Source: Pseudomonadota bacterium (GTDB taxonomy: Bacteria > Desulfobacterota > Desulfarculia > Desulfarculales > Desulfarculaceae). From it: 49,604 nucleotides of DNA. Both the position numbers and the translations under genes were made by a program. The notes under the pieces are model-generated. The model did not search any database. It was not told the origin of the DNA and was given only the letters and a program-made list of their open reading frames with translations. Each line of letters begins with the position of its first letter. Within the stretch, counting starts at the first letter, position 1. Shown here in pieces: positions 1 to 49,604 of this stretch. The stretch covers positions 1 through 49,604 of the forward strand of contig JAHJPG010000144.1 of assembly GCA_018819925.1 (NCBI GenBank), in the 5' to 3' direction.

Positions 1-1295
1 CCCAAGCGGGCGGCGGCCACCTCGGCGGGCAGGCCCAAGCGGGCGGCCAGCCGGCCCAGGTAAAGCCAGGAGGCTACCGGGTCGCCGATGGCCTTGATGA
101 CCCCCCCGGCCTGGGCCACGATCTTGCTCTTGCCCTCGGGCGTGTTCAAATCCCCTTCGGCCACAATGTGATCCAAGACCGCCTCGATTAGCGATTGGCT
201 TTGGCCGATGGCCTCTTCCATGCCCTCGGGCCCCTGGGAGCGGGCGAAGCTGTCGGGGTCTTCGCCGGTGGGCAAAAGCAGCACCTCGGGCTGCACCCCC
301 TCGGCCAGGCAGATGGGCAGGGAGCGGTGGGCGGCGCGCAGTCCGGCCTGGTCGCCGTCGAACACCATGACCAGACGCGAGGCCTGGCCCTTGAGGCGGC
401 GCACCTGCTGGGAGGTCAACGCGGTGCCCATGGGAGCCACCGTTTCGCCAAAACCCATGGCCGCCAGGGTGATCACGTCGAAGTAGCCCTCCACCACCAG
501 GGCCCGGTCCTTCTTGCGCATGAAGGCGCGGGCCCGTTCCAGGTTGTAAAGCGTCGCCGACTTTTTGAAGAGCAGGGTCTCGGGGCCGTTGAGGTATTTG
601 GGCTCGCCCCCGCCCAACACCCGCCCCCCAAAGCTGACCACTCGCCCGGACACCTCGGCGATGGGAAACATCACCCGGCCCCGGAAGCGGTCATAGCAGC
701 CGTCGCCCTTGTCCCGGGCCACCAAAACCCCGGCCTCCACGGCCAAGGCCTCGGGTATACCTTGCGAGCCCAAGAAACGCCGCAAGCCCTCCCAGGCCTC
801 TGGAGCCCAGCCCAGCCCAAAGTCCTGAACCACCTGGTCCTTGAGGCCCCTTTGCTGGGTCAGGTAGCGCAGGGCTCCCTCGCCGCCGGGAGCGGCCAGC
901 TGCTGCCCAAAAAAGTTACCGGCTAACTCCATTACGCGCAACAGGCGCTGCCGGTGCTGATCCTGGCGCTTCTGCTCCGGGGTGCGCTGGGGGGTGGGCA
1001 GTTGGACCCCGTACTGGGCGGCCAACTGCTTAACCGCCTCGGGAAAGGTGAGGCCCTCATCTTTCATGAGAAAAGTGAATACGTTGCCCCCCTCGCCGCA
1101 TCCGAAGCAGTGCCAGGTGCCACGCTCGCGGTTGACGATGAAGCTGGGGTCGGTGTCGCCGTGGAAGGGGCACAAGCCCTTCAAGGTGCGGCCCGCAGTG
1201 ATGAGCTTCACCCGGCGGCCGATCACCTCGGCGATGTTGGCCGCCTGGCGCACCTCATCTATCTTGTGCTCTGGTATGCGGCCGCTCTCGTTCAA
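1..1295 (-). CDS. dnaG: DNA primase DnaG (3'-truncated by window edge)
   Basis: Primase makes the RNA primers for DNA replication and works with the replicative helicase. About 431 residues are visible; the C-terminal helicase-binding part lies beyond the left edge. An N-terminal CHC2 zinc finger is seen (Cys42-Pro-Phe-His45, then a CFGC pair near residues 62-65). A Toprim domain follows, with the acidic motif VEGYFD near residue 267 and the metal-binding motif FDGDQAG near residue 312. I chose a TTG start at 1295 because the conserved N-terminus (RIPEHKIDEVRQAANIAEVI) begins six residues later and no ATG precedes it. An AGGTGAGG ribosome-binding site lies inside the end of mutS2. The TTG follows the mutS2 TAG stop directly and in the same frame. 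yqeY-mutS2-dnaG is probably one operon, often continued by rpoD in relatives. The assignment is secure; the start is likely. Confidence 0.95.
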   Translation of the reverse strand, partial: MNESGRIPEHKIDEVRQAANIAEVIGRRVKLITAGRTLKGLCPFHGDTDPSFIVNRERGTWHCFGCGEGGNVFTFLMKDEGLTFPEAVKQLAAQYGVQLPTPQRTPEQKRQDQHRQRLLRVMELAGNFFGQQLAAPGGEGALRYLTQQRGLKDQVVQDFGLGWAPEAWEGLRRFLGSQGIPEALAVEAGVLVARDKGDGCYDRFRGRVMFPIAEVSGRVVSFGGRVLGGGEPKYLNGPETLLFKKSATLYNLERARAFMRKKDRALVVEGYFDVITLAAMGFGETVAPMGTALTSQQVRRLKGQASRLVMVFDGDQAGLRAAHRSLPICLAEGVQPEVLLLPTGEDPDSFARSQGPEGMEEAIGQSQSLIEAVLDHIVAEGDLNTPEGKSKIVAQAGGVIKAIGDPVASWLYLGRLAARLGLPAEVAAARL

Positions 1296-3767
1296 CTATT
1301 GCCTCACCTGGGCCACGGTCACCCCGGCCCCGCCCTCGCCGCGCTGCCCGGGCCGGAAAGAGGCCACCACGGGATGAGCGGCCAGGTATTCGCGCACCGC
1401 CGCCCTGAGGCGCCCGGTGCCCATGCCATGCACCACCCGGATCTCGCCCCGCCCGGCCAAGAGGGCCTGGTCCAGGGCCTTGTCCACCAGGGGCAGGGCC
1501 TCGTCCACCCGCTTGCCGATGAGGTTCAGGTCCAGGCCCTCGCCCGCGCTGGCCTGCACCGAAACCCCCTTGCCCTTGGCCTTGGCCCGGGGGGAGGTGT
1601 GGGACCCGGCGGGCAGGGGCTTGATCTCGGCCAGGGGCACCATGACCCGCACCCCAGCCACGCCCACCGACACCGGCACCGTGCCCCGGCCCGGGCTGGG
1701 GGACTCCAAAAGCACCCCCTGTTGGCCCAGGTTGGCCAACTCCACCGCGTCGCCCTCCTTGAGTCCGGTGGCAATGTCCTCCGTGCCGGCGGGGCGGGCG
1801 GCTTCCAAAACGGCGGCGGTGGCCTCCACCTGGGCCAGGGCCTGGCGCCGTGCCTGGTACAGCTCCTGGCGCACCGCCCCCTCCTTGATCTGGCGGCCCT
1901 GCTCCTGCTCCTGGGCGGTATGGCCCAACAGGCTGGCCAACTCGCCCTCGAAGCGCTTGGCCACCTCGCGCACCCGGCGTTTGCCCTCGGCCAGGGCCCC
2001 GGCCCGCTCTTGGGCCGCCTGGCGTTTCAGGCCGCGAGCCTCGTCGCGTTCGCCTTTGGCGGCCAGGCGATCAGCCGAGGCCGCCGCCCGCTCCTGGCGG
2101 GCCTCTTGGCGGGCCTGGTCCGCCTCGCGCAGCAGGGCCACGGTCTGGCGCTCGGCCTGGTCCAGCTCGGCCCCCGCCGCCTCGAGTATTTCCCGGGGGA
2201 AGCCCAGGCGGGCGGCAACGGCCAGGGCGTCGCTGAAGCCCGGCGCGCCGTAGTGCAATTGGTAGGTGGCCTGGCCGGTGGCCTGGTCAAAGGACACCGA
2301 AACGTTCTGGGCTCCCTTGTGCAGGGTGGCGTAGGCCTTGAGGCGGTGGAAGTGGGTGGTGGCCAAGACCATGGAGCCCTTGGAGCCCAGCCAGTCCAGC
2401 ACCGCCGTGGCCAGGGCCGATCCTTCGCTGGGATCGGTGCCCCCGCCGATCTCGTCGATGAGAAACAGGGACGAGGGGCCGGCCTGGCTCACCATCTGGG
2501 CCAGACGGCCGGCGTGGGCGGTGAAGGTGGACAGGTCCCGGTCCAGATCCTGGTCGTCGCCGATCTCCGCGGCGATGGTGTTAAACACCGCCACCCGGCT
2601 GCCCCTGTCCAGGGGGGCGTGCAGGCCGCACATGACCATGAGGGTGATTAGCCCCAGGGTCTTGAGGCTGGCGGTCTTGCCCCCGGCGTTGGCCCCACTG
2701 AGCACCAGCATGCGCTGTTCGGGGCTCACCCTGAGATCGATGGGAACACAGGAACCCCGCCCGCCCGCCGCGCGCCAGGCCAGCAGGGGATGGCGGGCCT
2801 TTATCAACTCCACCTCGTCGGCGGCGGTGAGCACCGGCTCGGCACAGTCCAGGCGATCGGCGAAGCGGGCCTGGGCCAGCAGACAGTCCAGCTTGGCCAG
2901 GGCGGCCAGGTTCTCGTGCAGGGCCTGGGACTCCTGGGCCAGGCGGGCGGCCACGGCCACCAGCACCTTGATCTCCTCTTCCCGCTCGCGCCGGGTCATC
3001 AGGGCCAGTTGGTTGTTGCCCTCCACCGCGCTGAGCGGCTCCACGAAGCAGGTTGCCCCGGAGCCGGAGGTGTCGTGGATGATGCCCGCCACCCGGCCCT
3101 TGGCGTCGGAGCGAACCGGCACCACGAAGCGCCCGGCCCGTTGGGTCACCACCTGGTCGGAAAAGGCCGGAGCCAGGGACTCGTCTTGCACCAGGCCCAT
3201 CAGCTCGCCGCGCAGGCGCTCCCGGGACCGCGCCGCCTCCCGGCGCACCCGGGCCAACTCCGGCGAGGCGTTGGAGCTTACCGAGTGCCCAGGCCCGATG
3301 ACCCGCCGCAGCTCTTTGGCCAACTCGGGCAGGGAGGTGATCTGGTTGGCCAGGCGAAACAGCTCGTCCATGCGCTCTTCCGAAGGGGCCAAAAACGAGG
3401 CGGCCCGTCCGGCGGCGGACAGAAAATCGGCCATCACCTCCAGCTCCTCGGGCACCAAAAAAGCCCCCACCGGCCCCAAGCGGTTCAGCAGGGGCCGCAC
3501 GTCGTCCAGGCCGTCCAGGGAGGGGCGGCCCTGCTCGGCCATCAGCTGGCGCAGTTGGCTGAGGCGGCGCTGGCGGCGGGCCACCCCGGCCATATCCGGG
3601 CAAGGCCGAAGCGCCCGCGCCCGCTGGGCCCCCAGGGGGCTAACCGCCAGGCTGGCCACCCGCTCCAGCAGGGGACCCAGCTCCAAGACGGCCATGGTCT
3701 GGGCGTCGGCGCAGGGCCGCAGCCGTTCCAGGCCGGGGTCTGCGGAACCTGGTTTGATCTCTGGCAT
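1296..3767 (-). CDS. mutS2: Endonuclease MutS2 (MutS-like ATPase with Smr domain)
   Basis: MutS2 proteins are DNA- or ribosome-acting ATPases linked to suppression of recombination and rescue of collided ribosomes. They lack the mismatch-recognition domain of MutS. The 823-residue length is typical. The core ATPase has a Walker A motif GANAGGKT near residue 358 and a Walker B region FLIDEIGGGTDPSEG. A long charged coiled coil rich in Ala, Glu, Arg and Gln follows. The C-terminal Smr nuclease domain covers roughly residues 745-823 and contains the HGMGTG motif. The conserved family start (VLELGPLLERVA) lies about 27 residues in, so the first residues are a modest extension and an internal start at MAVLEL is possible. 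The stop abuts the dnaG start with no gap, and yqeY lies 39 bases upstream. Identity is secure; the physiological role is not decided by sequence. Confidence 0.95.
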   Translation of the reverse strand: MPEIKPGSADPGLERLRPCADAQTMAVLELGPLLERVASLAVSPLGAQRARALRPCPDMAGVARRQRRLSQLRQLMAEQGRPSLDGLDDVRPLLNRLGPVGAFLVPEELEVMADFLSAAGRAASFLAPSEERMDELFRLANQITSLPELAKELRRVIGPGHSVSSNASPELARVRREAARSRERLRGELMGLVQDESLAPAFSDQVVTQRAGRFVVPVRSDAKGRVAGIIHDTSGSGATCFVEPLSAVEGNNQLALMTRREREEEIKVLVAVAARLAQESQALHENLAALAKLDCLLAQARFADRLDCAEPVLTAADEVELIKARHPLLAWRAAGGRGSCVPIDLRVSPEQRMLVLSGANAGGKTASLKTLGLITLMVMCGLHAPLDRGSRVAVFNTIAAEIGDDQDLDRDLSTFTAHAGRLAQMVSQAGPSSLFLIDEIGGGTDPSEGSALATAVLDWLGSKGSMVLATTHFHRLKAYATLHKGAQNVSVSFDQATGQATYQLHYGAPGFSDALAVAARLGFPREILEAAGAELDQAERQTVALLREADQARQEARQERAAASADRLAAKGERDEARGLKRQAAQERAGALAEGKRRVREVAKRFEGELASLLGHTAQEQEQGRQIKEGAVRQELYQARRQALAQVEATAAVLEAARPAGTEDIATGLKEGDAVELANLGQQGVLLESPSPGRGTVPVSVGVAGVRVMVPLAEIKPLPAGSHTSPRAKAKGKGVSVQASAGEGLDLNLIGKRVDEALPLVDKALDQALLAGRGEIRVVHGMGTGRLRAAVREYLAAHPVVASFRPGQRGEGGAGVTVAQVRQ

Positions 3768-3806
3768 AGGCGAATGGAGATAACGTCCCGTAATCAGGAC
3801 TTCCCT

Positions 3807-4256
3807 CTAGGAGTTTTGCAGGCGCTGGCGCACCAGCTGGTTGACCAGCTTGCCATCGGCCTGCCCGGCCAACCGGGCCATGGCCTCTTTCATCACCGCC
3901 CCCATGTCCTTCATGCCCTGGGGATTCAACTCGGCGAACACCTCTTCAACCACCTTGGCGATGGCCTCTTGGTCCAACTGGGCCGGCAGATAGGCCTCGA
4001 TGATGGCCAGCTCCGCCTGCTCCCTATCGGCCAGGTCGATGCGGCCGCCCTTGGTGAATTGATCTATGGATTCGCGGCGCTGCTTGGCCAGGGTGGAGAG
4101 GATTTTGATCTCCTCTTCCCCGTTCAGGGGCCGGCGCAGCTCTTTTTCCTGATTTTTGAAGGCGGCTCGCACCAGCCGCAAGCAACTGGTGGCCAACTCA
4201 TCCCTGGACTTAAGGGCGGTCTTTAGATCCGCCTCGACCTTCTGGGCCAAGTTCAT
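3807..4256 (-). CDS. yqeY: GatB/YqeY domain-containing protein
   Basis: This 149-residue protein matches the free-standing YqeY family, which resembles the C-terminal tRNA-binding tail of the amidotransferase subunit GatB. Its exact role is unknown; a link to tRNA metabolism is presumed. Seen are the N-terminal helix (LAQKVEADLKTALKSRD), the segment LRLVRAAFKNQEKE, the conserved RRESIDQFTKGGR, the central EAYLPAQLD and a C-terminal GKLVNQLVRQRL. I chose the ATG at 4256 rather than the longer frame to 4349 because a strong GGAGGAATT ribosome-binding site precedes it and the family begins here. It is the first gene of the yqeY-mutS2-dnaG block and is divergent from the deacetylase gene at 4430. 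Confidence 0.92.
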   Translation of the reverse strand: MNLAQKVEADLKTALKSRDELATSCLRLVRAAFKNQEKELRRPLNGEEEIKILSTLAKQRRESIDQFTKGGRIDLADREQAELAIIEAYLPAQLDQEAIAKVVEEVFAELNPQGMKDMGAVMKEAMARLAGQADGKLVNQLVRQRLQNS

Positions 4257-4429
4257 GGCGAATTCCTCCCACCCCAAGGGCTCCAAAAGACTAACAAAAT
4301 AGTCGGATGTGAGTTTACCAGCCACACCAGGGGGTGTCAACTGGGCCAAGGCCCGAAAAGCTTGCCCCCCGCCCCCGGTGGTGTTATGCTGGGCCGCCTA
4401 TATTCCACCCCCCCGCAACGGGAAGCGAC

Positions 4430-5572
4430 ATGGCTCCCAACAAAGCCTTGCCTGAGCCGGTTTACGTTTACAGCGAAGAGTTTCAGCGCTTCGACTACGG
4501 TCCGCAGCACCCCATGCGCATGCGCCGCCTGGCCATGACCAACGAGCTTATCGGGCTCTGCGGCCTGAGCGCCGATCCCTATCCCATCGCTCCGGCCACC
4601 TTCGAAGAACTGATGATCTACCACGACCGCCGCTACCTGGAAACCCTGCAAGAGCTCTCGGCCAGCCCCCTGGCCAGCGGTTACGTGGCCTTCGGCTTGG
4701 GCCCGGGAGACAACCCCGTATTCCCGGGGGTGTACGACCTTTCGGCCCTCATGGCCGGGGGCACCCTGACCGCCGCCCGCTTGGTGAGCATGGAGGGGGC
4801 CCCGGCGGCCTTCAATATGGCCGGAGGCATGCACCATGCCCTGGCGGCCCGGGCGGGAGGCTTTTGCTACGTCAACGACGCGGTGCTGGCCATCCGCCGG
4901 CTGGTGGGCCGGGGCCACCGGGTGGCCTACGTGGACATCGACGCCCACCACGGCGACGGGGTGCAATGGGCCTTTTTCGAAACCGACCAGGTGCTTACCA
5001 TCAGCCTGCACCAGCACCCGGCCACCTTGTTTCCCGGCACCGGCTATTTGGAGGAGATGGGCCGGGGGCCGGGCAAGGGATTCACGGTGAACCTGCCCCT
5101 GTGGATCGACACCGACGACGACGTGTATATTGAAAGCTTCGAGGCGGTGGTGCCCCCCCTACTGGAGGCCTTCGCCCCGGACTACGTGGTCACCCAGTTG
5201 GGGGTGGACACCTTCTTGAACGACCCCTTGGCCAACCTCAACCTCACCACCCGGGGCTTTGGCCACGCGGTGCGCCGCTTCAAGGACCTGGCCTGGGGCC
5301 GCTGGATCGTGCTGGGCGGGGGCGGCTACAACATGGTCAACGTGGCTCGGGCCTGGACCCTGGCCTGGGGCATCATCAGCGGCCAGGAAGCCCTGGTGCC
5401 CGAGGAGTTTCCCGAGGAGTTCATAAGCCGCTACCGGGTACACCCCGACGATCGCCACCTGCTGGACGGCGACGTGCAGCTCAGGGGCCGCCACTGGTAC
5501 CGGGCCGAGCGCGACGCCGCCGACGCGGTGGAGCACATCAGGAAGCACCATTTCCCCATAGTGGGGGCCTAA
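4430..5572 (+). CDS. acuC: Histone deacetylase family protein, AcuC type
   Basis: This 380-residue zinc-dependent deacetylase belongs to the arginase/deacetylase fold and most resembles AcuC. In Bacillus, AcuC controls acetyl-CoA synthetase by removing acetyl groups from lysine. The catalytic motif DIDAHHGDG begins at residue 169, giving zinc ligands Asp171 and His173. The third ligand is Asp260 in QLGVDTFLNDP. The transition-state Tyr lies in the glycine-rich GGGGYN. An AcuC-like C-terminus (EEFISRYRVHPDD) is present. The ATG at 4430 is chosen over an upstream in-frame start because residues from APNKALPEPVYVYSEEF match the family start. No acetyl-CoA synthetase or acetyltransferase partner is adjacent, so the substrate is inferred only from the family. 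Confidence 0.9.
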   Translation: MAPNKALPEPVYVYSEEFQRFDYGPQHPMRMRRLAMTNELIGLCGLSADPYPIAPATFEELMIYHDRRYLETLQELSASPLASGYVAFGLGPGDNPVFPGVYDLSALMAGGTLTAARLVSMEGAPAAFNMAGGMHHALAARAGGFCYVNDAVLAIRRLVGRGHRVAYVDIDAHHGDGVQWAFFETDQVLTISLHQHPATLFPGTGYLEEMGRGPGKGFTVNLPLWIDTDDDVYIESFEAVVPPLLEAFAPDYVVTQLGVDTFLNDPLANLNLTTRGFGHAVRRFKDLAWGRWIVLGGGGYNMVNVARAWTLAWGIISGQEALVPEEFPEEFISRYRVHPDDRHLLDGDVQLRGRHWYRAERDAADAVEHIRKHHFPIVGA

Positions 5573-5617
5573 GCTTGCCTTGCCTTGCCGGGCCAGGCGT
5601 TGTAACCTCACCTGACT

Positions 5618-6033
5618 ATGAATCAGCCATCCGCCAAAAAACGCCGGGCTCCCTTTGAGTGCCAGCGCTGCAACGTCTGCTGTCAAGGGCGGGGCGGCAT
5701 CTTCTTGGAAAACCAGGAGATAGCCCCCGCCGCCGCGCTCATGGACCTGAGCCCCGAGGAGTTCATCGGCCGCCACTGCCGCGCCCGGGACGGGCGCTAC
5801 GAGGTGTTGGCCGGGGCCGACGGGGCATGCGGCCTCATGGGCCCCCAGGGCTGCCGCATCCACCAGGCCAAGCCGGCCATCTGCCGGCGCTGGCCCTTTT
5901 TCCCGAGCATCCTGGCCAATCCCAGCGCCTTTGAGGACGCCCGCCAAGCCTGCCCCGGCATAGACCCCGAGGTTTCTCACCAAGACTTCGTGGCCTATGC
6001 CCGCGAGCAGGGTTTCAATGAGGAAACCGAATA

Positions 6034-6034
<1 letters not shown>
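5618..6034 (+). CDS. YkgJ family cysteine cluster protein
   Basis: This 138-residue cytosolic protein has the CxxCxxCC-type cluster of the YkgJ/UPF0153 family. It starts with [11 protein letters not shown] near residue 12 and continues with Cys in [26 protein letters not shown] and RQACPGID. Such proteins are predicted to bind zinc or an iron-sulfur cluster; no biochemical function is established. The stop TAA overlaps the ATG of the isocitrate dehydrogenase gene by one base, so the two are very likely co-transcribed and translationally coupled. The ribosome-binding site before ATG 5618 is weak. Family assignment is firm; function is unknown. Confidence 0.88.
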
Positions 6035-7266
<1,232 letters not shown>

Positions 7267-7272
7267 GAGCCC

Positions 7273-8010
7273 ATGGGCGCCCGGGGGGGACAGGCTCTGG
7301 CCAACCTGGCCCACGGCCTGCGCGATCTTTTGTTCCCTCCCGCCTGCGCCGCCTGCGGGGCCCCGGTGGGCCAAGATGAGTTTTTGTGCCCCGCCTGCCA
7401 GGGGCAGGTGGAGCCCCTGGCCGCCCCGGCCTGCCCGGTTTGCGGCCTGCCCGGCCACTCTTGGCTATGCCCGGCCTGCCAGGCCTCGCCCCCGGCCTTT
7501 GACGCGGCCCGGTCCCTGGCGGCGCACGCCGGGCCCCTGGCCGAGGTGGTGCGCGGCTTCAAGTACCAGCGCCGCTATTGGCTGGGCCAGGGCCTGGCCC
7601 GCCTGTTGGGCGACGCCCCCCGCTCCTGGTGGGCCACCGTTGATCTCATCGCCCCGGTGCCCCTGCACCCGCGCCGCCTGGTGGCCCGGGGCTTCAACCA
7701 GGCCCTGGTGCTGGCCCGGGGCCTGCCCGGCCGTGAGGGGCCGGAGTTGGCTCCCCGCCTGCTGAGTCGGAGGCGCTATACTAGACCCCAGGTGGGCCTG
7801 GACCCCGGAGCCCGGCGGCGCAACGTGGCCGGGGCCTTTGCCGTCGCCCCCAATTGGCAGGACCGCCTGGAGGGAGCCTGGGTGCTGCTGGTGGACGATG
7901 TTTTCACCACCGGAGCCACGGTGAACGAATGCGCCAAGGCGCTAAAACAAGCGGGGGCCGAGAGGGTGGAGGTGCTCACCCTGGCGCGGGCGGCGGGCGG
8001 CAAGTCTTAG
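7273..8010 (+). CDS. comF: ComF family protein (phosphoribosyltransferase-like)
   Basis: This 245-residue protein has the ComF layout. An N-terminal zinc-ribbon region carries CxxC pairs (CAACG, CPACQ, CPVCG, CPACQ) in the first 75 residues. A type I phosphoribosyltransferase domain follows, with the PRPP-binding loop LLVDDVFTTGATVNE near residue 205. ComF proteins are tied to DNA uptake and to helicase-assisted single-strand DNA handling in naturally competent bacteria, but they are widespread in non-competent species and the reaction is unknown. It starts six bases after icd, and the intact start codon region with GGAGCCC suggests coupling. The family call is firm; a role in transformation is only an inference. 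Confidence 0.9.
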   Translation: MGARGGQALANLAHGLRDLLFPPACAACGAPVGQDEFLCPACQGQVEPLAAPACPVCGLPGHSWLCPACQASPPAFDAARSLAAHAGPLAEVVRGFKYQRRYWLGQGLARLLGDAPRSWWATVDLIAPVPLHPRRLVARGFNQALVLARGLPGREGPELAPRLLSRRRYTRPQVGLDPGARRRNVAGAFAVAPNWQDRLEGAWVLLVDDVFTTGATVNECAKALKQAGAERVEVLTLARAAGGKS

Positions 8011-8038
8011 ACCGAGGCAACAACTGGGGGAGTTGTAC

Positions 8039-8671
8039 ATGAAAGAAGAACAAGCCCAAAGTCAAGGACCGCTGCGGCGCTTCCTGCGCGGCTGGGGCGG
8101 GGCCCTGCTCTGGGCCCTGGTGATCAGCGCGGTGCTGAGAGCCGGGATGGTGCAGGCCTCCTGGGTGCCCTCCGGCTCCATGGAGCCCACCCTGCTGCCC
8201 GGCGACCACATGCTGGTCAACAAACTCTGCTACGACCTCAAGCTGCCCTTCACCGGCCTGGTGCTGTTGCCCCTGGGAACGCCCCAGCGGGGCGACGTGG
8301 TGGTTTTTAAAAATCCCCAGGGCCAAGGCCCGGACTTCGTCAAGCGCATCATGGGCCTGCCCGGCGAGACGGTTCAGATGCGGGGGAAGGCCCTGTACGT
8401 AAACGGACGGCTCTTTGATCACGACTGGGGCCGCTATAGCGGGCACCCGAACCCGGGCGACCATTTCGGGCCGGTGCGGGTGCCGCCAAAGAGCTACTTC
8501 ATGATGGGCGACAACCGCGACAACTCCTTTGACTCGCGCTTTTGGAACCATGGCCAAGGCGGCTTCGTACCCCGGGAAGACCTCGTGGGCCGGGCCGAGG
8601 TGGTGCTGTGGTCTTGGAAGGACTTCCCGGTGAGCCTGCGCCTGGACCGCCTGGCGCACCGGATAGACTGA
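8039..8671 (+). CDS. lepB: Signal peptidase I
   Basis: Signal peptidase I removes signal peptides from exported proteins at the periplasmic face of the inner membrane. The 210-residue protein has one N-terminal membrane segment (about residues 20-38). The catalytic serine is Ser47 in PSGSMEPTL, and the general-base lysine is Lys102 in FVKRIMGLPGE. The GDNRDNSFDSR box is also present. It is a short, single-anchor form. I prefer the ATG at 8039, six bases after GGGGGAG, although a TTG two codons upstream is possible. It sits between comF and rfaE2 with short gaps and probably shares their transcript. Its substrates would include the exported proteins elsewhere in this window. Confidence 0.95.
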   Translation: MKEEQAQSQGPLRRFLRGWGGALLWALVISAVLRAGMVQASWVPSGSMEPTLLPGDHMLVNKLCYDLKLPFTGLVLLPLGTPQRGDVVVFKNPQGQGPDFVKRIMGLPGETVQMRGKALYVNGRLFDHDWGRYSGHPNPGDHFGPVRVPPKSYFMMGDNRDNSFDSRFWNHGQGGFVPREDLVGRAEVVLWSWKDFPVSLRLDRLAHRID

Positions 8672-8685
8672 GGCCGAGATAGCCC

Positions 8686-9177
8686 ATGCTTGACACCAGC
8701 CAAAAAATCATGAGCCAGGAGCAGGCGATGGCCCTGGCTCGTGAGGCCCAGGCGGCGGGCAAGAAAGTAGTCTTCACCAACGGCTGCTTCGACCTGTTGC
8801 ACGCCGGCCACGTGGACCTGTTGAACCGCGCCCGCTCCCTGGGCGACCTCTTGATCCTGGGGCTGAACACCGACGCCGGGGTGCGGGCCCAGAACAAGGG
8901 CCCCGAGCGGCCCATCGTGCCCCAAGACCAGCGGGCGGCGGTGGTGGCCGGCTTGCAGGCGGTGGACGCGGTGGTGTTTTTCGAAGAGCCCACCCCAGCC
9001 AAACTCATCGAGGCCATCGCCCCGGACGTGCTGGTCAAGGGCGGCGATTGGCCCGAGGAAAAAATCGTGGGGGCACCCCTGGTGCGCTCACGGGGAGGCC
9101 AGGTTTTCTCCCTGCCCCTGGTGCCGGAACTATCCACCACCGCCTTGGTGGACAGGCTGCTCAAGCCCCGCCCTTGA
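8686..9177 (+). CDS. rfaE2: D-glycero-beta-D-manno-heptose 1-phosphate adenylyltransferase
   Basis: This 163-residue nucleotidyltransferase forms ADP-heptose for the lipopolysaccharide inner core and corresponds to the C-terminal half of HldE. The nucleotide-binding motif TNGCFDLLHAGHVDLL near residue 30 contains the HxGH signature. NTDAGVRAQNKGPERPI, QRAAVVAGLQAVDAVVFF and the conserved VLVKGGDWPE follow. It is a stand-alone enzyme, as in many bacteria where the kinase half RfaE1 is separate; no kinase gene is adjacent. Its presence supports a Gram-negative envelope with heptose-containing LPS. It lies 14 bases after lepB. The stop codon lies inside a TTGACA hexamer that may be the -35 box of the next gene. 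Confidence 0.95.
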   Translation: MLDTSQKIMSQEQAMALAREAQAAGKKVVFTNGCFDLLHAGHVDLLNRARSLGDLLILGLNTDAGVRAQNKGPERPIVPQDQRAAVVAGLQAVDAVVFFEEPTPAKLIEAIAPDVLVKGGDWPEEKIVGAPLVRSRGGQVFSLPLVPELSTTALVDRLLKPRP

Positions 9178-9202
9178 CAACCCCCCCATAGCCCGGACAA
9201 TA
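9174..9202 (+). promoter_or_regulatory. Candidate sigma-70 promoter for DUF2333 gene
   Basis: A TTGACA hexamer at 9174-9179 is followed after 17 bases by ACAATA at 9197-9202. The -35 box is perfect and overlaps the rfaE2 stop; the -10 box is a fair match only. The transcript would have a leader of about 35 bases before the strong GGGGAGGAG ribosome-binding site of the gene at 9243. Confidence 0.45.
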
Positions 9203-9242
9203 GAAGGACGCGCCTCGCATCATTCCAGGGGGAGGAGTCCGT

Positions 9243-10277
9243 ATGAAGAAAGATCAAGACACCCAGCCCGAGTTGGGCCGAACCGCTTGGTTCAACCCCC
9301 TGGCCGCCGGTCTGAGCCCCCTGGGCCGGATTTGGCGGGTTATCCTTTGGGCGTTTCTCCTGTATGTGATCAGCGCGCCCTTTGTCATGTGGTACGAATA
9401 CAATCGCGCTTTTCCGCCCTTCTTCAACCCCGTCCCCTCCCAAAGCACCGCGCCCGAGTCGCAACGGGCCACGCCTGCCGGGGAGGTGTTCACCAACACC
9501 ATGATCACCCTGAGCCAGGGCATGCTAAGGGCCTGGCTGCCCAACGACGTCTTCTATCCCAGCATCTTTCTGGACAACCCCCAAAATTTCCAGATGGGCC
9601 AGTTGGAGATAATCCGCTACTCCACCCGGGTGCTCAGGGACAAGCTTTCACGCCAGCGCACCACCGACAAGATCGACCCCCAGGCCGACCGCGCCTTCAC
9701 CGATTTTTCCAACAACCCCCATTTGTGGATATTCCCGGCGGCCGAGGCCAAGTTCAACGACGGCATCCAGGCCCTACGGGCCTACCGCCAGGGTCTGGGC
9801 ATTGGCAAGAGCCACTTTTATCCCCGGGCCGACAACCTCATCGAGCTTTTGGAGCAGTACACCAGCCTCTTGGGCGGGGTGGACACCCGCCTGTCCAACG
9901 CCCCCCGGGACGTGGGCCAGCGCCTGAGCGAGGAAACCGCCGGCGACAGCACCCAGCAGGGGGAAAAGATGCTCAAGGTGGCCGTTCCCTGGAACCAGAT
10001 CGACGACAACTTCTACTTCGCCCGCGGCGTGGCCTATGCCATGTTCGAGATGATGCTGGCGGTGCGCTGGGAGTTCCGCGACGTTTTGCAGATAAAGCGC
10101 TCGTCCGAACTCATGGACAGCATCGTGGACGACCTGCGCCTGGCCGACTTCGAGCCCCTGGTGGTGCTAAACGGCTCGCGGGACTCCATCTTCGCCAACC
10201 ACAGCCTAAAACTGATGGCCACCCTGGAGAACGTGCGTCAAAAGATGATAAACCTGCAACAGATGCTGGAGCGTTGA
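9243..10277 (+). CDS. DUF2333 family protein (membrane-anchored, unknown function)
   Basis: This 344-residue protein matches my recollection of the DUF2333 family, found in gamma- and delta-type proteobacteria and uncharacterised. One membrane segment lies near residues 30-50 after a short cytoplasmic N-terminus; the rest should be periplasmic. Family-like stretches are LRAWLPNDVFYPSIFLDNP, the segment QMGQLEIIRYSTRVLRDKL, and NPHLWIFPAAEAKFNDGI followed by LRAYRQGL. The C-terminal third is predicted helical with MLAVRWEFRDVLQIKRS. A strong ribosome-binding site (GGGGAGGAG) supports the ATG. It is followed after nine bases by a tiny Cys-rich gene. No function can be deduced; a periplasmic scaffold or envelope role is a guess from topology. 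Confidence 0.8.
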   Translation: MKKDQDTQPELGRTAWFNPLAAGLSPLGRIWRVILWAFLLYVISAPFVMWYEYNRAFPPFFNPVPSQSTAPESQRATPAGEVFTNTMITLSQGMLRAWLPNDVFYPSIFLDNPQNFQMGQLEIIRYSTRVLRDKLSRQRTTDKIDPQADRAFTDFSNNPHLWIFPAAEAKFNDGIQALRAYRQGLGIGKSHFYPRADNLIELLEQYTSLLGGVDTRLSNAPRDVGQRLSEETAGDSTQQGEKMLKVAVPWNQIDDNFYFARGVAYAMFEMMLAVRWEFRDVLQIKRSSELMDSIVDDLRLADFEPLVVLNGSRDSIFANHSLKLMATLENVRQKMINLQQMLER

Positions 10278-10286
10278 GGCCAAGCC

Positions 10287-10481
10287 ATGAAGAATCTGCT
10301 CTGCCTGGAATGCCTCTTTTGCGATGAAGTCGAGTTGGACAAGGAATTGATCCGCTGCACCAACGCCGACGTGGCCGCCGATTCCAGTTGGGAGGAGCTT
10401 TACTTCACCCAGGGTTTCCTGGAGTTGCCTCTGCCCGGACCCGGAGACGAACCCTGTTTTTGGTTCGTGCGGCGGGCCTGA
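10287..10481 (+). CDS. Small Cys-rich hypothetical protein (64 aa)
   Basis: I do not recognise this gene. It encodes 64 residues and starts nine bases after the DUF2333 gene, with a TTGAGG ribosome-binding site upstream of the ATG. The N-terminus carries closely spaced cysteines (CLECLFC at residues 6-12 and another at about residue 24) in an otherwise acidic protein, suggesting a metal site. The C-terminal part, ELPLPGPGDEPCFWFVRRA, has one further Cys. Codon use resembles its neighbours, with GC-rich third positions. There is no signal peptide. The tight spacing argues for real translation coupled to the DUF2333 gene, but I know of no homologue, so this remains a candidate. Confidence 0.55.
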   Translation: MKNLLCLECLFCDEVELDKELIRCTNADVAADSSWEELYFTQGFLELPLPGPGDEPCFWFVRRA

Positions 10482-10810
10482 ACCGCTAGGCCCGCCCGGC
10501 ATCGCGGCCCGGCAACTCACCGTCCCGGCATTCTTCGATAGCACAACTGATGGCTGCGCCGCTTGGAGGCGCCCAGGGGCCAGGTTCAGACCACGGCCCC
10601 GGGACGCGCCTTCCCGGCCCCGTCCCGCCCTGGCCATGATGCATGGGGTTTGCCTGTTCCATGGCTCCACGCCGCTGAAACCAGCCTTGGTTTTCAAGGC
10701 TCGGCGGGAACGGGCATGATACCCTACGACGCACGAGGACCTTTCCCCAAACGCCCATACATGTATAATCCATCCAGGCCCCGGATCGATCACCCAAGCG
10801 GGAAAGATCA
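10482..10810 (+). other. 329-base intergenic region before nadE
   Basis: No convincing gene is seen on either strand. The region is rich in inverted repeats, including a perfect 7-bp hairpin at 10683-10701 (AGCCTTG, loop GTTTT, CAAGGCT) nested in a CCGC/GCGG pair. GGGGCC and GGCCCC blocks at about 10575-10605 can also pair. A TATAAT hexamer at 10764-10769, about 42 bases before the nadE ATG, is a plausible -10 box, though no good -35 box is seen 17 bases upstream. The region could be a structured leader or encode a small RNA; neither is shown. Confidence 0.4.
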
Positions 10811-12535
10811 ATGCCCATCCTGCGCATAGCCCAGGCCCAGATCAACCCCACCGTGGGTGATATCGACGCCAACCTCGCCTTGATATACGAGCAGTCCCAG
10901 AGAGCCCGCGCCGCCGGAGCTCACTTGGTCACCTTCCCCGAACTGGCCATAACCGGATACCCCCCGGAAGACCTGCTCATCAAGCCCCGCTTCCTGGACG
11001 ACAGCCGGGCGGCGGTTCAGGAGCTGGCCCAGCGCTGCCAGGGAATCAACCTGGTGGTGGGATTCGCCGACGCGGACCCCCAGCGGGGGCAGTGCTACAA
11101 CGCGGCGGCGGTGATCAGCCAGGGCCAGGTGGCGGCGGTGTATCACAAAAAGGAGCTGCCCAACTACGGGATCTTCGACGAAAAACGCTACTTCACCCCT
11201 GGCGCCGAATGCCTGCTTTTGGAGATGGCCGGGGTCCGGTTGATGCTCACCATCTGCGAGGACGTGTGGGTTCAGGGCGACGAGTGCGAGGTCTGCGCCT
11301 TGCAGCAAAAGGCCCAGGTGGTGCTCAACATCTCGGCCTCGCCCTTCCACGCCGGCAAGCTGGACATCCGCAAGAACATCATGGCCCGCTTCGCCTCGGC
11401 CACCGGCACCTACGTCTGCTACAACAACCTTTTCGGCAGCCAGGACGAGCTGGTTTTTGACGGCGGCTGCCTGGCCATCTCACCCCAGGGAGAGACCTTG
11501 GCCTGCGCCCCCCGTTTCCAGCCCGATTTGCAACTGGTGGACCTGGAGCTGCCCCCGGCGGTGGAGTTGCCCGACCTGGACGACGCCCCCCGGGTGAAGC
11601 TGGTGCGCCTGCCCCTGCCCTGCCCAGAGCCCTTGCGGCCCGCGGCATCCTTCCGCGCCCCGGCGATGGGCGGCCTGGCCGAGATATACCAGGCCCTGGT
11701 CCTGGGCACCCGGGACTACATGGGCAAAAACGGCTTCAAGCGGGCGGTGCTGGGGCTCTCGGGAGGCATAGACTCGGCGCTGACCGCCTGCATCGCGGTG
11801 GCCGCCCTGGGCGCGGACAACGTCACCGGGGTGACCATGCCCAGCCAGTTCACCTCGGGCGAAACCCTCGACGACGCCGGACGCTTGGCCGCCAATCTGG
11901 GGATCAAGCTCATCACCGTGCCCGTGGCCCACATCTACCATATCTATCTGGACGAGCTTAAGGAGGCCTTCGGCCCCGGTCCGGCCGGAGTGGAGCACGA
12001 AAACCTCCAGGCCCGCATCCGGGGCAACATCCTCATGGCCCTTTCCAACCGCTTCGGCTGGCTGGTCTTGACCTCGGGCAACAAGAGCGAAACCGCAGTG
12101 GGCTATTGCACCCTCTACGGAGACATGGCCGGCGGCTTCGCGGTAATCAAGGACGTCCCCAAGACCCTGGTCTACGAGCTTTCGGCCTTTGTCAACCAAA
12201 AGGCCCAGCGGGAGCTTATCCCCGTGACCACCATGGAGCGAGCCCCTTCGGCGGAGCTGAGGCCCGATCAAAAGGACAGCGACAGCCTGCCGCCCTATGA
12301 GGTGTTGGACCCCATTCTCAAGGCCTACGTGGAAAACGATCTGGTGCTGGACGAAATCGTGGCCTTGGGGCACGACTTCGCCACGGTGCGCGAGGTGATC
12401 CGCCTGGTGGACATCAACGAATACAAGCGCCGCCAGGCCCCTCCGGGGATCAAGATCACGCCCAAGGCCTTTGGCCGCGACCGGCGCCTGCCCATCACCA
12501 ACCATTACCGTCCCGGCTTCGACCGAAAGCCCTGA
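10811..12535 (+). CDS. nadE: Glutamine-dependent NAD+ synthetase
   Basis: This 574-residue enzyme performs the last step of NAD biosynthesis, amidating nicotinic acid adenine dinucleotide with nitrogen from glutamine. The N-terminal nitrilase-type glutaminase domain (about residues 1-260) shows the triad Glu44 (FPELAITGY), Lys113 (YHKKELPNYG) and Cys149 (LTICEDVW). The C-terminal synthetase domain has the ATP pyrophosphatase loop SGGIDS at residues 317-322 and the downstream TSGNKSETAVGYCTLYGD. The length suits the two-domain form. Use of glutamine fits the adjacent nitrogen block, but nothing shows co-regulation. No hairpin with a T-run follows, so read-through toward the regulator gene at 12643 cannot be excluded. 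Confidence 0.96.
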   Translation: MPILRIAQAQINPTVGDIDANLALIYEQSQRARAAGAHLVTFPELAITGYPPEDLLIKPRFLDDSRAAVQELAQRCQGINLVVGFADADPQRGQCYNAAAVISQGQVAAVYHKKELPNYGIFDEKRYFTPGAECLLLEMAGVRLMLTICEDVWVQGDECEVCALQQKAQVVLNISASPFHAGKLDIRKNIMARFASATGTYVCYNNLFGSQDELVFDGGCLAISPQGETLACAPRFQPDLQLVDLELPPAVELPDLDDAPRVKLVRLPLPCPEPLRPAASFRAPAMGGLAEIYQALVLGTRDYMGKNGFKRAVLGLSGGIDSALTACIAVAALGADNVTGVTMPSQFTSGETLDDAGRLAANLGIKLITVPVAHIYHIYLDELKEAFGPGPAGVEHENLQARIRGNILMALSNRFGWLVLTSGNKSETAVGYCTLYGDMAGGFAVIKDVPKTLVYELSAFVNQKAQRELIPVTTMERAPSAELRPDQKDSDSLPPYEVLDPILKAYVENDLVLDEIVALGHDFATVREVIRLVDINEYKRRQAPPGIKITPKAFGRDRRLPITNHYRPGFDRKP

Positions 12536-12547
12536 GCCGCCTCTAGC

Positions 12548-12559
12548 TACCAAAAGGTT
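12548..12559. promoter_or_regulatory. Weak TACC-N4-GGTA-like half-match upstream of regulator gene
   Basis: The sequence TACCAAAAGGTT resembles the TACC-N4-GGTA palindrome found three more times in this block, with one mismatch in the last base. Its centre lies 30 bp from the centre of the better copy at 12578-12589, about three helical turns, as expected for paired binding of dimers. On its own the match is weak. Confidence 0.3.
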
Positions 12560-12568
12560 GCTCGTTGC

Positions 12569-12598
12569 GCCGAAACATACCGCATGGTACGTTTCGGC
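12569..12598. promoter_or_regulatory. Extended inverted repeat containing TACC-N4-GGTA, operator candidate
   Basis: Arms GCCGAAACATACC (12569-12581) and GGTACGTTTCGGC (12586-12598) are complementary at 12 of 13 positions around a GCAT centre. The inner core is TACC-GCAT-GGTA at 12578-12589, shared with sites at 14216 and 17134. There is no T-run, so it is unlikely to be a terminator for nadE. A possible sigma-70 promoter, TTGCGC (12565-12570), 17 bases, TACGTT (12588-12593), would be covered by the repeat. That would suit negative autoregulation; this is inference. Confidence 0.5.
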
Positions 12599-12642
12599 AA
12601 GAAACCTTACGATTCGGTGGCGCAAAAGGCGAGAAATAATTT

Positions 12643-14199
12643 ATGAGCCCCCATAACGCACCCTACCAGCGCGAGGTCAAGGAACTATCCCTGCTCTTCG
12701 AGATCAGCCGGACCTTGGAGCGCAGCATGGACCTCAGGGACGTCGTGGCCCCGGTGCTGGAGCTTATCTCCAATCATATGGGTATGATGCGCGGCACCAT
12801 CACCCTGCTCAACCGCCAGACGGGCGAGATATTGATCGAGGCGGCCCACGGTCTTAGCGCCAAGCAGCGCGAACGGGGCCGCTACAAGCTGGGCGAGGGT
12901 GTCACCGGCCAGGTGGTGCAGTCGGGCCGGCCCATGGTGGTGGAGCACATCGGCGATGAGCCCCACTTTCTGGATCGCACCGGGGCCCGCAGCAAGCTGG
13001 ACAAAAGCGACATTTCCTTTATTTGCGTACCCATCAAGCTGGGCAACGAGGTGATCGGGGCCCTGAGCGCCGACCGCCTGTTCCAAGATTCGGTGTCCCT
13101 GGAAGAAGCCGTGCGCCTGATGAGCGTCATCGCCTCCATGATCGCCCAGGCGGTTCGCCTGCGCCAGGAGGTGATGGAAGAGCAGCAACGTCTGCGCGAG
13201 GAAAATATCCGGCTGCAGCAAAAGCTGCGCGACCGCTTTCATCCCGCCAATATCATCGGCAATTCCAAGGCCATGCAGACCGTATACGACCTCATCGCCC
13301 AGGTTTGCCAGAGCAACACCACAGTACTTATCCGCGGGGAAAGCGGCACCGGCAAGGAATTGGTGGCCCACGCCATCCACTACAACAGCCTCAGGGCCAG
13401 CAAGCCCTTCATCAAGGTGAACTGCGCGGCCCTGCCCGAAGGCGTCATTGAAAGCGAATTGTTCGGCCACGAAAAGGGCGCCTTCACCGGGGCCCACAAC
13501 CAGCGCAAGGGGCGTTTCGAACTGGCCGACGGGGGCACCATCTTTTTGGACGAGGTGGGCGACCTCTCGCCAGCCACCCAGGTCAAGCTGCTGCGGGTTT
13601 TACAGGAGCGCGAATTCGAGCGCGTCGGAGGCGCCGAAACCATCAAGAGCGACGTAAGGGTCATTGCCGCCACCAACCGCGAGTTGGAAAAGCTGCTGGA
13701 TACCGGCACGTTCCGCCAGGATCTCTACTATAGGCTCAACGTATTCCCCATCCACGTGCCGCCGCTGAGGGAGAGGGAAACCGACGTCCTGCTTTTGGCC
13801 AACCACTTCTCCGAAAAGTTCAGCCAGGCCAACGGAAAGGCCATAAGGCGCATCTCCACTCCGGCCATCGACATGCTCATGTCCTATCACTGGCCGGGCA
13901 ACGTCCGCGAGTTGGAGAACTACATCGAGCGGGCGGTGATACTTTCCTCGGACGAGGTGATTCACGGCCACAATCTCCCTCCCACCTTGCAGACCGCCGA
14001 GGCCTCGGGGACCATACACAAAGACACCCTGGAGTCCACCCTGGAGAACCTGGAGCGCGAACTGATCGCCGACGCCCTGAAAATTTCCAGGGGCAACAAG
14101 GCCTTGGCCGCGCGCAGCCTGGGAATCAGCGAGCGGCTCATGGGGCTGAGGGTCAAAAAGTACGGCATAGACCCCCGACGTTTTCGTACCAAAAAGTAG
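12643..14199 (+). CDS. NifA-like sigma-54-dependent transcriptional activator
   Basis: This 518-residue enhancer-binding protein has three parts. An N-terminal GAF domain covers about residues 20-180 ([20 protein letters not shown]). A short coiled linker leads to an AAA+ domain with Walker A GESGTGKE near residue 232 and the sigma-54-contacting GAFTGA near residue 280. A Fis-type helix-turn-helix near residues 475-510 contains [20 protein letters not shown]. Layout and C-terminus resemble NifA. The interdomain cysteine motif of oxygen-sensitive NifA proteins is absent. It lies directly upstream of an outer-membrane protein, Amt and PII, with a sigma-54 promoter between, so control of ammonium uptake genes is the likely job. 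No nif genes are present here, so I leave the gene symbol empty. The ATG at 12643 lacks a strong ribosome-binding site (GGCGAGAAA is the nearest). Confidence 0.9.
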
Positions 14200-14215
14200 C
14201 CTTAATCCACATTTC

Positions 14216-14229
14216 ATACCTATAGGTAT
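14216..14229. promoter_or_regulatory. ATACC-TATA-GGTAT palindrome, candidate enhancer site
   Basis: This is a perfect 14-base palindrome between the activator gene and the torF-amt-glnK genes. Its centre lies about 131 bases upstream of the start site predicted from the sigma-54 promoter at 14329-14343. That is normal placement for an enhancer bound by a sigma-54 activator. The core TACC-N4-GGTA is shared with the sites at 12578 and 17134. Confidence 0.5.
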
Positions 14230-14247
14230 TTTTATTGGCAACGCCCA

Positions 14248-14278
14248 TTAGGGCCCCCGCCGGGGGCCCTAATTTTTT
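14248..14278 (+). terminator. Rho-independent terminator after the activator gene
   Basis: An 11-bp perfect stem (TTAGGGCCCCC / GGGGGCCCTAA, loop GCC) is followed by six T at 14273-14278. It separates the regulator transcript from the torF-amt-glnK genes. Confidence 0.9.
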
Positions 14279-14328
14279 GCCATGACAATTCAGCTTGTTA
14301 CATGATTCGTCCCGCTTGAACCATCCAC

Positions 14329-14343
14329 TGGCACACCCCTTGC
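14329..14343 (+). promoter_or_regulatory. Sigma-54 (-24/-12) promoter of torF-amt-glnK
   Basis: TGGCAC (14329-14334), five bases, TTGC (14340-14343) matches the sigma-54 consensus with correct GG-to-GC spacing. The predicted start site near 14354 leaves a leader of about 95 bases before the torF ATG. An ACAA-N6-TTGT inverted repeat at 14285-14298 lies just upstream and could be a second protein site. The adjacent gene encodes a sigma-54 activator. Confidence 0.8.
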
Positions 14344-14448
14344 CAATGCACAGAGCCAAGCGGCAAGCAGCGAAGGGAAGCAACCCGGCGGCTAGGCTGG
14401 CCGCCGGGAAACTGCTCGAAACATCAAACGCACCAACGAGGAGAAATC

Positions 14449-15222
14449 ATGAAGAAGCTGGCAATCACTTTAATCCTGGCATTGTGCGCGGCCCTTTCCC
14501 TGGGGCTCTACGCGGCCACCCCGGCCCAGGCCAAAATCGAGGTCAACGCAGACTTCTCGGTGGCCTTCAACAGCAAGTACGTATGGCGCGGCATCGTGGT
14601 GGTGGACGACTGGGTGGCCCAGCCCTCGGTCACCGCGTCGGTGGGCGGCTTTTCTTTCAACGTGTGGGCCGACTACATGCTCACCGGCCAGAACGGACGC
14701 AAGAGCGAGATCGACGAGATCGACCTGACCGCCTCCTACACCTTTGACCTGGGCAAGCTCAGCATCCCGGTGGGCGTGATCCGCTACACCTTCCCTGGCA
14801 GCAGCGCGGCCGACACCACCGAGCTTTACGCCGGGATCAGCTACGACTGGATCGTGACCCCCAGCGTGACCATTTACAAGGACGTTCAGGAGTCCAACGG
14901 CTTCTACATCCTGGGCTCCCTGGGCTACTCCCTGGATCTGCCCAAAATCAGCGAGTTGGTCGGCTGGTCCCTGGCGGTGGGCGCCTCCATCGGCTACGGC
15001 AGCGATGAAAACAACGACTTCTACTACAACGGCACCGACAAAAGTGGTTTCACCGACTACTCGGCCTACCTCTCCCTGCCCTTTGGCATCGGCGAGTACG
15101 TGACTCTGACTCCCCAGGTGGTCTTCACCGGCCTGGTGGACAGCGACATCAAGGACAACATGAAGCCCATACAGGACGAGAACAACATCTACTTCGGCCT
15201 GGTGATGGCGGCGTCTTTCTAG
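14449..15222 (+). CDS. TorF family putative porin (outer-membrane protein)
   Basis: This 257-residue protein has a signal peptide (cleavage expected after PAQA, residue 28). A region of alternating beta-strand-like segments ends in a C-terminal aromatic residue, MAASF, typical of outer-membrane barrels. The mature start (KIEVNADFSVAFNSKYVWRG) matches the TIGR02001/TorF-type family as I recall it, where the RG after the aromatic residues is conserved. Members often sit beside amt and glnK. The gene follows a sigma-54 promoter and precedes amt by 72 bases, with GAGGAGA before the ATG. I infer that it allows a solute, perhaps ammonium or a small nitrogen compound, through the outer membrane under nitrogen limitation; transport has not been shown from sequence. 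Confidence 0.82.
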   Translation: MKKLAITLILALCAALSLGLYAATPAQAKIEVNADFSVAFNSKYVWRGIVVVDDWVAQPSVTASVGGFSFNVWADYMLTGQNGRKSEIDEIDLTASYTFDLGKLSIPVGVIRYTFPGSSAADTTELYAGISYDWIVTPSVTIYKDVQESNGFYILGSLGYSLDLPKISELVGWSLAVGASIGYGSDENNDFYYNGTDKSGFTDYSAYLSLPFGIGEYVTLTPQVVFTGLVDSDIKDNMKPIQDENNIYFGLVMAASF

Positions 15223-15294
15223 GTCTGAACGAACCAAGGCCCGGCCAAAGGCGCCGGCTCCGGCCGGGCTAAATCATAAAAGGAGCTGTTAGAG

Positions 15295-16635
15295 ATGATA
15301 AAGCGCGTGACGGCCTCTCTAACCACCCTGGTGGGGCTGGGCTTGCTATCCGCCCTGCCCGCCTGGGCCCAAGAGGCGGCCAAAGCCCCCAAGATCAACG
15401 ACCTGGACACGCTATGGGTCCTCTTGGCGGCCTATCTGGTGTTCTTCATGCAGCCTGGGTTCGCCATGGTCGAGGCCGGTCTGACCCGGGCCAAGAACGC
15501 AGCCAACATACTGGCCAAAAACTTCATGGACTTCGCCTTGGCCAGCATTCTCTACTTTATAGTGGGCTATGCCTTCATGTTCGGCGAGGGCAACTCCTTC
15601 ATAGGCCTGTCCGGCTTCGGCCTCTCGGGCCTGACCAGCGACGGCCTGCCGGTGTGGGCGGCCTGGATGTTCCAGGCGGTGTTCTGCGGCACAGCGGCCA
15701 CCATCGTTTCCGGAGTCATGGCCGAGCGCACCAGGTTCCCCTCCTACCTCATAGCCACGGTGTTTGTGACCACCCTCAACTACCCCATCATCGGCCACTG
15801 GACCTGGGGCGGCGGCTGGCTTTCCCAGATGGGCTTCTTTGACTTCGCCGGCTCCACCATCGTGCATGGCACCGGCGGCTGGATCGGCCTGGTGGGGGCC
15901 ATCATCCTGGGCCCGCGCATCGGCCGCTACGGACCCGACGGCAAGAGCCGGGTGTTGGCCGGCCACAACATCCCCTTGGCCGCCCTGGGCGTGTTCATCC
16001 TGTGGTTCGGCTGGTTCGGCTTCAACCCGGGCAGCCAGTTGGCCGCCTCCGGCACCGAAAACGCCATGGCCATAGCCCTGATAACCATCAACACCAACCT
16101 GTCGGCCGCTGCCGGCGCCCTCTCGGCCATGTTCCTGGTGTGGGCCATGTACGGCAAGCCCGACCTGACCATGTGCATGAACGGAGCCCTGGCCGGCCTG
16201 GTGGCCATCACCGCGCCCTGCGCCGTGGTCAGCCCCTGGGCCTCCATGGTCATCGGCCTCATCGCCGGCGGCATCGTGGTCTTGGGCGTGGGCCTGCTGG
16301 ACAAGTTGCACATCGACGACCCGGTGGGCGCGGTGCCGGTCCACGGCTTCAACGGCATGTGGGGCACCATCGCGGTGGGCATCTGGGGCCAGAAGGCCCT
16401 GGGCCTGGCGGGCGACGGCCTGCTGCACGGCGGCGGCTTCACCCAGCTGGGCATCCAGATCATGGGCACGGTGGTTTGCGCCGCCTTTGCAATGGCCTGC
16501 ATGCTCGTGGTATTCCTGGCGGTCAAGGCGGTCATGGGCCTCAGGGTGCCCAAGGAAGAGGAAATCTGCGGCCTGGACATTGAAGAACACGGTATGGAAG
16601 CCTATTCCGACTTCCAGATCTTCACCACCAGATAG
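15295..16635 (+). CDS. amt: Ammonium transporter Amt
   Basis: Amt forms trimers in the inner membrane that take up ammonium. The 446-residue protein starts with a cleavable-looking signal sequence (ending LPAWA) followed by about eleven membrane segments. The twin histidines of the pore are His191 (TIVHGTGGW) and His350 (PVHGFNGMWG). The upstream TWGGGWLSQMGFFDFAGS and the loop GPRIGRYG are typical. A 34-residue cytoplasmic tail ends the protein. The ribosome-binding site is AAAGGAG. It lies between the TorF-like protein and the PII gene, whose product usually blocks the Amt pore when nitrogen is plentiful. Expression is probably driven by the sigma-54 promoter upstream of torF. Confidence 0.97.
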   Translation: MIKRVTASLTTLVGLGLLSALPAWAQEAAKAPKINDLDTLWVLLAAYLVFFMQPGFAMVEAGLTRAKNAANILAKNFMDFALASILYFIVGYAFMFGEGNSFIGLSGFGLSGLTSDGLPVWAAWMFQAVFCGTAATIVSGVMAERTRFPSYLIATVFVTTLNYPIIGHWTWGGGWLSQMGFFDFAGSTIVHGTGGWIGLVGAIILGPRIGRYGPDGKSRVLAGHNIPLAALGVFILWFGWFGFNPGSQLAASGTENAMAIALITINTNLSAAAGALSAMFLVWAMYGKPDLTMCMNGALAGLVAITAPCAVVSPWASMVIGLIAGGIVVLGVGLLDKLHIDDPVGAVPVHGFNGMWGTIAVGIWGQKALGLAGDGLLHGGGFTQLGIQIMGTVVCAAFAMACMLVVFLAVKAVMGLRVPKEEEICGLDIEEHGMEAYSDFQIFTTR

Positions 16636-16652
16636 AAAGGGGGGGAGATCAC

Positions 16653-16994
16653 ATGAAAATGATAGTGGCGTACATCAAGCCCGAAAGACTAAACGACGTG
16701 AAGCAGGCCCTGTACGAGGCCCAGATCTTCAACATGTCGGTCACCAATGTGGTGGGCTCCGGCCGCCAGCGGGGATTTTCGGAAACCTACCGCGGGGTGG
16801 AGCAGGAGGTGAATCTGCTCAAGAAGGTCCGTCTGGAGATCGGCCTCAACGACGACTTCGTGGAGTCGGCCAAGCAGGCCATCATCACGGGCGCCCGCAC
16901 CGGCGAAATCGGCGACGGGGTCATCTTCGTGCTCCCCATGGAAGAGGCCATGCGCATCCGCACCGGCGAAGAGGGTCCGACGGCCATGGGCTAG
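16653..16994 (+). CDS. glnK: P-II family nitrogen regulator (atypical T-loop and ligand residues)
   Basis: PII proteins are trimeric sensors of 2-oxoglutarate and adenylate energy; when amt-linked they usually regulate Amt. The 113 residues align without gaps to E. coli GlnB as I recall it. Conserved are the IKP start, Gly37, the T-loop start GRQRGFSETYRG, Lys58 and RIRTGEE with Arg101 and Arg103. Unusual features are Gln51 in place of the uridylylated Tyr51, Glu85 for Lys85, and Val90 for Lys90 in TGEIGDGVIFV. Lys90 normally contacts the ATP phosphates. The gene lies 17 bases after amt, with a GGGGGGAG ribosome-binding site, and a terminator follows. The family is certain; ligand behaviour and regulation by modification must differ from GlnB. 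It could be an Amt-dedicated variant. Confidence 0.95.
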   Translation: MKMIVAYIKPERLNDVKQALYEAQIFNMSVTNVVGSGRQRGFSETYRGVEQEVNLLKKVRLEIGLNDDFVESAKQAIITGARTGEIGDGVIFVLPMEEAMRIRTGEEGPTAMG

Positions 16995-17015
16995 ATCAAA
17001 TTCACGGCTAAACCG

Positions 17016-17054
17016 GGCCCGGGAGGCCTATCCAGAAACCTCCCGGGCCTTTAT
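17016..17054 (+). terminator. Terminator after glnK
   Basis: An 11-bp perfect stem GGCCCGGGAGG (17016-17026) / CCTCCCGGGCC (17039-17049) is followed by TTTATAAT, a short T-rich tract. It ends the torF-amt-glnK transcript before the glnA control region. Confidence 0.8.
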
Positions 17055-17133
17055 AATAAGAATAACTTCGCAAGGCGAAACCAACTGCGCCCGGGCAATC
17101 CCACCAAACGGTAGGCTAACCCGTGGCTATTCA

Positions 17134-17145
17134 TACCAATTGGTA
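17134..17145. promoter_or_regulatory. TACC-AATT-GGTA palindrome, candidate enhancer site of glnA
   Basis: This is a perfect 12-base palindrome with its centre about 110 bases upstream of the predicted sigma-54 start site of glnA. The core is shared with sites at 12578-12589 and 14216-14229. Flanks TTCA and CTTTT also resemble the 14216 copy (TTTCA and TTTTT). I propose it as a binding site for the activator at 12643. Confidence 0.5.
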
Positions 17146-17223
17146 CTTTTCCACCGGCACATCCGGGGAGACTATCTTCTATAAACTTCGCTTGATCAAC
17201 ACCTTGCATATTTCAGCTTGGTT

Positions 17224-17239
17224 TGGCGCAAAAATTGCT
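17224..17239 (+). promoter_or_regulatory. Sigma-54 (-24/-12) promoter of glnA
   Basis: TGGCGC (17224-17229), five A, TTGCT (17235-17239) matches the sigma-54 consensus with correct spacing. The start site is expected near 17249. The inverted repeat GTTTGGC/GCCAAAC overlaps both ends of the promoter and reaches to about -1. Confidence 0.8.
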
Positions 17240-17360
17240 TTGCCAAACGCAAGATACCGATTTGCATAGTGCCGCGCCCAAGGACGTGTGACCGGACGGC
17301 TCCACGGCGGAAATTGCGGCCAGGGTCAAGCCAATTTAGTTCTCAAGGAGGAAAACGAGC

Positions 17361-18692
17361 ATGGCGAAAATGACCAAGGAAGGCGTCCTGAAGGCAATAC
17401 GGGACAACAACGTTAAGTTCGTTCGTCTGTGGTTCACCGACATCCTGGGCTTTTTGAAAAGCTTTGCCGTGTCTCCCAGCGAAATGGAACTGGCCATGGA
17501 AGAAGGCATGGGCTTTGACGGGTCTTCCATCCAGGGATTCGCCCGCATCGACGAATCCGACATGGTGGCCATGCCCGACCCCTCCACCTTCACCCTGCTG
17601 CCCTGGCGTAAAAAAGAAGACGGCGCCGTGGCCCGCATGTTCACCGACGTGCTCAACCCCGACGGCACCCCCTACGTGGGCGACCCCCGCTACGTGCTCA
17701 AGCGCCAGCTCAAAAAGGCCGCGGACATGGGCCTGACCATGTATGTGGGGCCGGAGCTGGAGTTCTTCTACTTCAAGGACTCCAAAGGCACCGAGACGCT
17801 GGACAACGGCGGCTACTTCGACCTGACCCCCCTGGACGTGGCCAGCGACCTGAGGCGCGACACCATCATGGCTCTGGAAAAACTGGGCATCGCGGTGGAG
17901 TACAGCCACCACGAGGTGGCCCCCAGCCAGCATGAGATCGACCTGCGCTACACCGACGCCCTGACCATGGCCGACAACGCCATGACCTACCGCTTGACCG
18001 TCAAAGAGATCGCCATGAAGCACGGCGTGTACGCCACCTTCATGCCCAAGCCCATCTTCGGCGAAAACGGCAGCGGGATGCACGTCCACCAGTCGCTGTT
18101 CAAGGGCAAAAAGAACCTGTTCTTCGACAAGAAAGACGAGTTCGGCCTGAGCCCCGAGGGCAAGAGCTACATCGCCGGCCTGCTCAAGCACGCGCCGGAA
18201 ATCTGCTCCATCATCGCCCAGTGGGTCAACAGCTACAAGCGCCTGGTGCCCGGTTACGAGGCCCCTGTGTACGTGGCCTGGGCCCGGCGCAACCGCTCGG
18301 CCTTGGTGCGGGTGCCCATGTACAAGCCCGGCAAGGAAGCCGCCACCCGCTGCGAGCTGCGCTGCCCCGACCCGGCTTGCAACCCCTACCTGGCCTTCGC
18401 TGTGATGCTGGCCGCCGGCCTGAAGGGTATCGAGGAGAAATACGAGCTGGCCGCTCCGGTGGAAGAGGACATCTTCGAGATGACCCCCAAGGAGCTCAAG
18501 AAGCACAAAATCAACTCCCTTCCCGCCACCCTGGGCGACGCCATCAAGCTCACCGCCAAGAGCCAGTTGGTCAAGGATACCCTGGGCGACCACGTGTTTG
18601 AGAAGTTCATCGAGAACAAAACCGCCGAGTGGGACGCCTTCCGCCTGCACGTCACCGACTTCGAACTCAAGCGTTACCTGCCCATCCTCTAG
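17361..18692 (+). CDS. glnA: Type I glutamine synthetase (short GSI-alpha form)
   Basis: This enzyme makes glutamine from glutamate, ammonium and ATP. At 443 residues it is the short GSI type rather than the roughly 470-residue GSI-beta form of enterics. Seen are GMGFDGSSIQGF near residue 49, the metal-binding GPELEFFYF near 130, HHEVAPSQHEID near 190, NGSGMHVHQS near 236 and RNRSALVRVP near 310. Where the adenylylated form has a tyrosine in its NLYDLPPEE motif, this protein reads EDIFEMTPKEL with Phe, so adenylylation at that site is not possible. GSI-alpha enzymes are usually controlled by feedback inhibition and transcription. The gene has its own sigma-54 promoter, AAGGAGG ribosome-binding site and strong terminator, so it is a single-gene unit directly after glnK. 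Confidence 0.97.
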   Translation: MAKMTKEGVLKAIRDNNVKFVRLWFTDILGFLKSFAVSPSEMELAMEEGMGFDGSSIQGFARIDESDMVAMPDPSTFTLLPWRKKEDGAVARMFTDVLNPDGTPYVGDPRYVLKRQLKKAADMGLTMYVGPELEFFYFKDSKGTETLDNGGYFDLTPLDVASDLRRDTIMALEKLGIAVEYSHHEVAPSQHEIDLRYTDALTMADNAMTYRLTVKEIAMKHGVYATFMPKPIFGENGSGMHVHQSLFKGKKNLFFDKKDEFGLSPEGKSYIAGLLKHAPEICSIIAQWVNSYKRLVPGYEAPVYVAWARRNRSALVRVPMYKPGKEAATRCELRCPDPACNPYLAFAVMLAAGLKGIEEKYELAAPVEEDIFEMTPKELKKHKINSLPATLGDAIKLTAKSQLVKDTLGDHVFEKFIENKTAEWDAFRLHVTDFELKRYLPIL

Positions 18693-18711
18693 GACCGGCG
18701 GCCGCGATTCC

Positions 18712-18747
18712 AGCCGGGGGGCCTTCGGGCCCTCCGGCTTTTTTTTG
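18712..18747 (+). terminator. Strong terminator after glnA
   Basis: A 12-bp stem, AGCCGGGGGGCC / GGCCCTCCGGCT with one G-U pair, is capped by a TTCG tetraloop and followed by eight T at about 18739-18746. Confidence 0.95.
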
Positions 18748-18852
18748 GTTCAGCCCTTTCCAACCAGACGGGCATGGGCTATAAAGCGGCCTAGCCTTGA
18801 AATTCCGTGAAGGTTGAAATCTTCGGGCTAACCATCTGCCCTAGGAGGCCCC

Positions 18853-19671
18853 TTGTCCGAAAACAGCAAATCCATCCTGCACCCGCCGGGGCAACACCTG
18901 GTCTTGGTAGACGAAAAGGACCGGCAGCACCTGATTCAGGTGCCCGAGCCCGAGCGCGTGGTTCGCCTCAAGAGCGAGGTCCTGGACCACGCCACCCTGG
19001 CCGCCCTGCACGACGGCGAGTTGCTCATCACTCCCCAGCGGCGGCGCTATCTGGTTTTCGTGCCCACCTTGGAGCAGGTGGTGATGAACATGCCCCGGGA
19101 GGCCCAGGTGATCTACCCCAAGGATCTGGGCTTGCTGCTCTTCTACGGTGACGTGGCCCCGGGCGCCAATGTCATGGAGGTGGGGGTGGGCCACGGCGCC
19201 CTGACCATGGCCCTGTTGCGGGCCCTGGGCCCCACCGGCCGCCTTACCAGCTACGACCTGCGCCGGGACCATCTTAACCGCACCAAGAAGAACGTCGCCG
19301 CCTACCTGGGCCCGGAGTTTCTGGAGCGCTGGGAGCCGGTATTGGCCGACCCCGTGGCCGAAGGCTTCGGCGGCCGGGTGTGCGACCGCCTGTTCAGCGA
19401 TATCCCCGAGCCCTGGGACCTCATCACCCCGGCGGCCGAGGCCCTGTCGCCGGGCGGCATCTGGGTGGCCTACGTGCCCACCGTCCTACAGCTCATGCGC
19501 CAGATGGAAGCCCTGCAGGGCGAAAGGCTCTTTTGCATGCCCACCGCCTTTGAAGCCTTGCAGCGCTACTGGCACGTGCTGCTCCCCTCATTGCGGCCCA
19601 AGCACGCCATGCGCGGGCACACTGGCTTTATCGTGACCGGCCGCCGCCGCTGGTTGCCTCCCGCCGACTAG
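18853..19671 (+). CDS. trmI: tRNA (adenine-58-N1)-methyltransferase TrmI
   Basis: This 272-residue protein resembles the GCD14/TrmI family, which methylates N1 of A58 in the tRNA T-loop using S-adenosylmethionine. An N-terminal small domain carries the conserved QVIYPKDLG. A Rossmann methyltransferase domain follows, with motif I MEVGVGHGALTMALLRALG near residue 112, acidic SYDLRRDH near 137 and the FSDIPEPWD active-site segment near 193. The C-terminus includes the conserved RPKHAMRGHTGF. The start is TTG at 18853, four bases after a perfect TAGGAGG; no ATG gives the full family N-terminus. It is followed by the DUF1178 gene 43 bases on. The assignment is confident at family level. Confidence 0.9.
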   Translation: MSENSKSILHPPGQHLVLVDEKDRQHLIQVPEPERVVRLKSEVLDHATLAALHDGELLITPQRRRYLVFVPTLEQVVMNMPREAQVIYPKDLGLLLFYGDVAPGANVMEVGVGHGALTMALLRALGPTGRLTSYDLRRDHLNRTKKNVAAYLGPEFLERWEPVLADPVAEGFGGRVCDRLFSDIPEPWDLITPAAEALSPGGIWVAYVPTVLQLMRQMEALQGERLFCMPTAFEALQRYWHVLLPSLRPKHAMRGHTGFIVTGRRRWLPPAD

Positions 19672-19714
19672 CGAGGGCCCACAGCCTGTGATACAAAGGT
19701 CTTAGAGGCGCGCC

Positions 19715-20140
19715 ATGATAATTTTCGACCTGCAATGCGACAAGGAGCATTCCTTCGAGGGCTGGTTCGAAGACCTCAAGGATCTCCAGCAGCAGATCAA
19801 AAAGGGTTTGGTTTCCTGTCCGATATGCGGCAGCGGCCAAATCCGGCGGGTTCCTTCGTCCTTTGGCATTTCCAAAAGCCGTAGCCAAGCCGAGCCAGAG
19901 ATGGCCGCCAAGCTGTTTGGCCAGTCGATCAAACGATATGTCCTGGAAAACTTCGAGGACGTGGGGCCCCAGTTCGCCAAGGAGGCCTTGAAAATCCACT
20001 ACGGAGCCAGCGAGGCGCGCAACATCCGGGGCGTGTCCACCACGGACGAAGAGAAGATGCTCAAGGATGAGGGGGTGGAATTTTTCAAGGTGGGCCCCCC
20101 GGCCCCCCCACCGGCCGACGGCGGCGAAGAGGAAGACTAG
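19715..20140 (+). CDS. DUF1178 family protein
   Basis: This 141-residue protein has the DUF1178 layout. The N-terminal MIIFDLQCDKEHSFEGWF is followed by a CPICG zinc-ribbon pair near residue 36 and then a Ser/Lys segment (RRVPSSFGISKS). A helical region (LFGQSIKRYVLENFEDVG) leads to the C-terminal EEARNIRGV-like segment, here EARNIRGVST, and an acidic Pro-rich tail. Only one CxxC pair plus Cys8 is available for metal binding. Function is unknown. AGAGGCG precedes the ATG. Its stop codon overlaps the stop of a small gene on the opposite strand through a shared CTAG. Confidence 0.85.
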   Translation: MIIFDLQCDKEHSFEGWFEDLKDLQQQIKKGLVSCPICGSGQIRRVPSSFGISKSRSQAEPEMAAKLFGQSIKRYVLENFEDVGPQFAKEALKIHYGASEARNIRGVSTTDEEKMLKDEGVEFFKVGPPAPPPADGGEEED

Positions 20141-20331
20141 TCCTTTTCCCTCCCGTCCCGGTCTTCGGAGCCCTGCGCCATGGCCTCGGCAGCGCAGGGC
20201 GCGTTTTTGGCCACCAAGCGTTTAAGGCGGGCGCAGTACAGGGCGGCGAAGGTGCGGCAGCTGCCGGCTCCGTCCACCGCCTCGTCTCGCGGAAAACTGG
20301 CCTCGGGGCAGCCAAGGTCGCACCAGCGCAT
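20137..20331 (-). CDS. Small Cys-rich protein, apparently conserved in relatives (64 aa)
   Basis: This 64-residue protein begins MRWCDLGCPEASFPRDEAV and continues with GSCRTFAALYC and KNAPC, giving five cysteines in the first 45 residues. From memory, similar short proteins with R/KWCD, DGSGSCRTF, ALYC and KNAPC occur in deltaproteobacterial genomes, so I think it is a real family; I cannot name it. The pattern suggests a zinc or iron-sulfur site. An excellent GGAGGATT ribosome-binding site precedes the ATG at 20331, which is why I reject the longer frame from 20373. It is convergent with the DUF1178 gene and divergent from cinA. Function is unknown. Confidence 0.75.
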   Translation of the reverse strand: MRWCDLGCPEASFPRDEAVDGAGSCRTFAALYCARLKRLVAKNAPCAAEAMAQGSEDRDGREKD

Positions 20332-20402
20332 GAATCCTCCAAAGCTAGGGGGCGGGCTAGAATTTAACCCCATGGCCGGTGGTGGTCAACCCCGCACGCC
20401 AG

Positions 20403-20431
20403 TTGACAAAAAACCGCCTCCTTGATAGCTT
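20403..20431 (+). promoter_or_regulatory. Sigma-70 promoter of cinA-thpR-recA
   Basis: TTGACA (20403-20408), exactly 17 bases, TAGCTT (20426-20431). The -35 box is perfect and the -10 box fair, with a leader of about 58 bases before the cinA ATG. I see no classical LexA box (CTGT-N8-ACAG or GAAC-N4-GTTC) nearby, although recA is the third gene. Confidence 0.65.
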
Positions 20432-20495
20432 GAAAAACTGGGTTTTTACCGGCGTGCGGGTGGGTTGGCCGACCCGGCCCGGGGGCGCGAGGGAT

Positions 20496-21749
20496 ATGCG
20501 CGGGGTCATAATCTGCATCGGCGATGAGCTTGTCAGCGGGCGGGTGGCGGAGCAAAACTCGCGTTTTGCCATGTCCCGCCTCAGCCCCCTGGGCTTTGCC
20601 TTTACCTCGGCGATTTGGGTGGGCGACGACATGGAGGCCATCGCCGGGGCCCTGGACCAGGCATTGGCCCAAGCTGATTTCGTCTTGGTCAGCGGGGGGT
20701 TGGGCTCCACCGATGACGACATCACCGCCAAGGCCGCGGCCCGCCACTTCGGCTTGGCCCTGGCCGAGAGCCACCGCATGATCCAGAACCTGCGGGAGTG
20801 CTTCGCGGCGGTGGGCCGCCAGGTGCCCCCCGGAGTGGAGCGCATGGCCCAGCTTCCCCAGGGAGCCAAGGTGCTGGACAACACCTGCGCCGGGTTCATG
20901 CTCACCACTCCAACCGGGCAACCGGTTTATTTTTTGCCGGGAGTGCCGGCGGAGAACCAGCGCCTGCTGGCGCGCCAGGTGCTGCCCGACCTCATGCGGC
21001 GCTTCGCCCCCCAGGAGGTGGCGGTGAGCCAAAAGTTCACCGTCTTCGGCTTGGGGGAAAGCGAGATCGCCCATCGCCTGGACGGGCTCAACGCCGGCTA
21101 TCCCGAGGTGGCGGTGGGTTACTATCCGGCGTTCCCTGCCGAGGAGGTGCTCCTGAGCCTGCGCACCGCCGAGCCCCGGCAGGGCGAGGCCCTGCTCAAT
21201 GAACTATGCGCCGAGGCGGCCCATCGCCTACACGGCATGGTGGTGGGCCAGGGCGAGCAAAGTTTGGCCGGGACCGTGGCCCAGCGGATGATCGCCCAGG
21301 AGCTTACCCTGGCCCTGGCCGAATCCTGCACCGGAGGGCTCATCGGCCACATGCTCACCGGGGTGGCCGGGGCCAGCGAATTTTTGGACCGGGGTCTGGT
21401 GGTCTATTCCAACCGGGCCAAGATGGAGCTGTTGGGGGTGGAGGCCCGGGTCTTGGAGCGCCAGGGCGCGGTGAGCCCGGAGGCCGCGGCCCAAATGGCC
21501 GCCGGGGCCCGCCTGGAGTCCGGGGTGGACCTGGGACTGGCGGTCACCGGCATAGCCGGACCTGGCGGCGGCGCCCCGGACAAGCCGGTGGGCACCGTGT
21601 TTTTCGGCCTGGCCGCCGAGGGCGGGGTCAAGACCATGCACCGGCGCTTCATGGGCAGCCGGGGGCAGGTGAAGCTCATGAGCGCCTGGACCGCCCTGGA
21701 CATGCTGCGGCGCTATCTGGAGGACCATGCGTTCCTTCATCGCCCTTGA
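20496..21749 (+). CDS. cinA: CinA family protein / nicotinamide-nucleotide amidase
   Basis: CinA proteins combine an N-terminal molybdopterin-binding-like (COG1058, ADP-ribose pyrophosphatase) domain with a C-terminal NMN deamidase domain that recycles nicotinamide mononucleotide. The N-terminal domain starts at RGVIICIGDELVSGRV and includes LVSGGLGSTDDD near residue 68. The C-terminal domain shows ALAESCTGGLIGHMLT near residue 272 and AVTGIAGPGGG near residue 350. I chose ATG 20496 (417 residues, usual length), preceded by GCGAGGG, over the longer frame from 20379, which would cover the promoter. The last 23 bases overlap thpR. Linkage to recA is widespread and suggests co-expression in DNA damage or uptake. 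Confidence 0.93.
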   Translation: MRGVIICIGDELVSGRVAEQNSRFAMSRLSPLGFAFTSAIWVGDDMEAIAGALDQALAQADFVLVSGGLGSTDDDITAKAAARHFGLALAESHRMIQNLRECFAAVGRQVPPGVERMAQLPQGAKVLDNTCAGFMLTTPTGQPVYFLPGVPAENQRLLARQVLPDLMRRFAPQEVAVSQKFTVFGLGESEIAHRLDGLNAGYPEVAVGYYPAFPAEEVLLSLRTAEPRQGEALLNELCAEAAHRLHGMVVGQGEQSLAGTVAQRMIAQELTLALAESCTGGLIGHMLTGVAGASEFLDRGLVVYSNRAKMELLGVEARVLERQGAVSPEAAAQMAAGARLESGVDLGLAVTGIAGPGGGAPDKPVGTVFFGLAAEGGVKTMHRRFMGSRGQVKLMSAWTALDMLRRYLEDHAFLHRP

Positions 21750-22302
21750 AATGCCCGGGGAGGTGAAAGAACACGCCGCCGGCCTGATCCGGGAGTTAAG
21801 GCCCAGCGGAGCCGACGTGAAATGGGTGGCGCCCCACAATCTCCACCTGACCCTCAAGTTCCTGGGCGAGGTGGACCCTGGCGCCACGGCGGATATAATC
21901 GCGGCCCTGGAAAACGCCTGCGCCGGACGGACGGCCTTGAGCCTGGCCGTCACCGGCTGCGGGGCCTTTCCCCAGCCCCGGGCTCCCCGGGTGGTGTGGA
22001 TGGGCCTGGAAGGCGAGGTGGCCCAACTGGCCGAATTGGCCCAGGCGGTGGAGGCGGCCATGGAGCCGCTGGGGTTTGAGCCCGAGAAACGAGCCTTCAG
22101 GCCCCACCTCACCCTGGGGCGGGTGCGCAGGCCCCGCCGGGTGGGCAAGGCCCCCAACGCCGCGCCCCTGGCCCGGGCCCTGGCCGGAGTGGGCCAAGCC
22201 GCCGGCCCTTCTTTTAGAGCCGGGCGGGTGATATTGATGAAAAGCACCCTGACCAAGTCGGGGCCCATTTATGAGCCTTTGCACCGCGTAACCCTGGTCT
22301 AG
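21727..22302 (+). CDS. thpR: RNA 2',3'-cyclic phosphodiesterase
   Basis: This 191-residue member of the 2H phosphoesterase family shows the two HxTx motifs: HLTL at residues 40-43 and a second HLTL near residue 127 in [10 protein letters not shown]. The N-terminus [12 protein letters not shown] is typical. Such enzymes open 2',3'-cyclic phosphates on RNA; the native substrate in most bacteria is unknown. The gene overlaps cinA by 23 bases, its ribosome-binding site must therefore lie inside cinA, and it ends 22 bases before recA. This indicates a three-gene operon. Confidence 0.93.
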
Positions 22303-22324
22303 ACTGGGGCAACGGGAGGTTTTC

Positions 22325-23368
22325 ATGGCCGACAACGACACCCGCAGCCAGCGGGACAAAGCGGTGGACAGCGCGCTCAAGCAGATCGAGCGCAATTTCG
22401 GCAAGGGCGCCATCATGCGCCTGGGCAGCGGCGAGGCCGCCGAGAACGTGCCCGCCATCTCCACCGGCTCCCTGGGGCTGGACATCGCCACCGGCGTGGG
22501 GGGGGTCCCCCGGGGCCGCATCACCGAGATATACGGCCCCGAGTCCTCGGGCAAGACCACCCTGACCCTGCACGTCATCGCCGAGGCCCAGAAGGCCGGC
22601 GGAGTGGCCGCCTTCATCGACGCGGAGCATGCCCTGGACGTGGGCTACGCCAGGAAGCTGGGGGTCAACGTGGACGACCTTCTGGTCAGCCAGCCCGATA
22701 CCGGCGAGCAGGCCCTGGACATCGCCGAGATATTGGTGCGTAGCGGCGGAGTGGACGTGTTGGTGATCGACTCGGTGGCCGCCCTGGTGCCCAAGGCCGA
22801 GTTGGAAGGCGAGATGGGCGACAGCCACGTGGGCCTGCAAGCCCGCCTGATGAGCCAGGCCATGCGCAAGCTCACCAGCGTGCTGGCCAAGAGCCGCACC
22901 TCCCTGATTTTCATCAACCAGATCCGCATGAAAATCGGGGTGATGTTCGGCAGTCCCGAAACCACCACCGGCGGCAACGCCCTGAAGTTTTACGCCAGCC
23001 TGCGCCTGGACATCCGGCGCATCGGCAAGATTAAGTCCGGCGACACCGACGTGGGCAACCGCACCCGGGTCAAGGTGGTCAAGAACAAGGTGGCTCCTCC
23101 CTTCAAGCAGGCCGAGTTCGACATCCTCTTCGGCCAGGGCATCAACAGCCTGGGCGAGATGCTGGACATGGGGGTGGAGGCGGACATCGTGACCAAGAGC
23201 GGGGCCTGGTACTCCTACGGCGACGAACGCATGGGCCAGGGGCGGGACAACGCCATCAACTTCCTGGCCGACGCCCCAGAGATTTATCAAGAAGTATCCA
23301 CCCGGCTCAAGACCAAGCTGGGGCTTTTGCCCCCCGCCGCCGAAGAGCCGGAAAAATCGGCACAGTAG
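22325..23368 (+). CDS. recA: Recombinase RecA
   Basis: RecA forms filaments on single-stranded DNA, drives homologous recombination and triggers the SOS response. The 347 residues include the N-terminal polymerisation helix with [16 protein letters not shown], Walker A GPESSGKT near residue 74, the conserved EHALD near 100, the Walker B region [17 protein letters not shown]1 ([17 protein letters not shown]) and L2 ending in [15 protein letters not shown]. The C-terminal acidic tail is short ([10 protein letters not shown]). GGGAGG lies eight bases before the ATG. No RecX gene follows; alaS comes next after 29 bases. Confidence 0.98.
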
Positions 23369-23397
23369 CCCCCCAGCGTTAGGGAGCGCATAAGCTC

Positions 23398-26049
23398 ATG
23401 GCCAAGACCGGCAACGAGATTCGCCAGCAGTTTCTGGACTATTTCGTCAAGCAGCAGCACCAGATGGTGAAAAGCTCCAGCGTGGTGCCCGCCGACGACC
23501 CCAGCCTGTTGTTCACCAACGCGGGCATGGTCCAGTTCAAGAACGTCTTCACCGGCCAGGAAAAGCGGCTCTACTCCCGGGCCACCACCTGCCAAAAGTG
23601 TTTCCGGGTCAGCGGCAAGCACAACGACCTGGAAAACGTGGGACGCACCCCGCGCCACCACACCTTTTTCGAGATGCTGGGCAACTTCAGCTTCGGCGAC
23701 TATTTCAAAGAAAAGGCGGTGGTGTTCGCCTGGGAGCTTCTCACCCAGGGCTACGGCCTGGACCCCGAGGACCTCTGGGTGAGCGTGTTCACCGAGGACG
23801 ACGATGCGGCCCGGCTGTGGGAAAGCGAGGTGGGGGTGCGCCCCGAGCGCATCGTGCGCCTAGGCGAGGACGAGAACTTCTGGGCCATGGGCGACACCGG
23901 CCCCTGCGGCCCCTGCTCGGAGATCCACATCGACCAGGGCCCGGGCATGGGTTGCGGCCGCGACGACTGCGCGGTGGGCTGCGACTGCGACCGCTTCCTG
24001 GAGCTGTGGAACCTGGTGTTCATGCAGTACGAGCGCGACGCCAGCGGCAAGATGACCCCCCTGCCCCGGCCCTCCATCGACACGGGCATGGGCCTGGAGC
24101 GCATCTCGGCCACGGTGCAGGGCTTCACTTCCAACTACGACAGCGACCTGTTCACCCCCATCATGGACTTCACCAGCGAACTGGCCGGGGTGGCCAGGGG
24201 CGGCGACGAGGAAAACGACGTGAGCCTCAGGGTCATCGCCGACCACGCCCGAGCCTGCGCGGTGCTGGTGGGCGACGGGGTGATGCCCTCCAACGAGGGC
24301 CGGGGCTACGTCCTCCGGCGCATCCTTCGGCGGGCGGCCCGTCACGGCCGCAAGCTGGGCCTCACCGGGCCCTTCCTGCACCGGGTGGCCGGGGTGGTCA
24401 TGGAGCAGATGCGAGCCGCCTACCCCGGGCTCTACGACTCCCGGGCCTTTGTGGACAAGGTGATCAGCGGGGAGGAGGAGCGCTTCGGCGAGACGCTGGA
24501 CACCGGGCTCAAGCTTCTCTCCGAAGCCCTGGGCGAAGCCAAGGCCAAGGGGCAAGACACCCTGGACGGCCGCATGGCCTTCAAGCTCTACGACACCTTC
24601 GGCTTCCCCCTGGACCTGACCATGACCATCGTGGCCGAGGAGGGCCTGGGGGTGGACGAAGAGGGCTTCCAGGAAGCCATGAGCCAGCAGCGCAGCCGCT
24701 CCCGGGCGGCCTGGTCGGGCAGCGGCGAGCAGGCGCTAACCCCGGCCCTGGCCAAACTGCGCTCCCAGGGCTTCACCACCACCTTCACCGGCTACGAGGG
24801 CCTGAGCGGCTCCTGCCCGGCCGATCTGATCATGGTGGACGGCGAGGCGGTGGAGAAGGTGGGGCAGGGACAAAAGGCCGAACTGGTGGCTTCGCGGACT
24901 CCCTTCTACGGCGCGGCGGGCGGCCAGGTTGGCGATGTGGGTTCCATCACCGGCCCCCAGGGCCGGGCCAAGGTGCTCGACACCCTCAAACCCGGCGGCG
25001 AGATCACCGTGCACCAGATCGAGGTGACCCAGGGCAGCCTGGCCCTGGGCCAGGAGCTGGAGTTCATCGTGGACCCCACCGCCCGGGCGGCCACTGCGGC
25101 CAACCACACCGCCACCCACCTGCTGCATGCCGCCCTGCGCCAGCACCTGGGCGAACACGTCAAGCAGGCCGGCTCCATGGTAAGCCCGGAGCGCCTGCGC
25201 TTCGACTTCAGCCACTTCCAGGCCATCACCCCCGAGGAGCTCAAAGCGGTGGAAGTCGTGGTGAACCAGGGCATCCGGGCCAACTTGGCCGTGGACACCG
25301 AGGTCATGGACCTGGAGCAGGCCATGTCCACCGGAGCCATGGCCTTGTTCGAGGAGCGCTACGGCGACAAAGTGCGCCTGGTGAAGGTCCCGGGCGTTTC
25401 CAAGGAACTCTGCGGCGGCACCCACGCCCAGCGCACCGGCGACATCGGCTACTTCAAGATCATCGGCGAGTCCTCGGTGGCCGCCGGGGTGCGCCGCCTG
25501 GAGGCGCTCACCGGAGGGACGGCGGTGGAAGCGGTGCAGGCCCTGGAGGACGAAGTGGGCCGGGCCGCGGCGGCGCTGAAGGTGGGCCGCCTGGAGCTGT
25601 CCGGCCGGGTCAAGAAGCTCATGGGCTCCCTCAAGGACAGCGAGCGCGAGGTGGAGGCCCTCAAGGCCCGCCTGGCCGGCGCCTCCAGCCGCGACCTTCT
25701 CTCCGAGGCCGTCGAGGTGGCCGGGGTCAAGGTTCTGGCGGTGAAGGTGGAGGTGGACAACCCCAAGGCCTTGCGCGACCTGGCCGACACGGTGCGCGAC
25801 CGCCTGGGCAGCGGGGTGGCGGTGTTGGGCGCCCAAAGCGGGGACAAGGCCCTGTTGTTGGCCCTGGTCACCAAGGACTTGGCCGGGCGCTTCCACGCCG
25901 GCAACCTGGTCAAGGTGCTGGCCCCCATGGTGGGTGGCGGGGGCGGCGGGCGGCCGGACATGGCCCAGGCCGGCGGGCAAAACCCGGCGGCATTGGATGA
26001 GGCCCTGGCCCAGGTGCCCCGGCTGGTGGCCGAGCAGGCGGCGGGCTAG
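23398..26049 (+). CDS. alaS: Alanine--tRNA ligase
   Basis: AlaRS charges tRNA-Ala. The 883-residue protein is of full length. The class II catalytic core opens with NEIRQQFLDYFVKQQHQ and continues through RNA-binding and editing domains. The editing site has the HxxxH motif (NHTATHLLHAAL near residue 570) and the downstream zinc-site CGGTHAQRTGDIG near residue 670. The C-Ala domain ends in a glycine-rich GGGGGGRPDMAQAGG segment. An insertion with a Cys-rich GMGCGRDDCAVGCDCDRF near residue 185 is present; similar Cys insertions are known from other AlaRS. It follows recA closely and ends at a strong bidirectional terminator. Confidence 0.98.
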   Translation: MAKTGNEIRQQFLDYFVKQQHQMVKSSSVVPADDPSLLFTNAGMVQFKNVFTGQEKRLYSRATTCQKCFRVSGKHNDLENVGRTPRHHTFFEMLGNFSFGDYFKEKAVVFAWELLTQGYGLDPEDLWVSVFTEDDDAARLWESEVGVRPERIVRLGEDENFWAMGDTGPCGPCSEIHIDQGPGMGCGRDDCAVGCDCDRFLELWNLVFMQYERDASGKMTPLPRPSIDTGMGLERISATVQGFTSNYDSDLFTPIMDFTSELAGVARGGDEENDVSLRVIADHARACAVLVGDGVMPSNEGRGYVLRRILRRAARHGRKLGLTGPFLHRVAGVVMEQMRAAYPGLYDSRAFVDKVISGEEERFGETLDTGLKLLSEALGEAKAKGQDTLDGRMAFKLYDTFGFPLDLTMTIVAEEGLGVDEEGFQEAMSQQRSRSRAAWSGSGEQALTPALAKLRSQGFTTTFTGYEGLSGSCPADLIMVDGEAVEKVGQGQKAELVASRTPFYGAAGGQVGDVGSITGPQGRAKVLDTLKPGGEITVHQIEVTQGSLALGQELEFIVDPTARAATAANHTATHLLHAALRQHLGEHVKQAGSMVSPERLRFDFSHFQAITPEELKAVEVVVNQGIRANLAVDTEVMDLEQAMSTGAMALFEERYGDKVRLVKVPGVSKELCGGTHAQRTGDIGYFKIIGESSVAAGVRRLEALTGGTAVEAVQALEDEVGRAAAALKVGRLELSGRVKKLMGSLKDSEREVEALKARLAGASSRDLLSEAVEVAGVKVLAVKVEVDNPKALRDLADTVRDRLGSGVAVLGAQSGDKALLLALVTKDLAGRFHAGNLVKVLAPMVGGGGGGRPDMAQAGGQNPAALDEALAQVPRLVAEQAAG

Positions 26050-26066
26050 GCCCGGGACATATCGAC

Positions 26067-26100
26067 AAAAAAAGGGACGCCCCCCAGGGGGCGTCCCTTT
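26067..26100. terminator. Bidirectional terminator between alaS and bamD
   Basis: A 13-bp perfect stem, AAAGGGACGCCCC (26071-26083) / GGGGCGTCCCTTT (26088-26100), has an A-tract on its left side and T on its right. It can therefore end alaS on the plus strand and bamD on the minus strand. Confidence 0.92.
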
Positions 26101-26118
26101 GTGTTTGGCATATGGGCC

Positions 26119-26907
26119 CTAGAGCGGCCTGTCGTCGCCCATGAGCACGTCCGGCGTTTCCACGCCCGGGACGGGCGCACTCAGGTCGCGGCGGTCGATG
26201 GCCTCGCCCTCGCGTTCGCGCTTGGGCAGCTTGGACCACTGCTCCTGGGCCTGGCGCAGGTAGTTCATGGCCTCGTTGTAGAGCCCCACATCGGGGTAGA
26301 CGGTGAGCACCCGCTTGAAGCGGCCCATGGCCGCGCGGTAGTGCTTGGTGTTGAAGTAGTACTTGCCCACCACCATGTCATGGGCCGCCAGGCGGCGAAT
26401 GGCCTCTTGGGTGCGGGGCTGGGCCCGCACCGCCCACTCGCTGCCCGGGTACTGCTTCATCAGCCGCTGAAAGGCCTCCATGGCCTTGCGGGCGTTGCTG
26501 GGGTCCCGGTCCGGGGTCAGCATTTGGTCGTAATAGACCATGCCCATCTGGTAGATAGCGTAGGGTACGGCATCGTTCTTGGGATGCAGGCGGATGAAGT
26601 CCTCATAGGCCAGGGTGGCCTCCTCGTAGCGCTGGGACTTGTAATAGGCGTCGCCCACCCTCAGGTCGGCCAACAGGGCGAACCGGCTATAGGGAAAACG
26701 GTCCTTCAGCGCCTGGAAAAGGTCGGCCGACTCCTGGTATTGACCCTCCCGGTACATGCTTTCGGCCTCGTTGGCCAAGACCTGGGCCGGGGTGTCAAAG
26801 GCCTCGTCCTGGGGCCCCACGCTGCCGCCGAACCAGTTGCATCCCGCCGCCCCGGTCAAGGCCAGCAGCAGGGTGGCGATCAAAAAGCTTTTGCAGATAC
26901 TACTCAT
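26119..26907 (-). CDS. bamD: Outer membrane protein assembly factor BamD
   Basis: BamD is a lipoprotein of the BAM complex that inserts beta-barrel proteins in the outer membrane. The 262-residue protein has a signal sequence ending in a lipobox (LTGAAGC, lipidated Cys23) and about five TPR-like helical pairs. Recognisable segments are QESADLFQALKDRFPYSRFA, EATLAYEDFIRLHPKN and YYDQMLTPDRDPSNA, matching the family. I chose the ATG at 26907 because it gives the lipoprotein signal; the longer frame upstream lies within trxB. The start overlaps the end of trxB by eight bases, so translation is probably coupled. Essential in most Gram-negatives. Confidence 0.92.
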   Translation of the reverse strand: MSSICKSFLIATLLLALTGAAGCNWFGGSVGPQDEAFDTPAQVLANEAESMYREGQYQESADLFQALKDRFPYSRFALLADLRVGDAYYKSQRYEEATLAYEDFIRLHPKNDAVPYAIYQMGMVYYDQMLTPDRDPSNARKAMEAFQRLMKQYPGSEWAVRAQPRTQEAIRRLAAHDMVVGKYYFNTKHYRAAMGRFKRVLTVYPDVGLYNEAMNYLRQAQEQWSKLPKREREGEAIDRRDLSAPVPGVETPDVLMGDDRPL

Positions 26908-27823
26908 GCACCTCTTCCAGGTAACGCTGGGCGGCATAAGTGGCCACGGCGCCCTCGCCGGCGGCCACCACGATCTGACGCAAAAGTTTGCTGCAGCAGT
27001 CGCCGGCGGCGAACACCCCATTCATGCTGGTGTGTTGGTTGCGGTCGTGGATTATGAAGCCTTCACGGTCCATGTCCACCACCCCCCGCAGGAAGCCGGT
27101 GTTGGGCGAGGTGCCCACAAAGACGAAAGCGCCGTCGCAAGGCAGGTCGTATTCCACCTCGTCCTTCAGCTTTTTCAGACGCACCGCCTCCACTTTGTCC
27201 TGGCCCTTGATCTCCAGGGGAACCTGGGACCAGAGCACCTCGATCTTGGGATTGTTCAGCACCCTCTCGGCCAAGACACCAGCCGCCCGGAGTTGGTCAC
27301 GGCGATGCACCAGATAGACCTTTTTGGCGAAGCGGGTCAGGAACACGGCCTCCTCGGCGGCGGTGTCGCCCCCGCCGAAGCAGACCACGGTCTGCTCGCG
27401 ATAAAAGGGGCCGTCGCAGGTGCCGCAGTAGGACACCCCCTTGCCGATCAACAGATCCTCGCCGGGCACGCCCAGCTTCCTGGGCTGGGCCCCCACCGCC
27501 AAAATCACCGCCTTGGCCCGAATCTCGCCCTCGGGGGTGGTAAGCACCTTGATCTGGCCGTCGCTGGCCAGCTTGATGATCTCGTCGTTTTTGATCTTCA
27601 AACCGAACTTAAGGGCGTGGTCGCGCATGCGGTCGGATAGTTCGAAGCCGCTGACCCCATCGACGTCCCCGGGCCAATTTTCAACCACGTCGGTGGTGAG
27701 CACCTGCCCGCCCGGGCTCAGGCGCTCCAAAAGCACCACATCCATAAGCGCACGGGCGGCATAGAGTCCGGCGGTCAGACCGGCGGGCCCTCCACCAACT
27801 ATCACCAGATCATGAGTAGGCAC
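26900..27823 (-). CDS. trxB: Thioredoxin reductase
   Basis: This flavoprotein reduces thioredoxin with NADPH (or a related donor). The 307 residues show the N-terminal FAD motif IVGGGPAGLTAGLYAA, the redox-active pair CGTC near residue 135 (YCGTCDGPFY) and a second dinucleotide motif CFGGGDTAAEEAVFL. The C-terminal GVFAAGDC completes the FAD site. The protein partner trxA lies 15 bases upstream in the same orientation, giving a trxA-trxB-bamD operon. The active-site spacing and length fit the low-molecular-weight bacterial class. The NADPH/NADH preference cannot be decided securely by eye. Confidence 0.96.
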   Translation of the reverse strand: MPTHDLVIVGGGPAGLTAGLYAARALMDVVLLERLSPGGQVLTTDVVENWPGDVDGVSGFELSDRMRDHALKFGLKIKNDEIIKLASDGQIKVLTTPEGEIRAKAVILAVGAQPRKLGVPGEDLLIGKGVSYCGTCDGPFYREQTVVCFGGGDTAAEEAVFLTRFAKKVYLVHRRDQLRAAGVLAERVLNNPKIEVLWSQVPLEIKGQDKVEAVRLKKLKDEVEYDLPCDGAFVFVGTSPNTGFLRGVVDMDREGFIIHDRNQHTSMNGVFAAGDCCSKLLRQIVVAAGEGAVATYAAQRYLEEVHE

Positions 27824-27838
27824 TAAACGGTACCGGCC

Positions 27839-28168
27839 TTAGGCCAACTGCTTGTCTATGGCCGCTTGCAAATGAGACTTGCTCACCGCGCCAGTGATTT
27901 GGTCGGCCACCTTGCCGTCCTTGAAAAGGATCAAGGTGGGGATGGCGCGGATGCCGTACTGGCCAGGGGTCTTGGGGCTCTCGTCCACGTTCAGCTTGGC
28001 TACTTTGAGCTTGCCTGCGTATTGCTCGGCCAACTCCTCCACCACCGGGGCGATGGCCCGGCAGGGGCCGCACCAAGAAGCCCAGAAGTCAACCAGAGCG
28101 GGAGTGTCGCTGCTCAGGATTTCGGCCTCGAAATTGTCGTCGTTAACCTGCAAGACGTTATCAGACAT
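27839..28168 (-). CDS. trxA: Thioredoxin
   Basis: This 109-residue protein has the classical active site WCGPC (Cys33 and Cys36) in VDFWASWCGPCRAI, the conserved cis-Pro in RAIPTLILFKDG and a full thioredoxin fold length. It provides dithiol reducing power for cytosolic enzymes. ATG 28168 is chosen because AAGGAG lies ten bases upstream and the family begins here; an in-frame upstream start at 28192 would add eight residues. It is the first gene of trxA-trxB-bamD, with a strong sigma-70 promoter about 90 bases upstream. Confidence 0.96.
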   Translation of the reverse strand: MSDNVLQVNDDNFEAEILSSDTPALVDFWASWCGPCRAIAPVVEELAEQYAGKLKVAKLNVDESPKTPGQYGIRAIPTLILFKDGKVADQITGAVSKSHLQAAIDKQLA

Positions 28169-28254
28169 GCTTAATCCGCTCCTTTGCCCCATGCTGAAAA
28201 AGGGCGCATGTTCCCCACGCCCGTTGCTCCTTCATACCCATTGGGTCACCTAAT

Positions 28255-28283
28255 TTTATATGCTGTGGCGGGGGGTTTGTCAA
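28255..28283 (-). promoter_or_regulatory. Sigma-70 promoter of trxA-trxB-bamD
   Basis: On the minus strand TTGACA (28283-28278), 17 bases, TATAAA (28260-28255) is nearly consensus. The start site should lie near 28248, within an ACCC-N3-GGGT inverted repeat (28236-28246) that could hold a repressor. Confidence 0.8.
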
Positions 28284-28336
28284 CGCAAGCCCATGCGGCG
28301 TGAAGGCCTTTTGCCGCCGGCGTTGGGGCCCGGGGC

Positions 28337-28365
28337 TTACACGCGCCCTTTATCCAGGGTACACT
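28337..28365 (+). promoter_or_regulatory. Sigma-70 promoter candidate of radA
   Basis: TTACAC (28337-28342), 17 bases, TACACT (28360-28365), then an AAGGAG ribosome-binding site and the ATG at 28384. The leader would be only about 12 bases long. Confidence 0.55.
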
Positions 28366-28383
28366 CTGGAGCAAGGAGTGCCC

Positions 28384-29724
28384 ATGGCCAAACGAAATAC
28401 CCTGTTCGTGTGTCAAAATTGCGGGGTGGCCCAGCCTAAATGGCTGGGGCGCTGCCCCTCCTGCCAAAGCTGGGACACCATGGTGGAAGAGCCGGCGGGA
28501 CCGGCGAGAAGGGGCCGGACCTCCGCCCCGGTTAAGCTGACGCCCCTGACCATGGCCCTGGAGCGGCCGGAGGTGCGCCAGCGCACCGGGTTGCCCGAGC
28601 TGGACCGGGTATTGGGCGGGGGCCTGGTGGCGGGCATGGTGGTGCTGGTGGGGGGCGAACCGGGTATCGGCAAGTCCACCCTCATGCTGCAGGCGGCCCA
28701 GTCCCTGGGCGGGGACGGGGGCCGAGTGCTCTACGTGGCCGCCGAGGAGTCCGCCCGTCAGATCGGGCTCAGGGCCCAGCGCCTGGGATTGGCCGGCCGG
28801 GGGGTGGAGCTGTTGGCCGACACCGCCTTGGAACCCATCGCCCAGGCCATGGCCCAGGGCGGCTACCACGCGGTGGTGGTGGACAGCATCCAGGCCCTCA
28901 AGAGCGATGAGTTGGCCAGCGCCCCCGGAGCGGTGGGCCAGGTGCGCCATTGCGCCGCCGAGTTGGCCGGGGCGGCCAAAGCGGCGGGCTGCGCGTTGTT
29001 TTTGGTGGGCCACGTCACCAAGGAAGGGGCCCTGGCCGGCCCCCGGGTACTGGAGCACCTGGTGGACACGGTGCTCTATTTCGAATCCGAGCCCAGCCTG
29101 AGCCTGCGCCTGCTAAGGGCGGTGAAAAACCGTTTCGGAGCCACCGACGAAGTGGGTGTTTTCGAAATGGGCGAGGCCGGGCTGGCCGGGGTGAGCAACC
29201 CCTCGGCCCATTTTTTGGCCCACCGCCCAGCCTCGGCCCCGGGCAGCGCCGTGTGCGCGGCCATGAGCGGCACCCGGCCCCTGCTTGTGGAGGTGCAAGC
29301 CCTGGTGAGTCCTTCCGGGCTGGCCATGCCGCGGCGCCAAGCATTGGGGGTGGACCAGGGACGGCTGCACATGCTCACCGCAGTGCTGGCCATCCACGCG
29401 GGCCTCGACCTGGGAGGGCACGACGTTTTCGTCAACGTTACCGGCGGGGTGCGCCTGAGCGAGCCGGCGGCGGACCTGGCGGTGGCTGCGGCCATCGCCT
29501 CATCCCTGGCCAACCGGCCCCTGCCCGCCAAGACGGTGTGCTTCGGCGAAGTAGGCCTGGCCGGCGAACTCAGGGCGGTGGGGCGTTCGGCGGCGCGCAT
29601 GGCCGAGGCCCAACGCCAGGGCTTCGGCCAGGTGCTCACCGCGCCGGGCAAAACCGCCGCCCCGGCGGATTTGGAGCTTTTGAGCGCCGACCGCCTGGAC
29701 CAAGCCCTGGCCCTGCTGTGGTAA
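28384..29724 (+). CDS. radA: DNA repair protein RadA
   Basis: RadA (Sms) is a RecA-like, Lon-like branch-migration helicase that processes recombination intermediates. The 446-residue protein has the N-terminal zinc finger (Cys10, Cys13, Cys24, Cys27), the Walker A GEPGIGKST near residue 95, the RadA-specific KNRFGATDEVGVFEM near residue 250 and a C-terminal Lon-protease-like domain from about residue 280. ATG 28384 is preferred to the longer frame from 28300, because AAGGAG precedes it and the zinc finger starts within ten residues. It is divergent from trxA; the two promoters are about 55 bases apart. Confidence 0.95.
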   Translation: MAKRNTLFVCQNCGVAQPKWLGRCPSCQSWDTMVEEPAGPARRGRTSAPVKLTPLTMALERPEVRQRTGLPELDRVLGGGLVAGMVVLVGGEPGIGKSTLMLQAAQSLGGDGGRVLYVAAEESARQIGLRAQRLGLAGRGVELLADTALEPIAQAMAQGGYHAVVVDSIQALKSDELASAPGAVGQVRHCAAELAGAAKAAGCALFLVGHVTKEGALAGPRVLEHLVDTVLYFESEPSLSLRLLRAVKNRFGATDEVGVFEMGEAGLAGVSNPSAHFLAHRPASAPGSAVCAAMSGTRPLLVEVQALVSPSGLAMPRRQALGVDQGRLHMLTAVLAIHAGLDLGGHDVFVNVTGGVRLSEPAADLAVAAAIASSLANRPLPAKTVCFGEVGLAGELRAVGRSAARMAEAQRQGFGQVLTAPGKTAAPADLELLSADRLDQALALLW

Positions 29725-29837
29725 TTCTGGCCCCTTGCGTCTTGTTGGGTTATCATAAATAAATGCGGTCATGGTGGGTATGCGCCGTGAATCTGCCGCG
29801 AGTAAGGATAAATTCGGCTTGGGAGGGCTAGTCGTCC

Positions 29838-30500
29838 ATGCCTGAAATCAGCTTGCGCCGCGCGGCGGCGGTTCTGCTCCTAGTACTGGCCCTGGCCCTG
29901 GCCTCCTGTGGTGGTGGTGGGGGCGGCGGCGACAGCGGCTTCACCAAGGCCGACTACCAGTTCCTCTACACCTACAACGCGGTGCATCTGAGCGGCCACA
30001 CCATCCGCTGGGCCAGCGTGCCCATCGGGGTCTCCGCCGGCGCATTCGCCGACGCCCGCACCGCCTTCAACCGCTGGACCAGCGCCTCGGGCGGGGCGGT
30101 GAGCTTCAACTTCGGGGGCAGCAACATCCCGGTGTCCTGGAGCAGCTCCACCTCTTGGTGCGGCCTTACCACCATAAGCTGGAGCAGCGCCGGACGCATC
30201 GTCTCGGCCAGGATATCCATAGCCCGCAGCCAATCCGGCTGCTCCGGAGGGGTGGCCGACACCCTGGCCCACGAGGCGGGCCACGCCATAGGCTTTTTGG
30301 GCCACGACGCCAGCGGCCTGATGAACCCCTTCGGCGGCGAGCCCATCAGCGACCAGGAAGCCAAATTCATGAAGCTGCTCTATTCCCTGGCCCCGGGCAC
30401 CGACATCACCGGCGAGTTGGGCAAGTCCCGCTCCTCCAGCGGCACCTACGACAAGTCCGGCAGCCGGATTCACACCATGACCATCAGCCGGAGCAAGTGA
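29838..30500 (+). CDS. Matrixin-like zinc metalloprotease lipoprotein
   Basis: This 220-residue lipoprotein has a hydrophobic signal ending LALASC (lipidated Cys24), a run of seven glycines as a linker and a small metzincin-like domain. The zinc motif reads HEAGHAIGFLGHD with His145, Glu146, His149 and His156, and a Met-turn follows at GLMNPFGG. The distance to the third histidine is one residue longer than in classical matrixins. I recall this longer spacing from other bacterial matrixin-like proteins. Two Cys flank a Ser-rich segment before the motif and may form a disulfide. The stop overlaps the next lipoprotein start by one base (TGATG). The substrate is unknown; an envelope or extracellular peptidase is inferred. 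Confidence 0.78.
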   Translation: MPEISLRRAAAVLLLVLALALASCGGGGGGGDSGFTKADYQFLYTYNAVHLSGHTIRWASVPIGVSAGAFADARTAFNRWTSASGGAVSFNFGGSNIPVSWSSSTSWCGLTTISWSSAGRIVSARISIARSQSGCSGGVADTLAHEAGHAIGFLGHDASGLMNPFGGEPISDQEAKFMKLLYSLAPGTDITGELGKSRSSSGTYDKSGSRIHTMTISRSK

Positions 30501-30916
30501 TGCGCCCCCTGCTGCTCACCATGGTGGCCATCCTGGCCCTGGGCCTGAGCGCCTGCCGCGACCAGGGCGCGGCCGCCCCCCAAGGCCAAGCCGGGCCCAG
30601 CCTGTTCGTAGGCGTGTTCGACATGCCCTGCCCCCAAGTGCAAAAACAGGTGCGCGACAAGCTCAAGACCGACCCCGGTCTGGGCCTGGGCCAAGAGAAG
30701 CGTGACAAGGACTCGGTATCCTATGAGATTCCCCAGCGCCAGGATGGCGATCTGCGCTGGTCGGCCACGGTGACGGTGCAATGCACCGACCCCCTGGGCA
30801 GCAAGCTCTCGGCCCTGGTCCGGGCCCAGCGTCAAATAAAGGGCGGCTGGCAGCCCCTGGGCGACACCCAAAAGCTGGAACGGGAGATCCTGGACAAGAT
30901 CACCCCCCAGCCCTGA
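30500..30916 (+). CDS. Hypothetical lipoprotein (138 aa)
   Basis: I do not recognise the family. The 138-residue protein starts with a short signal (RPLLLTMVAILALGLSAC, lipidated Cys at about residue 19), followed by a Gln/Ala-rich linker and a domain of about 100 residues with two cysteines (MPCPQVQ and VQCTDP). Alternating strands and a C-terminal helix (TQKLEREILDKI) end it. Its ATG overlaps the stop of the matrixin-like gene by one base, so both are made from one transcript and the two envelope proteins may work together, for instance as protease and partner or inhibitor. That idea is inference only. Confidence 0.72.
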   Translation: MRPLLLTMVAILALGLSACRDQGAAAPQGQAGPSLFVGVFDMPCPQVQKQVRDKLKTDPGLGLGQEKRDKDSVSYEIPQRQDGDLRWSATVTVQCTDPLGSKLSALVRAQRQIKGGWQPLGDTQKLEREILDKITPQP

Positions 30917-30928
30917 GGGCCGCAAAAC

Positions 30929-31582
30929 CTAATAGACCTGCACTCCCTTTTCATGAATCTCGAATTGCACCCGGGCCAGGGTTTCCCCGGTGCGCATGCG
31001 CTCTTGGTCGAAGCCTTCAAAGCGGCTGATTACCAGGGTGCGGGGGCCATAGATGCGCGAGGCCTCCCACTGGGCTTTGCTCTGCACCGAGTGCAGGCCG
31101 CCCACGGACAGCAGCTTGCTGGATCCGTGGGGGGCGGACCAGATGTGGCTTACCGCCAGGGGGCGGGTGAAGCCCTCCCGCTTGACCAGAACCTTGAGTT
31201 GGGGCTGGGAAAGCACCCGCTCCGGGCGGCCATGGTACCAGGTGAAAACCACCTGCAACCCGGCCTTGGCCCCCGGCGGGCTGTAAAAGACGTAAAACTC
31301 GGTGCGCTCGTCGATCTCCACCCGCCCGGCCCGGGGCGAAGGCAGGCAGGGCCGCCCCAGCAGCTTGAGGGGGCTCCAAAAGTCTTCGCCGCCGCCCATG
31401 CGCTTTTTGGTGAAGGCGCTAAGAGGCACCAGCACCAGGCCCTCTCGCTCCAATTGGCCGGCGATGGTGCAGCCGCCCTTGGCCGCCTTGCCCCCCGTGC
31501 CGGAGTCGCAGGCGGCCAAGATCAAGCACAGCGCCAACAGGGCGGCGGCCATGGCCATATTTTTTCGGCGTAATAATCCCAC
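30929..31582 (-). CDS. Hypothetical lipoprotein (217 aa)
   Basis: I do not recognise this gene. It encodes 217 residues with a signal (RRKNMAMAAALLALCLILAAC) whose lipobox Cys is near residue 25, then a Gly/Lys-rich linker. Beta-rich segments such as FYVFYSPPGAKAGLQVVFTW are followed by a tract with PLAVSHIWSAPHGSS. The GTG at 31582 gives the charged N-terminus; an ATG at 31558 is the alternative, and neither has a clear ribosome-binding site. It ends 12 bases from the convergent lipoprotein gene at 30500, with no obvious terminator between. Probably anchored in the outer or inner membrane facing the periplasm. Confidence 0.7.
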   Translation of the reverse strand: MGLLRRKNMAMAAALLALCLILAACDSGTGGKAAKGGCTIAGQLEREGLVLVPLSAFTKKRMGGGEDFWSPLKLLGRPCLPSPRAGRVEIDERTEFYVFYSPPGAKAGLQVVFTWYHGRPERVLSQPQLKVLVKREGFTRPLAVSHIWSAPHGSSKLLSVGGLHSVQSKAQWEASRIYGPRTLVISRFEGFDQERMRTGETLARVQFEIHEKGVQVY

Positions 31583-31630
31583 AGGGTTATTTTAGGCGCG
31601 GCAGGGGCCCACGGCAAGCCGGCTTCGAGT

Positions 31631-32344
31631 TCAGGCGCGCCGCCATGGCCACCGCCGGCGCAGGCCCAGGGCCAGGGCTGCGGCGCTGCCCATGAGAAGC
31701 AGGGTGCCCGGTTCCGGAGCTCCGGCCACCGGGGAGGTGTAGTCCACGCTGAGGGTGGGACGGAAGGAGGCGATGCCGTAGTTGGAGCTGAGAAAGAGAG
31801 ACGAGGCCCAGGGCGAGGTCTCGGACAGGATGGCCCACCCCTGGTTGGGCAGGGAGCCGTTGGCCCAGGCCTGCAGGGAAGAGGCCACGTCGATGCCCAG
31901 CCAGCCCACCGCCAGGTTGGTGGCCGTGGCCGATGCGGTGGACTGGGCGTTCACCCCCGGAGTGATGCCGCCGCCCAGGGAGTTCCAGGTGGAGCCGTCG
32001 GACCAGTTGGTGGTGACGTTGTACACCCCCAGCACTTGGGAGGGGTTCTGCACCCCATAGAGATACAGGCGCAGGGTGGCGTTGTTGATGGTGCTTCCCA
32101 GGGGTATCTGACCGGTGCCGCTGCCGAAGAGGCTGTCAAAGCGGATAAGGGACTGGGACTCCCAGTTCCCGCTGGTCAGGGAATACATGGACGGCTGGTT
32201 GCCCAGGTTGGAGTTGGGCCAAAAATTGGCCGCCATGGTGTCGGTGATACCGCTGTTGTAGTCAAAGACGATGCTGGACGCCGCGGCCGGGCCCGCCGGC
32301 CACAGACACCCCAGCAGGGCCGCTATCAACACAAGACGGCGCAT
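31631..32344 (-). CDS. PEP-CTERM sorting domain protein (DNRLRE-like)
   Basis: This 237-residue secreted protein has a signal peptide (MRRLVLIAALLGCLWPAGPAAA) and a beta-rich body. At the end it has a Pro-Glu-Pro motif (APEPGTLLLMG), a hydrophobic segment and an Arg-rich tail (LRRRWPWRRA), which is the PEP-CTERM anchor processed by exosortase. The body, with SLIRFDSLF, NNATLRLYLY and VTTNWSDGSTWNS, resembles DNRLRE-type domains of surface proteins as I recall them. GGGGGAG precedes the ATG at 32344. The substrate-sorting system (EpsH/exosortase) is not in this window. PEP-CTERM proteins usually go with exopolysaccharide production, so a biofilm or cell-surface role is inferred. Confidence 0.85.
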   Translation of the reverse strand: MRRLVLIAALLGCLWPAGPAAASSIVFDYNSGITDTMAANFWPNSNLGNQPSMYSLTSGNWESQSLIRFDSLFGSGTGQIPLGSTINNATLRLYLYGVQNPSQVLGVYNVTTNWSDGSTWNSLGGGITPGVNAQSTASATATNLAVGWLGIDVASSLQAWANGSLPNQGWAILSETSPWASSLFLSSNYGIASFRPTLSVDYTSPVAGAPEPGTLLLMGSAAALALGLRRRWPWRRA

Positions 32345-32417
32345 GGCTCCCCCCGTCAAAGGTTCATACTTTAAAGATGGAACGCAAGGAGCCTTTTGGC
32401 AACTATTTTTTAATTAT

Positions 32418-33577
32418 TTAACTTAGTTTCCCCGCCAGGGCCTCAAGCTCCCCGCGCACTTTCCAGGGGGGCAGGCCGCTCTGGCGGCAGATGCGGGCCA
32501 CGTCCTCGGCCTCGGGGTGCAGGCGCCAGCCCTGGGCGGTGCGGGTCCTTTTCACCCGGGCCGGGCCCCAAGGGCTCTCCACGGTGACCACCTCCCGCTC
32601 CAGCACCCGCCGCTCCACTGGCCTGAGGCGCACCCCCAGGCTGGTGGTCTGCTCCAGCACCAGGGCGGCCAGGGCCTCGCTTTTCTCCGGAAGGCTGAGT
32701 ACGGTGAGGCTCTGGCCCAGGCGGCCCTTTTTCATCACCAGGGGCGCGGCGGCCGCGTCCAGGGCCCCGGCGGCCATGAGCCGCTCGATGACCAGGGGCA
32801 GGTCCTCGGGATTCATGTCGTCCAGGTGGCACACTATCTCCACCACCCGGTCGGTGCCGGCTTGGCACTCCTCCTGGCCCAGCCACAGGCGCAGCATGTT
32901 GGGAATGGCCTGGCTGGGGCGGCTGCCTCCGCCGGCTCCCGTCTTTTCCAGGCGCATGGCCGGCGGCGGGCCGAATTCCGTGGCCAGAGCGCTCAATATG
33001 GCCGCGCCGGTGGGAGTCACCGTTTCGCCCCGCACTCCGCAGGAATACACCGGCACTCCCTCCAGCAAATGCAACACCGCCGGGGCGGGCAGGGGCAGCT
33101 TGCCGTGGGCGCAGTTCACGAATCCCTCGCCCATGGGAAGGGGCGAACAAACCAGGCGCGGCCCGCCCAGCCAGGCCAGGCCGGCGCAAAAGGCCACCAC
33201 GTCGGCGATGGCGTCGGCCGCGCCCACCTCGTGGAAATGCACCTCCTCGGGGGTGGTGCCGTGCACCCGGGCCTCGGCCTGGGCCAAGCGCTGGAACACC
33301 CGGGAGGCGGGCTGGGCCACCTGGGACGGCAGTCGGCCCAACAGCTCCAAAATATGGCTCAAATGCCGATGCGCGTGCTCGTGGGGAGCCTGGACATCCA
33401 GGCGGCGGGTCATTATGCCCTGATGCTCCTGGGTGGCGGCGCTCACCGTCACGTGGTCCAAGCCCATGGCCTGCAAATATCCGGTCAGCTCCTCCACGGG
33501 CCAACCCAAATCCAACATTCCCCCAGCCAACATGTCGCCGGAAGCCCCCCCGCAGGCCTCCACATACACAATCTTGC

Positions 33578-33581
<4 letters not shown>
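32418..33581 (-). CDS. larC: Nickel pincer cofactor biosynthesis protein LarC
   Basis: LarC inserts nickel into the pyridinium-dithiocarboxylic acid mononucleotide to finish the nickel-pincer cofactor of lactate racemase and related enzymes. The 387 residues match the LarC (DUF111) family. Hallmarks are EACGGASGDMLAGGMLDLG at the N-terminus, FHEVGAADAIADVVAFCAGL near residue 118, GVRGETVTPTGAAIL near 185 and HLDDMNPEDLP near 250, followed by the C-terminal CTP-binding half. It is a single uninterrupted reading frame, unlike the frameshifted Lactobacillus gene. The start is a GTG overlapping the lon stop by four bases, with AGAGGTGG upstream inside lon. No larA, larB or larE is nearby, so the client enzyme is unknown. 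Confidence 0.9.
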
Positions 33582-36100
<2,519 letters not shown>

Positions 36101-36123
36101 GTCCCCCTGTCTAGAATTTTATC

Positions 36124-36151
36124 ATCCTAACATCACCCCTTGACCTGTCAA
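36124..36151 (-). promoter_or_regulatory. Sigma-70 promoter candidate of lon-larC
   Basis: On the minus strand TTGACA (36151-36146), 16 bases, TAGGAT (36129-36124). The -35 is perfect and the -10 fair. The leader to the GTG at 36100 would be about 15-20 bases. No CIRCE element is seen. Confidence 0.5.
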
Positions 36152-36276
36152 CTGAACCCGGCCCGGGTTAGACGCGCTTTTGTACGTTTGTTCCAAAATG
36201 TTTACATTATGACCGCTTTCTGCCAAGTTAGAATCGAGCCATCCGCGCAAGCAACCGTTCCGGGGAAAATCGGCCC

Positions 36277-38754
36277 ATGCGTCTGCGAACCATCATTTTT
36301 TTTCTGTCCCTGTTGGCCCTGGTGTCCACCGCGGCGGGCGGCATGCATTATTACTTTTCCCTGCAAGCCTCGGCCATCTCCCTGGCCCATCGCCGGGCGG
36401 CCAGCCAGACCGAGGTTCTCGCCAACCAGATTTCCTCCTTCCTGTCTCAAAACCAAAAGCCCGTGGAGGCCCTGGCCAGCCTGGGCGAATTGCAGCGGGC
36501 CCTGGCCCGGCCCGACGAGGCCAACCTGGCCGCGGTCAACGAGGTCTTGGACAAGTTCCAGCGGTCCCTGGAGGTTGACGTATGCTACCTGCTCAACCGC
36601 CAAGGCCTGACCATCGCCTCGTCCAACCGCAAGTCCCTGGACAGCTTCGTGGGCCACAATTTCTCCTTCCGCCCCTATTTCCAGCAGGCTCTGGCCGGAC
36701 AGGGAGCCAAGTACCTGGCCCTGGGCACCACCAGCAAAAAACGCGGCGCCTACTACTCCCATCCGGTCTACCCTCCGGCCGGCGGGCCGGCCCTGGGAGT
36801 GGCGGTCATCAAGGCGCCCATCAGCCTGTTGGAGAGCAACCTGAACCTGGGCGGCGAGGAGGCGGCGGCCCTGTTGGTGGGTCCCCATCAGGTTATCTTC
36901 AGCACCAATCGGGTGGGGTGGCTCAACAGGACCCTTTGGCCCAGCACCTTGGAAGAGTGGGAGGCCATCACCCGCACCCGCCAATTCGGCGACGGCCCCT
37001 GGCCCTGGAGCGGCCTGACCCGGGTGGGCGAGCATCTGGTCAAGGACAAGGCCGGCAGCGAGTATTTGCTCTACAGCCGGCCGGTGGAAAATTTCCCCGG
37101 CTGGCAATTGGTTTACCTAACCAGCATGGCCGGCGTGGCCCAGTGGGCCTTCAAGCCTTATTTGCAAACCACCGGGGTGGTGGTGTTGGGGCTGTGCATC
37201 TTCGCCGGGTTGGGGGTCTACTTTCTCTACCGCAAGGCCTCCCAGGAGATCACGCGTCGCCGGGTGGCCGAGGATGACCTCAGACGCAGCGAGGAGCGCT
37301 ACCGCAGGCTCTACCACAAGACCCCGGCCCTGTTGCACTCGGTGGACACCCAGGGCCGCCTGGTGAACGTCAGCGACTATTGGTCCGACGCCCTGGGCTA
37401 CAAGGATGAGGAGGTCATCGGGCGCAAGCTCACCGACTTCCTCACCCCCCAGTCCCGCCATCAAGCCGAGACCGAGGTGCTGCCCTTGTTTTTCCGCACC
37501 GGCCGCATCAAGAATGTTTCCTACCAGTTCGTCAAGAAAAACGGCGAGGTGGTGGACGTGTTGCTGTCGGCCATTGCCGAGCGCGACGACCAGGGCGGCA
37601 TCCTCAAGTCGCTGGCCGTGCTGGTGGACGTAACCGCCCTCAAGCACACCGAGGAGGAACTCAGGCAGGCCCAGGAAAAGCTCCGTGAGCACTCCCGGGA
37701 CCTGGAGCGCCAGGTGCGCCAACGCACCCGGGAGATCACTAGCTTCCTCAAGTACACCCCGGCGGTGGCCTACATGAAGGACGCCAAGGGCCGCTACATC
37801 ATGGTCAACTCCCGCTTCGTGGAGCTATTCTCGTTGAGCACCGAGCAAGTCTGGGGCAACACGGTTTACGAGTTGTTCCCCAGCGAGGTGGCCGAGCAGT
37901 TCTCCCAAAGCGACCAGCAGGTGCTCAAGACCAAGCGGCCGGTTCAGGTGGAGGAGCGCATACGCCATGACGACGGCTTCAACACCTACCTGACGGTGCG
38001 CTTCCCCATCATCAACGAAAACGGCCAGGTGAGCCGCATATGCGGCATCATGGTGAACATCACCGACCTCAAGATGGCCCAAGAAAAGCTGCGGCGCCTC
38101 TCGGGCAGCATCATGGAGGGCCAGGAGGCCGAGCGCCGGGCCATCGCCAGGGAGTTGCACGACGAGCTGGGCCAGGTGCTCACCGCCCTGCGCATCGACG
38201 CGGTATGGCTGCGCGAGCGCCTAAAGGGTAAGGGTTCGGACCTCAAGGCCGAGGGCCGGGCCAATAACATGTGCGCCATCATCGACCACACCATCAGCGA
38301 GGTCAGAAACATCGCCACCCGCCTGCGTCCGCCGGCCCTGGAGGATCTGGGCCTGGTGGACGCCCTGGAGTGGCATACCTCGGATTTTGAAAAACGCACC
38401 GGCATCGCCTGCGTGTTCAACTGGGACCGGGTGCCCGAGGTGGACGGCCACACCGCCATCGCCACCTACCGGGTGGCTCAGGAGGCCCTGACCAACGTGG
38501 CCCGGCACTCCGGCGCCACCAGCGTGGACGTGGCCCTGCGGGGCGACAACGGGCGCCTAACCTTGAGCGTGACCGACAACGGCTTGGGCTTCGCCTCGGA
38601 GCAGCTTTCCGAGCGCGAGGGGCTGGGCATCGCCGGCATGCGCGAGCGGGCCAGCCTGGCCGGCGGCTCACTGGGCATAAACTCCCAGCCGGGGCGGGGC
38701 ACCGAGGTGCGCCTGACCTTGCCGGTAAAGCCCATCAGCGGAGGCCAACATTGA
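36277..38754 (+). CDS. Sensor histidine kinase (Cache-PAS-PAS-HisKA_3)
   Basis: This 825-residue membrane kinase starts with a membrane helix (residues 7-24) and has a periplasmic double-Cache-like sensor region (about 30-285, with RQGLTIASSNRKS and HNFSFRPYFQQAL). A second membrane helix lies near 295-315. Two cytoplasmic PAS domains follow (about 335-455 and 480-600). The HisKA_3 dimerisation domain contains the phosphorylated His628 in ARELHDELGQVLTALR, and the HATPase domain has DNGLGFA and GLGIAGMRERA. It overlaps the NarL-type response regulator gene by four bases, so the two form a pair. Such Cache domains usually bind small organic acids or amino acids. The close TRAP transporter genes suggest, but do not show, that the ligand is its substrate. 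Confidence 0.9.
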   Translation: MRLRTIIFFLSLLALVSTAAGGMHYYFSLQASAISLAHRRAASQTEVLANQISSFLSQNQKPVEALASLGELQRALARPDEANLAAVNEVLDKFQRSLEVDVCYLLNRQGLTIASSNRKSLDSFVGHNFSFRPYFQQALAGQGAKYLALGTTSKKRGAYYSHPVYPPAGGPALGVAVIKAPISLLESNLNLGGEEAAALLVGPHQVIFSTNRVGWLNRTLWPSTLEEWEAITRTRQFGDGPWPWSGLTRVGEHLVKDKAGSEYLLYSRPVENFPGWQLVYLTSMAGVAQWAFKPYLQTTGVVVLGLCIFAGLGVYFLYRKASQEITRRRVAEDDLRRSEERYRRLYHKTPALLHSVDTQGRLVNVSDYWSDALGYKDEEVIGRKLTDFLTPQSRHQAETEVLPLFFRTGRIKNVSYQFVKKNGEVVDVLLSAIAERDDQGGILKSLAVLVDVTALKHTEEELRQAQEKLREHSRDLERQVRQRTREITSFLKYTPAVAYMKDAKGRYIMVNSRFVELFSLSTEQVWGNTVYELFPSEVAEQFSQSDQQVLKTKRPVQVEERIRHDDGFNTYLTVRFPIINENGQVSRICGIMVNITDLKMAQEKLRRLSGSIMEGQEAERRAIARELHDELGQVLTALRIDAVWLRERLKGKGSDLKAEGRANNMCAIIDHTISEVRNIATRLRPPALEDLGLVDALEWHTSDFEKRTGIACVFNWDRVPEVDGHTAIATYRVAQEALTNVARHSGATSVDVALRGDNGRLTLSVTDNGLGFASEQLSEREGLGIAGMRERASLAGGSLGINSQPGRGTEVRLTLPVKPISGGQH

Positions 38755-39389
38755 TAAAGGTGCTTTTAGCCGACGACCACGGCATGGTGCGGGCGGGGCT
38801 CAGAAGCCTTATCGAGGAAACCGGGGACATGGAGGTGACCGCCGAGGCCTCCGATGGGCGCCAGGCCATCAGCCTGGCCCTTAAGCACCCGGTGGACGTG
38901 GCGGTGATCGACATCTCCATGCCCGGCACCGACGGCCTGGAGGTGATCAACCAGCTCCAGGCCCAGCGGCCCGAGCTGCCCATCCTGGTCTTGACCATGC
39001 ACGAGGAGGAGCAGTACGTGGTGCGCTCCATCAGCTCCGGAGCCAAGGGCTATATCACCAAACGCTCGGCCCCGGAGCAGTTGGTCAGCGCCATCCGCCA
39101 AGTGCACCAAGGGGGAATGTACCTGAGCCAGGAGGCGTCCGAGCTGCTGGCCCTGCGCGTGGCCCGGGGAGAGCGGGGCGATTCGCCCCTGGACAGCTTG
39201 TCCAACCGGGAGGTGCAGGTGCTTAGGGCCTTGGCCTTGGGCCAAACCAACCGGGAGATCGCCGAGTCCTACCACATCAGCGTAAAGACCGTGGACACCT
39301 ACCGCTTCCGTTTGTTAAAAAAACTGAACCTGCGCAACAACGCCGATTTGTCACGCTTCGCCATCCAGCACGGGCTGGTGGAGCCCTGA
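38751..39389 (+). CDS. NarL/LuxR-family response regulator
   Basis: This 212-residue regulator has a receiver domain with acidic Asp8-Asp9, the phosphoacceptor Asp54 in VIDISMPGTDG and the conserved Lys in GAKGYITK. After a linker, a LuxR-type helix-turn-helix (LSNREVQVLRALALGQTNREIAESYHISVKTVD) spans about residues 145-200. The start TTG at 38751 overlaps the kinase stop by four bases (TTGA), which implies coupling. It should be phosphorylated by the kinase at 36277. The target genes are unknown; the TRAP operon beginning 1.2 kb downstream is the natural candidate. Confidence 0.92.
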   Translation: MIKVLLADDHGMVRAGLRSLIEETGDMEVTAEASDGRQAISLALKHPVDVAVIDISMPGTDGLEVINQLQAQRPELPILVLTMHEEEQYVVRSISSGAKGYITKRSAPEQLVSAIRQVHQGGMYLSQEASELLALRVARGERGDSPLDSLSNREVQVLRALALGQTNREIAESYHISVKTVDTYRFRLLKKLNLRNNADLSRFAIQHGLVEP

Positions 39390-39414
39390 ACCCGCAAAAA
39401 GGAAAATAGCAAGC

Positions 39415-40314
39415 ATGAGCCGCGAGATAAGAAATCTGGCCGTGGTGGGCACCGGCAACCTGGGAGCCCGCATCGCCCTGCAAGCCGCCTATTACGGTTA
39501 CCGGGTGAGCACCTGGGACCCCAATCCCGCCTCCTTTGACCACAGCATGGCCATGAGCGAGGACCGGCTTAAAACAACCACGCGAGTTCCCACCCTGACC
39601 TGGGTCCAATTGGGCCAGGCGGCGGAAAAGGTGGCCCGTTGCGCCCAACTGGAGCAGGCCCTGGAGGGAGCCGACCTGGTCATCGAGGCCATCCCGGAAA
39701 ACCTCGAGATGAAGCGGGAGATGTACGCCCGCCTGGATGCCCTGGCCCCGGCCGGAGCGATACTGGCCACCAACAGCTCCTCCATCCCGGTGTCGCTCAT
39801 CGCCGACGCCACGGGGCGTCCCGAACTTTGCGTGAACACCCACTTCTACACCTTGGACATCGGCCGCAACCTGGTGGACGTCATGGGCAGCCGGGAAGCT
39901 TCCCCGGAGCTTTTGGAGCAATGCGCCGCCTGGGTGCGCTCCATCGGCTGCGTGCCGCTAACGGTGCGCAAACAGATCCACGGGTTTTGTTTCAACCGCA
40001 TTTGGCGGGCCATCAAAAAGGAAAGCCTGCACATGTGGGCCGGCGGCTACGTGGACTACCAGGATATCGACCGGGGCTGGATGATCTGGAGCGGCATGGA
40101 CCAGGGCCCCTTCGGGCTCATGGACAACGTGGGCCTGGACGTGGTCTATGATATCGAGATGTCCTACTATGCGGAATCCGGCGATCCCAAAGACCACCCT
40201 CCCGGGGCCCTAAAAGAAAAGGTGACCCGGGGAGAGCTGGGGACCAAGTCGGGGCGGGGATTCTATTCCTACCCGGAACCGGAATACAAAAAGGACGGTT
40301 TTTTAAAAAAATAG
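39415..40314 (+). CDS. 3-hydroxyacyl-CoA dehydrogenase family protein (altered catalytic Glu)
   Basis: This 299-residue enzyme has the NAD-binding motif VVGTGNLGARIA at the N-terminus, the SSSIP stretch, His143 in NTHFYTLD, GFCFNR, and the C-terminal domain ending GRGFYSYPEPE. This is the pattern of 3-hydroxybutyryl/acyl-CoA dehydrogenases. His143 corresponds to the catalytic His. The partner Glu twelve residues later in classical enzymes is Asp155 here (NLVDVMG). HFYTL also differs from the usual HFFNP. It may therefore use a different substrate, such as a smaller or non-CoA hydroxyacid. It follows the response regulator after 25 bases, apparently in the same transcript, and ends at a terminator. 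Confidence 0.85.
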   Translation: MSREIRNLAVVGTGNLGARIALQAAYYGYRVSTWDPNPASFDHSMAMSEDRLKTTTRVPTLTWVQLGQAAEKVARCAQLEQALEGADLVIEAIPENLEMKREMYARLDALAPAGAILATNSSSIPVSLIADATGRPELCVNTHFYTLDIGRNLVDVMGSREASPELLEQCAAWVRSIGCVPLTVRKQIHGFCFNRIWRAIKKESLHMWAGGYVDYQDIDRGWMIWSGMDQGPFGLMDNVGLDVVYDIEMSYYAESGDPKDHPPGALKEKVTRGELGTKSGRGFYSYPEPEYKKDGFLKK

Positions 40315-40327
40315 CCGCAAAGGTTTC

Positions 40328-40369
40328 AGCCGGGGGCGTAGGGCCTTGTCTTGGCCCACCCCCGGCTTT
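40328..40369 (+). terminator. Terminator after the dehydrogenase gene
   Basis: A two-part stem: AGCCGGGGG (40328-40336) pairs with CCCCCGGCT (40359-40367) and GGGCC with GGCCC inside, followed by TTTG. The T-run is short. Confidence 0.75.
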
Positions 40370-40625
40370 GTAAGAAAAAGTAGTACAATAGAATCAGAGT
40401 AGTTCGAATTTACCCCTTGGGTCCGGTTTTAATACTCTAGCATAATAATAAGAGACCTTTTTAGGCACTCCGCCATCAATCGGCTGAATCTCAAGGGGCA
40501 TTCGGCCATCTCAAGACGTTGAAGCCCCAGGGAAGTTTCACGAACAGGAGCACGCCGGGTGGCCCGTGAGCCAACGGCCTTGAATAGGTGACTTGTTTGG
40601 TTTCATTCAATTCGGGAGGGAACGC
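40370..40625 (+). other. Upstream region of the TAXI-TRAP operon
   Basis: No gene is seen. A possible sigma-70 promoter is TTGGGT (40417-40422), 18 bases, CATAAT (40441-40446). A run of five T at 40459-40463 follows. The AT-rich part at 40380-40465 stands out from its surroundings. No sigma-54 -24/-12 element is seen. A binding site for the response regulator at 38751 would be expected here if it controls the operon. Confidence 0.4.
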
Positions 40626-41615
40626 ATGAAAAAATTTCTGATTCTGACCCTGGCCGCCGCCATGGTGGTAAGCCTGGGCATGATGCCGGCCCCGGCCGTG
40701 GCCAAAGACTACAAACTTAAAATCGGCGGCGGCCCCACCGGCGGCACTTTCAACACCTGGGCCAACGGCGCGGCGGTGTACATTCCCAAAGTGAATTCGG
40801 ACATCAAGGCCAGCGCGGTGGGCAGCGGCGGCTCGGTGGAAAACGTCAAGCGGGTCAACAGCGGCGAAAGCACCATAGCCCTGTGCTACGCGGTGGACAG
40901 CGGCCTGGGCTTTGCCGGCAAGCTGCCCAAGGACAGCAAAAAGTACAACAACATCCGCGCCATGGGTTACCTCTACGGTGCTCCGGCCCAGCTGGTGGTG
41001 CGCGCCGACAGCGGCTTTAAGAGCGCCATGGACCTCAAGGGCAAGCGCGTGGCCGTGGGCAACGCCGGCTCCGGCGCCGCCGCCAGCGCCGAGCGCTTCT
41101 TCCGCCACATCGGCGTATGGGACAACTTCAAGCCCACCTTCCTGGGCTATTCCGCCGCGGCCAGCGCCTTCAAGGACAACAAGCTGGACGCCTTCTGGGT
41201 GCTGGTGGGCTACCCCAACCGCTCCATCATCGAGGCCTCGGTGCAGGTCAAGATCAACCTGATCAACGTGGACGTGGACGCGGTCAAGACCGGCTTCTAC
41301 AAGGCCTACGCCTACAGCCCCACGACCATCGTCGCGGACACCTACTACAAGGGCATGCCCCCCTGCGAGTCCTTCCAGGACTCCTGCATCCTCACCACCA
41401 GCAAGGCCGTGCCCGAAGATCTGGTCTACAAGATCATGAAGACCCTGTGGTCCAGCAAGGGCATGGAGGCCATGGTGACCGCCAAAAAAACCTTCAAGGC
41501 CATGACCCTGCAGAACAACTTCCGGGGCGCTTCCGTACCGCTGCACAAGGGCGCCTACAAGTTCTGGACCGAGCAGGGCGTCAAGGTTCCCGACAACCTG
41601 AAGCCCATCGACTAA
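40626..41615 (+). CDS. TAXI family TRAP transporter substrate-binding protein
   Basis: This 329-residue periplasmic protein has a signal peptide (cleavage after PAVA, residue 26) and the TAXI-type binding domain. KIGGGPTGGTFNTWANG near residue 33 is the characteristic glycine-rich segment. VGSGGSVENVKRVNSGE, LVVRADSGFKSAMDLKGKRV and VGNAGSGAAASAERFF follow. It captures a solute, probably an organic acid or amino acid, for the permease that follows; the substrate cannot be told from sequence. ATG 40626 (MKKFLILTL) with GGGAGG upstream is preferred to an in-frame start 33 bases earlier. A terminator-like hairpin lies between it and the permease gene, probably adjusting stoichiometry. Confidence 0.94.
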   Translation: MKKFLILTLAAAMVVSLGMMPAPAVAKDYKLKIGGGPTGGTFNTWANGAAVYIPKVNSDIKASAVGSGGSVENVKRVNSGESTIALCYAVDSGLGFAGKLPKDSKKYNNIRAMGYLYGAPAQLVVRADSGFKSAMDLKGKRVAVGNAGSGAAASAERFFRHIGVWDNFKPTFLGYSAAASAFKDNKLDAFWVLVGYPNRSIIEASVQVKINLINVDVDAVKTGFYKAYAYSPTTIVADTYYKGMPPCESFQDSCILTTSKAVPEDLVYKIMKTLWSSKGMEAMVTAKKTFKAMTLQNNFRGASVPLHKGAYKFWTEQGVKVPDNLKPID

Positions 41616-41637
41616 ACGTTCCGCAGGATGCGAAAAT

Positions 41638-41668
41638 AGGGGAGGGTCGGCCCGGCCCTCCCCTTTTT
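41638..41668 (+). terminator. Intra-operon terminator/attenuator in the TRAP operon
   Basis: A perfect 9-bp stem AGGGGAGGG (41638-41646) / CCCTCCCCT (41656-41664), loop TCGGCCCGG, followed by TTTT. It would stop part of the transcripts, yielding more binding protein than permease, or stabilise the 3' end of the binding-protein mRNA. Confidence 0.75.
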
Positions 41669-41700
41669 ACCAATATGGCTCGATTGCCAAGAGGTTGGCC

Positions 41701-44037
41701 ATGAACGACGAACCCAAAAAGCCCGCCATCGACCCTTATGACGAAGACGCCGCCCTGCAAGACGCGGCGGTGGACAAGGCGAAGCTAGAAGAAATCGTCC
41801 GCAAGGATGCCAAAAGTGGCCGAGCCATGAGCGGCCTCTGGGCCTGGTTTAGCGCGGCCCTGGGCGTGTTCATGGTCCTGTTCTATTTTTACAACGCGGG
41901 CATCCTGCCGGTGGACACCCAGTACTTCCTGGGCATCTACGTGCTCATGACCTATGTCCTGGTGTACATCAACTATCCGGCCACAATGAAGCGTCCTCAA
42001 GAAGCAGGATACTACGTGGACAACCTCGTATCCTTCGTCTGTGTGGGCATGTTTGTCTACCTGATGTTGGATCTCCTGTTCATGCAATCTGGCGACGGAG
42101 CAAAAATATCTTTCAGTTGGCTGCTGTTGATTCCCAGTGTCCTGATCCCAGCCGTATTCTTCCTGCCTATTAAGCATTGGGGATGGTCGGTGGAAGAAAA
42201 CCCCATCGCCATGGACCTTTGCCTGGCGGCCATAGCCACCTTCGTGGTGGGGTACTACATAGTGGAGTACGCGGCCCTGAACTACCGCATGGGCAGCGAG
42301 ACCGCCCTGGACACCGCAGTGAGCGTGGTGGGCATACTCGTTTCCCTGGAGGTGGCCCGCCGGGTGCTGGGCTGGTCCATGACCCTGGTGGGGCTGGCCT
42401 TTCTGCTCTACGCCTTTTGGGGCAACCTACTGGAATACATCCCGGTGTTGGACTCCTTCGCCCACACCGGCTTCGCCATGGACCGGGCGCTGAACCACAT
42501 CTACCTGAAGCAGGAGGGCGTGTACGGCATCATGGCCTCGGTGCTGGTCACCTACGTCATCCTGTTCATTTTCTTCGGCAGCTTCCTCAAGGCCTCGGGC
42601 TGCTCACGCTTCTTCCTGGACCTGCCCATGGCCCTGGCCGGGCGCACCGTGGGCGGCCCGGCCAAGGTGGCGGTGATGGCCTCGGGCTTCTTCGGATCGG
42701 TGTCGGGCAGCGCCATTGCCAACACCGTCTCCACCGGCGCCTTCACCATCCCCCTGATGAAGAAGGCCGGTTTCAGGCCCCACGTGGCCGGGGCCATAGA
42801 GCCCGCCGCCTCCATCGGCGGCATGTTCATGCCTCCCATCATGGGGGCCGGCGGCTTTTTGATGGCCGAGTTCACCGAGATTCCCTACGTGACCATCATG
42901 AAAGTGGCTATTTTCCCGGCGGCCATCTACTTCCTCAGCGTGTTCGTGATGGTCCACTTCGAGGCCAAGCGCTACGGCCTGGTGGGCAAGCGGGACCCCA
43001 ACGCCCCCACCGCATGGGACATCCTTAAAACCCAGTGGCTGCTTTCGGCCCCCCTGGTGGTAATCGTGGTGCTCATGCTGGTGGGCTACTCCCCGGGCAT
43101 GGCCGCCTTCTGGGCCACCATCACCTGCGTGGTGGTCTCCTGGACCACCCCCAACAACAAGATGGGGTTCAAGGAGATCCTGACGGCCATGATCGAGGGG
43201 GCCCGCAACACCCTTATCATCGGGGCCACGGTGGGTGTCATCGGCATCATCGTGGGCACCATCGCCCTCACCGGCATCGGGCTCAAGTTCAGCCAGATCA
43301 TCATCGAGTTGTCCAGCGGCTATTTGCCCATCGCCATCCTCCTCATAGGCCTGGCCTCCCTGGTGCTGGGCATGGGGGTGCCGGTTACCGCCGCCTACCT
43401 GATAACCGCAGTGCTGGCCGTGGGCGCGGTGAGCGAGATGATCTCCCAGTCCCACTTCGGCATGAGCTTCAAGGATCTGGAGATCAACCCCGACTTGGTG
43501 CGGGCGGGTTACGCCTCCTGGGCGTTGTTGGCCTCGCACATGATCGTCTATTGGTTCAGCCAGGACTCCAACATCACTCCACCGGTTTGCGTGGCGGCCT
43601 ACGCCGGGGCGGCCATCGCCGGCTCCGACCCCTGGAAGACCGGCTGGACCTCCTTCAAGTTCGCCAAGATGCTCTATATCGGCCCCTTCCTGTTTGCCTT
43701 CGCGCCGGGCTTTTTGCTCACCGGCAGTTGGTACAACGTAATCATGGCCTACCTGACCATCACCTTGGGGACCATCGCCTTCGCCAGTTTGACCATGGGG
43801 TATTGGCTGTGCCCCACGGTTTGGTACGAGTGGATAATCTTCGCCGCGGCCACCGCCCTGCTGTTCTTCCCCGAACTGCTCAGTTCTTGGACTCCGGTGC
43901 CCAAGCTGGGAGCGGACTTCATCGGCATCGCCCTGGCGGGTGTGGTCTACCTGTCCCAGAGGATGCGCATCAAGAAGGACCCGACCCTCACCTTGCCCAT
44001 ACATGAGCGGCACAAGCTCAAGGAGGCAATGGCATGA
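41701..44037 (+). CDS. TRAP transporter fused permease (DctQM-type, TAXI-associated)
   Basis: This 778-residue inner-membrane protein joins the small (four-helix) and large (twelve-helix) TRAP subunits. It begins with an acidic cytoplasmic stretch (DEPKKPAIDPYDEDA), then about sixteen or more hydrophobic segments. The large-subunit signature includes VMASGFFGSVSGSAIANTV near residue 325, AIEPAASIGGMFMPPIMGAG near 365 and LGMGVPVTAAYL near 565. It couples solute uptake to a sodium or proton gradient. ATG 41701 follows an AAGAGG site. Codon use at about 41990-42185 is less GC-rich than in the rest. The stop overlaps the universal stress protein gene by four bases. Confidence 0.93.
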   Translation: MNDEPKKPAIDPYDEDAALQDAAVDKAKLEEIVRKDAKSGRAMSGLWAWFSAALGVFMVLFYFYNAGILPVDTQYFLGIYVLMTYVLVYINYPATMKRPQEAGYYVDNLVSFVCVGMFVYLMLDLLFMQSGDGAKISFSWLLLIPSVLIPAVFFLPIKHWGWSVEENPIAMDLCLAAIATFVVGYYIVEYAALNYRMGSETALDTAVSVVGILVSLEVARRVLGWSMTLVGLAFLLYAFWGNLLEYIPVLDSFAHTGFAMDRALNHIYLKQEGVYGIMASVLVTYVILFIFFGSFLKASGCSRFFLDLPMALAGRTVGGPAKVAVMASGFFGSVSGSAIANTVSTGAFTIPLMKKAGFRPHVAGAIEPAASIGGMFMPPIMGAGGFLMAEFTEIPYVTIMKVAIFPAAIYFLSVFVMVHFEAKRYGLVGKRDPNAPTAWDILKTQWLLSAPLVVIVVLMLVGYSPGMAAFWATITCVVVSWTTPNNKMGFKEILTAMIEGARNTLIIGATVGVIGIIVGTIALTGIGLKFSQIIIELSSGYLPIAILLIGLASLVLGMGVPVTAAYLITAVLAVGAVSEMISQSHFGMSFKDLEINPDLVRAGYASWALLASHMIVYWFSQDSNITPPVCVAAYAGAAIAGSDPWKTGWTSFKFAKMLYIGPFLFAFAPGFLLTGSWYNVIMAYLTITLGTIAFASLTMGYWLCPTVWYEWIIFAAATALLFFPELLSSWTPVPKLGADFIGIALAGVVYLSQRMRIKKDPTLTLPIHERHKLKEAMA

Positions 44038-44513
44038 TCCCGCAAGCCATAAACAAGGTGCTGTGCTCCATCGACTTCTCGGACTTCTCGCCCGAGGTCC
44101 TGGCCCAGGCCATGGTCTTGGCCCGCAAGTACGAGGCCGAGCTTCTGGTGCTCAACGTGGTCAACGAGCGGGCCTACGAGGAGTTGGAGCGGGTGAGCGG
44201 CCGCCTGGCCATGCTCGACGGCGTGGCGGCCCAGGCCATCAACGCCATGGAGGAGCAGCGGGCCGAGATGATGCGCGAGCTTTTGGTCCAACTCAAGGAG
44301 GCCGGCCTACCCTTGGCTGAAGTAAAGCACAGCTCACGCATCGCCGTGGGCCTGCCCTATGAGCGCATCCTAGAGATCGCCGGGGAGTTCGCCGCCGACC
44401 TCATAATCATGGGGGCCAAGGGGCGCACCTCCTTCACCAAGGCCCTGCGCTTCGGCTCCACGGCGGAAAAGATCTTTCGCCGGGCCACCTGCAAGGTGAT
44501 GTTCGTGCGCTAG
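44034..44513 (+). CDS. Universal stress protein (UspA family)
   Basis: This 159-residue cytosolic protein has the UspA fold. The N-terminal strand is VLCSIDFSDFSPEVL, and the ATP-binding signature GAKGRTSFTKALRFGSTAEKI near residue 128 has the G-x2-G-x9-G-S spacing. It overlaps the TRAP permease stop by four bases (ATGA). In Halomonas the UspA-type protein TeaD, encoded with a TRAP transporter, binds ATP and regulates transport. The same arrangement here suggests an ATP-sensing control of the permease. This is an inference from gene order. A strong terminator follows. Confidence 0.9.
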   Translation: MIPQAINKVLCSIDFSDFSPEVLAQAMVLARKYEAELLVLNVVNERAYEELERVSGRLAMLDGVAAQAINAMEEQRAEMMRELLVQLKEAGLPLAEVKHSSRIAVGLPYERILEIAGEFAADLIIMGAKGRTSFTKALRFGSTAEKIFRRATCKVMFVR

Positions 44514-44533
44514 CCGCGCGGCGCGATACAAGG

Positions 44534-44566
44534 AAAGGGGCTCTCCGCCAGGAGGGCCCCTTTTTT
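44534..44566 (+). terminator. Terminator after the TRAP operon
   Basis: GGGGCTCTCC (44537-44546) pairs with GGAGGGCCCC (44551-44560) with one G-U pair, extended by AAA/TTT, followed by six T. It lies between the convergent usp and MBL hydrolase genes. Confidence 0.9.
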
Positions 44567-44575
44567 ATTAAGGGG

Positions 44576-45346
44576 TTAGATTTGGAAAACTTGGCTGGGT
44601 TGGTCCTGGTCGGCGGCGGCCAGGCCGGGAGCGGCCTCGCCCGGTTCCAGGGCCTCTCTGGCCGCCTCCAAGGCAAGTTCAGGGCGATTGTTTTGCGCCG
44701 AGAGATGGGCCAGCACCACCTGCTTGAGCCCTTGATGGGCCAGTTCGGCCAAGAGCTGGGCCCCTTGCTCATTGGACAGATGCCCTTGGGCCGAGCGCAC
44801 CCGCTGCTTTAGCCAAGGAGGATAGGAGCCCTCGGCCAGCATCCGGGCGTCGTGGTTGTGCTCCAGCACCAGGGCCTGGCAACCGGCCAGGTGGTGGCGC
44901 ACCAGGCGGGTGGGCGCGCCCAGATCGGTGGCCACTCCCAGGCGCGCGCCCCCGGCGGTGAGCACCAGGCCCACCGGGTCGGCCGCGTCGTGGGGCACGG
45001 AAAAGGGGTGGACCTTGATCCCGGCCATCTCCAGGGCCTGACCGGCGGTCATGGGCACATGGCGCACCGCGTCGGTGTCCCGGGCGGAGGCCCAGGTGGC
45101 CCCGGTGGCCAGGGCGGGGACCCTCAGGCGCTTGGAAAGCACCCGCACCCCGCGCACGTGGTCGGTATGTTCGTGGGTGATTATGATGGCCTTGATGGCG
45201 TGCACCGGCAGGCCCTGGGCTTCAAGGCGACGCACCGTCTCACGGGCGGAGAGGCCGCAGTCGATGAGCAGGGCGCCCTCGCCGGCGGAAACGTAGATGC
45301 AGTTGCCCTTGGAGCCGCTGGCCAAGGTGCAAAAGGTGAGAGACAA
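44576..45346 (-). CDS. MBL fold metallo-hydrolase (YycJ/WalJ type)
   Basis: This 256-residue metallo-beta-lactamase-fold protein begins SLTFCTLASGSKGNCIYV and carries HEHTDHVRG near residue 58, the His-x-His-x-Asp-His metal motif. Later metal ligands appear in HDAADPVG, ATDLGAPT and HNHDARML. This pattern matches the YycJ/WalJ exonuclease-like family. The substrate in most bacteria is not known; a role in DNA processing is suspected. I place the start at TTG 45346, four bases after the dut stop, since no ATG or GTG fits. The ribosome-binding site is weak, so translation may depend on coupling to dut. It is the last gene of the rpsO-pnp-M16-dut block. Confidence 0.82.
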   Translation of the reverse strand: MSLTFCTLASGSKGNCIYVSAGEGALLIDCGLSARETVRRLEAQGLPVHAIKAIIITHEHTDHVRGVRVLSKRLRVPALATGATWASARDTDAVRHVPMTAGQALEMAGIKVHPFSVPHDAADPVGLVLTAGGARLGVATDLGAPTRLVRHHLAGCQALVLEHNHDARMLAEGSYPPWLKQRVRSAQGHLSNEQGAQLLAELAHQGLKQVVLAHLSAQNNRPELALEAAREALEPGEAAPGLAAADQDQPSQVFQI

Positions 45347-45350
45347 CGGG

Positions 45351-45800
45351 TTATTTACCGGTAGAGCCGAAGCCGCCGTGGCCCCGCTGGCTGGCGGGAA
45401 GCTCGTCCACCTCTTCCAGCCGGGCCTGGGTAACCGGGGCGATGACCAGTTGGGCCACCCTCTCGCCCCGGGCGACATCCACCGCCGCCGGCCCCAGGTT
45501 GATAAGCCCCACCATGACCTCGCCCCGGTAGTCGGCGTCGATGGTGCCCGGAGCGTTGACCACGGTAAGGCCTTTTTTGATGGCCAGTCCCGAGCGGGGC
45601 CGCACCTGGCCCTCGAATCCGGGGGGTATGGCCAAAGACAAGCCGGTGGGCACCATGACGATGCCCCCCGGCTGAATGCTGATGGTTTCCTGAACCGCGG
45701 CGGGCAGGTCCAGGCCGGCGGCCAGCTCGCTTTCGTAGGCGGGCAGCTTCAGGCCTTGGCCGTGGGCCAGGCGCTTTATCAGCACCTGGGGCCGGCTCAT
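45351..45800 (-). CDS. dut: dUTP diphosphatase (dUTPase)
   Basis: dUTPase hydrolyses dUTP to dUMP, keeping uracil out of DNA and feeding dTMP synthesis. The 149-residue trimeric enzyme shows its five motifs in order: AGLDLPA near residue 29, RPRSGLAIKKG near 68, NAPGTIDADYRGEV near 82, GERVAQLVI near 112 and the C-terminal P-loop-like GHGGFGSTG. The ATG overlaps the stop of the M16 peptidase gene by four bases (ATGA), so translation is coupled. Family and function are secure. Confidence 0.97.
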   Translation of the reverse strand: MSRPQVLIKRLAHGQGLKLPAYESELAAGLDLPAAVQETISIQPGGIVMVPTGLSLAIPPGFEGQVRPRSGLAIKKGLTVVNAPGTIDADYRGEVMVGLINLGPAAVDVARGERVAQLVIAPVTQARLEEVDELPASQRGHGGFGSTGK

Positions 45801-47050
45801 GCCCGCGTCCCCTTGGCCAGGCCCTCGGCGTCGGCCGGGCCCAAAACCGTGATGCCCAGTTTATCCGGGTCGAGGAATTGCGCGGCCACGCGGGTGAGGT
45901 CGCTCACCTGCACCGCTTCGATCTGGGCCACCACCTCTTCCAAGGTCACGTCGCGGCCAAAGTTGAACTCGTTGCGGGCCAGGCGGAACATGCGGCTGTC
46001 GGGGCTTTCGGCCCCCAACAGTATGGAGCCCTTGGTGTGCTCCTTGGCGTGCTCCAACTCCTCCTCACTCACCGGCTCCACGGCCAGCCGGGCCAACTCC
46101 GCCCGCACCACCCTGAGGGCCTCCGGGGAGCGGCCCGGGGCCACGCCCATGTAGACCCCAAAGAGGCCGGCGTCGCTGTAGGTGCTCAGGTAGCTGAACA
46201 CCGCATAGGCCAGACCGCGCTTTTCGCGCACCTCCTGAAACAGGCGCGAGCTCATGTTGCCGCCCAGGATCACGTTGAGCAAGGCGGCGGCGAAACGGTC
46301 GGGGTGGGTGGCCGAGGGGCCCGGGGCTCCCATGGCCACGTGGACCTGTTCGCACTGGCGCGGCTGCACCACCAGGCCGGGTTTCCCCTCCGGAAGCTTG
46401 CGGGGCCGGCGGGGAGGCAGAATGGGCAGCTCGGCCAAGGCCGGGCCCACCAGATCCACAAACTCCTGGTGCTCCAACTGGCCCACCGCCGCCACCACCA
46501 GATTGGCCGGGGCGTAGCTCGCGGCCAGGTAATCCACCAGATCCTGGCGGCTGATGGCCCCCACGCTCTCGGTGCTGCCCAGAACCGGCCGGCCCAGGGG
46601 ATTGTCGGGCCAGAAATTCAGCCCGAACAACACATGCACCAACTCGTCGGGGGTGTCTTCCACCGCGCAAATCTCTTGCAGGATCACCTGGCGCTCACGC
46701 TCCACCTCGGCGGGATCATAGGCCGGGTGCAGAAAGATATCGGTGAGCAGGTCGGTGATGGTGCCCAGATGCTCGGCCAGAGTGCGGGCATGGAAGCAGG
46801 TTGTTTCCCTGGAGGTGAAGGCGTTGGCCAATCCACCCAGGCGGTCCAACTCTCGGGCTATGGCCAGGGCGTCGCGCCGGGCGGTGCCCTTGAAGGCCAT
46901 GTGCTCGATGAAGTGGCTGATGCCGCCCTGGGCCGGTTCCTCGTCGCGGGAGCCGACCTCCATCCATAAGCCCGCGGTCACCGAGTAAGCATTGGGCAGC
47001 TTCTCGGTGACCAGACGGACTCCGTTATCGAGTACGGTTTTGTTTACCAC
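45797..47050 (-). CDS. M16 family zinc metallopeptidase
   Basis: This 417-residue protein belongs to the pitrilysin/processing peptidase family. The inverted zinc motif HFIEH is at residues 46-50 (GISHFIEHMAFKGT), followed by a downstream acidic site in EICAVEDTPDELV. The second half is the homologous non-catalytic domain (GNMSSRLFQEVREKRGLAY). A single 417-residue subunit probably forms a dimer. The start is GTG at 47050, seven bases after the pnp stop, without a good ribosome-binding site. Pnp-peptidase linkage is common in bacteria. The substrate is unknown; degradation of short peptides or processing of an exported protein are options. No signal peptide is seen, so a cytosolic location is likely. 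Confidence 0.92.
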   Translation of the reverse strand: MVNKTVLDNGVRLVTEKLPNAYSVTAGLWMEVGSRDEEPAQGGISHFIEHMAFKGTARRDALAIARELDRLGGLANAFTSRETTCFHARTLAEHLGTITDLLTDIFLHPAYDPAEVERERQVILQEICAVEDTPDELVHVLFGLNFWPDNPLGRPVLGSTESVGAISRQDLVDYLAASYAPANLVVAAVGQLEHQEFVDLVGPALAELPILPPRRPRKLPEGKPGLVVQPRQCEQVHVAMGAPGPSATHPDRFAAALLNVILGGNMSSRLFQEVREKRGLAYAVFSYLSTYSDAGLFGVYMGVAPGRSPEALRVVRAELARLAVEPVSEEELEHAKEHTKGSILLGAESPDSRMFRLARNEFNFGRDVTLEEVVAQIEAVQVSDLTRVAAQFLDPDKLGITVLGPADAEGLAKGTRA

Positions 47051-47056
47051 GTTGTA

Positions 47057-49207
47057 TTAGTCACGCCGGGGACGGTCTCCGCCGCGCATGGGCGGACGTT
47101 GGTCGTCTTGGGGGCCACCCTCGGGCGGAGGCAACAGGGCCTTGCGGCTCAGGCGAATCTTGCCCCGGTCGTCCACTCCCAGGACCTTGACCTTGACCTT
47201 GTCGCCTTCCCTGAGCACGTCGGTGACCGAGCGCACCCGGGTGTGGTCCAGTTCGCTGATGTGCACCAGGCCGTCACGGCCGGGGATTATCTCCACGAAC
47301 GCGCCGAAGTCCATGATCTTGACCACGGTGCCCTCGTAGACCGCGCCTTCCTCGACGTCCTGGGTCAGGTCTTTGATCATGGCCAGGGCCCGGGCGCCGG
47401 CCTCGCCGTCAACGGCGGCCACATGCACCGTGCCGTCGTCCTCCACGTCGATCTTGGCGCCGGTCTCCATCTGCATGCCGCGGATGATCTTGCCGCCGGG
47501 ACCGATGATGTCCTTGATGCGCTCCACCGGGATTTTGATGGTGGTGATGCGCGGGGCCCAGTCGCTGATGGCGCCCCGGGGCTGGTTGATGGCCTCGGTC
47601 ATCTTGGACAGGATGTGCAGGCGGCCGTCTCTGGCCTGGGCCAGGGCCTGGGCCATGATCTCCTTGTTGATGCCGGAGATCTTGATGTCCATCTGCACCG
47701 CGGCCACGCCCTGGGCGCTGCCGGTGACCTTGAAGTCCATGTCGCCCAGATGGTCCTCGTCGCCCACGATGTCGGTGAGCACCGCGGTCTTGTCGCCCTC
47801 TTTTATCAGGCCCATGGCCACGCCGGCCACCGCCTGGCTCACCGGCACGCCGGCGTCCATCATGGACAAGGAGCCGCCGCACACGCTGGCCATGGAAGAG
47901 GAGCCGTTGGACTCGGTGATGTCGCTGACCACCCGGATGGTGTAGGGGAACACATCCTTGGCCGGCAGGATCTTTTGCAGGCTGCGCCGGGCCAGGGCCC
48001 CGTGACCAATCTCCCGGCGGCCGGGGCCGCGCAGCATCTTGGCCTCGCCCACGCAGAAGGGCGGGAAGTTGTAGTGCAGCAGGAAGTCGCGGAAGCTGTC
48101 TTCCTTGGTGACCGACTCGATGCGCTGCTCGTCGCCACTGGTGCCCAGGGTGGTGGTGACGATGGCCTGGGTCTCGCCCCTGGTGAACAGGGCCGAGCCA
48201 TGGGTGCGCGGCAGAATGCCCACCTCGCAGGAGATGGGGCGGACCGTGACGAAGTCGCGCCCGTCCACCCGGCGGCCTTGCTCCAGGATCATGGAGCGCA
48301 TGCCGTCGGAGACCAGGTCCTCGACCATGTCCTTGACCTTGCCTTCGCGGCCGGCGGCCTCTTCGCCCATGGCGGCGACCACCTCTTTTTTCACCGCGCG
48401 CTTGACGCCGTAGCGCTCCAGCTTGGGCACGGTGGACAGCACCTTCTTGACGCCCTCGGCGGCCAGCTCGGCCACCTTGGCCTTGAGCTCGGTGTCCTCC
48501 ACCGGCTTGGTGAACTCGCGCTTGGCTTTGCCCACCGCGGCCATCAGCTCCTCCTGGATGTCCAGCAGGGGCTGCATGGCCTTGTGGCCGAACCAGATGC
48601 CTTCCAGCACCACATCCTCGGGCAGCAGCTCGGAGCCGCCTTCCACCATGACCACCGCGTCGCGGCTGCCGGCCACGATGATGTCCAGGTCGCTGAGGGC
48701 TCGCTGGGCGGCGGTGGGGTTGACCACGAACTCGCCGTCAACCCTGCCTACCCGCACCCCGGCCATGGGGCCGTCGAAGGGCACGTCGCTGATGCACAGG
48801 GCGGCGGAAGCGCCGGTCACGGCCAGCACGTCGGGCTCGTTGACACGGTCGGCCGAGTAAACGTTGGCTATGATCTGGGTCTCATAGCTCCAGCCCTTGG
48901 GCACCCGGGGACGCACCGGCCGGTCGATTAGCCGGCTGGTCAGGGTCTCCTTCTCGCTGGGCCGGCCCATTTCGCGCCGGAAAAAGTTGCCGGGAATGCG
49001 GCCCGCGGCAAAGGACAGCTCCTGGTAGTCCACGGTGAGGGGCAAAAAATCGATGCCCTCGCGCATGTTGCTGTCCCCGGTGGCGGTCACCAGGACCACG
49101 GTTTCGCCGTAGGTCACCCATACCGCGCCGCCGGCCTGCTTGGCGATCTTGCCGGTCTCGATAGAGAACTCTAAACCGTTGATCGTCGTCGATACCTTTT
49201 TTATCAT
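47057..49207 (-). CDS. pnp: Polyribonucleotide nucleotidyltransferase (PNPase)
   Basis: PNPase degrades RNA 3' to 5' with phosphate. The 716-residue protein has two RNase PH-like domains. The first includes PLTVDYQELSFAAGRIPGNFFRRE. The active second domain has the DGRDFVTVRPI motif and a metal-binding GDMDFKV near residue 485. A KH domain with GPGG (near 565) and an S1 domain (GTVVKIMDFGAFVEI near 625) follow, with a short Arg/Gly-rich tail. ATG 49207 follows GGAAGAGAGAG and fits the family (MIKKVSTTINGLEFS). rpsO lies 33 bases upstream; this rpsO-pnp order is classical. In E. coli the pair is controlled by RNase III cleavage between the genes; no clear stem is seen in this 33-base gap. Confidence 0.97.
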   Translation of the reverse strand: MIKKVSTTINGLEFSIETGKIAKQAGGAVWVTYGETVVLVTATGDSNMREGIDFLPLTVDYQELSFAAGRIPGNFFRREMGRPSEKETLTSRLIDRPVRPRVPKGWSYETQIIANVYSADRVNEPDVLAVTGASAALCISDVPFDGPMAGVRVGRVDGEFVVNPTAAQRALSDLDIIVAGSRDAVVMVEGGSELLPEDVVLEGIWFGHKAMQPLLDIQEELMAAVGKAKREFTKPVEDTELKAKVAELAAEGVKKVLSTVPKLERYGVKRAVKKEVVAAMGEEAAGREGKVKDMVEDLVSDGMRSMILEQGRRVDGRDFVTVRPISCEVGILPRTHGSALFTRGETQAIVTTTLGTSGDEQRIESVTKEDSFRDFLLHYNFPPFCVGEAKMLRGPGRREIGHGALARRSLQKILPAKDVFPYTIRVVSDITESNGSSSMASVCGGSLSMMDAGVPVSQAVAGVAMGLIKEGDKTAVLTDIVGDEDHLGDMDFKVTGSAQGVAAVQMDIKISGINKEIMAQALAQARDGRLHILSKMTEAINQPRGAISDWAPRITTIKIPVERIKDIIGPGGKIIRGMQMETGAKIDVEDDGTVHVAAVDGEAGARALAMIKDLTQDVEEGAVYEGTVVKIMDFGAFVEIIPGRDGLVHISELDHTRVRSVTDVLREGDKVKVKVLGVDDRGKIRLSRKALLPPPEGGPQDDQRPPMRGGDRPRRD

Positions 49208-49240
49208 CTCTCTCTTCCCACTTCCTACACGGAGCAAGGC

Positions 49241-49510
49241 TTACTTACGGATGCCCAGCTCCTTGATAACCGCTCGATAACGCTCAATTTCCTTACGCTT
49301 AAGGTAGTTGAGCATACGGCGGCGTTGGCCTACCAACTTTAGCAGGCCACGTCTGCTATGATGGTCCTTCTTGTGGACCTTGAAATGCTCGGTCAGGTAC
49401 TTGATGCGCTCGCTCAGAAGGGCGATCTGCACTTCCGGCGAGCCGGTGTCGCCCGGTTTACGCTGAAACTTCTCTACTATCGCGCCTTTGTCATCCGGGG
49501 TTAAAACCAC
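49241..49510 (-). CDS. rpsO: 30S ribosomal protein S15
   Basis: This 89-residue primary 16S rRNA-binding protein has the characteristic central helices [20 protein letters not shown] and [21 protein letters not shown], and ends [12 protein letters not shown]. The length is exact for the family. The start is a GTG at 49510, nine bases after AAGGAGG. It is transcribed ahead of pnp. In many bacteria S15 represses its own mRNA by binding a leader structure; here only about 95 bases of leader are in the window, and a clear S15-binding pseudoknot cannot be judged by eye. Confidence 0.97.
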
Positions 49511-49604
49511 TTTACCTATCCTCCTTGTTATATGGGCCTGTTTGCGGCCCCTCGTCTGCGGCCCAGGCGGGCGGGACCGTCCCGCTCCCCAAGCTATTCG
49601 GCCC
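49511..49604 (-). promoter_or_regulatory. rpsO leader / upstream region (partial)
   Basis: The region contains a perfect inverted repeat GCGGGAC-C-GTCCCGC at 49571-49585, flanked by GC-rich sequence. It has no T-run, so it is not a typical terminator on either strand. The AAGGAGG ribosome-binding site of rpsO is at 49519-49525. The region is cut by the window edge; whatever lies upstream, often truB, is not visible. Confidence 0.35.

Follow-up and report, generated by a model that had tools for sequence, protein, structure and literature searches.

In textbooks, PII proteins sense the nitrogen and energy state of the cell, and Lys90 is regarded as belonging to their fixed ATP site. The window (the whole stretch of 49,604 nucleotides that we analysed, from a genome of the Desulfarculaceae) encodes a PII protein in which Lys90 is replaced by Val, and which also lacks the Tyr51 and Lys85 of E. 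coli GlnB. The initial annotation had proposed that, on account of these replacements, the sensing of ATP, ADP and 2-oxoglutarate, and the interaction with Amt, may differ from the model. The question that the locus raises is which of the three replacements matters for the way this protein would work.

The amt-glnK locus and its product

We numbered the residues after E. coli K-12 GlnB (taken from NC_000913), to which the glnK product aligns without gaps. The alignment confirmed Gln51, Glu85 and Val90, and also the retention of Lys58, Arg101 and Arg103, all of which had been read correctly at the outset. Lys9, Arg38, Gln39, Glu44, Tyr46, Arg47, Gly87, Asp88 and Gly89 are likewise retained, and we observed two more differences from GlnB that had not been listed earlier (Phe36 to Ser and Pro57 to Lys). 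Of five side chains that contact ATP or 2-oxoglutarate (Gln39, Lys58, Lys90, Arg101 and Arg103; list from PMC8395244), four are kept and Lys90 is Val. Another 26 proteins, encoded in other genomes, carry the same Val90 (identity within the family is 71-93%), so it is not a sequencing error.

The product matched the Pfam P-II profile (PF00543) with 78 bits against a cut-off of 25 (residues 1-106 on profile positions 1-102), and its best PDB sequence matches were ordinary PII proteins. The AlphaFold2 model (a monomer, from a 24-row alignment) had a pLDDT of 84, with low confidence in the T-loop, and showed a plain PII fold, ferredoxin-like and bearing T-, B- and C-loops; 91 of its residues superpose on 1hwu with an rmsd of 0.8 (Z 17.0). 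The best fold matches include ATP- and 2-oxoglutarate-bound PIIs; the model cannot itself show the effects of ligands.

The gene adjoins amt, with 17 bases between the end of amt and the start of glnK, and Arg47 is present at the tip of the T-loop, as in a GlnK. A uridylylated PII is not indicated (residue 51 is Gln, and GlnD has no match above cut-off in the genome), and neither is a NifI1 or NifI2, since just one PII lies behind amt and its T-loop is of the GlnK type. The glnK product is a GlnK-type PII of a well-known family. Alignment with E. coli AmtB showed that the C-terminal tail of Amt (GLRVPxxxExxGLDxxxHGxxAY) is conserved. With this tail and Arg47 both in place, there is no sequence reason to expect the interaction with Amt to be lost.

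The gene run porin-amt-glnK is followed by glnA, whose product has Phe at the adenylylation site (Tyr397 of E. coli GlnA) in alignment, and is preceded by a NifA-like activator, which is likely the regulator of the porin-amt-glnK/glnA locus. We found two candidate sigma-54 promoters. The site upstream of glnA, TGGCGCAAAAATTGCT, is the only zero-mismatch match to the consensus TGGCNCNNNNNTTGCW in the window. The site upstream of the porin, TGGCACACCCCTTGCC, has one mismatch, and such matches also occur elsewhere in the window, making it weak evidence; for both sites, a match to the consensus is not proof of a promoter. An Rfam search between the genes returned nothing relevant.

The activator passes the NCBIfam cut-off for NifA, yet its own genome has no nifH over the cut-off. 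NifA-like genes near amt-glnK were also seen in Treponema MAGs (L042, L043) and at three other loci (L087, L092, L103). The NifA-like genes beside amt-glnK may regulate ammonium uptake and not nitrogenase.

Table 1. Features of the porin-amt-glnK/glnA locus (positions in the window)
Feature	Position	Strand	Evidence
NifA-like sigma-54 activator (GAF, AAA+, Fis-type HTH)	12643..14199	+	TIGR01817 561 bits (cut-off 529), PF00158, PF01590, PF02954
Candidate sigma-54-like site TGGCACACCCCTTGCC, upstream of porin-amt-glnK	14329..14344	+	One mismatch to consensus
TorF-family putative porin, opening the porin-amt-glnK run	14449..15222	+	TIGR02001 55.1 bits (cut-off 47.2), PF09694
amt, ammonium transporter	15295..16635	+	TIGR00836 458 bits (cut-off 343), PF00909
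glnK, PII protein, 113 aa, Q51 E85 V90	16653..16994	+	ATG 16653 to TAG 16994, intact frame, Pfam P-II
B-loop codons G87-D88-G89-V90, Val replacing Lys90	16911..16922	+	Alignment with GlnB
Candidate sigma-54 -24/-12-like site TGGCGCAAAAATTGCT, upstream of glnA	17224..17239	+	Exact consensus match
glnA, type I glutamine synthetase, 443 aa	17361..18692	+	TIGR00653 538 bits

Tyr51, Glu85 and the missing GlnD

Tyr51 is the site at which GlnD modifies PII (uridylylation). The genome of the window (4.03 Mb, 96% complete, with three PII genes) has no GlnD above the cut-off; its GlnD-like matches all lie below, and were read as proteins of the CCA-adding and RelA types. PF08335, the domain of GlnD and GlnE, was found in none of the 20 genomes of the window's family (some of which are 98-100% complete, and two single-contig) and in none of the 34 genomes of a sister family, f4 (54 genomes together). 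It was present in all six of the other class members searched, and the PIIs of those six have Tyr51 and Lys90.

When 135 PIIs were compared, 55 had Tyr51 and 80 did not, in what is an uneven sample drawn mostly from the same phylum. The loss of Tyr51 is expected here, since the lineage has no GlnD and most of the compared PIIs also lack this residue. A large number of PIIs are believed to go without modification altogether (PMC4285133), and in E. coli the binding and release of AmtB by GlnK Tyr51Ala tracks nitrogen status almost as in the wild type (PMC4274968). We thus rejected the Tyr51 loss as significant, and the weight first placed on it turned out to be uninformative. The two other PIIs of this genome retain Tyr51 despite the GlnD-less lineage, so Tyr51 alone does not predict modification.

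The missing Lys85, also stressed in the initial annotation, carries just as little information. Residue 85 is Lys in just 45 of the 135 PIIs, the tree requires 13 or more changes at this position, and the Thermus PII of the solved structures also has Glu85 and no Tyr51 (PDB alignment). Glu85 was thus set aside as a labile site. E. coli numbering exaggerates the oddity of PIIs in lineages without GlnD, and the differences at Tyr51 and Lys85 add nothing new.

Residue 90 across PII proteins

Residue 90 is a different matter. That Lys90 normally contacts the ATP phosphates was borne out by the solved structures of Methanococcales GlnKs, where it contacts ATP and dADP with a salt bridge to the beta-phosphate, and where the side chains of Gln39 and Lys58 contact Mg and 2-oxoglutarate (PMC8395244). 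In these GlnKs, MjGlnK1 among them, the C-terminal carboxylate holds Lys90 in place, and in tagged MjGlnK1 a displaced Lys90 goes with the loss of proper 2-oxoglutarate coordination (PMC8395244). All the solved PIIs with displayed alignments have Lys or Arg at this position.

In the 135 PIIs, residue 90 was Lys in 91, Val in 27, Leu in 13, Met in three and Ile in one. We built the tree without columns 51, 85 and 90 (just 104 columns, with many forks unresolved), and on it Lys90 changes twice. The first change marks the base of a Val90/Met90 clade (29 proteins, SH-aLRT 98), nested in the Tyr51-less amt-linked GlnKs, and amt lies directly upstream of all 29. The second is at a Leu90-type clade of 15 proteins (SH-aLRT 100). 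With two large PII clades lacking it, Lys90 is not a strict requirement for PII membership. The initial annotation had left room for related PIIs sharing these residues: the loss of Tyr51 and a residue other than Lys at 85 are indeed common, while the loss of Lys90 is found in the nearest relatives and in 44 of the 135 overall.

A DNA-pattern census, a few matches of which may not be PII, covered 394 genomes of the phylum (247 genera); residue 90 was hydrophobic in 28 of these genomes, from 17 genera, with the matches concentrated in the window's family and class. Adding the census loci to the set gave further, separate Lys90-less cases in PII-like and NifI-like branches. Nitrogenase-bearing relatives have a tandem NifI pair next to nifH that keeps Lys90; the loss is thus confined to the GlnK and GlnB-like proteins of the family and does not extend to every PII. 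In the open-access papers searched we found no earlier description of Lys90 mutants, of Lys90-less PIIs or of clade-wide variation at this residue beyond the Methanococcales structures, nor any measurement of binding or transport for a PII that lacks Lys90. The Tyr51 and Glu85 differences are ordinary.

The three PIIs of the window's own genome have Val90, Leu90 and Leu90. The two Leu90 proteins (L002:1495-1878 and L001:1429-1824, on contigs C26 and C50) belong to the distinct Leu90 clade, and have Tyr51 together with Gly46, Gln60, Asn62 and a tail of about 15 residues (MYPGDIDE...). In family f9, three PII-like proteins (L173, L174, L175) carry Val90; their T-loop region is short, their tails reach residues 121-123, and theirs is a separate loss of Lys90. 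Two NifI2-like proteins (L176, L177) have Met90 and Val90, respectively; the NifI2 of the window's relatives keeps Lys90.

As Lys90 pairs with the C-terminal carboxylate, we also compared the chain ends. In the first set, 48 of the 91 PIIs with Lys90 ended at residue 112, but none of the 44 without it, whose last residues are 108-109, 113 or 124-130. The wider set does contain one Lys90-less PII with its end at 112 (L185), and an independent-pairs test that allows for relatedness was far from significant. In the window's family the chains end at 113, as they do in the sisters that keep Lys90. A tie between Lys90 loss and a displaced C-terminus is not established on these results, and we keep it as a lead only. 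GlnKs of f4, the sister family, and one from family f42 (L021-L032, L073) stop at 108-109, with the final residues of the C-loop region lost; they still follow amt.

Conservation within the Val90/Met90 clade was also evaluated. Thirty-four positions are invariant in its 29 members, among them Q39, G41, E44, Y46, R47, G48, K58, G87, D88, G89, R101 and R103. This pattern speaks for selection acting on both the ligand site and the T-loop.

Proposed function and comparison with known PII systems

We consider that the protein is probably a GlnK-type gate of Amt that works without covalent modification, is run by ATP/ADP and 2-oxoglutarate, and has an altered nucleotide pocket. A GlnK trimer would gate the ammonium transporter encoded just upstream. 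With nitrogen plentiful, the T-loops would plug the Amt pores with Arg47 at their tip (Arg47 enters the Amt pore; PMC3198391), and MgATP and 2-oxoglutarate at the subunit clefts would make them leave Amt. Control would be by small molecules alone, with neither GlnD nor Tyr51. Val90 would remove one salt bridge to the ATP beta-phosphate, and the contacts of Gln39, Lys58, Gly87-Asp88-Gly89, Arg101 and Arg103 would remain. Nucleotide binding is expected to persist, with a changed affinity or ATP/ADP preference. The effect could be larger than assumed, given the Lys or Arg90 of the displayed solved PIIs and the displacement in MjGlnK1 (PMC8395244).

Altered sensing of ATP, ADP and 2-oxoglutarate through Val90, as first proposed, is on the residues possible but unproven: the Lys90 change is real and clade-wide and the concern sound in principle, but the nearest relatives share it and the other checked ligand side chains are kept. 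If Val90 is consequential, it could change how GlnK senses cell energy. A natural, clade-wide replacement of Lys90 by Val or Leu, with the other checked ligand side chains kept, is also a ready-made test of the share of Lys90 in ATP/ADP discrimination.

It is unlikely that Val90 abolishes useful ATP/2-oxoglutarate sensing, to leave a fixed or differently triggered partner of Amt (e.g. one that responds to ADP/AMP only). Such a loss would fit the salt bridge of Lys90 to the beta-phosphate and its positioning by the C-terminal carboxylate (PMC8395244), the change of Phe36 to Ser or Ala, the Gly at residue 64 in 24 of the 29 clade members (Ala in the Lys90 sisters), the absence of chains ending at 112 among the Lys90-less PIIs of the first set, and the lack of Lys90 in three of three PIIs of the genome. 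However, Q39 and K58, which contact 2-oxoglutarate and Mg, would hardly be expected to stay invariant if 2-oxoglutarate had ceased to matter. An end at 113 is also seen in the sister GlnKs that have Lys90, and the link of residue 90 with the C-terminus is not significant once relatedness is allowed for. We regard as unlikely, too, the broader idea that the whole family has rebuilt PII nucleotide sensing, where the separate Lys90 losses in the amt-linked GlnK (Val) and the second PII type (Leu) would give PIIs that read ADP/AMP or total adenylate and not the ATP/ADP ratio, or 2-oxoglutarate with a different nucleotide requirement.

Covalent modification elsewhere in the T-loop (on Tyr46 or a Ser) in place of Tyr51 is very improbable: Tyr46 is invariant in the Val90/Met90 clade, but it is kept in 112 of the 135 PIIs, including those modified at Tyr51, and neither a GlnD nor a GlnE domain occurs in the lineage. 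A decaying or artefactual gene, which the departure from textbook residues at three named sites might suggest, is refuted by the intact frame, the amt-glnK-glnA arrangement conserved across genomes, the identity within the family and the invariant positions of the clade.

The GlnK-type gate proposed here resembles E. coli GlnK/GlnB (PF00543) in its gapless alignment, PII fold, Gln39, Lys58, Arg47, Gly87-Asp88-Gly89, Arg101 and Arg103, and E. coli GlnK in its amt linkage. It differs in the lack of Tyr51, in its GlnD-less lineage, in Glu85, Val90 and Ser36, and in ending at 113 with Gly. The Thermus thermophilus PII (TT1020; 1ufl, 1v3s and others), its second-best PDB sequence match, shares with it Glu85, the RTGE C-loop and the absence of Tyr51, but keeps Lys90. 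The archaeal GlnKs (M. jannaschii, Methanothermococcus, A. fulgidus) are Amt regulators, and A. fulgidus GlnK1 also lacks Tyr51; however, they have Lys90, or Arg90 in A. fulgidus GlnK1. Other amt-linked GlnKs of the same phylum and of Treponema MAGs (L042, L043, L061-L069) belong to the same Tyr51-less clade, and share Lys57-Lys58, Arg or Lys at 60 and an end at 113 with Gly, but they too keep Lys90.
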